Assembly: GCA_002838945.1 (NCBI GenBank)
Contig: PGXB01000036.1
Span: forward strand, 1-37,990
Source: a candidate division Zixibacteria bacterium HGW-Zixibacteria-1
Lineage (GTDB): Bacteria; Zixibacteria; MSB-5A5; GN15; PGXB01
Length of the DNA stretch: 37,990 bases
Reading direction: 5' to 3'
The notes beneath the pieces were generated by a model, which did not search any database, was not told the origin of the DNA, and saw nothing but the letters and a program-made list of their open reading frames with translations. The translations under genes were made by a program, and so were the position numbers. Positions 1 through 37,990 of the stretch are shown here, piece by piece. How positions within the stretch are numbered: position 1 is the first letter of the stretch; every line of letters begins with the position of its first letter.

Positions 1-119
<119 letters not shown>

Positions 120-132
120 TTATAAATTTATC

Positions 133-205
133 AGCCCAAGACCGGGATTGAACCGGTGACCTCATCCTTACCAAGGATGTGCTCTACCAACTGAGCTACT
201 TGGGC
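133..205 (-). tRNA. tRNA-Thr (anticodon GGT)
   Basis: A full cloverleaf can be read on the minus strand. The acceptor stem is GCCCAAG (205-199) paired with CTTGGGC (140-134). The D-arm is GCTC/GAGC. The anticodon stem CATCC/GGATG encloses the loop TTGGTAA, giving anticodon GGT. The T-arm ACCGG/CCGGT carries TTCAATC. The discriminator is T at 133, and CCA is not encoded. It lies directly upstream of tuf and shares its promoter. Confidence 0.96.
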
Positions 206-235
206 CTGCATTTTTTCAGTGCCAAATAAGCATAC

Positions 236-254
236 CTCGCCATTTTTTGGCGAG
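236..254 (-). other. Stem-loop at the predicted 5' end of the tRNA-Thr/tuf transcript
   Basis: A perfect 6-bp stem CTCGCC/GGCGAG encloses a 7-nt AT-rich loop (AAAAAAT on the minus strand). It begins at or within one or two bases of the transcription start expected from the -10 box at 260-265. A U-tract does not follow it, so it is not a terminator. It may protect the RNA 5' end or guide processing of the tRNA leader; that role is inference. Confidence 0.5.
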
Positions 255-259
255 CCCTA

Positions 260-287
260 AATATATCCCCCGCAATACGTATGTCAA
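260..287 (-). promoter_or_regulatory. Sigma-70-type promoter for tRNA-Thr and tuf
   Basis: On the minus strand a perfect -35 box TTGACA (287-282) is followed after 16 bp by a -10 box TATATT (265-260). The predicted start is near 253-256, about 50 bp upstream of the tRNA 5' end. The spacer ends in a G-run (GGGGGA). Strength and position fit a stable-RNA/tuf promoter. Confidence 0.75.
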
Positions 288-590
288 GAAATATTTGCCC
301 AAAGATAAAAAAATATTCACTTTTTTTGAAAAAAAATGTAATACCCCTGTGCCATAATATCTCTCCCCTATAACTTCATAAATGGCGGGAAGTTCCAATA
401 TATCTTAAACCAAATGCTTAGAAATTGCACAATTTTACCCAAAAAGATTTTGTGCGAACCAAAACCGATCCCCCAAACCTCTCCCCGGCACGATTTACCG
501 GGTCTAAAATGAATCGCAAATCATATAAGCAGCCAAATCATGGAAGAATATTCGCCAAAAAGGCAACCTGATGACAATTCTTAAACAATT
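288..590. other. Gene-free stretch upstream of the tRNA-Thr/tuf promoter
   Basis: No credible gene was found. The stretch is AT-rich with long A/T tracts (about 308-340) that could act as an UP-like element for the adjacent promoter. It also contains a GC hairpin (CCCGG at 484-488 with CCGGG at 498-502, 9-nt loop) that has no U-tract on either strand and whose function is unclear. Confidence 0.4.
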
Positions 591-759
591 GTTATGTTGT
601 TATAATATAACAACATAACGTCAAGTCAAGATGTCGAAACCTCACTCGCTTCGCTTCCTTCGCCAAGCTCAGGATCTTCGACGTGACCTTCGGCTCTTCG
701 AGCCTCAGGCAGGGGATTTCGACCTACTCGCCTATGTCATTACATTATAATAACATAAC
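591..759. repeat. MITE-like 169-bp element with 16-bp terminal inverted repeats
   Basis: The left end (591-606) and the reverse complement of the right end (744-759) match at 15 of 16 positions. The left end is itself half of a perfect palindrome (arms 591-604 and 606-619). A second inverted pair GTCGAAA/TTTCGAC lies inside (633-639 and 717-723), as does a perfect small hairpin GGCTC-TTC-GAGCC (692-704). The interior is GC-rich and the ends are AT-rich. There is no coding potential and no clear target-site duplication. The structure fits a non-autonomous mobile or dispersed palindromic repeat; other copies would be needed to prove it. Confidence 0.5.
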
Positions 760-889
760 AGCATCGCATATCGCATGGGGTCCGCTGCCAAGACACCATT
801 ATTATGTCTGGAAACCAGGGTCATTGCATTTACATATATAATGAGTGATTATTGTGGTGGGATTTTGCGGAATTTATCTTATAAGAAAA

Positions 890-963
890 AGCGGGAGACG
901 GGGCTCGAACCCGCGACCAACAGCTTGGAAGGCTGTGACTCTAGCCAACTGAGTTACTCCCGC
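890..963 (-). tRNA. tRNA-Gly (anticodon TCC)
   Basis: The cloverleaf is read on the minus strand. The acceptor is GCGGGAG (963-957) paired with CTCCCGC (897-891). The anticodon stem ACAGC/GCTGT encloses the loop CTTCCAA, giving anticodon TCC. The T-arm is intact with GTTCGAG, and the discriminator is T at 890. CCA is not encoded. It stands alone between the MITE-like element and the DUF1648 gene. Confidence 0.95.
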
Positions 964-1131
964 TTATAATGCCATTAACAATTATAATGACTCTTCTTTA
1001 TTACGCGCTCGACGCTAAAATATATCGCCGCCCCGCTTTATGCAAGATTATTTTTGGAGATGTATATAATAAGGTGAAAAATGTAACGACAAAATATTTG
1101 CACGCACTCGATCCGGCAAGTTCGACTGGAT

Positions 1132-1146
1132 AAAACCTCATTGAGG
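1132..1146 (-). terminator. Weak possible terminator after the DUF1648 gene
   Basis: On the minus strand, six bases after the stop codon, a short CCTC/GAGG stem with a 3-nt loop is followed by TTTTAT. The stem has only 4 bp, so this is a low-confidence intrinsic terminator. Confidence 0.3.
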
Positions 1147-1152
1147 CCTGAC

Positions 1153-1656
1153 TTATGCCGTCTTCAGCGAACAATATATATAAATCCCGATGGTGCCAAA
1201 GACAATTATGAGGAAAACCGGCAGGAAGAAAACACCCAATCCGTTGCAGCGTTCCATGGCCACCCCGATCGAAGCCCAGTTGATAAGAGTGAAAACCCAT
1301 ATCAGCTCAGCCTTGAGAATCGATAAGAACTTGCGCGCCAGGCGGTATTGCCGCTCAGCGTTTTCAGCGGTGATTCGAACAAGGTAATTGCAGTACTGCG
1401 GTTTGCGGCAGACAAGGGTCAGAAGGGTATATAGAAAAAGCGACACCAACGGCAGAATAATCAGAATGGCTTTACCGCTCCAGGCATCGGCCCGGCCGCT
1501 GACTCCAAAATGGCTGGGGACCTTATCAGGAAGAACCGACCAGTAATTAATTAACAGAAAGATAGACGTCAACAAACCTACCGCGGCGACAAGTTCGAAT
1601 ATTTTCTCTACCCGCGAAAGCGGCAATTCGATTACAGGGCGTTTTACCTTTTCCAT
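1153..1656 (-). CDS. DUF1648-family membrane protein
   Basis: This 167-aa integral membrane protein has about four hydrophobic segments (residues roughly 20-40, 64-83, 117-135 and 140-162). Between the first two it carries the DUF1648 signature LPDKVPSHFG...GRADAWSGK (about 42-62), the conserved 'LP..vP.HF...G.ad.w..k' motif. In SdpI-type proteins this domain is linked to immunity and signalling, but many single-domain members have no known function, so no specific role is assigned. The start is ATG at 1656 with AAGGA about 9 bases upstream. It lies 76 bp downstream of the pentapeptide-repeat gene and 189 bp before tRNA-Gly. The cytosolic loop (about 85-115) is rich in Arg and Lys. Confidence 0.75.
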   Translation of the reverse strand: MEKVKRPVIELPLSRVEKIFELVAAVGLLTSIFLLINYWSVLPDKVPSHFGVSGRADAWSGKAILIILPLVSLFLYTLLTLVCRKPQYCNYLVRITAENAERQYRLARKFLSILKAELIWVFTLINWASIGVAMERCNGLGVFFLPVFLIIVFGTIGIYIYCSLKTA

Positions 1657-1732
1657 ATTGATTCGTCCTTGTTAAACATGCTCATGATCTGGCAGGGCAA
1701 TTCGCAAAACAACGGATTGGTACAATACCATG

Positions 1733-3097
1733 TTATTCAAAAAACCGGCCATAATAAAAAAGTAGGCCAAATGCCATAAGCAAAACACTTATTATTGACT
1801 GAAGCCCTGATATTGTCTTGACAAAGCCAAATGGCTGATATTCGGCTTTCCAAGGCAAAATCAGGCGTAACCAACGCCCAAAATCTATTTCTCTAAAGCC
1901 CAAGTTAAATGTGCTTATAAGGCTAAAAAAACAACCGTGCATTAATAGTCTTATTTCTCTTAATACAAAAGAATAGAAATACAGAAAGCCACCCAAATTA
2001 CTAATTTCCACAAGGCCAATTCTAAGTGCCGACTCATGTTCTCTATTTGTTCTAGGATCTATTTGCATTTTCTTGAATAGAACACCCGTAACTCCGGCAA
2101 AGTGAAACATTATAAAATAAATACCTGCACAAAACAAATATATTGCAAATACTATCTGAAATGGTCTTGCCAAATTGGAGCCATATTCAAAGGGTAAATC
2201 GAAAATCACCTTCTTTAAAGTACTCTGATTTCTTCGCTCCATCGCGCAGGTGATTTCCCTTTCCTTTTGTCTATAATTATTATTCCTGAAAAAGTTTTTT
2301 AATGTTATTAATGTATTATTTGAGCCTACAAATTGAAGATCCTTTAGCGACTTAGCATTGGCCAGGCTTTCCATAGTATAATCATCCAGAAAAGTGGGGG
2401 ATATAATTGCATTTTGTAAAATACAATTTTTAAATTCAGCATTAATAAGTGAAGCCTTGTAAAAGGAAACGGACGCATGCCAAATAGCGGCCTCGGTCGC
2501 AATGAATGGCGTTTCGCCTGTGTCTCTACTTACATTTACCATGGAATATCCTATAAAACGAGCACCTTCAAAGTCGGCACTTCTACAAAATTTTACACGG
2601 CCAAAATCTGCGGCATAAATGAAATCTGATTCATAGAAAGAAATTTTTGACTGGAATTCGCTCCCATCAAAATATGCCTTTGAGAAATGGCATTTGCTAA
2701 AGGATGCCAATCCGACAAATATGCAGTCTTTGAAAATGACATCACTTTCGAAATTTACATTATACATATCAATCTTGCCAAAAATGGTACAACCATTTAT
2801 TTCAACAGGACTTCGAAAATGCATAGTATTCCAATTCAGGTCATCCTTTAATGTGCTGTTAGTGATTTTTATGCGAGAATGAATCGTATCTTTTTGATAT
2901 TGAAGTCTTCCAATAATAGTGCAATTAGTCAGATCAATGCTTATTCCTTTGGTTATGCAATTATTGATTGTATTAGAATAAACAACTTCATTAATTAATA
3001 TTAAGGTATCTTTATTTTCTTTATAATCGTCACATAAAGTATTTATGGGGAAAATTAAGATAAATAAAATGGCAATTTTAGAGAATATTCCAATCAT
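1733..3097 (-). CDS. Exported pentapeptide-repeat protein with a C-terminal two-helix, channel-like domain
   Basis: This 454-aa protein has a signal-peptide-like N-terminus (1-22). Degenerate pentapeptide repeats follow (about 85-245; for example VIFKD CIFVG LASFS KCHFS KAYFD), forming a right-handed beta helix. The tail (about 300-454) holds two membrane helices (about 312-334 and 428-448). The block FSLISTFNLGFREIDFGRW (391-409) sits where pentapeptide proteins with two-helix ion channels carry a pore loop with a T-x-G-[FY]-G-D filter. Here the filter reads N-L-G-F-R-E, so potassium selectivity is doubtful. The gene is visibly more AT-rich than its neighbours and isolated (278 bp upstream gap), which suggests horizontal acquisition. 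No clear ribosome binding site precedes the ATG. The function is unknown; a sensor or degenerate channel is a guess. Confidence 0.8.
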   Translation of the reverse strand: MIGIFSKIAILFILIFPINTLCDDYKENKDTLILINEVVYSNTINNCITKGISIDLTNCTIIGRLQYQKDTIHSRIKITNSTLKDDLNWNTMHFRSPVEINGCTIFGKIDMYNVNFESDVIFKDCIFVGLASFSKCHFSKAYFDGSEFQSKISFYESDFIYAADFGRVKFCRSADFEGARFIGYSMVNVSRDTGETPFIATEAAIWHASVSFYKASLINAEFKNCILQNAIISPTFLDDYTMESLANAKSLKDLQFVGSNNTLITLKNFFRNNNYRQKEREITCAMERRNQSTLKKVIFDLPFEYGSNLARPFQIVFAIYLFCAGIYFIMFHFAGVTGVLFKKMQIDPRTNREHESALRIGLVEISNLGGFLYFYSFVLREIRLLMHGCFFSLISTFNLGFREIDFGRWLRLILPWKAEYQPFGFVKTISGLQSIISVLLMAFGLLFYYGRFFE

Positions 3098-3375
3098 AAT
3101 ATTAAGCCGAAACTTTTACCTTAAATGATTTATACAATATAACTACATTCTATAAAATAAATAGTAATATTTTGACCTCGTCTTTTCCTAGCTCTTAGGA
3201 AATAATATGAGAAGGCCAAAGATGCCAGCAATATCCGCCAACTCATAGTTTTCATGTATGGTGATTAATTACAGGCTTTCCAAGTCAAAAATGATGTGCC
3301 TGTATATATAAAATAATGTTGGTTTTCTCGTTTATTCGCGCCGCCAATACACTGGAACCCGCCCTATCGGTTGTC
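3098..3375. other. Intergenic stretch between nadK and the pentapeptide-repeat gene
   Basis: This 278-bp AT-rich stretch must contain the end of the xseA-nadK operon and the start of the pentapeptide-repeat transcript. The only structure seen is a weak hairpin TCCTA/TAGGA (3186-3200) without a U-tract. No convincing promoter pair or gene was found. Confidence 0.4.
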
Positions 3376-4287
3376 TCATTGCCGGTTGTTGCGGTCGGTC
3401 TTTTTCAACAGGTCGGCTTTTTCGTAATCGACCACCGGCAGTCTCCCCCAGTGGAGCTTCCGCCGCAAAATATCGTAAAACGAGAATTCTTCGAACTTGA
3501 TAAATTTGACGACATGCCTGGCGCGGGTGATCCTTATCGTCCCGGTCGGCGAAAAATTAGTCGCGACCTGCCCGTCAACGGTCAGATTGGCATTGCCATG
3601 CTCCGAGCGGATACGCACTTCCAGCGTAACATCAGCCGGAAACACCATCGGCCGCGAGGTCAGCGAAAAGGGTGAAATGGGCGAGGCAATAAAAGCATTC
3701 ATATTGGGATTGAGAATCGGCCCGCCGACCGCCAGCGAGTAGGCTGTCGAACCGGTCGGCGTCGCAACAATCAACCCATCGGCAGTGTACGAACAGATGT
3801 ACTCATCATTGGCATATAAACTCAAATTGATGACACGGCTGACGGCGCCCTTGTCGATGACGACATCATTTAGTGCAAACTGAGAATCAAGCTGCGGCCC
3901 ATCGATGACATTGGTCTTGAGAAGCATCCGCTCCTCGATCTGGTAATCATTGGCCGCCACCCGCTTCAGGGCGCCGCCCAGTTGCTCCGGTGTCAATTGG
4001 GTCAGAAAACCGAGGTAGCCGAGGTTGATACCCAGAATGGGTATCTCCTGTTCGGCGATGGCGCGCGCCGTGGCCAGCATGGTCCCGTCGCCGCCCAGCG
4101 AGATAACGGCATCGGAGTTGACGCATAATTCTTTGCGCGGAACGGTGCGGACTTCCATCATGGGGCCGGTGACGACATTCTCGCAGACAAAGGCTTCATG
4201 CCCGTTATTTTCGCACCATTCGAGAATAAAGTTAACCGCCTCGGCGGCATCGGGGCGGCCGAAGTTTGCAATTATCCCAAATCGCAT
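3376..4287 (-). CDS. nadK: NAD kinase
   Basis: It phosphorylates NAD to NADP in the cytosol. The 303-aa protein has the GGDGT active-site motif (65-69) in SLGGDGTMLATARAIAEQ, the NINLGYLGFLT-like segment (GINLGYLGFLTQ, about 85-96), the ND motif (FALNDVVIDKG) and the ATPTGSTAYSLAVGGP segment. It ends with the usual substrate-binding VDGQ region. Its length fits the PpnK family (about 290-300 aa), with a slightly long, charged C-terminus. It starts 12 bp after dxs and is the last gene of the xseA-xseB-ispA-dxs-nadK operon. nadK near the exonuclease VII and isoprenoid genes is a conserved bacterial arrangement. Confidence 0.96.
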   Translation of the reverse strand: MRFGIIANFGRPDAAEAVNFILEWCENNGHEAFVCENVVTGPMMEVRTVPRKELCVNSDAVISLGGDGTMLATARAIAEQEIPILGINLGYLGFLTQLTPEQLGGALKRVAANDYQIEERMLLKTNVIDGPQLDSQFALNDVVIDKGAVSRVINLSLYANDEYICSYTADGLIVATPTGSTAYSLAVGGPILNPNMNAFIASPISPFSLTSRPMVFPADVTLEVRIRSEHGNANLTVDGQVATNFSPTGTIRITRARHVVKFIKFEEFSFYDILRRKLHWGRLPVVDYEKADLLKKTDRNNRQ

Positions 4288-4299
4288 CTTAATCCTCTG

Positions 4300-6261
4300 T
4301 TATTTAGCTGATGATTCGCCATAGTTGCCATTGACGGCAACCGCGTTGATTTTCATGGCGCCTTTTTTGAGGTGCAATTTTTCCAGAATTGTGCGGCGAT
4401 CGTTATAGATATCGTCGATGTACCGCACCAGTGTATCGGCATTGAGACCGATCTCATCGAGAAGTATCTTGCGCGTCCCCTGCGAGATAAATCTGTCCGG
4501 GATGGCAAAAGAATGGAACCCGCCTTTAAATCCGTTCTGCAACAGGTAATTTCCGATCATCTGCCCCAGTCCGCCGATATAGCCGTTTTCTTCGATGGTA
4601 ATGATCTGCCGGTAATTTTTGATGCAATTATTAAGCATCTCCGTATCGAGCGGTTTGATAAAACGGGCATTGATAAGGGCCACTTCGCGGCGGTCCTTCA
4701 ACATTTCCTGCGCGCTCTTGGCGACTTCGAACATAGTGCCGACACCGATTACGGCGATTTCGCCGGTTTGGCTTATCTGCTGCCATCTGCCCCACTCGAT
4801 ATTTTCCAATTCACCGGTCATGGGATACGGCACCGACCCGCGAGGATATCGAACGGCGCACGGCCCGTCGAGCTCGCGCCCGGCGATTGTATGAAGCATG
4901 GAGCGGAACTCATCGCCGTCTTTGGGCGACATGATAGTCATATTGGGTACGACGGACAGATACGACAGATCGAAACAGCCATGATGCGTCGGGCCGTCAT
5001 CGCCGACCAGTCCGGCCCGGTCGATGCAAAAGACAACCGGGAGTTTCTGAAGGGCGGCATCATGTATGATCTGATCGTAGGCACGCTGCAGAAAAGTGGA
5101 ATAGATGGCCACATAAGGTCTGATGCCTCCGGCGGCCAAACCGGATGCAAAACAGGTGGCGTGCCCCTCGGCAATACCGACATCAAAAAACCGATCGGGG
5201 AATTTTTCGGCAAAGCCGGTCAGGCCGGTGCCGGCGGACATGGCTGCCGTAATGGCCACAATCCGCTTATCTTTTTCAGCCAGCTCGATCATGGTATCGC
5301 CAAAAATCCTGGTATATCCCGGCAGGCTTGATTTGGAATTGGTTTCACCGGTAATTTTATCGAAGGCGCCGATTCCATGAAATTTGGTGGCATTGGCCTC
5401 AGCCGGGGCAAAACCCTTTCCCTTGACGGTGACAACATGAAGCAGCCTCGGGCCGGAAATACTCTTGATTTGCGTAAGGGTCTTTTTCAGCAATGGGAGA
5501 TCGTGCCCGTCAATCGGACCGAAATACCGAAACCCAAGTTTATCAAAGAGATAACCCGGAACAAACAGGCCCTTGATGGATTTTTCGATATCCGAAACCA
5601 TGGCGCGGATTTTATCGCGGCGTTTGAACCGGCCGGTCAATTCCCAGATTTCGTCGCGGAGTTTATTGAACCGTTTATCGGTCATGATATTGGTCAGATA
5701 TTTGGAAAGCGCCCCGACATTTTTGGAGATCGACATTTCGTTGTCATTGAGAATGACCAAGAGATTTTTTCGGGAAGCTCCGGCGTTATTAAGCCCCTCA
5801 AACGAAAGGCCGCCCGATAAAGCTCCATCGCCGATAACCGCAATCACTTCATGGTTTAATCCCTGCTGGTCGCGGGCGGTGGCCAGACCGAGTGCAGCCG
5901 AGATCGAAGTCGAGGCATGCCCCGCACCGAACGGGTCGGCCGGGGACTCGTCCCTTTTGGGGAAGCCGGCGATCCCTTTGTATTTTCTTATGGTATGAAG
6001 CCGATCGCGCCGACCGGAAAGAATCTTATGCACATAACATTGATGCCCGACATCCCAGACAATCTGATCGGTCGGGATATCGAAGACCGAATGCAGCGCC
6101 ATAGTCAACTCGACCACACCGAGATTTGAGGCCAGATGCCCGCCGTTTTGCGAGACAGCCGAGATAACTTCCTGACGGATTTCGTCAGCAAGCGAATTCA
6201 ACTGCTCATCATCGAGTTCTTTTATATCGGAAGACTTTTTTATGTTATCCAGAATACTCAT
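4300..6261 (-). CDS. dxs: 1-deoxy-D-xylulose-5-phosphate synthase
   Basis: This is the first enzyme of the MEP isoprenoid pathway. It joins pyruvate and glyceraldehyde-3-phosphate using thiamine diphosphate. The roughly 653-aa protein has the N-terminal catalytic histidine region (GGHLASNLGVVELT), WDVGHQCYVHKILSGR, the ThDP-binding GDGALSGG...N segment (about 144-175), the transketolase pyrimidine domain with DVGIAEGHA (the Glu that activates the cofactor) and a full C-terminal domain. Length matches the family (about 620-650). The ATG at 6261 is preferred over the in-frame TTG three bases earlier; an AGGGA stretch inside the end of ispA can serve as ribosome binding site. ispA lies 3 bp upstream, so two consecutive isoprenoid genes are co-expressed. 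Confidence 0.97.
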   Translation of the reverse strand: MSILDNIKKSSDIKELDDEQLNSLADEIRQEVISAVSQNGGHLASNLGVVELTMALHSVFDIPTDQIVWDVGHQCYVHKILSGRRDRLHTIRKYKGIAGFPKRDESPADPFGAGHASTSISAALGLATARDQQGLNHEVIAVIGDGALSGGLSFEGLNNAGASRKNLLVILNDNEMSISKNVGALSKYLTNIMTDKRFNKLRDEIWELTGRFKRRDKIRAMVSDIEKSIKGLFVPGYLFDKLGFRYFGPIDGHDLPLLKKTLTQIKSISGPRLLHVVTVKGKGFAPAEANATKFHGIGAFDKITGETNSKSSLPGYTRIFGDTMIELAEKDKRIVAITAAMSAGTGLTGFAEKFPDRFFDVGIAEGHATCFASGLAAGGIRPYVAIYSTFLQRAYDQIIHDAALQKLPVVFCIDRAGLVGDDGPTHHGCFDLSYLSVVPNMTIMSPKDGDEFRSMLHTIAGRELDGPCAVRYPRGSVPYPMTGELENIEWGRWQQISQTGEIAVIGVGTMFEVAKSAQEMLKDRREVALINARFIKPLDTEMLNNCIKNYRQIITIEENGYIGGLGQMIGNYLLQNGFKGGFHSFAIPDRFISQGTRKILLDEIGLNADTLVRYIDDIYNDRRTILEKLHLKKGAMKINAVAVNGNYGESSAK

Positions 6262-6264
6262 CAA

Positions 6265-7149
6265 TCAATTTTCCCTCATACCAATATAACGGGCAATAAA
6301 CATAAAATGATTCGCATCAATATCAAGACTGTGACATATTTCAATGGCCCCGTCTATCAGTTTATCAACGTCTTTTCTGGCTTTGTCCATACCGACGGTT
6401 CCGGGATAGGTCGCTTTCTGATTCTTACAATCGGAGCCGACGATTTTTCCAAGTTTCTGCGGGTCCCCCTCGACATCAAGCATATCATCAACGATTTGGA
6501 AAGCAAGGCCGATTTTTTCGCCATAATCGGACAGCCTGGCCAGCATCCGGTCGTCCACTCCGGCCAGGATGGAGCCAATACGAACGGAAGATCTTATCAG
6601 GGCGGCGGTTTTCAGCAGATGAATGAATTTAATTTCATCGATACTGACTTTTTTTCCTTCGGCCTCGATATCGGCCATCTGACCGCCCAGCATGCCATAG
6701 GTTCCGATAGCCATAGCCAGCTCACTGACCACCTCGGCCGAACCAGACCGCGCAATCAGCTTGAAAGCAAGATCATGCATGGCATCACCGGCCAGGACAG
6801 CGGTAGCTTCATCGAATTGCTTATGCAGGGTGGGTATTCCGCGGCGCAGGTCATCATCATCCATGCACGGCAGATCATCATGTATCAGCGAGTAGGTATG
6901 CACCAGTTCCAGCGAGCAGGCGGCCGGATTGATAATAGCGGCATTGTTTCCACCGCAGGCATAATAAGAAGTCAGGCATAAGATGGGGCGAATCCGCTTG
7001 CCGCCGGCCAGGACGGAATAACGCATGGCCTGATGCAATTTTTGCGGAAAATCGCTCTCGGGCGGAAGGTACTCATGCAAAAGAGCATCCACTTCAAGAC
7101 GTTTCTGCTTGAGATATTCTATTCCGGTCGGGATCATGTCAATCGCCAT
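6265..7149 (-). CDS. ispA: Polyprenyl diphosphate synthase, farnesyl-type (IspA)
   Basis: It condenses isopentenyl diphosphate with allylic diphosphates to make farnesyl (or geranylgeranyl) diphosphate. The first Asp-rich motif is DDLPCMDDDDLRRG, the long DDx4D form typical of bacterial IspA. The second is DDMLD. GGKRIRP near the N-terminus binds isopentenyl diphosphate. Chain length cannot be fixed from sequence alone. The start is uncertain: ATG at 7149 (used here) has GAGGA just upstream, while ATG 7161 and TTG 7164 are in frame. It overlaps the end of xseB by 11 bp, showing translational coupling. The product would feed UppS and the UbiA enzyme encoded at 21.9-24.3 kb. Confidence 0.93.
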   Translation of the reverse strand: MAIDMIPTGIEYLKQKRLEVDALLHEYLPPESDFPQKLHQAMRYSVLAGGKRIRPILCLTSYYACGGNNAAIINPAACSLELVHTYSLIHDDLPCMDDDDLRRGIPTLHKQFDEATAVLAGDAMHDLAFKLIARSGSAEVVSELAMAIGTYGMLGGQMADIEAEGKKVSIDEIKFIHLLKTAALIRSSVRIGSILAGVDDRMLARLSDYGEKIGLAFQIVDDMLDVEGDPQKLGKIVGSDCKNQKATYPGTVGMDKARKDVDKLIDGAIEICHSLDIDANHFMFIARYIGMREN

Positions 7150-7387
7150 CTTCTTCCTCATCAAAAGGAACTTCGACCAGTTTCTCCTGCTGTTCTTTCA
7201 ACTTCATGATTTTATTTTCCGCCCCTGAAAGCGTTTTGCTGCAAAAGGCGGCAATTTCGACCCCTTCGGAATACAGCGCAATGGATTCTTCAAGTTTAAT
7301 CTCGCCCGACTCCAGTTGGCGGGTGATTTCATCAAGCCGGGTCAGGGCCGATTCAAAGTCCTTAAATTTCTTCTTTTCCGCAGCCAT
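7139..7387 (-). CDS. xseB: Exodeoxyribonuclease VII small subunit
   Basis: This 82-aa protein has the family pattern KDFESALTRLDEITRQLESGE followed by LEESIALYSEGVEIAAFC, two helices forming the hairpin that binds the large subunit. Exonuclease VII degrades single-stranded DNA from both ends into short pieces. The C-terminus is acidic. It starts 5 bp after xseA and overlaps ispA, so the two subunits are made together. Confidence 0.95.
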   Translation of the reverse strand: MAAEKKKFKDFESALTRLDEITRQLESGEIKLEESIALYSEGVEIAAFCSKTLSGAENKIMKLKEQQEKLVEVPFDEEEDGD

Positions 7388-7392
7388 AATAA

Positions 7393-8610
7393 TTACGCTC
7401 GCTTTATCTCTTTTATCAGGGCCGTGACCGAACCATCCTGCAAAACAGCCTCGACCATATCGCCGCCGGTTATCGCCTCCACTGATTTTACTGTTTCCCC
7501 ACCCGGCAGTTTCATCAGCACGGCATATCCACGTTTAAGAATCGCCAGCGGAGACAGCGATTCCAGCCGCGACAGGCTCAAAGATAAGATGTTTTTCTTT
7601 TTTTCCAATAAATTTTTTCCAGCATTTTCAAAGTGGCGCATAAGGTTGTCAAGAGTCTGCTCCCGTTCCCTGACACTGTTTTCCGGCCTCTGATAGACCG
7701 GGCGGTTCATATACTGGACCAAAGTGGTCCGATGTCGCTTGATAAACATCTCCAGCGAATAACTCATTTGCGACAAATAGTCGGTCAGATCCTGTATCAA
7801 GGTCCTTTTATCCCAAATAACCAGCTCCGCCGCCGCTGACGGTGTCGGGGCGCGCAGGTCGGCGGCCAGATCGGCCAGCGTAGTGTCGATCTCATGGCCG
7901 ACACCGGAAACAATCGGCTTTTTCGAAGCCACCACCGCCCGGACCAGCGGCTCCTCGTTGAACGCCCATAAATCTTCCAGCGATCCGCCGCCGCGGCCGA
8001 TTATGATGACATCGATATCATCGCGGCTGTTGAAATAATTGATGCCGGCGATAATGCTTTCGGCGGCTCCTTCGCCTTGCACAAGGGCCGGATACAAAAT
8101 CAATTTCACCGAATCATTGCGCCGTCGGGCAATATTTATAATGTCCCGAACCGCCGCGCCGGTGGGCGAAGTGACAATTCCGATGGTCATCGGGTATTCG
8201 GGCAATGGCTGCTTGAGCGATTCTTCAAAAAGCCCCTCCCCGGCCAGCTTTTTATAAAGCTGCCGAAAAGCGACTTCAAGCTCACCAACCCCGACCGGCA
8301 GCAGCTTTCTTACATTTAGCTGATAATTGCCCCCCTTTTCATAAACGGTAACACTGCCGAAAGCCCGGACTTTCATGCCGTTTTCGGGCTCAAATCTGAG
8401 ATATTGGCCGAGTGAGCGCCAGATAGTCAGCTTGATGACGGCGTTTTCGTCTTTAAGAACCAGGTAACGATGGCCCGAAGAATGGTGGATATAATTGGAG
8501 ACCTCCCCTTCCACCCATATTTCGGGGAAGGATTCCTCGAGGGCGTATTTTATCAGCCGGGTGAGGGCGGTTACGGTATATATTTTCTCTTCCGATTGCT
8601 GCACAACCAA
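7393..8610 (-). CDS. xseA: Exodeoxyribonuclease VII large subunit
   Basis: This is the catalytic subunit of the single-strand nuclease. The roughly 405-aa protein has an N-terminal OB-fold (IYTVTALTRLIKYALEESFP, then WVEGEVSNY and the HRYLVLKD strand). The conserved catalytic core contains GIVTSPTGAAVRDIINIARRR, DVIIIGRGGGSLEDLWAFNEE and VSGVGHEIDTTLADLAADLRAPTPSAAAE. A coiled-coil region and the C-terminal GYAVL segment follow. The N-terminus is uncertain: TTG at 8610 and GTG at 8604 are both in frame, with no ribosome binding site. A possible promoter (8611-8639) would put the RNA start on or next to this GTG, so the gene may be leaderless. It is the first gene of the xse-isp-dxs-nadK operon. 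Confidence 0.95.
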   Translation of the reverse strand: MVVQQSEEKIYTVTALTRLIKYALEESFPEIWVEGEVSNYIHHSSGHRYLVLKDENAVIKLTIWRSLGQYLRFEPENGMKVRAFGSVTVYEKGGNYQLNVRKLLPVGVGELEVAFRQLYKKLAGEGLFEESLKQPLPEYPMTIGIVTSPTGAAVRDIINIARRRNDSVKLILYPALVQGEGAAESIIAGINYFNSRDDIDVIIIGRGGGSLEDLWAFNEEPLVRAVVASKKPIVSGVGHEIDTTLADLAADLRAPTPSAAAELVIWDKRTLIQDLTDYLSQMSYSLEMFIKRHRTTLVQYMNRPVYQRPENSVREREQTLDNLMRHFENAGKNLLEKKKNILSLSLSRLESLSPLAILKRGYAVLMKLPGGETVKSVEAITGGDMVEAVLQDGSVTALIKEIKRA

Positions 8611-8639
8611 TTGATACGAATTCTAAATTCATTTGGCAA
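8611..8639 (-). promoter_or_regulatory. Possible promoter of the xseA-xseB-ispA-dxs-nadK operon
   Basis: On the minus strand TTGCCA (8639-8634) and TATCAA (8616-8611) are separated by 17 bp. Both boxes are imperfect but fit sigma-70 rules. They lie in the only space between the upstream terminator and xseA. The implied start is near 8604. Confidence 0.4.
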
Positions 8640-8653
8640 TGGCATTTTTGGGT

Positions 8654-8678
8654 AAAAAAAGGGCGGCCGAAGCCGCCC
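8654..8678 (-). terminator. Strong intrinsic terminator after the small dockerin gene
   Basis: On the minus strand there is a perfect 7-bp stem GGGCGGC/GCCGCCC with the stable TTCG tetraloop, followed by seven Ts (8660-8654). It lies 23 bp after the stop codon of the 207-aa dockerin protein and insulates xseA from it. Confidence 0.92.
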
Positions 8679-8701
8679 GAATAACAAACATTTATTATCC
8701 A

Positions 8702-9325
8702 CTACCAACACATCAAAGGAGGGCCACCTTTATAGATGTAATTTATCAAGTAAACGACATCCAGAATATTTATAGACGCATTGCCGTTTACGTCACAGGC
8801 ATCAACATTCTCTGGGATCCAGCCGCACTTATCTTCCCCCTTGCATTTATAGAGATATAGAAGGATTGTACAAACATCAAGGATGTTGACACGCCCGTCA
8901 TCATTGGCATCGCCACACTCATAATCGCGAGTAATATATAGTGTGACAGGAATTGAAATTTCATCGACGACTGCCGAATCTTCATCAATAGCCGTGACTA
9001 AAACTTCGCATAAATAGACGCCCGTATCCGTCGAAGCATCTATCCAGACATCCAGTTCAAACGGCGTGACCGGTGAATCGGCAAAGACGGGAAATAGCCA
9101 CGAACAATTTTCCACTATATTTAGTTGGAGGTTGGCCCCGTCTAATTCATAAATTAAAACAGTGTCCCGCACCCCTTGCAAGGGATGTAAACTAAACTCA
9201 AGCGACGGTGGTTCGGCGACTAACTCAAATGCCTGCGCGACAGATACTGATATACAAGAGTAAATAATTAAAAATGCTAAAAGGGCTTTGAGCCCTGCCC
9301 GGTAGTTTTGCGTTTGCCGAGACAT
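8702..9325 (-). CDS. Small secreted dockerin-repeat protein
   Basis: This 207-aa protein has a signal peptide (about 1-31, ending SVAQA), an unassigned all-beta domain (about 35-133) and a C-terminal type-I dockerin-like pair. The first repeat is GDANDDGRVNILDVCTILLYLYK; the second is DVNGNASINILDVVYLINYIYKGG. Asp and Asn at the EF-hand-like positions predict calcium binding. Extra cysteines in and between the repeats suggest disulfides in an exported protein. The ATG follows a strong GGGAGG site. It is flanked upstream by 154 bp and downstream by a strong terminator, so it is probably a single-gene unit. No cohesin partner was seen in the window. The middle domain resembles Ig-like surface domains only loosely. 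Confidence 0.8.
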   Translation of the reverse strand: MSRQTQNYRAGLKALLAFLIIYSCISVSVAQAFELVAEPPSLEFSLHPLQGVRDTVLIYELDGANLQLNIVENCSWLFPVFADSPVTPFELDVWIDASTDTGVYLCEVLVTAIDEDSAVVDEISIPVTLYITRDYECGDANDDGRVNILDVCTILLYLYKCKGEDKCGWIPENVDACDVNGNASINILDVVYLINYIYKGGPPLMCW

Positions 9326-9479
9326 AACATCCTCCCACCCAATTAGTTGCTGTCAAACAAGGTCGTAATTCTTTGTGGTTTTTATACATGGGCAACGACT
9401 CTGCTGTCCCCGGATATAATGACCTCCTGTTATGTCTTTTGAGATTCGGTCGAAATCTTACAAGAATTCTGTCGATCCG

Positions 9480-11633
9480 CTAACTCTCCGGCCATGGGTC
9501 GGGGCCGCAGATAGGCGCCGGGCCGCCACGGTACATATATTTAATCAAATAGGACACATCAAGCAGATTGATGGCCCCATCACCATTGGGATCGGCTTCC
9601 GGCATGCAAGGCGGTACTGCTCCGCCTTTGTAGACATAGCAGATGATATAAGTTACATCAAGAATCCCGACGGAGCCATTATTGTTGGCATCACCGGGCT
9701 CATCGCAGCAACCTGGTACATCACAAGCATCGCCAACGCCATCGCCATCAGTATCTGTCTGGTCAGGATTATATACATCCGGGCAGTTGTCATCCAGGCA
9801 GGTATTCAGGGCAAAACCGGGGTTCCCATAGCCGTCATTGTCGGTGTCGATGCATTCGTCGCAGAGATCGCCGATACCATCGGCGTCAAAATCCTCCTGA
9901 TCGGAGTTGGCGATTATCAAACAATTATCACAGCTATCGCCGATACCATCGCCGTCATAATCTTCCTGATCCGGGTTATAAATATCGGGGCAGTTGTCCA
10001 CAGCACAGATGCTGGCTGGAAAACCGGGATCACCGAAACCATCGCCATCGCTGTCCGTGCAGTCATCACAAACATCGCCGAAACCATCATTGTCCAAGTC
10101 GGCCTGGTCCGGGTTATAGACTGAAAAACAGTTATCCGGCGGGCATTCATTTTCGGGATGCCAGGGATCGCCGAAACCATCGGCATCAAAATCGTAGCAC
10201 AGGCCATTCAAGAATATGGCAATATTATGCGAATAATAATTGGTTACGGCCAGATCAAGGTCGCCGTCCGAATCAAAGTCGGCGGACTGCATCGCAACCG
10301 GCTCGTTTCCCGATGAAAATGTCCGCACCGACCCCAGAGTTCCATCGCCGGCATTGTTAAATAAACAGACATTATTTCTTATACGGGAGACGCATCCGAC
10401 ATCGAGGTCGGAATCGGTGTCAAAATCGCCGATAATGGCGGATTGTGCCTTTTCGCCGGCAGACTGTGCACTGAATAGTGCAAAGGTGGCATCCTGATTA
10501 TTCATGAAGACCATGACGTTTCCGGTAAGATAGTTGGAGACAGCCAGATCAAGATATCCATCGGCATTCAAATCGCCGGCCGCAATCGACTGCGGGTCCC
10601 CACCGGCGGCATAATCGACATGCCAGCCGAAATTGGCGTGACCGTCATTAATAAGAATAGATATATTGTCCGAATTCTTGTTGGCCGTCGCCAGGTCGGC
10701 ATCGCCGTCATTGTCAAAATCACCGGAACAGACCCACTCGGGGTTACCGTTGACGGCATAAGTATTATAAATCGTAAAAAGGCCGTCACCATTGTTTAAA
10801 TGAACCGTCACAACACCGCTTACGTAATCTGTATTGGCCAGGTCAAGATACCCGTCACCATTTAGATCCTCTGTTATGACAGTATATGGATTTTGACCGA
10901 CACCGTAAGAATTGGAGAATGTAAATGTGCCATTGCCGCTGTTATGATACACGTAGAGACTGTTGTCCAATGAATTAGCCACCACGAAATCGACATAGCC
11001 ATCACGATTTAGATCGGCCGCCGCGATACCGCGGGGACCAAGGGCCGTCTCATAAGAGGGACCGGCGGAAAAAGTGCCATCACCCTGATTCAACCAGACA
11101 TAGACATTCTGGTCTCCTTGCGGGGCGGCCAAAATATCAATATCGCGGTCATTATCAATATCGGCCACGGCGATTGGCCATAGATCCGGCACATTACCGT
11201 AAGTCGCATCGAGAATAAAAGAACCGACAAAACCGCCGCTGGTTCCGACAGTAAAGCTCCAATTAAAATAATTCTCCAGCGAATCCTCTGACTCTGATTT
11301 TATATCGGTAGTCAGGATCACCGTAACGACTTCGCCGGCATGGAAATCGAAGTCGGGATCAAATAAAGCCGTTTGTGTCTCCGAATTGTAGGTGATAGCT
11401 CCGAAACATAGACCGGAGGTCCTGGTATTCACCACAAAAGAACCGCCGTTGATCGAGCCGGACTTCATGGCGCAATCAAAAGTCACCGATATCATATCGC
11501 CCGGCGACACATTCAGCTCATTTTGCTCCGGCGTTAATGTCAATATGTGGGGTGTTTGCCCATAGATCGCACCCGTCAGAAATAGTATTATTACTAAAAC
11601 GGTGGTGGGAATTAGGTTGTCGCGCCTGGTCAT
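9480..11633 (-). CDS. Large secreted FG-GAP/VCBS propeller protein with TSP type-3 repeats and dockerin tail
   Basis: This 717-aa surface or secreted protein has a signal peptide (1-25) and an SbsA/Big_5-type Ig-like domain (about 28-130). Seven FG-GAP/VCBS repeats follow, whose calcium loops (such as DLNRDGYVD and DFDNDGDAD) start at residues 158, 207, 256, 305, 354, 403 and 452, exactly 49 apart, as expected for a seven-bladed propeller. Thrombospondin type-3-like calcium repeats (about 480-640; DxDxDGxGD and CPDxYNPDQ motifs) come next. A dockerin pair (about 646-704) ends the protein. It is very rich in Asp, so a calcium-stabilised rod is likely. The ATG has a strong GGAGGAGG site. A role in adhesion or surface structure is inference; no catalytic residues are apparent. 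Confidence 0.88.
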
Positions 11634-11675
11634 AATATCCTCCTCCCGATAAACTGTACGAATGTAGATAGTTAT

Positions 11676-11703
11676 AATATATCCACATTTAAGATTGGTG
11701 CAA
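11676..11703 (-). promoter_or_regulatory. Possible promoter of the FG-GAP/dockerin gene
   Basis: On the minus strand TTGCAC (11703-11698) is followed after 16 bp by TATATT (11681-11676). The -10 is good and the -35 is poor. It sits 43 bp upstream of the ATG in the 155-bp gap after the TPR-CHAT gene. Confidence 0.4.
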
Positions 11704-11788
11704 GCAAAAATCGGTAACCAATACAGAATTAATCCTGATTGCCCGCACCTTTGACCTGGAGTAAAGACGTATTTATCTAAGATTGTGT

Positions 11789-14700
11789 TTAATTCGGATC
11801 GCCGACCAGAATAAAGCCGGCCCAGAGAAGCGGATGGCCATGCCCCAGAGAGCTGCGGGATTGGGCCAGTTGTTCCAGTTGCGAATTGCGCAGGGCGTCA
11901 ACTTTCGATTCCCCCGCCAGCCAGCGGCCGTAAAACCCATGCATCAGTTGCGAGGTTTCCTTGTCCATTATTTTCCAGAGACTCATCAACAGGGATTTAA
12001 CGCCGGCATGGCGGAAGGCCCGCTGCAGGCCGAAAACGCCTTCGCCGTTAATGCTTTCCCCCACACCGGTTTCGCAGGCGGACAGCACGGCCAGTTGCGT
12101 TCCGGTCAGGTTCAAACCGGAAATTTCATAGGCGGTCAGAATGCCGTCTTCGTCGGTGGTCGTTTTTGCATCCTTCGCTGAAAGCAGCCGGTTTGCTCCA
12201 GCCAGAGCCAGCCCGGATCGCATCAGCGGATTGTTTTGCGCCGGGTCGTTTGAAACTGCTGACGCGTCACAAAAGAAGCCGTGTGTGGCCAGATGGAGGA
12301 TGCTTGGGGGAATGGTAATCGACTTAAGGACTTTCTCTCCGGCCTTGTTTCCGTAATAACCGCGGACTTCAAGAGCACCCTTTCTTGCTAAGAGCTCGGT
12401 AATAGAATTCATTTCGATCCGGCCATACCTGAGGGGAGGAAATGCAGTATTGAGACAATCTATTGATCGGCGGTCAATATCCCGGCTCTGAGAATAATTG
12501 ACGTTTCGAATGGTTGGTTCCCCCCTGTTATCGGGCGAACCGACCGAATCACCTGTATAGTCGAAATCAGGATCGGCAATAACCATAACATCAAACAATG
12601 AATCGGGCTTTTGCGCGAATCGCAGCAACTCACGGCCGGTCGACAGATAACAAATTCGATTTGCCTCGATCAGGTATGAGCCGTCGGGCCGCGTGAGAAT
12701 CTCGAAAGGAAGCAGATTCAGCTTGCTGTCCGGGGAAACATAGACAATTCGTTTGCCGCCCAGCCTATCGGCCATCGGGCCGATAAGAATATTGTAGAGT
12801 TTGCCGGTGATTTCCGACAGATCGCTCTCCAGCATCGCGCCTATCGGTGTAAAGACACGGCTGTCGGCCTGGTAAATTTCATTTCTGGCGGCATCGACAA
12901 GACTGTCGATTGATCGGGCATCACCGATGTCCGCAAATGCGACACCATCCGAAGAAGAGTAAACAAAGGCAAGGTAGCGTGAATTCGAGGAATCGATCGC
13001 GTCGGTTCCGAGTTTGGTGAAATCATAGGGATAGTATTTCAGGTACTCAAGCAGGATAGCGTCATGCGGAAGCGCCCGGCCGATGTCGGCAATGCTGAAT
13101 CTCCTGGCGAAAAGTTCGTCTTTGAACAGGGCGCAGCGCCGGCTCAGTTCTTCTTCGAGAGAGTCATTTTTATTGTACAGATATTGAATACTGTCACGGA
13201 ATGATTCATCCGGCGCCTTTTTGACGCTGGTCAGAACCATGTTGGAAATTATAGTGCATAATTCGTTCCGCCGGTCGAGCAGATCCAGAGTAACGGCATC
13301 CTCAGAGCAATAAGCCGCTTTTTGCTCGGCCATGACGGCATCAATAACCGAGGCTTTTCCTTTGAGTATCATTTCGGCCGCCAGTTCCTTCGATTGCCTG
13401 CTGCCGCATGACAGGGCCATCGAGAACAGGGAATTCTCGATAACCGGGTACTGATTAATCCAGCTCATTTTCTGCGACTCCGATGAATATGAGAAGGCAT
13501 AATCGGTCAGTTTCAGGGCCAGGTCCAGAAATTGCCCATAGTACGCGAGGCTTGAATCGCAATCATGCCTGGCGGCATAAGCCTGCGCCAGGCCTTTGAT
13601 GTTCAAATATACATTAGGATGAAGATAGCCGAGAATCCCCTGCAGTATATTCAGGGCGCGTCGGTAATCATCCACCGCTTCATCCAGATGTCCGAGACGG
13701 CGATCGAGATCCCCCAGATCGGTGTAAATTCTGGCGACATCCGGATGATTCGTTCCGAAAAGACTTTCCTTGATTTTCAGAGCCTCATTAAGGCACGTTT
13801 CCGCCTCGGAATATTCTTTAAGCTTATGATGAAGCCGTGCAAGAGCGCCGTAGCTGTTGGCGACGTCATTATGATTCGGGCCAAGCAGATTTTTCCTGAT
13901 CTCGAGAGCCTGAAGCATATATTCCTTGGCGACATCGTAATTCCCCATGACGGCATTGATGTTTCCAAGGTTATTCATTATAGTCGCGACCGTATTATGA
14001 TTTGTACCGTACACTTTTTCGAGAACCTGCAAGGCTTTCCTAAAAAGCGAGTCGGCGGTCGGGTAGTCGCCTCTGACAAGGTTCACTGCGGCCAGGCTGT
14101 TCAGGCTGGCGCCCATCTCCGGATGATCCTCACCGACCGTCTTTTTGAGAATTTCAATGGCCCGATTAAGGAGAGGTTCCATCTCCCCGAATCTTCCGAG
14201 CCTCCAGTAAAGAGAGGCCTTCAAATTCAGCCTGACGGCCAGATTAGGGTGAATCTCGCCGAAAAATTCTTCTTCCATGGCATAGACTTCATTGAACGTG
14301 GATTCCGCCTTAAGGTATTCTCCCCTGACAATATATAAATTGCCCAGATTGCCCAGCGTCATGGCAATATCCGGGTGGCGTGATCCATAAATTTTCTTAA
14401 AACAACCGAGGGCGCTTTCATAATCGCTTTCAGCCTGATCATAATCACCGGTAAAAAAGCGGACATTTCCCAGCGCATTGTAGCAATCCCCGATTTTGTT
14501 CGGTTCGATATCCGGGGCTTTTTCGCAGATGGCCATGGCCAGCCGCGCCAGCGTGTCGGCTCTTTCATATTCATTTTTGAAATTATAGAGGGGCACCGAT
14601 GCTTCATAACATTCGGCCGTAATCAAGTTCTCTTTGTCGATTTCCTCAAGAATATTACGGGCGCCGACCAGAACATCTTCGCACGGCTGATATCTTCCCT

Positions 14701-15064
14701 GCTCCCGATAAACATCGCCCAGTCTGACAAGAATCTCCGCCGTTTCGATTGATGCCTCGCCGAAAATCGACTTTCGAATAGAAAGGGCCGAATCGAAATA
14801 ATTCTCCGCCGCAGTAAATTGCCCTATGTCGTAAAAGTATAAACCCAGAATAGAATATAAATCCGCGATGGTGCTGTCGGGAATGCCCGGGGTCCGTTCG
14901 AACTCGCTCCGGGTCTGCTTCAGGATCGTCAGAGCGGAATCATATTGCGCCGCCTCACGCAGGCTGTCGGCATAAATTAGCCGGGCCGACTGATCGGCAT
15001 AGCTATTTATGCCCGCCCCGAGCGGATACAAAAGAAGTAAAATAAAGAGATATGTTTTTATCAT
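11789..15064 (-). CDS. Exported TPR-CHAT protein (caspase-like protease domain)
   Basis: This 1091-aa protein has a Sec signal peptide (about 1-24: basic start, [13 protein letters not shown] core, no lipobox Cys). About ten kinesin-light-chain-type TPR units of 42 residues follow (about 66-505; for example [20 protein letters not shown] then LGPNHNDVA). A helical linker leads to a CHAT domain (about 755-1091). The caspase-like pair is intact: His928 in LHLATHG and Cys997 in LSACETG. CHAT domains belong to the caspase/separase clan, and TPR arrays usually sense a partner. The gene is third in an operon with an ECF sigma and its anti-sigma (11-bp gap, no clear ribosome binding site, so coupled translation is likely). 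The export signal is unlike the cytosolic CRISPR-linked TPR-CHAT. Substrate unknown; cleavage of the anti-sigma periplasmic domain is a hypothesis. Confidence 0.9.
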
Positions 15065-15075
15065 GCGTCGGCGAT

Positions 15076-15774
15076 TTATTTTATCAGCCTGAATTTATAA
15101 ATCTGCTCGTTGCCCGACGATACATCTTCCGGATCAGACAGCTTCAATTCAAATACTCCCGTTTTAATTTTGTCCGCCGGTATCAGCAACCGCCCCATTT
15201 CATACTTGTCAAAAGCATTGAAAGATTTATCCAGCATCAGTGTCCGACCGTTTTCGTCGGTGATCTCTATTATATATTCCCGTCCCGGGACAACATCCTG
15301 ATATAGGAATGATAAGACAACATCATTGTCGTCGGGAATATTAAATTCCGCCGTGGAGGACGATCTGGTGGGCATCAGGTTTACGGCCGACACCGCTTTG
15401 ATGCCTTCATCCGGGTTTTTTTGAATTCCTTTATAAGCCGGGTAAAGCAGCAGGATAATTATAACCAGGGCGAGGGCCGGTCTGAAAACAAATGGTGTAT
15501 CGGGCCATAATCGGCTGATGAGCCCGGATAGAAGCGAACGCTTCTCAACGGTGGCTTCGCTGAGGCCGACCGCTGACGCGACTTCTTCAATAATTGATTT
15601 ATTGGAAATCAACAGATTTGATTCGGCGCAAAAACTCTGCGCCTCCGAAAAACAAGCTTTGCACTCCAGCAAATGGGCCTCAAACAGCTCGCATTCCTTT
15701 ACGGGCAGCGCCCCCAGTTCGTAGGCATGCAACAGCTTTCCGGCTTCAGGATCTATGCATCTTTCTTCAGTCAT
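15076..15774 (-). CDS. Transmembrane anti-sigma factor with zinc-finger (ZAS-like) N-terminus
   Basis: The 232-aa protein has a cytosolic N-terminus with HLLECKAC, the H-x3-C-x2-C core (His34, Cys38, Cys41) of zinc-binding anti-sigma domains, preceded by Cys6, His16 and Cys28 as possible further ligands. One membrane helix (about 98-115, FRPALALVIIILLLYPAY) is followed by a beta-rich extracytoplasmic domain of about 115 residues with no recognised family. It overlaps the sigma gene by 8 bp (ATGACTGA) and precedes the TPR-CHAT gene by 11 bp. Known ZAS proteins hold their partner sigma at the membrane until a signal releases it, often by proteolysis. Identification rests on motif, topology and position, which agree well. 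Confidence 0.85.
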   Translation of the reverse strand: MTEERCIDPEAGKLLHAYELGALPVKECELFEAHLLECKACFSEAQSFCAESNLLISNKSIIEEVASAVGLSEATVEKRSLLSGLISRLWPDTPFVFRPALALVIIILLLYPAYKGIQKNPDEGIKAVSAVNLMPTRSSSTAEFNIPDDNDVVLSFLYQDVVPGREYIIEITDENGRTLMLDKSFNAFDKYEMGRLLIPADKIKTGVFELKLSDPEDVSSGNEQIYKFRLIK

Positions 15775-16306
15775 TGGATGACTCCTTGCCCAAACATTCC
15801 TTCAAGATCCGGCGGCCTCGATTTAATATCACATAAAGATTATTCGGCTTTATATCGAGCCGTCGGCAGATGTCGTCGGTGGTGAAGCCCTGATGGACCA
15901 GATTCAATGCCCTTGCATACCGGGGAAAAGCCGCAATCAGCTTCCTTAAGCAATCGGTTATTTCACTGACCGAACTTGAATCATTCGGCGCATGAACCCG
16001 ATCGATCAGGACGCCGGCATCTATACTTCCGGCAACCTTATTGTCCCGCACGCACTTGCCCTGCAAATAATTTCCGATCTTGTTTCTCAGAACCTTCAGG
16101 GCCCAGGCATTGAAGTGTCCGTGGAAATCTGCGGTCCTGTACTTTTCAAGGACTGTCAGACATGCCTCCTGGGCGATATCCTCGGCATCTTCCTTCTTCA
16201 ATAACCTTTTTTTGGCGAGATATTCAAATCTTACGCGAAGATATTGAAATAGCTGTTTTTCGGCCTCCGCGTCGCCTTTTCGTGCCTTAATGACAAGATT
16301 ATTCAA
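15767..16306 (-). CDS. ECF-type RNA polymerase sigma factor
   Basis: This 179-aa protein begins MNNLVIKARKGDAEAEKQLF, a typical ECF start. Sigma region 2 spans about 5-85 (with DAEDIAQEACLTVLEKY and FNAWALKVLRNKIGNYLQGK), and region 4 spans about 115-172 (LIAAFPRYARALNLVHQGFT, then ICRRLDIKPNNLYVILNRGR). The frame is open up to TTG 16366, but that codon lies in a good promoter (16338-16366). TTG 16306, preceded by AAGGGA, is therefore chosen; GTG 16324 is a third option. It is the first gene of the sigma / anti-sigma / TPR-CHAT operon. The helix-turn-helix of region 4 is intact. Its target promoters are unknown; the nearby secreted-protein genes are candidates only by proximity. Confidence 0.9.
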   Translation of the reverse strand: MNNLVIKARKGDAEAEKQLFQYLRVRFEYLAKKRLLKKEDAEDIAQEACLTVLEKYRTADFHGHFNAWALKVLRNKIGNYLQGKCVRDNKVAGSIDAGVLIDRVHAPNDSSSVSEITDCLRKLIAAFPRYARALNLVHQGFTTDDICRRLDIKPNNLYVILNRGRRILKECLGKESSND

Positions 16307-16337
16307 GATGTCCCTTACCCTCACTTCGAGATAACTT

Positions 16338-16366
16338 AATATAGCACTTAATAATATGGATGACAA
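16338..16366 (-). promoter_or_regulatory. Sigma-70-type promoter of the sigma/anti-sigma/CHAT operon
   Basis: On the minus strand TTGTCA (16366-16361) is separated by 17 bp from TATATT (16343-16338); each box matches the consensus at five of six positions. The implied RNA start is near 16331, giving a leader of about 25 nt before TTG 16306. It suggests housekeeping expression of the operon; autoregulation by the ECF factor is not evident. Confidence 0.6.
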
Positions 16367-16402
16367 AGCAATTTTGGAAATAACCGCCCTTAATGGCCAA
16401 TT

Positions 16403-16424
16403 AAAAGGGCCGGTTTCCCGACCC
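16403..16424 (-). terminator. Intrinsic terminator after the M28 peptidase gene
   Basis: On the minus strand a 7-bp stem GGGTCGG/CCGGCCC (one G-T pair) with a GAAA loop is followed by TTTTAATT. It lies 26 bp after the M28 stop codon and separates that gene from the sigma operon. Confidence 0.75.
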
Positions 16425-16450
16425 TCTGAATTCGCAACTTTTGGACTGAG

Positions 16451-19351
16451 TCAAGGGCAGACTGGTTCGGGGCCTCCCCTGTACAAATAGCCGATCAAAT
16501 ATGTCACATCAAGCAGATTAATGGCTCCACTATGATCGGCATCGCCCGAGGCAGGCGGAATCGGCTCCGCGCCACCCTTGTACAAATAGCTGATCAAATA
16601 TGTCACATCCAGCAGATTAATCGCTCCGCTGTGGTCGGCGTCGCCGCAGATGTATGGAAGATTCACTTTGAGCGTGAAGGGCTTCTCCACTGTGGCGCCG
16701 GCGGCATCAGTGACGACAGCCGTAAAATCAACCGTCATGGTATCCGGTGATTGACCCGATAGCAGCCCTGCTTGAGATAGAGTAAAGCCGGAGCCTGATA
16801 AATCATTGTCCCTGTCTGTCCACATCTTTGGTGCGGTCCCCCCTGACGCCAGCAACTGAAACGAATAGGCTGCATTTACGGAAGCACTCGGAATTGGCAG
16901 GGTTGTTATATTCGGATAACTGTTTATCGTGAAACCATATGGACGCTCCGCCGTCTGCCCGACCTCATCACTGACCAGAGCCGTAAACGCAATGGCACCT
17001 TCTATCGAAAGTGTTCCCGCAAGCAGACCATCGGAAGTCAAAGTTAGACCCGTCCCCGCCAGATCGGCGTTTTTATCGATCCAGGTAAATGCGCCATAAC
17101 CTCCGGATGCCTCAAGTGCCAATGAGAAAGGCATTCCCACCGTCCAGTCGGAAATCGCTCCAGTGGCAATTTGAAGCGGCAGCCCGCAATTGTAAGAAAA
17201 CACTCTGACGGCATCCAGGCCCGCCTCGATTACCGAATTGGCCGCCAGATCGGAGGCGTTGAATCGCAGCCGAACCGTCGGTGATGGCCCAATAAAATCA
17301 CTTACCCAGAAACGGTGGATGAACCAACCCCCTGAAGCTTCCACGACCGGCCCGACATATTCGACATCGATCCAGGAGGCGCCGTTGTCGCTGGATATTT
17401 TGACTATAAAAATATCCGCATTGGGAGCCCCGCCTTCGTCATTGGAATACCAGCGGGCATATTCCACGACAGCATCGCCCGTGGACAAATCGAAAGTCGG
17501 TGAGGTCAGAATTGTGGTGCCATTGTCAACATCGGAATAAAGCGGATTATCGGTAACATAGCAGTAACCTGACTGATCATAATCTTTTGAAGGGCCGCCT
17601 TCCAGCGTAAAATAAGGCTGGCGGCGAATCCACCGCCCGACGGTCGCTTCGCCCGACACCGTCCACCCTTTAACAGTTTCGAAGTTATCTTCGAAGACAG
17701 TCGTCATTTCGGCGGCAAAAGCGGCCAGGTTCGGCCGGGATGGATCGGTATCATAAAAGATACCGCTGAGTTCCTCTTCGGCACTGGCATAATATGCTAT
17801 GCGCGTATAACATGGTAAACCCGGTATTGACGCTTCGAAAATTCCCCCGCCCATATCTGTCATAGAAATCGTTTCATATGGCCCACCATCGGCAGAGTAA
17901 TGCAGCACGACTGTTCCCGGAACAAGAACGCCTCCGCCATACCCTTCGACCTGCATTTGAATTGCGGCCTCATTATTAGGGAAAAATATTTCCGGGGCGC
18001 CCGCTGGAAAACTCAGGATTAATTGCGGTGGCGGAGCATTGGCCGCGGCGGCGGCCAGAACTGTTGCAAAAGTCGCTTTAACCATTCGGGTCATGTAATC
18101 GAAATTGCAATAGGTCGTACTGTCATGACTTGAATGATAAACCGTGGAAAAAATATATTCATGGGCATAGGCGATATTATATCCGTATTGCTGGAACGGA
18201 TAATGATCCGAGCCGCCGCCCCCTCCGGCCAGGTGCCCGGTGATGTTGATTCCCTGCAGTGAATCGGCCAGATCAATCCACAACTGAGCGAAATATGTAT
18301 CATTACCATAGGAGGAATAACCATCGGCATCGTTCTGGTAATGCGCGATCATATCCATATTCATCATAAAAAGAATATTGTCGCCATTGGCATATGCGGA
18401 ACCGGCATAGTGGTAGGAACCGTACAATCCCCATTCCTCCGCATCGAAAAGTACAAAAACATAGGTCATCTCGGTCTCTATGTCCTTTATGGCACGAGCG
18501 ATTTCCATCACCGCCGCCGTGCCGCTGCCGTTGTCGTCGGCCCCGGGTGAAACCGAGCCGGCATCATAATGCGCGCCGACAATGATCTGAACATCCGGGA
18601 AACTTGTGCCCGGTTTTACGGCGACGACATTATAGCAGTCAGCATAGGATCCACTGAGATTCTCGACAAAGTGATCGAGATAGACCGAGTCGTATCCAAA
18701 CTCGGTAAATTTGCCCGCAATCCAGTCCCTGGCGGCATAAATAGAGTCGGTTCCGGCTACTCGCCTGTAAAAAGCCTGGAGTCGTTCCACATATGATTGC
18801 AATGAATCATACTCAATAAGATTTATCAGTGAATCAAGATTATAGTCTATTTTAGCGGAAAAGATGCTTTTGTCCACCGGGGTCTTATAAATAATCGGCA
18901 GGCTTTGCGGCGGAAGCGGCGCCAGCCCCGCGATTTCGCCTGACTCCGACAAATCTCCGGCATGAGCCTGGTACACCCTGAGATTGCCTTCGACATAAAT
19001 AAGCGGATACCGTCCGACATTCGAACTGTCATGGCGGATATCGATGGCCAATTCGCTGCGACTGACATTGGCCGCAATTAACTCAAATCTCAGCGAGTTT
19101 TCCTCGAATATTCTTTCATACTCGCTCAAAGCGAGAACGAGATATCCGTCCTGTATTTTCAGAACGGCATCAACTCCCAATGCCGAAAGTGCCCGGGCGT
19201 CACCGGCATTTTGTACGATAATTTTATACAGGTTGCCGGTCTCATCCTGCGATGCCGGCGCTAAAGTCACGGCGCCCAACAGACTGCCGGCCAGCAGGAT
19301 AAATGGCAGCGCATATAAAATTACCCGAATATGTTTTTTGCATGATTCCAT
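16451..19351 (-). CDS. Secreted M28-family zinc peptidase with Ig-like domains and dockerin tail
   Basis: This 966-aa protein has a signal peptide (about 1-30), an N-terminal pro-region (about 40-180) and an M28 peptidase domain (about 185-440). Zinc and catalytic residues are all present: VGAHYD (His261), GADDNGSG (Asp272), DAEEWGLYGS (Glu305/306), NMD (Asp333) and YHSSHD (His406). An MAM or immune-inhibitor-A-like jelly-roll domain (about 550-720) and two He_PIG-type Ig-like domains (about 725-890) follow. The C-terminus is two nearly identical dockerin repeats ([18 protein letters not shown]). M28 enzymes are amino- or carboxypeptidases. ATG 19351 is chosen because AAGGAG lies 8 bases upstream; it abuts the in-frame GTG at 19360. 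It is probably a single-gene unit with its own terminator. Confidence 0.92.
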   Translation of the reverse strand: MESCKKHIRVILYALPFILLAGSLLGAVTLAPASQDETGNLYKIIVQNAGDARALSALGVDAVLKIQDGYLVLALSEYERIFEENSLRFELIAANVSRSELAIDIRHDSSNVGRYPLIYVEGNLRVYQAHAGDLSESGEIAGLAPLPPQSLPIIYKTPVDKSIFSAKIDYNLDSLINLIEYDSLQSYVERLQAFYRRVAGTDSIYAARDWIAGKFTEFGYDSVYLDHFVENLSGSYADCYNVVAVKPGTSFPDVQIIVGAHYDAGSVSPGADDNGSGTAAVMEIARAIKDIETEMTYVFVLFDAEEWGLYGSYHYAGSAYANGDNILFMMNMDMIAHYQNDADGYSSYGNDTYFAQLWIDLADSLQGINITGHLAGGGGGSDHYPFQQYGYNIAYAHEYIFSTVYHSSHDSTTYCNFDYMTRMVKATFATVLAAAAANAPPPQLILSFPAGAPEIFFPNNEAAIQMQVEGYGGGVLVPGTVVLHYSADGGPYETISMTDMGGGIFEASIPGLPCYTRIAYYASAEEELSGIFYDTDPSRPNLAAFAAEMTTVFEDNFETVKGWTVSGEATVGRWIRRQPYFTLEGGPSKDYDQSGYCYVTDNPLYSDVDNGTTILTSPTFDLSTGDAVVEYARWYSNDEGGAPNADIFIVKISSDNGASWIDVEYVGPVVEASGGWFIHRFWVSDFIGPSPTVRLRFNASDLAANSVIEAGLDAVRVFSYNCGLPLQIATGAISDWTVGMPFSLALEASGGYGAFTWIDKNADLAGTGLTLTSDGLLAGTLSIEGAIAFTALVSDEVGQTAERPYGFTINSYPNITTLPIPSASVNAAYSFQLLASGGTAPKMWTDRDNDLSGSGFTLSQAGLLSGQSPDTMTVDFTAVVTDAAGATVEKPFTLKVNLPYICGDADHSGAINLLDVTYLISYLYKGGAEPIPPASGDADHSGAINLLDVTYLIGYLYRGGPEPVCP
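16472..16645. repeat. Tandem 99-bp duplication encoding the dockerin pair
   Basis: Bases 16472-16546 and 16571-16645 are about 88% identical by direct comparison (about 9 differences in 75), at a 99-bp (33-codon) period. Most differences are at third codon positions. This is a within-gene duplication of a dockerin repeat, not a CRISPR. Confidence 0.85.
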
Positions 19352-19485
19352 TATAGCCACTCCTTAGACACGCCCTCGAGGAAGGTCGCGGTAAGAATTA
19401 ATAACAAGTTTTATATACATAAATATAACAAGATCGGTTTTTTATGCAAGTATAAACGGCAGAAGCATGACGCCCCAAAGAAAAT

Positions 19486-21306
19486 CTACCGGAACGAATT
19501 ATATATTTTCTCGGCCAGATTTTGAGGGATTCCCTTGACCGAGGTCAGTTGTTCCAGCGAGGCCTCTTTGATCTTTTTGACCGAACCGAAATGTTTGAGA
19601 AGAATTTCGCGTCGCTTCGGTCCGACTCCCGCGAGTTTATCGAGAGAGGATTGTATCGTCCGCTTGGTGCGGACCTTGCGGTTGTATTCGATGGCAAAGC
19701 GGTGGGCCTCATCCCGGATTCTTTTCAGAAGCAGCAGACCGGGCGATGATTTGGGAATGGTCAGCGGTTCGGGATTGCCGGGGAGATATATCTCTTCGAA
19801 TCGTTTGGCCAGCCCGATAATATTCTGGTTTTCAAAACCGAGTGAGGCTATTTCTTTTTGCACCGATGACAACTGCCCCTTGCCGCCGTCGACAACCAGC
19901 AGATCGGGCGGGGTTCTCTTTTCCTGCTGCAGCCGGTAAAAATACCGTCCGACGACCTCGCGCATCATGGCAAAATCATCCTGCCCGGTAACTTCCTTGA
20001 TCCTGAAATGCCGGTAACCAGATTTCTGCGGTTTGCCGTTGGCAAAATAGACCAGTGCTCCGACAGCATCGGTTTCACCCGTATTGGAAATATCGACACA
20101 GGCAATAATTCTCGGTGAGCGGCTCAGGTGCAAGTTATCCTTGAGAGCCTGAACCGATTTGGAAACGCGCTCCTTGAAACCCTTTTTTTGTATAAGAATC
20201 TCATCCAGCAGCAAGCGGGCGTTGGTGGCGGCCAAATCAACCAGTTTCAGCTTTTCCCCTTTTTGCGGGGTGCGAATTCTGACCTTTTTGCCCAGCATCT
20301 TCGACAACCATTGTGAAATGACATCCTCATCATTCAGTCTCAGCGGCAGATAAATTTCTTCCGGCAGATTCGGCTGATTATTATAGTACTGCCCGAGAAA
20401 TCCACTCATCAGGTCGGCATCTTCCTCTTCCGGCTCCGAGGTTAACTGGAAATCCTGACGGCCGATCAGTATCCCTTCCCTGATCTGCATGATAACAACG
20501 ACGGTGTAGCGCCCGTCGCGGGCAAATGAGATAATATCACGATTGACAACCACCCCGGCATCGACTTTCTGCTTCTGCCGGACCGATTCGAGAGCCGTAA
20601 TCTGGTCGCGAACCTCGGCCGCCTTTTCAAATTCCATTTCTTCGGACAATCGGCCCATCCTGTGCCGCAGCTTTTCGAGCAGCGTTTCCCCTTTGCCCGA
20701 AAGAAACAACAGCACCGAATCGACCTGCTCGGCATACTCTTCCCGGCTTTGTAGATTTTCGCAGGGACCGCCGCAGCGGCCGATATGATAATCGAGACAC
20801 ACCTTCTGCGGCTTGCCGGTCGGATGCGGGATGATAAGATTGCAGCTTCGGATTTTGAAAAGGCGGCTGAGGAACCGCAGCGTCCCGCGCATTCCCTTGG
20901 AATTGGTGTACGGGCCGAAATAACGATGGCTGTCTTTTTCCAGACGGCGAACAATCAGCATCCGGGGAAAAGGCTCGCCGGTCGTTACCTTGATATATGG
21001 AAAATGTTTATCATCCTTAAGATTTATATTATAGCGGGGCTTATGTTCCTTGACCAGATTGGCTTCCAGAATCAAAGCCTCGATTTCGGAATCGGTCACC
21101 ATCAGTTCCAGATCAGCGATGGCTGAGACCATCCGGGCGGTCTTGGGCGTATGGTTCTGCGCCGATTGAAAATAAGTCCTGACCCGGTTGCGCAGATTTT
21201 TGGCTTTGCCGATGTAAATGATACTGCCGGTGCTGTTCCTGAAGATATAAACGCCGGGCGAGGCCGGGAGATTCTTTATCTTGATATCGAGTTTGTCGTC
21301 TTTCAT
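19486..21306 (-). CDS. uvrC: Excinuclease ABC subunit C
   Basis: This is the nuclease of nucleotide excision repair, making both incisions around a lesion bound by UvrAB. The 606-aa protein has a GIY-YIG domain (GVYIF at 18-22, YIGKAKNLRNR with Arg39, and Glu76), a UVR motif that binds UvrB (about 205-235, MEFEKAAEVRDQI) and the RNase H-like second nuclease domain (CVDISNTGETDAVGALV; LLVVDGGKGQ; RDEAHRFAI). Paired helix-hairpin-helix motifs at the C-terminus (LAGVGPKRREILLKHFGS) bind DNA. All catalytic residues are present. It lies 31 bp after the NlpC/P60 gene and is the last gene of the long housekeeping run; no clear terminator was seen in the 134 bp that follow. Confidence 0.97.
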   Translation of the reverse strand: MKDDKLDIKIKNLPASPGVYIFRNSTGSIIYIGKAKNLRNRVRTYFQSAQNHTPKTARMVSAIADLELMVTDSEIEALILEANLVKEHKPRYNINLKDDKHFPYIKVTTGEPFPRMLIVRRLEKDSHRYFGPYTNSKGMRGTLRFLSRLFKIRSCNLIIPHPTGKPQKVCLDYHIGRCGGPCENLQSREEYAEQVDSVLLFLSGKGETLLEKLRHRMGRLSEEMEFEKAAEVRDQITALESVRQKQKVDAGVVVNRDIISFARDGRYTVVVIMQIREGILIGRQDFQLTSEPEEEDADLMSGFLGQYYNNQPNLPEEIYLPLRLNDEDVISQWLSKMLGKKVRIRTPQKGEKLKLVDLAATNARLLLDEILIQKKGFKERVSKSVQALKDNLHLSRSPRIIACVDISNTGETDAVGALVYFANGKPQKSGYRHFRIKEVTGQDDFAMMREVVGRYFYRLQQEKRTPPDLLVVDGGKGQLSSVQKEIASLGFENQNIIGLAKRFEEIYLPGNPEPLTIPKSSPGLLLLKRIRDEAHRFAIEYNRKVRTKRTIQSSLDKLAGVGPKRREILLKHFGSVKKIKEASLEQLTSVKGIPQNLAEKIYNSFR

Positions 21307-21337
21307 CCCAAATCAATACGAATGATTTCGGACCGGG

Positions 21338-21874
21338 TTATGGTATTATCCTGCGGACCCCGATAAATCTTTTCTTCCAATAATCCTCATGCATGTTGGA
21401 AATAATTATTCCGGATGAATTTGAGGTATGGATAAATTCGTCGAAGCCGATATATATGCCGACGTGTGAAATGGAATTGCCCTCGGTTTTGAAGAAAACG
21501 AGGTCGCCGTACCGCATATCCCCCCGATTTATCTTTTGCCCGGTCTTGAATTGTTTCTCGGCGGTCCGTGGCAGTTTGGTGTGATTAAATTTGTCAAAGA
21601 CCAGCATCGTAAAACGGCTGCAGTCGAGATTTTCTCCGTCACTGCCGGAACCATATGGTCTTCCCAGAAAACTCTGAATAATGCGCCCCAATTCGATAAG
21701 GTCATCGGTCGTGGCGCTCATATAGCGATCCTTATTCTTTTGATATACCTGTGTCGCCTTTTGCTTCTCACCCTTTCCCTCTGGCGGCCGGGATTCGCCG
21801 GTGCCATAGCGGGGATGGGGAGTACATCCGGTGAAAACAAGAATTGCCAGGGCCATTAGTATCAGAGATCGCAT
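21338..21874 (-). CDS. NlpC/P60-family lipoprotein (predicted cell-wall peptidase)
   Basis: The 178-aa protein has a lipoprotein signal with lipobox VFTGC (Cys17 lipidated), a short charged linker and an NlpC/P60 domain (about 55-178). The catalytic triad appears complete: Cys85 in LDCSRF, His137 in SHVGIY and His149 in FIHTS. Family members cut D-Glu-diaminopimelate bonds in peptidoglycan stem peptides. This small single-domain lipoprotein resembles Spr/MepS-type enzymes, which open the wall for growth. Its ATG overlaps the UbiA stop by one base (TGATG), so translation is coupled. It probably acts at the inner face of the outer membrane, which agrees with a Gram-negative envelope. Confidence 0.92.
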   Translation of the reverse strand: MRSLILMALAILVFTGCTPHPRYGTGESRPPEGKGEKQKATQVYQKNKDRYMSATTDDLIELGRIIQSFLGRPYGSGSDGENLDCSRFTMLVFDKFNHTKLPRTAEKQFKTGQKINRGDMRYGDLVFFKTEGNSISHVGIYIGFDEFIHTSNSSGIIISNMHEDYWKKRFIGVRRIIP

Positions 21875-22770
21875 CAGTTAATCCTCGGATATATTATACC
21901 AAATCGTTTTTTATAATATAACCGCGTCATAACCAGCAGAACAAGCATAAAAACCAGATAGGCGGGGAAGTAGTACCCGGCCAGCAATGAAACCAGGAGT
22001 ATCGGCAGTTTGCATGTAAACAGGATCGCCTTTTCGTCGGGGGTCAATAACGCGATGACAAACAGACAAATCGAAACAGTGCTGACTGCCACCAGAAAAG
22101 CGTTGAATATTAGAAACGCCATAAGAAGTGAGGTTATGACCAATGCCAATCCACTCATAATTATCTGCCTGTCGCTCAATCCTGCCGCCAGCGTCATTTT
22201 GCCGGTTTGTTGATCGCCCTCGCGATCCGGAATAATCGTCAACAGGTAGCCCGCCGCGACTAAAAGGCAAAAATAAAAAATAATATAGATCAGGTGAATG
22301 TCGCCGCCGATATCTGTCACGGCCGTCAAAGGTACCAAAATTCCATAAGCGATGACATTGGCCAGCAGTCCGCCGATCGGGCGGTCCTTCAATCTCAGCG
22401 GCGACGCCGAATAGGCCAAACCCAGCAGGCCGATCAAAATAATAATTAATACCGTCATAAAATCCGAACAGAAGGCGGCAATGACGGAGACAACCGAGAC
22501 GCTTAAATATGCCGCCATCATCTGACTTCTGGAAATGATGTCTTTCTGTAGGAAACCTATCTTTTGGTTGATGAGATCCGAATCATAATCAAAAATCTGA
22601 TTGATGTAATAGGCCCCGGCTGAGATCAGAGTCAAACTTACCAGTGCGAGCGTATTGGAATCTTCCCATGCCTGGTAGGGATAACGAAGCTTGAATGCCA
22701 GCAGATATATGGACCAGACCGGCAAAAGCAGCATCGGGCGCGCGGCGAAAATAAAGTCGATTACTTTCAC
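21874..22770 (-). CDS. UbiA-superfamily prenyltransferase, substrate unknown
   Basis: This 298-aa integral membrane protein has about eight or nine helices. The first Asp motif N57-x3-D61-x3-D65 (NQIFDYDSD) and the second D182-x3-D186 (DREGDQQTGK) bind magnesium and prenyl diphosphate. YSASPLRLKDRP (about 120-131) is the typical loop. Superfamily members attach prenyl chains to quinone rings, chlorophyllide, haem or glycerol phosphates, and sequence alone does not decide which. The neighbours are uppS and cdsA (upstream) and an envelope lipoprotein, not quinone genes. A lipid substrate, possibly an ether lipid as reported for some FCB-group bacteria, is therefore worth considering. It lies 15 bp after cdsA and overlaps nlpC by 1 bp. 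Confidence 0.85.
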   Translation of the reverse strand: MKVIDFIFAARPMLLLPVWSIYLLAFKLRYPYQAWEDSNTLALVSLTLISAGAYYINQIFDYDSDLINQKIGFLQKDIISRSQMMAAYLSVSVVSVIAAFCSDFMTVLIIILIGLLGLAYSASPLRLKDRPIGGLLANVIAYGILVPLTAVTDIGGDIHLIYIIFYFCLLVAAGYLLTIIPDREGDQQTGKMTLAAGLSDRQIIMSGLALVITSLLMAFLIFNAFLVAVSTVSICLFVIALLTPDEKAILFTCKLPILLVSLLAGYYFPAYLVFMLVLLVMTRLYYKKRFGIIYPRIN

Positions 22771-22785
22771 CGATAATCACTCCTG

Positions 22786-23604
22786 TTATTGGTAAATGAA
22801 ATTATCGAGAAACAGATACAGCACCGGCGCGGCAAAAAGCAGCGAGTCAAAACGATCCAGCACGCCACCATGGCCCGGTATTATGGCCGAGGAGTCCTTG
22901 ATGCCGATGGCCCGTTTCCAGCAGGATTCGACCAGGTCGCCAAGCTGGCCGACCAGCGAAATCAAAATACCGGCCATAAGCAGCAGCGGTAATTCAATAT
23001 TCGAAAGTCTCCAGAATCCGAGAATAAAAGCGACAATGATCCCGCCGGTCATACCGCCGATAAATCCCGCAATAGTTTTGTTGGGCGATACGGTCGGAGC
23101 CAGTTTTCGTTTGCCGAAAGCCTTGCCTATAAACATGGCCAGTGTGTCCGACAGCCAGAGTGTGCCGAACATAAAGAGCATCCAGTCGCCGCCCTGCCCG
23201 GATAATTGGCGCACCATGTAAACAAACGGATATAACAGCCCGATATAGGCCACACCCCAGATCAGCGTGGATTGCTGTTTGAACAACTCGGAGGGGGTCG
23301 TATTACGCACGGCCGTAACCATGCCAAGAAAGATAAAATATCCGGTCAATATCAGCAAACCTGATGATATCGACAACAGCATCGAAGCCGCCAGCATTCC
23401 GGCGGTAAACAGCGATGTTATCCAGAATAAAATCATTTTTGGTCTGATGCCGGAGCCGAACATAAATTCGCCGATGCCGATCATTCCAAACAGCATGACC
23501 ATGCCAAAAAGCCAGGAACCGCCAAGATATGAGATGAGAATTATCAGCGGGCCGAAAATAGCGGCAACAATTATGCGTGTCAGCAGGTTACTCAAACCAC
23601 TCAA
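22786..23604 (-). CDS. cdsA: Phosphatidate cytidylyltransferase
   Basis: It makes CDP-diacylglycerol from phosphatidate and CTP, the branch point of phospholipid synthesis, in the inner membrane. The 272-aa protein has about eight helices. Near the C-terminus the full CDS signature is present: SCWKRAIGIKDSS, then PGHGGVLDRFDS. The SPNKTIAGFIGG motif is also present. It overlaps the uppS stop by 4 bp (ATGA), the common uppS-cdsA pairing. The dxr and rseP genes that often follow are absent here and replaced by the UbiA enzyme. Confidence 0.96.
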   Translation of the reverse strand: MSGLSNLLTRIIVAAIFGPLIILISYLGGSWLFGMVMLFGMIGIGEFMFGSGIRPKMILFWITSLFTAGMLAASMLLSISSGLLILTGYFIFLGMVTAVRNTTPSELFKQQSTLIWGVAYIGLLYPFVYMVRQLSGQGGDWMLFMFGTLWLSDTLAMFIGKAFGKRKLAPTVSPNKTIAGFIGGMTGGIIVAFILGFWRLSNIELPLLLMAGILISLVGQLGDLVESCWKRAIGIKDSSAIIPGHGGVLDRFDSLLFAAPVLYLFLDNFIYQ

Positions 23605-24341
23605 ACCTTTCCGAAGCGGCGTTCCCGTTTCTGGTAATCTATAACGGCCCGGAACAGCTCTTTGCGGCCGAAATCGGGCCAGAGAACATTGGTAACATAG
23701 AGCTCGGTATAACTGGTCTGCCAGATTAGAAAATTGGAAATGCGCATTTCCCCCGAAGTTCTGATCAACAGATCCGGGTCAGGCAGACCGGCGGTGTAGA
23801 GATAATTTGAAAAAAGCGTTTCGTCGATTTCTCTCGGCTTTATTTGTTTCGAAGACACCGCCGTGGCAATCGCTTTGACGGCATCGATAATTTCCGACCG
23901 CCCCCCATAATTGAGGGCCAGGTTGAGGACCAGGCCCGTGTTCTCACGCGTTTTTTGCATGGCGATGGTCAAAGCTTTGCGCCGTGAAATCGATAATTCA
24001 CCGATACGGCCGGTCGTTATCAAGCGGACATTGTTTCGGTTCAATTCGTCTATTTCGCCCCGGGTGGTCCGTGACAGAAGGCGCATCAAGGCGGTTACTT
24101 CCTCTCGCGGACGGGACCAATTTTCCACTGAGAAAGTATAAAGAGTCAAATACTTTATGCCGATTTCGGCGGCCGCCCGCACGACTTTTCGCACCGCGTC
24201 CACACCCGCCTCATGGCCGGCCGTTCGGGGCAAATTACGCCTGCCGGCCCAGCGCCCGTTGCCGTCCATAATAATGGCAACATGCTTTGGAATACGCCCC
24301 ATATCGATCTGCGCTTTGAGTATATCTTTGGTGCTGACCAT
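23601..24341 (-). CDS. uppS: Isoprenyl transferase (undecaprenyl diphosphate synthase type)
   Basis: This cis-prenyltransferase adds isopentenyl units to farnesyl diphosphate to make the C55 carrier lipid for peptidoglycan and surface glycans. The 246-aa protein has HVAIIMDGNGRWA (catalytic Asp26), the GHEAG segment, LTLYTFSVENWSRP and a C-terminal DPDLLIRTSGEMRISNFLIW region. The ATG at 24341 (MVSTKDIL) is chosen because it gives the usual length; an in-frame TTG at 24377 would add 12 residues, and neither has a good ribosome binding site. Product length is assumed, not shown. Its substrate could come from IspA at 6.3-7.1 kb. Confidence 0.94.
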   Translation of the reverse strand: MVSTKDILKAQIDMGRIPKHVAIIMDGNGRWAGRRNLPRTAGHEAGVDAVRKVVRAAAEIGIKYLTLYTFSVENWSRPREEVTALMRLLSRTTRGEIDELNRNNVRLITTGRIGELSISRRKALTIAMQKTRENTGLVLNLALNYGGRSEIIDAVKAIATAVSSKQIKPREIDETLFSNYLYTAGLPDPDLLIRTSGEMRISNFLIWQTSYTELYVTNVLWPDFGRKELFRAVIDYQKRERRFGKV

Positions 24342-24382
24342 GGTATTAATTATAGAACTATGCCGTGCCGGTGGCAAGTAAA

Positions 24383-26779
<2,397 letters not shown>

Positions 26780-26793
26780 AAATTTATATTCCT

Positions 26794-28149
26794 CTAAAAT
26801 AATAATTCCAGGGCCCGGTCCAACGTCGAGACAGTCAATATCTCTATTTTCTTATTAGTTATACTCTCGGCGCCATGCGCCGGGATAATGATTTTTTTGA
26901 AGCCGAGTTTGGCCGCTTCCGCAACGCGCCGGTCAACCATGCTGACCGCCCGCACTTCACCCGACAGCCCCACTTCACCGGCCATCACCAGATCGGTATC
27001 GACCGGGATATCGCGGAGTGATGAGACAATTGCGGCCAGTACTGCCAGGTCGATAGCCGGTTCATTCAACCGTAAACCGCCGGCGACCGAGACAAAAACA
27101 TCATTGCCGCCCATCGGGACACCGACCCGCTTTTCCAGGATGGCCAGAAGCAGCGCCAGTCTTTTGTTGTCGATGCCGCCCGCCACCCGCTGTGGTGTTC
27201 CGTACGAAGCGGATGACACCAGCGCCTGAATCTCGACCAGGATGGGGCGGTTCCCTTCGCATGAGGCGGCCACGACTGTCCCGGAACGGGAAATGCCCTC
27301 ATAATCGGACAGAAACAACAGCGAGGGATTATCCACCTGGCGCAAACCTTCAACCGCCATTTCAAAAACACCCAGCTCGAACGTGGCTCCATAGCGGTTC
27401 TTGACGGTGCGCAAAATGCGATAGAGATACCGGCTCTCGCCCTCGAAATACAGGACGGCATCCACCATGTGCTCGAGTATTTTCGGCCCGGCCACCAGTC
27501 CTTCCTTGGTTACATGGCCAATCAGAAACAGGGCGAAACCTTCCCGTTTGGCGGCCTCGATCAACCGCCCGGCCGATTCGCGAATCTGCCCGATGGTCCC
27601 GGGCGGCGAATCGAACAGACTGCTGGTAACCGTCTGAATCGAATCGACAATGACAATATTATATTGCTCTTCATCGAGAATGGTCAGAATCTGCTCGAGA
27701 TCGGTCAGGTTGGCAATCGAAATATTCTTGCCGGCTACATTCAACCGCTCCGCCCGTTTCTTTATCTGGCCGGGAGATTCCTCACCGGTGACATATAATA
27801 TATGGCAGCCGTTATTCGAGTAAGCATTGGCCGCCTGGAGAATCAAGGTCGATTTTCCGATACCCGGTTCGCCGGCCAGAAGCACGGCGCTTCCGGGCAG
27901 CAGAGCCCCGCCGAGGACGCGGTCGAATTCGCCCATGCCGGACTTGTAGCCCGACATATTATTATCATCGATCTCGGCAAAGGTGCGCGGTCTCTCTGCA
28001 GATACTTTCTTCGGCTTACGGTTCGATTTGACAATTCTTTCTTCGGCCAGGCTGTTCCATTCGCCGCAATCGCGGCACTGCCCCTGCCATTTGGGATGAA
28101 TGGCGCCGCATTTGGTGCAGACATAAGCGGTTTTGGTCTTTTTATCCAT
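26794..28149 (-). CDS. radA: DNA repair protein RadA
   Basis: RadA is a RecA-like helicase that helps branch migration during recombination. The 451-aa protein has an N-terminal zinc finger with Cys11, Cys14, Cys25 and Cys28 (CTKCG; CRDCGEWNS), a Walker A motif GEPGIGKS (93-100), Walker B in IVIVDSIQT, the RadA-specific KNRYG motif (250-254) and a C-terminal Lon-like domain (GGLRLNEPAIDLAVLAAI). Family length matches. It starts 6 bp after mlaF. The Lon-like domain lacks a protease active site, as expected for RadA. Confidence 0.97.
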   Translation of the reverse strand: MDKKTKTAYVCTKCGAIHPKWQGQCRDCGEWNSLAEERIVKSNRKPKKVSAERPRTFAEIDDNNMSGYKSGMGEFDRVLGGALLPGSAVLLAGEPGIGKSTLILQAANAYSNNGCHILYVTGEESPGQIKKRAERLNVAGKNISIANLTDLEQILTILDEEQYNIVIVDSIQTVTSSLFDSPPGTIGQIRESAGRLIEAAKREGFALFLIGHVTKEGLVAGPKILEHMVDAVLYFEGESRYLYRILRTVKNRYGATFELGVFEMAVEGLRQVDNPSLLFLSDYEGISRSGTVVAASCEGNRPILVEIQALVSSASYGTPQRVAGGIDNKRLALLLAILEKRVGVPMGGNDVFVSVAGGLRLNEPAIDLAVLAAIVSSLRDIPVDTDLVMAGEVGLSGEVRAVSMVDRRVAEAAKLGFKKIIIPAHGAESITNKKIEILTVSTLDRALELLF

Positions 28150-28155
28150 AAATGC

Positions 28156-28911
28156 TTAATTTATCTTAATCGGGCCTTCGGCCTGTCCGTGAATAAACTG
28201 CCTGACGATTGAATTGGAGCTGTTTCTGGTTTCATCGGGTGTACCCTCGAACTCGACCTTGCCGTCATATAGCATAACAATCCTCTGACCCACCTTATAC
28301 GCCGAAGTCATATCATGAGTCACCGTAACCGAGGTCACATGCAGTCTGGTGTGCAGATTAATGATGAGGTCATTGATCCGGTCGGCCGTGATCGGGTCGA
28401 GACCGGTGGTTGGTTCATCATATAGCAAAATGGCCGGATTGGTGGCTATGGCTCGGGCCAGCCCGACCCGCTTGCGCATGCCGCCCGATAATTCGGCCGG
28501 ATATTTTTGCTCGGTGCCCGATAGACCGACCAGCGCCAGCTTTTCGGCGATAATGTCGTCGCGTTCCTTTTCCGGAAGATGCATACATTCCTTGAGAGCC
28601 AGTCCGACATTTTCGCCAACCGTCAATGAGTCGAGCAGGGCCGCCGATTGAAAGAGCATTCCGATGTTCTTCCGCACTTCGGTCAGATCGTTGAAATTCA
28701 TGTCGGTCACATCGTTTCCATCGACATATACCGATCCCGACTCCGGTTTAATCAGGGCGTTGATATGTTTCAGAAGCACCGATTTGCCGCATCCGGACTG
28801 CCCAATAATGACAATCGACTCGTTTCTGGCCACTTCGAGTGAGACCCCCCTGAGAACTTCCTTGTCGTCGAAGGATTTATTTACATTGTCGAATTTTATA
28901 TATGCATCCAT
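28156..28911 (-). CDS. mlaF: ABC transporter ATP-binding protein, MlaF type
   Basis: This is the ATPase of the phospholipid transporter that works between outer and inner membranes. The 251-aa protein has Walker A GQSGCGKS, a Q-loop (MLFQSAALLDSLTV), ABC signature LSGGMRKRVGLARAIA, Walker B LLYDEPTTGLDP and the H-loop TVTHDM. The 'LSGGMRKR' and 'DSLTV' details are typical of MlaF/Ttg2A. The ATG at 28911 (MDAYIKFDNV) is used because it begins at the conserved start and has AGGA upstream; the longer frame adds 10 unrelated residues. It lies 4 bp after mlaE. Confidence 0.94.
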   Translation of the reverse strand: MDAYIKFDNVNKSFDDKEVLRGVSLEVARNESIVIIGQSGCGKSVLLKHINALIKPESGSVYVDGNDVTDMNFNDLTEVRKNIGMLFQSAALLDSLTVGENVGLALKECMHLPEKERDDIIAEKLALVGLSGTEQKYPAELSGGMRKRVGLARAIATNPAILLYDEPTTGLDPITADRINDLIINLHTRLHVTSVTVTHDMTSAYKVGQRIVMLYDGKVEFEGTPDETRNSSNSIVRQFIHGQAEGPIKIN

Positions 28912-28915
28912 ATAC

Positions 28916-29695
28916 TTACATCCTGAACAGAACCATGGCAATCACATAATCCGAGACGAGAATCATCACCGAGGAAATAACGACGGCATACGTCGTCGAA
29001 ATACCGACGCCGCGGGCGCCGCCGGCGGCACGGAAACCTTCATGGCAGCCGACCAGCCCGATAATGGCGCCGAAAACGGTCGCTTTGAGCATACCGCCCA
29101 TCATGTCGAAGAAACTGAAAGAGAATCTGACGCCGTTAAGAAATGTCTCATAAGATATATCCACAAAAAGAACCGACACTGCTAACGCTCCGAGGACGGC
29201 GATGAAATTTGAGAAAATGACGAGTATCGGAAGCATGATGGTGCTGGCCACCAGGCGCGGCATCACCAGGTAGCGCACCGGGCTGATACCCATCGATTCC
29301 AGGGCATCGATCTGCTCGGTGACACGCATGGTACCCAATTCGGCGGCAATTCCGGCGCCGACGCGCCCGGCCACCACCAGCGCCGAAAGCACCGGGGCCA
29401 GCTCGATGACAATCGCTTTGCCGACCGCTGAGCCGAGATAGCGCAATGGCGCGCCGATAAATTTGAACTGGTAGGCGGCCTGCCATGACGATACGGCGCC
29501 GACGAATATCGAGATAATCAGGATAAGCGGAATCGATTTATTGCCGATCATAAAACACTGATCGACAATCAGACCAAGTGAGCGGGGAACCGATTTGAGA
29601 TGATATACGGCCTTGAAAAGAAGCAGGAAGGTGCTTCCCAGCCGCGATATAAAATTTATCGCGCGACGGCCTATTAATGGTACACCGCTATTCAT
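28916..29695 (-). CDS. mlaE: MlaE-family lipid ABC transporter permease
   Basis: This 259-aa inner-membrane permease has the family hallmarks: SWQAAYQF, ELAPVLSALVVAGRVGAGIAAELGTM, EQIDALESMGISPVRYLVMPR and the EGFRAAGGARGVG region near the C-terminus. It has about five or six helices and pairs with MlaF. It starts 2 bp after dnaB. No mlaD/MCE substrate-binding gene follows; radA is next. The complete transporter must therefore draw its MCE protein from elsewhere in the genome. Confidence 0.94.
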   Translation of the reverse strand: MNSGVPLIGRRAINFISRLGSTFLLLFKAVYHLKSVPRSLGLIVDQCFMIGNKSIPLILIISIFVGAVSSWQAAYQFKFIGAPLRYLGSAVGKAIVIELAPVLSALVVAGRVGAGIAAELGTMRVTEQIDALESMGISPVRYLVMPRLVASTIMLPILVIFSNFIAVLGALAVSVLFVDISYETFLNGVRFSFSFFDMMGGMLKATVFGAIIGLVGCHEGFRAAGGARGVGISTTYAVVISSVMILVSDYVIAMVLFRM

Positions 29696-29697
29696 CC

Positions 29698-31122
29698 TTA
29701 AAAGGGAGAATCGGCATCGGTATCAGGTATGGCCGGTTCAAAGGCAGCCAGATTCTCGAATCTGATAAAGTCCTTTACAAAGGCAAGATTGACCACTCCG
29801 GTCGGGCCGTTGCGCTGTTTGGCGACAATAAGTTCGGCCCGCCCTTCCACTTCCTTGCGTTTCAGATCATCTTTGTCAAGATGCGACATATAAAACTCCG
29901 GGCGATAAACAAACATCACGACATCGGCATCCTGCTCGATGGCGCCGGATTCGCGAAGGTCGGACAACTGCGGGCGCTTGTCGCCGCCGCGCATTTCCAC
30001 CATTCGCGACAACTGACTGACGGCAATGACGGGGATATTCAATTCCTTGGCCAATGTCTTCATGGATCGCGAAATCAACGCCATTTCCTGCTGGCGGTTT
30101 TCGGCGCGCACACCGCTGGTCATCATTTGAATATAATCGACAATGATAAGACCGACATTATGCTGGGCCTTCAGACGCCGCGCCTTGGCGCGCACTTCAA
30201 CCGGCGACAGAACGGCCGAATCATCAATATATATATTAGCCTCACTCAAGGGATCGGCGGCAATCGATAATCTCTGCCAGTCGGCATCGCGAAGGCGATT
30301 GGTGCGAAGCAGATGCTGGCTGATTCTGGCCCGGCCGCACAAAAGCCTAAGCACCAATTGCTCTTTCGACATTTCGATCGAGAAAATACCGACCGGGACT
30401 TTTTTATCGACCGCCATAAATTCGGCAACATTCAACGCGAAAGCGGTCTTGCCCATCGACGGACGTCCGGCAATAACCACGAATTCACCATCATGCAAAC
30501 CGCCGGTCATGGCATCGAGTTGTGCAAACCCGGTCTCGATCCCGCTTAATCCGCCCTTTGTATCCTGGAAATGTTCGATCTGCTCAAAAGTGCTGGGTAC
30601 CAGTTCGGCCATCGAGACAAAACCTTTGCGGAGGCGGCTCTCGGATATGGCAAAAATATTCTGCTCGGCCCGGTCGAGAATCTCCGTAACTTCATATTCC
30701 AGATTATAGCAGCTTTTCACTATTTCGCTGGAAGTATTGATCAGATTGCGCAGGACCGATTTTTCGAGGACGATCTTGGCATAAGAAACGGCATTGGCCG
30801 TGGTGGCGATGCCATCAACCAGTTCGATCAGATAAAGCCGCCCGCCGATATTGTCGAGCTGATTCATCTTGGTCAATTCTTCGGCAACCGTGGTAATATC
30901 GCATGGCTCATTTTTTTCGAAAAGATTCAGAATCGCCTTATATATTAGCCGATGCTTGGGAACATAAAAATGCTCATTGGTGGGAAGCTCTTCGATGACA
31001 GATGAGATGACTTCCGGCTCCTTCAGAATCGATCCCAGAATATCCTGCTCCGCCTCGACCGATTGAGGCGGCTGCAGCCGGGCGATATCTTTCTCTTTAT
31101 CTATACCGGGCCTGGTTGCCAT
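29698..31122 (-). CDS. dnaB: Replicative DNA helicase
   Basis: This hexameric helicase unwinds DNA at the replication fork. The 474-aa protein has an N-terminal DnaB domain (PPQSVEAEQDILGSIL; about 17-120) and a RecA-like C-terminal domain. Walker A is GRPSMGKT (219-226), followed by FSIEMSKEQL, Walker B in GLIIVDYIQMM, and SQLSRMVE...KRPQLSDLRESGAIEQDAD with the conserved Gln and Arg residues. No intein is present. It starts 4 bp after the uracil-DNA glycosylase gene, so replication and repair genes are co-transcribed. Confidence 0.97.
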   Translation of the reverse strand: MATRPGIDKEKDIARLQPPQSVEAEQDILGSILKEPEVISSVIEELPTNEHFYVPKHRLIYKAILNLFEKNEPCDITTVAEELTKMNQLDNIGGRLYLIELVDGIATTANAVSYAKIVLEKSVLRNLINTSSEIVKSCYNLEYEVTEILDRAEQNIFAISESRLRKGFVSMAELVPSTFEQIEHFQDTKGGLSGIETGFAQLDAMTGGLHDGEFVVIAGRPSMGKTAFALNVAEFMAVDKKVPVGIFSIEMSKEQLVLRLLCGRARISQHLLRTNRLRDADWQRLSIAADPLSEANIYIDDSAVLSPVEVRAKARRLKAQHNVGLIIVDYIQMMTSGVRAENRQQEMALISRSMKTLAKELNIPVIAVSQLSRMVEMRGGDKRPQLSDLRESGAIEQDADVVMFVYRPEFYMSHLDKDDLKRKEVEGRAELIVAKQRNGPTGVVNLAFVKDFIRFENLAAFEPAIPDTDADSPF

Positions 31123-31126
31123 ATAA

Positions 31127-31858
31127 TTATTCCGCCGCTAATTCATCAAATTTTTCACGGAGGCGCTTGACATCCTCCCAGGTATCGCGCTTATACGATG
31201 GAAATCGGAGCAGGGCCGCCGGATGATAGGTAACAATAAAGGGGATGCCGTTGAAATCGTGCCACTGGCCGCGTAGTTTTCCCAGCGGGGTGGTTGTCTG
31301 AAGCAGTCCCTGGGCGGAAATGCGCCCCAGGGCGCAGATAATTTTCGGTTTAATCAGCTTTATCTGTTCCAGTAAATACGGCATGCAGGTTTGCATTTCA
31401 TCCGGCTGCGGATCGCGGTTATTGGGCGGGCGGCATTTAAGAATATTGGCGATATAAACATCTTCCCGTTTGAAATTTATCGCCTCCAGAATTTTATCCA
31501 GAAGCTGTCCGGCGCGGCCGACAAACGGCTCGCCTCTCAGGTCCTCATCCCGCCCCGGAGCCTCACCGATAAACAGGACATCCGCCTTGGGATTGCCGAC
31601 ACCATAAACGAATTTCGTCCGGGTCGCGCCGAGGGGACAGTTTTGACATTCGCAGATCCCTTTCTGGTGCGACGAAAGCGATCGATATTGAATCACCTGC
31701 TTTTTATTCCTGCCGTTGAGAATCAATTCCTTTTGTTTGCGCTTGACTTTCCCCCGGTCGATAACGATATCGCCCAGCCCGATCTGTACCTGGCTCCGGG
31801 CCGCTTTCACAAGCAAGGCGGTGGTCTTGGGATCGAGACGGCTTTTGAGTTTAGTCAT
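31127..31858 (-). CDS. Uracil-DNA glycosylase, family 4 (iron-sulfur)
   Basis: It removes uracil from DNA formed by cytosine deamination. The 243-aa protein has motif [10 protein letters not shown] (98-106), and HPAALLR near the C-terminus. Iron-sulfur ligands Cys71, Cys74 (CQNCPLG), Cys142 (LKCRPP) and Cys158 (TCMPYL) define the family-4 (UDGa) type. About 60 residues precede the first Cys pair, a Lys-rich N-terminal extension longer than in minimal archaeal enzymes but common in bacterial ones. It starts 1 bp after coaBC and is followed 4 bp later by dnaB. Confidence 0.94.
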
Positions 31859-31859
31859 G

Positions 31860-33056
31860 TTATTCCAACCTGCTTATATGTTCAATCAGGACGCGCGCCA
31901 GTTCCATCTTGGGCATAGTGGGTAATGATTCGGTGCGCCCCTTTTTGTCGATCAGCGTCACCTTGTTCTTATCGCTCTCGAAAGGTACGGCATCTTCCAG
32001 GCTGTTGAGCACAACCAGATCAAGTCCCTTTTTCTTCAGCTTGGCCGTGGCGTTTTCGATACCGTTTTCAGTCTCAAGAGCGAACCCGATGATTTTCTGG
32101 CTTTTCTTTTTATCTTCCTTAACCGCCTTCAATATATCTATTGTCGAGGACAATTCAAGTTTGAAACTCCCCTGCGCTTCTTTTTTTATTTTCTGTGAAG
32201 CGATTTTTTTTGGCGTAAAATCGGCCGGAGCGGCCGCCATGATTAAAATATCGGTTTTCTTGAATTCCTTGCCGACCGCCCGATACATCTGCTCGGTCGT
32301 TTCAACCGCAATAAGTTTAACCGGCACAGCGGGCTGCATATCCACCGGCCCGGACACGAGAGTCACCTCCGCGCCCGCTTCATACGCGGCCGCCGCTAGG
32401 GCATAGCCCATCTTTCCGGATGAACGGTTGGATATAAACCGCACCGGGTCAATAGGTTCGCGGCAAGGCCCGGCGGTAATAAGAACTTTCTTATTTTTCA
32501 GGAGCTTTTTTTTTTCGAAGTGCTTTTTGATGATCTGCACAATCTCTTCAGGTTCGGCCATTCGACCGGGACCGGTGGTCTCGCAAGCCATCTCCCCGAC
32601 ATTGGGATCGATGAAGATATATCCAACAGCACGCAATTTTTCGATATTCTGCAGTGTAATCGGATTGAGATACATTTGGCTGTTCATCGAGGGCGCGATC
32701 ATCACCGGAGCCTGCGCGGCGCAGACGACGGTAGTAAGCATATCGTCGCTGACCCCGGAAGCAACTTTCCCGATAAAATTGGCCGTAGCCGGCGCCACCA
32801 CAAACAGATCCGGCCACGAAGCCAGGTCGATATGATGTGTTGCGACATACTGCTCCTCGGGAAACATTTCCACCGCTACCGGATGCTGGCAGAGCGTTTC
32901 GATGGTCAATCTCGTAATAAACCAGGTGGCATTACGAGTCATTATCGCCCTGACATCGGCCCCTTCCTTTTTCAGCAGCCGAATAAGAAAAGCGGTTTTA
33001 TAAGCGGCAATCCCGCCGGAGATACCGACAATAATCTTTTTATCTTTTAATGACAT
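31860..33056 (-). CDS. coaBC: Bifunctional phosphopantothenoylcysteine decarboxylase/phosphopantothenate-cysteine ligase
   Basis: It carries out two steps of coenzyme A synthesis. The 398-aa protein has the FMN-dependent CoaC decarboxylase (about 1-185) with GISGGIAAYK, the His motif THHIDLASW, APSMN and the catalytic Cys in EMACETTGPGRM. The CoaB ligase follows (about 190-398) with VLITAGPCREPIDPVRFISN, RSSGKMGYALA and the KIIGFALETE and DLVVLN segments. Order and length match the fused bacterial enzyme. It lies 29 bp after smg and is followed immediately by the glycosylase gene. Confidence 0.96.
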   Translation of the reverse strand: MSLKDKKIIVGISGGIAAYKTAFLIRLLKKEGADVRAIMTRNATWFITRLTIETLCQHPVAVEMFPEEQYVATHHIDLASWPDLFVVAPATANFIGKVASGVSDDMLTTVVCAAQAPVMIAPSMNSQMYLNPITLQNIEKLRAVGYIFIDPNVGEMACETTGPGRMAEPEEIVQIIKKHFEKKKLLKNKKVLITAGPCREPIDPVRFISNRSSGKMGYALAAAAYEAGAEVTLVSGPVDMQPAVPVKLIAVETTEQMYRAVGKEFKKTDILIMAAAPADFTPKKIASQKIKKEAQGSFKLELSSTIDILKAVKEDKKKSQKIIGFALETENGIENATAKLKKKGLDLVVLNSLEDAVPFESDKNKVTLIDKKGRTESLPTMPKMELARVLIEHISRLE

Positions 33057-33085
33057 GCGGATTCAAAATTTCAGAAGAGTGAAAA

Positions 33086-33559
33086 CTAGTTCACAAGCCC
33101 TTCATCATCGGGCAATAAAAATATCTGCTGTTTGCCGGCTTCTATAAAATCGGGCTCACGGAACAGTAAAGCGCCGATGATAATTTTCAATTGATCGAGT
33201 TCGATCGGCATCGCCCCCATGAGTGTCGCTCTTTCCAGTATCACCTCCATCAGGGCATCGCTGATAAGGCCAAGATATTTCAGTTGAAGCAGGTAACCAA
33301 TCGCATCTGATGCAAAATGCCGGCGTTCCTGCTCGGTGAGAATGCGCGTGGAAACGATCGACTGAGTGTCCTCGAGGACAAATTGCGAATCGCTCTGGAG
33401 TTGATCCAGAACCCAGGAATAGGCGGAGCTTATCTCATTATCGGTAAAGCCGTTGCTTTTCAGATAAGAAGAGACATCCTCCAGATTGTCCAATTGCCCC
33501 TGATGATCCTTAATATGAGACATCAGGAAGACAACAATTTCAAGAACCCTGTTACCCAC
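33086..33559 (-). CDS. smg: DUF494/Smg-family protein
   Basis: The 157-aa protein matches the Smg (DUF494) pattern: MGNRVLEIVVFLMSHI at the N-terminus, LEDVSSYLKSNGFTDNEISSAYSWV in the middle, and RILTEQERRHFASDAIGYLL followed by the ERATLMG segment. Smg proteins are soluble, mostly helical and of unknown function, often near dprA and topA. Here the neighbour is coaBC, which is different. The 89-bp gap upstream, after purH, probably holds the promoter of the long housekeeping run, but no clear boxes were identified. Confidence 0.85.
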   Translation of the reverse strand: MGNRVLEIVVFLMSHIKDHQGQLDNLEDVSSYLKSNGFTDNEISSAYSWVLDQLQSDSQFVLEDTQSIVSTRILTEQERRHFASDAIGYLLQLKYLGLISDALMEVILERATLMGAMPIELDQLKIIIGALLFREPDFIEAGKQQIFLLPDDEGLVN

Positions 33560-33648
33560 AATTTATCCTTTCAAAATCTGCAACACCCAGCACCAATTTA
33601 AGCATAGTTTAAAAAGCATGCAAGCAATAATTGCCCAAAAACAAAATT

Positions 33649-35232
33649 CTAATGCTTAAAATGCCTGATACCTGTGAATACCATTGCAACATTGGCCTTG
33701 TCGGCGGCCTCGATGGCAACCGGATCCCCTTTTGATCCGCCCGGCTGTATAATGGCCGTAACTCCCGCTTCGGTGGCGACTTCGATTCCGTCCGGCATCG
33801 GGAAAAAAGCATCAGATGCCAATACCGCCCCTTTGGCACGCTTACCGGCCCTTTTGACGGCCAGGGCGGAAGCATCGACGCGCGAGGTCTGCCCCATGCC
33901 GATACCGACCGTGGCGGTGCCTTTGACGATGACAATGGCATTCGACTTGGTATGCTTGACCATTTTCCAGGCAAACAGGAGCGATTTTATCTCATCGTCA
34001 GTCGGGCGGCGATTGGTGACATGCGTCAATGATTGGGCTCCAGTTACGACATCATCCGCCGTCTGATACAAAATTCCGCCGCGAACATATTTCAGGACAG
34101 TTTCTCCTTTGGGGCGGCCCCTGGTGATCTCCGGAAGAGCCAAAATGCGGCGGGTCTTCTTCTTCATCATCATGGTCAAGGCTTCGGGATCATAGCTCGG
34201 CGCCACGATACACTCGACGAAGTGAGTCTTATTCAACAACTCGGCGCAGGCCATATCGACATGTTTGTTGAGCCCGATGATCGAACCGAAAGCCGATAGC
34301 GGATCGGAAGCCAGGGCATCGCGATAAGCATCGGCAATAGTCGCACCGGTGGCCGCTCCGCAGGGGTTGGCATGCTTAATTACACATGCAAACGGCTCCT
34401 CAAAATCAAGCAGCATATCCAGCGTGGCGTCGAGATCGGCGATGTTGTTGTATGAAAGCTCCTTGCCGGCCAGAACCTCGGCCCGCGCCAAAGTCGGCCC
34501 GGTAAAACTTTCGTCGGCATAAAAAGCGCCCTTTTGATGCGGGTTTTCGCCGTAACGAAGGGCCGATTTCAAGTTGACCGCAATATCGAGCCGCGAAGGG
34601 AACTCATCACAGACTTCTTCCTTCTTCTCGGGCGGACCGGCGACAAAATAATGAGCAATAGCCTTGTCATAGGTATTGGTAAGTTTGAAGGCTTTCCCGG
34701 CCAACTCACGGCGAAGCTCCAGATCGACGGCGCCGTCATTTTTGACCAGTTCCTCGATTACGCGGGCATAATCGGCCGGATCGGTCACGACCATTACGCC
34801 GGAAAAATTCTTGGCTGCCGCTCGCAGCATGGTCGGGCCGCCGATATCGATATTCTCGATTATCTCGGCTTCCGTGACACCCGGCCGGGCCACCGTCTGC
34901 TCGAAAGGATACAAATTGACGACGATCATGTCGATCGGTTTGTATTCCTGATGCGTCATCTGGGCGAGGTCGTCTTCATTATCACGGCTGAACAATATCC
35001 CGGCGTGAATTTTCGGATGCAAAGTTTTTACCCGGCCGCCGAGTATTTCAGGAGCGCCGGTGAAAGTCGAAACCGAGATGGCATGGACATTTTCCTTCTT
35101 CAGCGCCGCCAGCGTGCCGCCGGTGGACAATATTTCGATATCATATTTTTCCAGTGCGCGCCCCAGATCAACCAGTCCGGTCTTGTCATAAACCGAAACC
35201 AGAGCCCGCTTTATCTTGATTTTTCCGCTCAT
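33649..35232 (-). CDS. purH: Bifunctional AICAR formyltransferase/IMP cyclohydrolase
   Basis: It carries out the last two steps of IMP synthesis. The 527-aa protein has an MGS-like cyclohydrolase domain (about 1-195, KRALVSVYDKTGL, STGGT, GGRVKTLHPKIHAGIL and VVNLYPFE) and the formyltransferase domain (about 200-527) with RYGENPHQKGAFY, the catalytic K-H pair in CVIKHANPCGAA and SDAFFPMPDGIE near the end. ATG 35232 is preferred because GGGGA lies 8 bases before it; ATG 35238 overlaps the purC stop. It is the third consecutive purine gene after purN and purC. Confidence 0.96.
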   Translation of the reverse strand: MSGKIKIKRALVSVYDKTGLVDLGRALEKYDIEILSTGGTLAALKKENVHAISVSTFTGAPEILGGRVKTLHPKIHAGILFSRDNEDDLAQMTHQEYKPIDMIVVNLYPFEQTVARPGVTEAEIIENIDIGGPTMLRAAAKNFSGVMVVTDPADYARVIEELVKNDGAVDLELRRELAGKAFKLTNTYDKAIAHYFVAGPPEKKEEVCDEFPSRLDIAVNLKSALRYGENPHQKGAFYADESFTGPTLARAEVLAGKELSYNNIADLDATLDMLLDFEEPFACVIKHANPCGAATGATIADAYRDALASDPLSAFGSIIGLNKHVDMACAELLNKTHFVECIVAPSYDPEALTMMMKKKTRRILALPEITRGRPKGETVLKYVRGGILYQTADDVVTGAQSLTHVTNRRPTDDEIKSLLFAWKMVKHTKSNAIVIVKGTATVGIGMGQTSRVDASALAVKRAGKRAKGAVLASDAFFPMPDGIEVATEAGVTAIIQPGGSKGDPVAIEAADKANVAMVFTGIRHFKH

Positions 35233-35234
35233 TA

Positions 35235-36131
35235 TCATTTCCCCGTTAATAGTCTGGCCGCCTCCCTGTATTTCGCGGCTGATTTCTCCACAATTTCCTC
35301 CGGCAGTTTCGGTCCCGGAGGCGTCTTATCCCATTCAAGGCCGTTAAGATAATCCCGAATGAACTGCTTGTCAAATGATGGTTGCGCTTTTCCGGGAGTA
35401 TATTGCGCCAAAGGCCAGAATCGGGATGAATCGGGCGAGAGAACTTCATCAATCAGGATAAAACGACCGTCCAAAAAGCCGAATTCGAACTTGGTATCGG
35501 CGATTATTATCCCTTTGCCGCGCGCATAATCGGCCGCTTTGGAGTAGATGGCGATTGACTTTTTCCGGCATAATTCCGCTGTCTCGGCCCCAACCGTCTT
35601 CAGTAACTGATCATAGGAGATATTCTCATCATGGCCGCTGTCGGATTTGGTGGAAGGTGTAAAAATCGGCTCCGGAAGTTTATCCGATTCTTTCAAATCG
35701 GGCGGAAACTTAAAACCATGCACCTCATTTTTTCCCTGCTTGCGCGCCTGGGTCAGTTCTTTCCACATCGAACCGGAGATATAACCCCGGACTATACATT
35801 CGACGTCGATTCGTTTGGCCTTATGGACCAGCATCGAGCGCCCTTCGAGAATGTCGCGGTGTTTAAGCAGCGGTCTGGGATATTGCGCCACATCGGCGGT
35901 CACCAGATGCGATTCGACCACATCCTTGAGAAAATCGAACCAGAACAGCGACATCCGGGTCAGAATTTTTCCCTTTTCCGGAATACCGTTGGGCAGAATA
36001 ACATCGAACGCCGAAATCCGGTCGGTGGTCACGATCAGCAGTTGTTCATCAAGATCATAAACATCACGGACCTTGCCGCGGCTGAACAAAGGATAATCCT
36101 TTATATCTGTGCTCATAACTAAATTCGCCAT
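35235..36131 (-). CDS. purC: SAICAR synthase
   Basis: It joins aspartate to CAIR in purine synthesis using ATP. The 298-aa protein contains FSRGKVRDVYDL, TTDRISAFDVILPNGIPEKG, VECIVRGYISGSMW, TPSTKSDSGHDENIS and IADTKFEFGF followed by DEVLSPDSSRFW, all family signatures. It is the longer (about 300-aa) form rather than the 235-aa form of Escherichia coli. A GAGGGAGG site lies 12 bases before the ATG, inside the end of purN. Confidence 0.96.
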   Translation of the reverse strand: MANLVMSTDIKDYPLFSRGKVRDVYDLDEQLLIVTTDRISAFDVILPNGIPEKGKILTRMSLFWFDFLKDVVESHLVTADVAQYPRPLLKHRDILEGRSMLVHKAKRIDVECIVRGYISGSMWKELTQARKQGKNEVHGFKFPPDLKESDKLPEPIFTPSTKSDSGHDENISYDQLLKTVGAETAELCRKKSIAIYSKAADYARGKGIIIADTKFEFGFLDGRFILIDEVLSPDSSRFWPLAQYTPGKAQPSFDKQFIRDYLNGLEWDKTPPGPKLPEEIVEKSAAKYREAARLLTGK

Positions 36132-36132
36132 A

Positions 36133-36732
36133 TTAATTATACCTCCCTCTTATGAGGTTTTCCAATGCGATTGGATATATTTTGTGTTCGATTTTCAAAA
36201 CCCGGGCCGCCAGACTGTCGGGATCGTCATCCGGCAGAACAGGGATTTTTTCCTGAATTAATATTTTGCCGTTGTCGTAAATTTCATCGACCAGATGTAC
36301 GCTTGCGCCCGATTCTTTCTCGCCCGCGGCGATAACCGCTTCATGCACATGATGGCCATACATGCCCTTGCCGCCGAATTTGGGAAGAAGCGCCGGATGA
36401 ATATTAACAATATGATTCTTGTATTTCCGGACAACCGACATCGGAATCAGTTTTAAATACCCGGCCAGGGCGATATATTCGACTTCGTATTCATCCAGCA
36501 TTTCCAGCAGGTCCCGTTCGGCATCTTCCGAACTGGCGTATTCTTTGGCTATATAAACAAAGGTGTCAATTCCGGCATTTTTGGCCCGCTCCAGTCCATA
36601 TGCATTATCTTTGCTCGAAACCACCAGGACAATTTCGCCCGAGAGTCTCCCCTGCTGTGAGGCATCTATCAACGACTGAAGATTGGTGCCGCCGCCGGAA
36701 ATAAAGACGGCGATTTTAGCCTTTGAGTCCAT
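36133..36732 (-). CDS. purN: Phosphoribosylglycinamide formyltransferase
   Basis: It transfers a formyl group from 10-formyl-tetrahydrofolate to GAR in purine synthesis. The 199-aa protein has IAVFISGGGTNLQSLID, YIALAGYLKLIP, the catalytic segment NIHPALLPKFGGKGMYGHHVHEAVIAAGEKESGASVH (split here: Asn-Ile-His...His...Ser) and VDEIYDNGKIL with its Asp. It overlaps the gatB end by 17 bp and precedes purC by 1 bp. Confidence 0.95.
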   Translation of the reverse strand: MDSKAKIAVFISGGGTNLQSLIDASQQGRLSGEIVLVVSSKDNAYGLERAKNAGIDTFVYIAKEYASSEDAERDLLEMLDEYEVEYIALAGYLKLIPMSVVRKYKNHIVNIHPALLPKFGGKGMYGHHVHEAVIAAGEKESGASVHLVDEIYDNGKILIQEKIPVLPDDDPDSLAARVLKIEHKIYPIALENLIRGRYN

Positions 36733-37894
36733 TCAGTTTCTCCCATAATATTTTATTGACGAGCTCGGGATTGGCCATGCCCTTTGTCTTTTTCATCACC
36801 TGCCCAATAAAGTAATCGAATAATTGTTCTTTGCCGGACATAAACCGCTCGACATTTTCCTTTTCCTCACCCAGAACTTCATCTATAACAACCGCGATTG
36901 TATCATAATCTGTAATTTGCGACAATTGCTGATCTTTCATTATTTCTTCCGCCGACTTCCCTGTTACCACCATTTGCGCAAAGACATCTTTGGCAATTTT
37001 ACCGGAAATTTCTCCGGATTGTATTAGATTTAAAAGATCAGAGAGCATGACGGGCGTAATATTAAAACTATCGATTTCCATGTTTCTCTCATTAAGGACC
37101 TTAAGCAATTCATTAATCATCCAGTTCGCAGCCGTCTTGCTGTCGGAATAACCGAGCATGACCGCCTCAAAATAATCAGCCAGCGGCCGCGACTCGGTCA
37201 ATATGCCGATATCATAATCGGAAAGATTATATTGTTGTACGAACCGGGCAAACCGCGCCTTGGGAAGTTCCGGCAGACCGGAACGCAGGTGATCAATGTG
37301 CGCATCAGATACCACCAGCGGCGGCAAATCCGGTTCCGGGAAATAGCGATAATCCTCACATGCTTCCTTTGTCCGCATCGGCTCGACCGTTTGTTTTTTC
37401 TCATTCCATAACATGGTACATTGCTCGACAGCCTGGCCAGACTTTATCAGGGCGGCCTGTCTTTCAATTTCGTATGCCAGCGCCTTTTCCACGTATTTGA
37501 ACGAATTCAAGTTTTTCACTTCGGTTCTCACGCCGAGTTCCGAAACCCCTTTACGGCGCACCGAAACATTGGCGTCACAGCGAAGATGTCCCTTTTCCAT
37601 ATCTCCGGTGCAGATTCCAAGATACTGCAATACCTGCCTTAATTTCAACAGATAATTGTAAGCCTCTGCGGGAGAAGCGATATCAGGATCCGAAACAATC
37701 TCTATCAGCGGCACTCCGCAACGATTGTAATCGACCCGGCTGTATGGCTCGCCCTGCTCCGGATGAAGAAGCTTGCCGGCATCTTCTTCGAGATGGATTC
37801 TATTTATTCTTATCGTCTTGCTCTCTTTCACATTTCCCGCATCAATTTCCATCCGGCCGCCTACCCCCAGCGGATGCAGGTACTGGGTAATCTG
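36716..37894 (-). pseudogene. gatB: gatB, aspartyl/glutamyl-tRNA amidotransferase subunit B, 5' end cut off by an insertion sequence
   Basis: GatB forms Gln-tRNA or Asn-tRNA from mischarged tRNA as part of GatCAB. The preserved part (about 392 codons) runs from QITQYLHPLGVGG through RIHLEEDAGKLLH, VDYNRCGVPLIEIVSDPD, KNLNSFKYVEKAL and DYRYFPEPDLPPL to the complete YqeY-like tail. The first roughly 90 residues are missing, including the usual VIGLEVHVQL and FDRKNYFYPDLPK segments. Similarity stops at about 37894, where IS-like terminal sequence begins. The frame stays open to 37954, but those extra 20 codons are IS sequence. Either the gene is broken, or the missing part lies beyond the IS. 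Expression from an IS-internal start would lack part of the kinase-like active-site region. Confidence 0.85.
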
Positions 37895-37912
37895 TATACT
37901 GCTCCCCATTAA

Positions 37913-37940
37913 TTGACAAGGATTGTTAAGAGAGTATCTT
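37913..37940 (+). promoter_or_regulatory. Possible IS promoter for the transposase
   Basis: A perfect TTGACA (37913-37918) lies inside the presumed terminal repeat. TATCTT (37935-37940) follows 16 bp later, reading toward the transposase start at 37969. Confidence 0.4.
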
Positions 37941-37968
37941 GTGGCTGATTTCACAAAGGAGATCAGTC

Positions 37969-37990
37969 ATGAAGCGACGGCAATGGGATT
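37969..37990 (+). CDS. Transposase, N-terminal fragment (runs off the right edge)
   Basis: This is the only confident plus-strand coding start. ATG at 37969 follows AGGAG by 7 bases and reads MKRRQWD before the window ends. IS3-type transposase OrfA proteins often start MKRR[KQ]WDSKTKA, so the call rests on seven residues, the strong ribosome binding site and the IS-like end upstream. It is divergent from gatB. Confidence 0.5.

Follow-up and report, generated by a model that had tools for sequence, protein, structure and literature searches.

A conserved Zixibacterial module of an ECF sigma factor, a membrane anti-sigma factor and an exported TPR-CHAT protein

Several described systems place a protease upstream of a sigma factor. 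In the RseA/DegS/RseP and RsiW systems, a membrane anti-sigma factor receives an outer site-1 cut and a site-2 cut by RseP. The type III-E craspase (Csx29/Csx30/CASP-sigma) comprises a TPR-CHAT protease with TPRs and CHAT1 and CHAT2 subdomains, a sigma inhibitor and an ECF sigma factor; Csx29 is RNA-activated, complexed with Cas7-11 and intracellular, with Csx30 as its substrate, which is cleaved at residues 427-429 in a manner dependent on loop size, no single essential residue having been found there. In CalpL/CalpT/CalpS, cleavage of the anti-sigma factor releases an ECF sigma factor, the protease CalpL being of the Lon type, not exported, and activated by cyclic oligoadenylate made in viral attack. 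By analogy, Csx29/Csx30 and CalpL/CalpT serve as precedents for a protease cutting a sigma inhibitor. ECF54 sigma factors have CHAT, subtilase and carboxypeptidase genes in their group context, and are described without an anti-sigma factor, as sigma factors controlled by proteolysis. Finally, DdvA (PDB 8rot, 8rw5) is titled a transmembrane anti-sigma factor, whilst its chain is by sequence a CHAT-domain protein.

The window analysed here, a stretch of 37,990 nucleotides from a candidate division Zixibacteria bacterium, carries three genes on its minus strand, encoding an ECF sigma factor, a zinc-finger (HxxxCxxC) membrane anti-sigma factor and an exported TPR-CHAT protein. Profile matches and sequence reading located every part that a preliminary description of the locus had listed, including the promoter, and its statement that the genes overlap or nearly touch corresponds to an 8-nt overlap between the sigma and anti-sigma genes and an 11-nt gap between the latter and the CHAT gene. 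The sigma factor consists of regions 2 and 4 only (TIGR02937, 2.3e-17; Sigma70_r2, 1.2e-9), adjoined by the HxxxCxxC anti-sigma factor with its one membrane helix, and its NCBIfam assignment was to sigma-70/ECF in general only. The listed reading frame of 199 amino acids starts at TTG16366, the first base of the -35 box of a sigma-70-like promoter upstream of the operon (TTGTCA-17 nt-TATATT with a TG extension; 16338..16366, minus strand). Since this codon falls inside the -35 box, the true start is probably TTG16306, giving a protein of 179 amino acids (15767..16306) that begins xNNLVIKARKGD, is colinear with its homologues and has a purine-rich ribosome site (AGGG/AAGG) upstream of its start.

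The anti-sigma factor (232 amino acids; 15076..15774; zf-HC2, 4.5e-6) has a cytoplasmic zinc anti-sigma domain (ASD) at residues 1-68 (15571..15774) with ligands H34, C38 and C41, a single transmembrane helix at residues 95-119 (15418..15492) and, in the AlphaFold2 model, an extracytoplasmic Ig-like beta-sandwich at residues 128-231 (15082..15393). The ASD resembles that of RslA (3hug, 2.4e-7) and, weakly, that of RsiW, from which the protein is predicted to bind and inhibit the sigma factor; searches of the beta-domain against the PDB returned generic Ig-like or beta-sandwich matches only. An invariant arginine, Arg137 (15364..15366), lies in the loop that connects strands 1 and 2 and is a candidate cleavage or docking residue. 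Arg137 was, however, also invariant in anti-sigma factors without a CHAT neighbour, including those of two genomes (G023 and G079) in which no long-class CHAT was found. It was hence rejected as proof of a CHAT-specific mark, its role may be structural, and a cut at this site is treated as a lead only.

The TPR-CHAT protein (1091 amino acids; 11789..15064) was modelled by AlphaFold2 with a pLDDT of 88.9 and a pTM of 0.86. A Sec-type signal peptide was read at residues 1-23 (14996..15064), and the N-termini of exported homologues are likewise hydrophobic. Eight TPR_12 matches and the model delimit a TPR superhelix of the kinesin-light-chain/Rap type at residues 21-524 (13493..15004), followed by two caspase-like subdomains: CHAT1 (residues 669-832; 12569..13060), which by comparison with Csx29 is a putative pseudo-caspase, and CHAT2 (residues 881-1091; 11792..12424), predicted to be catalytic. 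The match to CHAT (PF12770; 2.5e-63) scored 214.7 bits relative to a curated cut-off of 24, and the fold is similar to those of separase and Csx29. The putative catalytic residues His928 (12281..12283) and Cys997 (12074..12076) were confirmed in the window, so that an exported CHAT protein with an intact dyad, as had been described, is indeed encoded; the pair did not vary among 51 proteins drawn from several phyla. Conservation and comparison with separase Asp2151 point to Asp1034 (11963..11965) as a residue that may receive a basic P1 in the S1 pocket. All three residues were invariant in 70/70 exported Zixibacterial copies, and an Asp occupied the 1034 position in 24/24 other Zixibacterial CHATs and 78/80 from other phyla. 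By domain and dyad the protein is assigned to the PF12770 protease family, with proteolysis as its predicted activity. No cas proteins occurred among the assigned proteins of the module and the examined neighbours. PADLOC returned a generic TPR match only for this CHAT protein, and a defence assignment was rejected on that ground.

Homologues were gathered by a profile scan of genome contigs, a single-sequence scan having given no matches. The genome search that the preliminary description had proposed revealed that the gene set recurs: across the phylum, 68 genes for exported TPR-CHATs had an intact 5' end, and sigma and membrane anti-sigma genes adjoined 48 of these (49 after inspection), in three gene orders (operon, convergent and CHAT-first). 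Orphan copies were also seen. Given 28 ECF-type matches in this 3.8-Mb genome, approximately 5% of random genes are estimated to have a sigma gene inside the linkage distance, and the recurrence of the three-gene arrangement in dozens of genomes is more than chance. No exported copy lacked the His/Cys pair or the signal peptide, the absence of either having been named by the preliminary description as counting against it.

Among 132 genomes, a long-class CHAT was present in 31/33 with a full-length anti-sigma factor versus 24/99 without (odds ratio 48, p 5e-13), and in 40/42 when long anti-sigma factors were counted too. Two genomes (G088 and G089) encode a single anti-sigma factor and a single CHAT at different loci, and therefore the co-occurrence is not solely a matter of co-transcription. 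Permutation of partners within genomes favoured pairing of CHAT and anti-sigma factor, the observed r being reached in 12/1000 permutations, whilst co-diversification of CHAT and sigma factor was not significant (101/1000). Exported TPR-CHATs partner transmembrane anti-sigma factors and cytoplasmic ones (n=18) partner soluble anti-sigma-like proteins, hence the compartments match, a correspondence that goes back to one or two evolutionary events. These cytoplasmic CHATs can likewise be sigma-linked. Their soluble partner is not claimed as an anti-sigma homologue, the hhalign match being weak, confined to the beta-domain and of probability 19.8. The sigma, anti-sigma and exported TPR-CHAT genes constitute a conserved, recurring module of the Zixibacteria, and a functional pairing of the exported TPR-CHAT with the membrane anti-sigma factor is strongly supported by these sequence comparisons.

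The module suggests an envelope-located protease that releases the sigma factor. The zinc anti-sigma factor would hold the ECF sigma factor at the inner membrane with its Ig-like domain outside the cytoplasmic membrane, and the TPR-CHAT would be secreted to the same side. Binding of a ligand by the TPR superhelix would gate the caspase/separase-like active site of CHAT2, and the active CHAT, as site-1 protease, would cut in or near the juxtamembrane loop bearing Arg137, following which the RseP homologue would cut the membrane helix and free the sigma factor. This reading, of a ligand-gated site-1 protease acting ahead of RseP, seems to us about evenly balanced between right and wrong. What was observed in its favour is that the parts are present, conserved, linked and co-occurring, that the dyad is intact and accompanied by an Asp like that of the separase S1 pocket, and that the genome encodes a homologue of the RseP site-2 protease (G000:C29:20558-21601, 286 bits summed); PrsW was not found. 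From these we infer the contact, the cleavage, the cleavage site and the signal. BamA is also encoded, and an outer membrane is therefore likely. The envelope pathway of the preliminary description thus stands as regards the pairing of CHAT and membrane anti-sigma factor, for which linkage, co-occurrence, residues, compartments and the PDB title of DdvA all speak, whilst the cutting or shielding that it proposed retains its conditional character, the support for cutting being of an indirect kind.

The CHAT protein might instead be an RseB-like sensor or co-inhibitor, a trans counterpart of a DdvA-type receptor, that binds the outer domain of the anti-sigma factor without cutting it, release following from another protease or a conformational change. 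That a TPR sensor can work without a protease is indicated by Zixibacterial fusion proteins that join the same ASD-transmembrane unit in cis to an outer FlgO-like/TPR region and have no CHAT, and DdvA, titled an anti-sigma factor, itself has a CHAT domain. His, Cys and the S1 Asp are nevertheless fully conserved, the motifs being present in PDB 8rot as well, which goes beyond what binding would require, and we consider a purely sensory role rather unlikely.

ECF sigma factors frequently control neighbouring genes, and the CHAT protein could accordingly be an output of the adjacent sigma factor, an exported executioner protease and not a regulator. Outside the Zixibacteria most exported TPR-CHAT proteins have no sigma neighbour, so that the CHAT is not inherently tied to anti-sigma factors, a point against the site-1 protease reading too, and their occurrence in many phyla points to a sigma-independent job. 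Against this, no ECF promoter motif common to the sigma operons and the convergent CHAT genes rose clearly above shuffles; the promoters enriched before both are of the sigma-70-like type (15/43 homologous sigma genes versus 2.2 expected; 5/14 convergent-locus CHAT genes versus 0.8 expected). An output role would also leave the compartment matching of the anti-sigma factors unexplained, and it appears distinctly improbable. That the three genes are mere neighbours without functional relation is barely credible, as orphan copies alone speak for it, and three recurrent gene orders with phylum-wide co-occurrence already disfavour it.

Were the site-1 protease reading true, a caspase/separase-like protease outside the cytoplasm would be a dedicated trigger of transcription, envelope stress signalling would gain a protease class, craspase would stand among a wider, CRISPR-free group of sigma/anti-sigma/TPR-CHAT modules, and part of the large set of exported TPR-CHATs would gain a concrete function, with Asp1034 and Arg137 as the specific residue pair pointed to. 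A bolder and rather doubtful version holds that the secreted, TPR-gated, separase-like protease would be a dedicated anti-sigma site-1 protease cutting after Arg137, with craspase the intracellular and DdvA the fused variant of one ancient theme. To our knowledge, such a role would be the first for a clan CD enzyme.

Compared with RseA/DegS, the part of site-1 protease would here fall to a secreted cysteine protease of clan CD and not to an inner-membrane protease of the DegS type. Separase, amongst the top Foldseek matches, shares TPR-like and protease domains and the His, Cys and S1 Asp, but is eukaryotic and cleaves cohesin. In its CHAT and subtilase neighbours the ECF54 context is akin to this genome's cytoplasmic TPR-CHAT modules, whereas in the window module the anti-sigma factor is a membrane protein with a zinc domain and the CHAT is exported. 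The comparison with type III-E CRISPR in the preliminary description holds as an analogy of similar fold and related logic, but the catalytic pocket and compartment differ: the S1 position taken by Asp1034 in the exported family is not an Asp in Csx29, and the window CHAT has a signal peptide. Searching the PDB with the CHAT profiles ranked DdvA first by sequence (E 1.7e-6 and 1.4e-8), it was also among the top Foldseek matches, and LATHG and LAACEGG of 8rot align with the His and Cys motifs of the exported CHATs. One chain bears both names in DdvA, whereas in the window the anti-sigma factor, with an outer Ig-like sandwich unlike DdvA, and the TPR-CHAT are separate genes. DdvA-like fusions were absent from the examined CHAT reading frames and from eight regions in the genomes of two myxobacteria (Sorangium and Polyangiaceae), and no account of a split, exported form was found. 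The known relatives of the module are DdvA, the ECF54 context and the craspase Csx29/Csx30.

The three-gene set of the window occupies positions 11789-16366 on the minus strand, and sequence reading together with domain searches confirmed the elements named in the preliminary description, namely a sigma-70-like promoter, an ECF sigma factor, a zinc anti-sigma with one transmembrane (TM) helix and an exported TPR-CHAT protein. The start codon listed for the sigma gene, TTG16366, falls within the -35 box of this promoter; for this reason, and because TTG16306 is preceded by a purine-rich ribosome site and homologues begin alike, the latter codon is more likely to be the true start. On either side of the operon (9480-11633 and 16451-19360) lie genes for exported proteins that carry dockerins, one with FG-GAP repeats and the other an M28 peptidase.

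The 3.8 Mb genome of the window (G000) encodes seven CHAT genes. Three belong to the long exported class: the window copy, a copy on contig C1 that is convergent with a sigma/anti-sigma pair, and a solitary copy on C16. The four without a signal peptide each lie downstream of a sigma factor and a small protein. Gene contexts were inspected for ~90 CHAT ORFs of the inferred phylum, Candidatus Zixiibacteriota, with export called from N-terminal hydrophobicity and ORF starts assigned automatically and checked by eye only where decisive. A sigma and TM anti-sigma adjoined 48 (by script) or 49 (by eye) of 68 exported CHATs with intact 5' ends, the chance level for a sigma neighbour being estimated at ~5% from the 28 ECF-type matches in G000. 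When all sigma neighbours were counted, 30 exported CHATs were found in the window order, 16 were convergent, four were CHAT-first and 18 had none; five of the last belonged to a linked cluster as additional copies, and a few were truncated by contig ends, the MAG contigs being incomplete. Conversely, ~40 of 49 full-length anti-sigmas of the phylum adjoined a CHAT gene (including two operons broken by contig ends) and approximately eight did not. Anti-sigma and CHAT presence were strongly associated over 132 genomes, with p-values inflated by species relatedness.

Two and three exported TPR-CHAT genes occur in tandem behind one sigma/anti-sigma pair in L073 and L075 (genomes G026 and G027). 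At L218:6722-9699 (G058) the CHAT gene is split into several frames beside an intact pair. Unlinked exported CHATs and unlinked pairs coexist in G000 (L008 on C16, L203 on C23), G088 and G089, hinting at pairing in trans. The phylum also holds many copies of a CHAT-less fusion, in which the same anti-sigma domain (ASD)-TM unit continues into ~650 aa of FlgO-like and TPR sequence on the outer side, encoded beside an ECF sigma (L215:6043-8367, L216:6318-8594 and L219:1055-3391).

Exported TPR-CHAT homologues were also identified in cyanobacteria, Acidobacteriota, Desulfobacterota, Magnetococcales, myxobacteria and others. Most had no sigma neighbour, so within the limited sample of 80 loci kept the sigma link is largely a feature of Zixibacteria; a convergent sigma/anti-sigma pair does accompany the CHAT gene at one locus from Desulfobacteraceae (L128).

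Exported CHATs pair with a TM anti-sigma, and 18 cytoplasmic CHATs (L010, L011, L012 and L103-L117) lie in modules with an ECF sigma and a soluble partner of ~196 aa. Since the cytoplasmic CHATs form a single clade (support 0.99), this match of compartments is read as consistency and carries no statistic. Three apparent exceptions look like artefacts, the nearest sigma being part of another unit (L065, L088) or the start misplaced (L121). The soluble partners have a common motif, fDS..PLPEGVRPA..d.RRL.Y, and a shared C-terminal region that looks beta-rich; the one partner tested had no Pfam match. ECF54 sigmas, with CHAT and subtilase in their context, have been described as lacking an anti-sigma (PMC8999054). 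The PLPEGVRPA protein is possibly an overlooked anti-sigma of ECF54-like sigmas. One G000 cytoplasmic module tested also contains an exported subtilase with a dockerin.

The AlphaFold2 model of the window CHAT protein was of high confidence (pLDDT 88.9, pTM 0.86), with a TPR superhelix (residues 21-524), then a helical linker and two caspase-like subdomains, the second of which is the catalytic one. Top Foldseek matches included human separase, PDB entries titled transmembrane anti-sigma factor DdvA, and Csx29. In VIA-align, Csx29 gave Z 23-26 across 520-615 residues and was outscored by TPR-only proteins, shared TPRs supplying part of these scores. The anti-sigma model was weaker (pLDDT 69.6, built from six sequences). 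In it the ASD helices precede a TM helix (95-119), from which a floppy linker leads to a beta-sandwich (128-231); Arg137 sits on the loop that follows strand 1.

The His928/Cys997 pair, previously reported as intact in the window, was unchanged in 70/70 exported copies and invariant in proteins from other phyla. Asp1034, in an LWkvpD motif 37 residues beyond Cys997, is equally invariant. The separase pocket residue Asp2151 lies 41 residues beyond the catalytic Cys. From spacing and motif, we infer that Asp1034 is its probable equivalent; in separase, this invariant catalytic-pocket Asp (C. thermophilum numbering) binds the P1 arginine (PMC10317155). Invariant columns in the anti-sigma alignment are limited to those of the three zinc ligands and of Arg137. 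This arginine lies 14-30 residues past the membrane segment, a placement that would be compatible with site-1 cleavage following an Arg. Arg137 is kept also in anti-sigmas without a linked CHAT, and its role as the cut site therefore remains a lead.

The preliminary description had envisaged a periplasmic CHAT that senses through its TPRs and cuts or shields the anti-sigma. The reading we consider best, at roughly even odds, is that CHAT would act on the outer side as a protease of the anti-sigma. G000 encodes an RseP homologue and BamA; a search of this genome for PrsW gave no match. That CHAT is a sensor which does not cut is improbable, and that it is an output of the sigma factor somewhat more so. 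Sigma-70-like promoters, enriched against a background of simple block shuffles, were found ahead of the sigma operons as well as of CHAT genes transcribed on their own, which speaks for a sensor already in place more than for an output that is induced.

Cleavage of the anti-sigma by an outer-side CHAT would have known parallels in Csx29, which cleaves Csx30 (PMC10028731), CalpL, which cleaves CalpT (PMC11417357), and DegS/RseP (PMC8103513). Csx29 has no Asp at the position matching Asp1034 of the exported CHATs.
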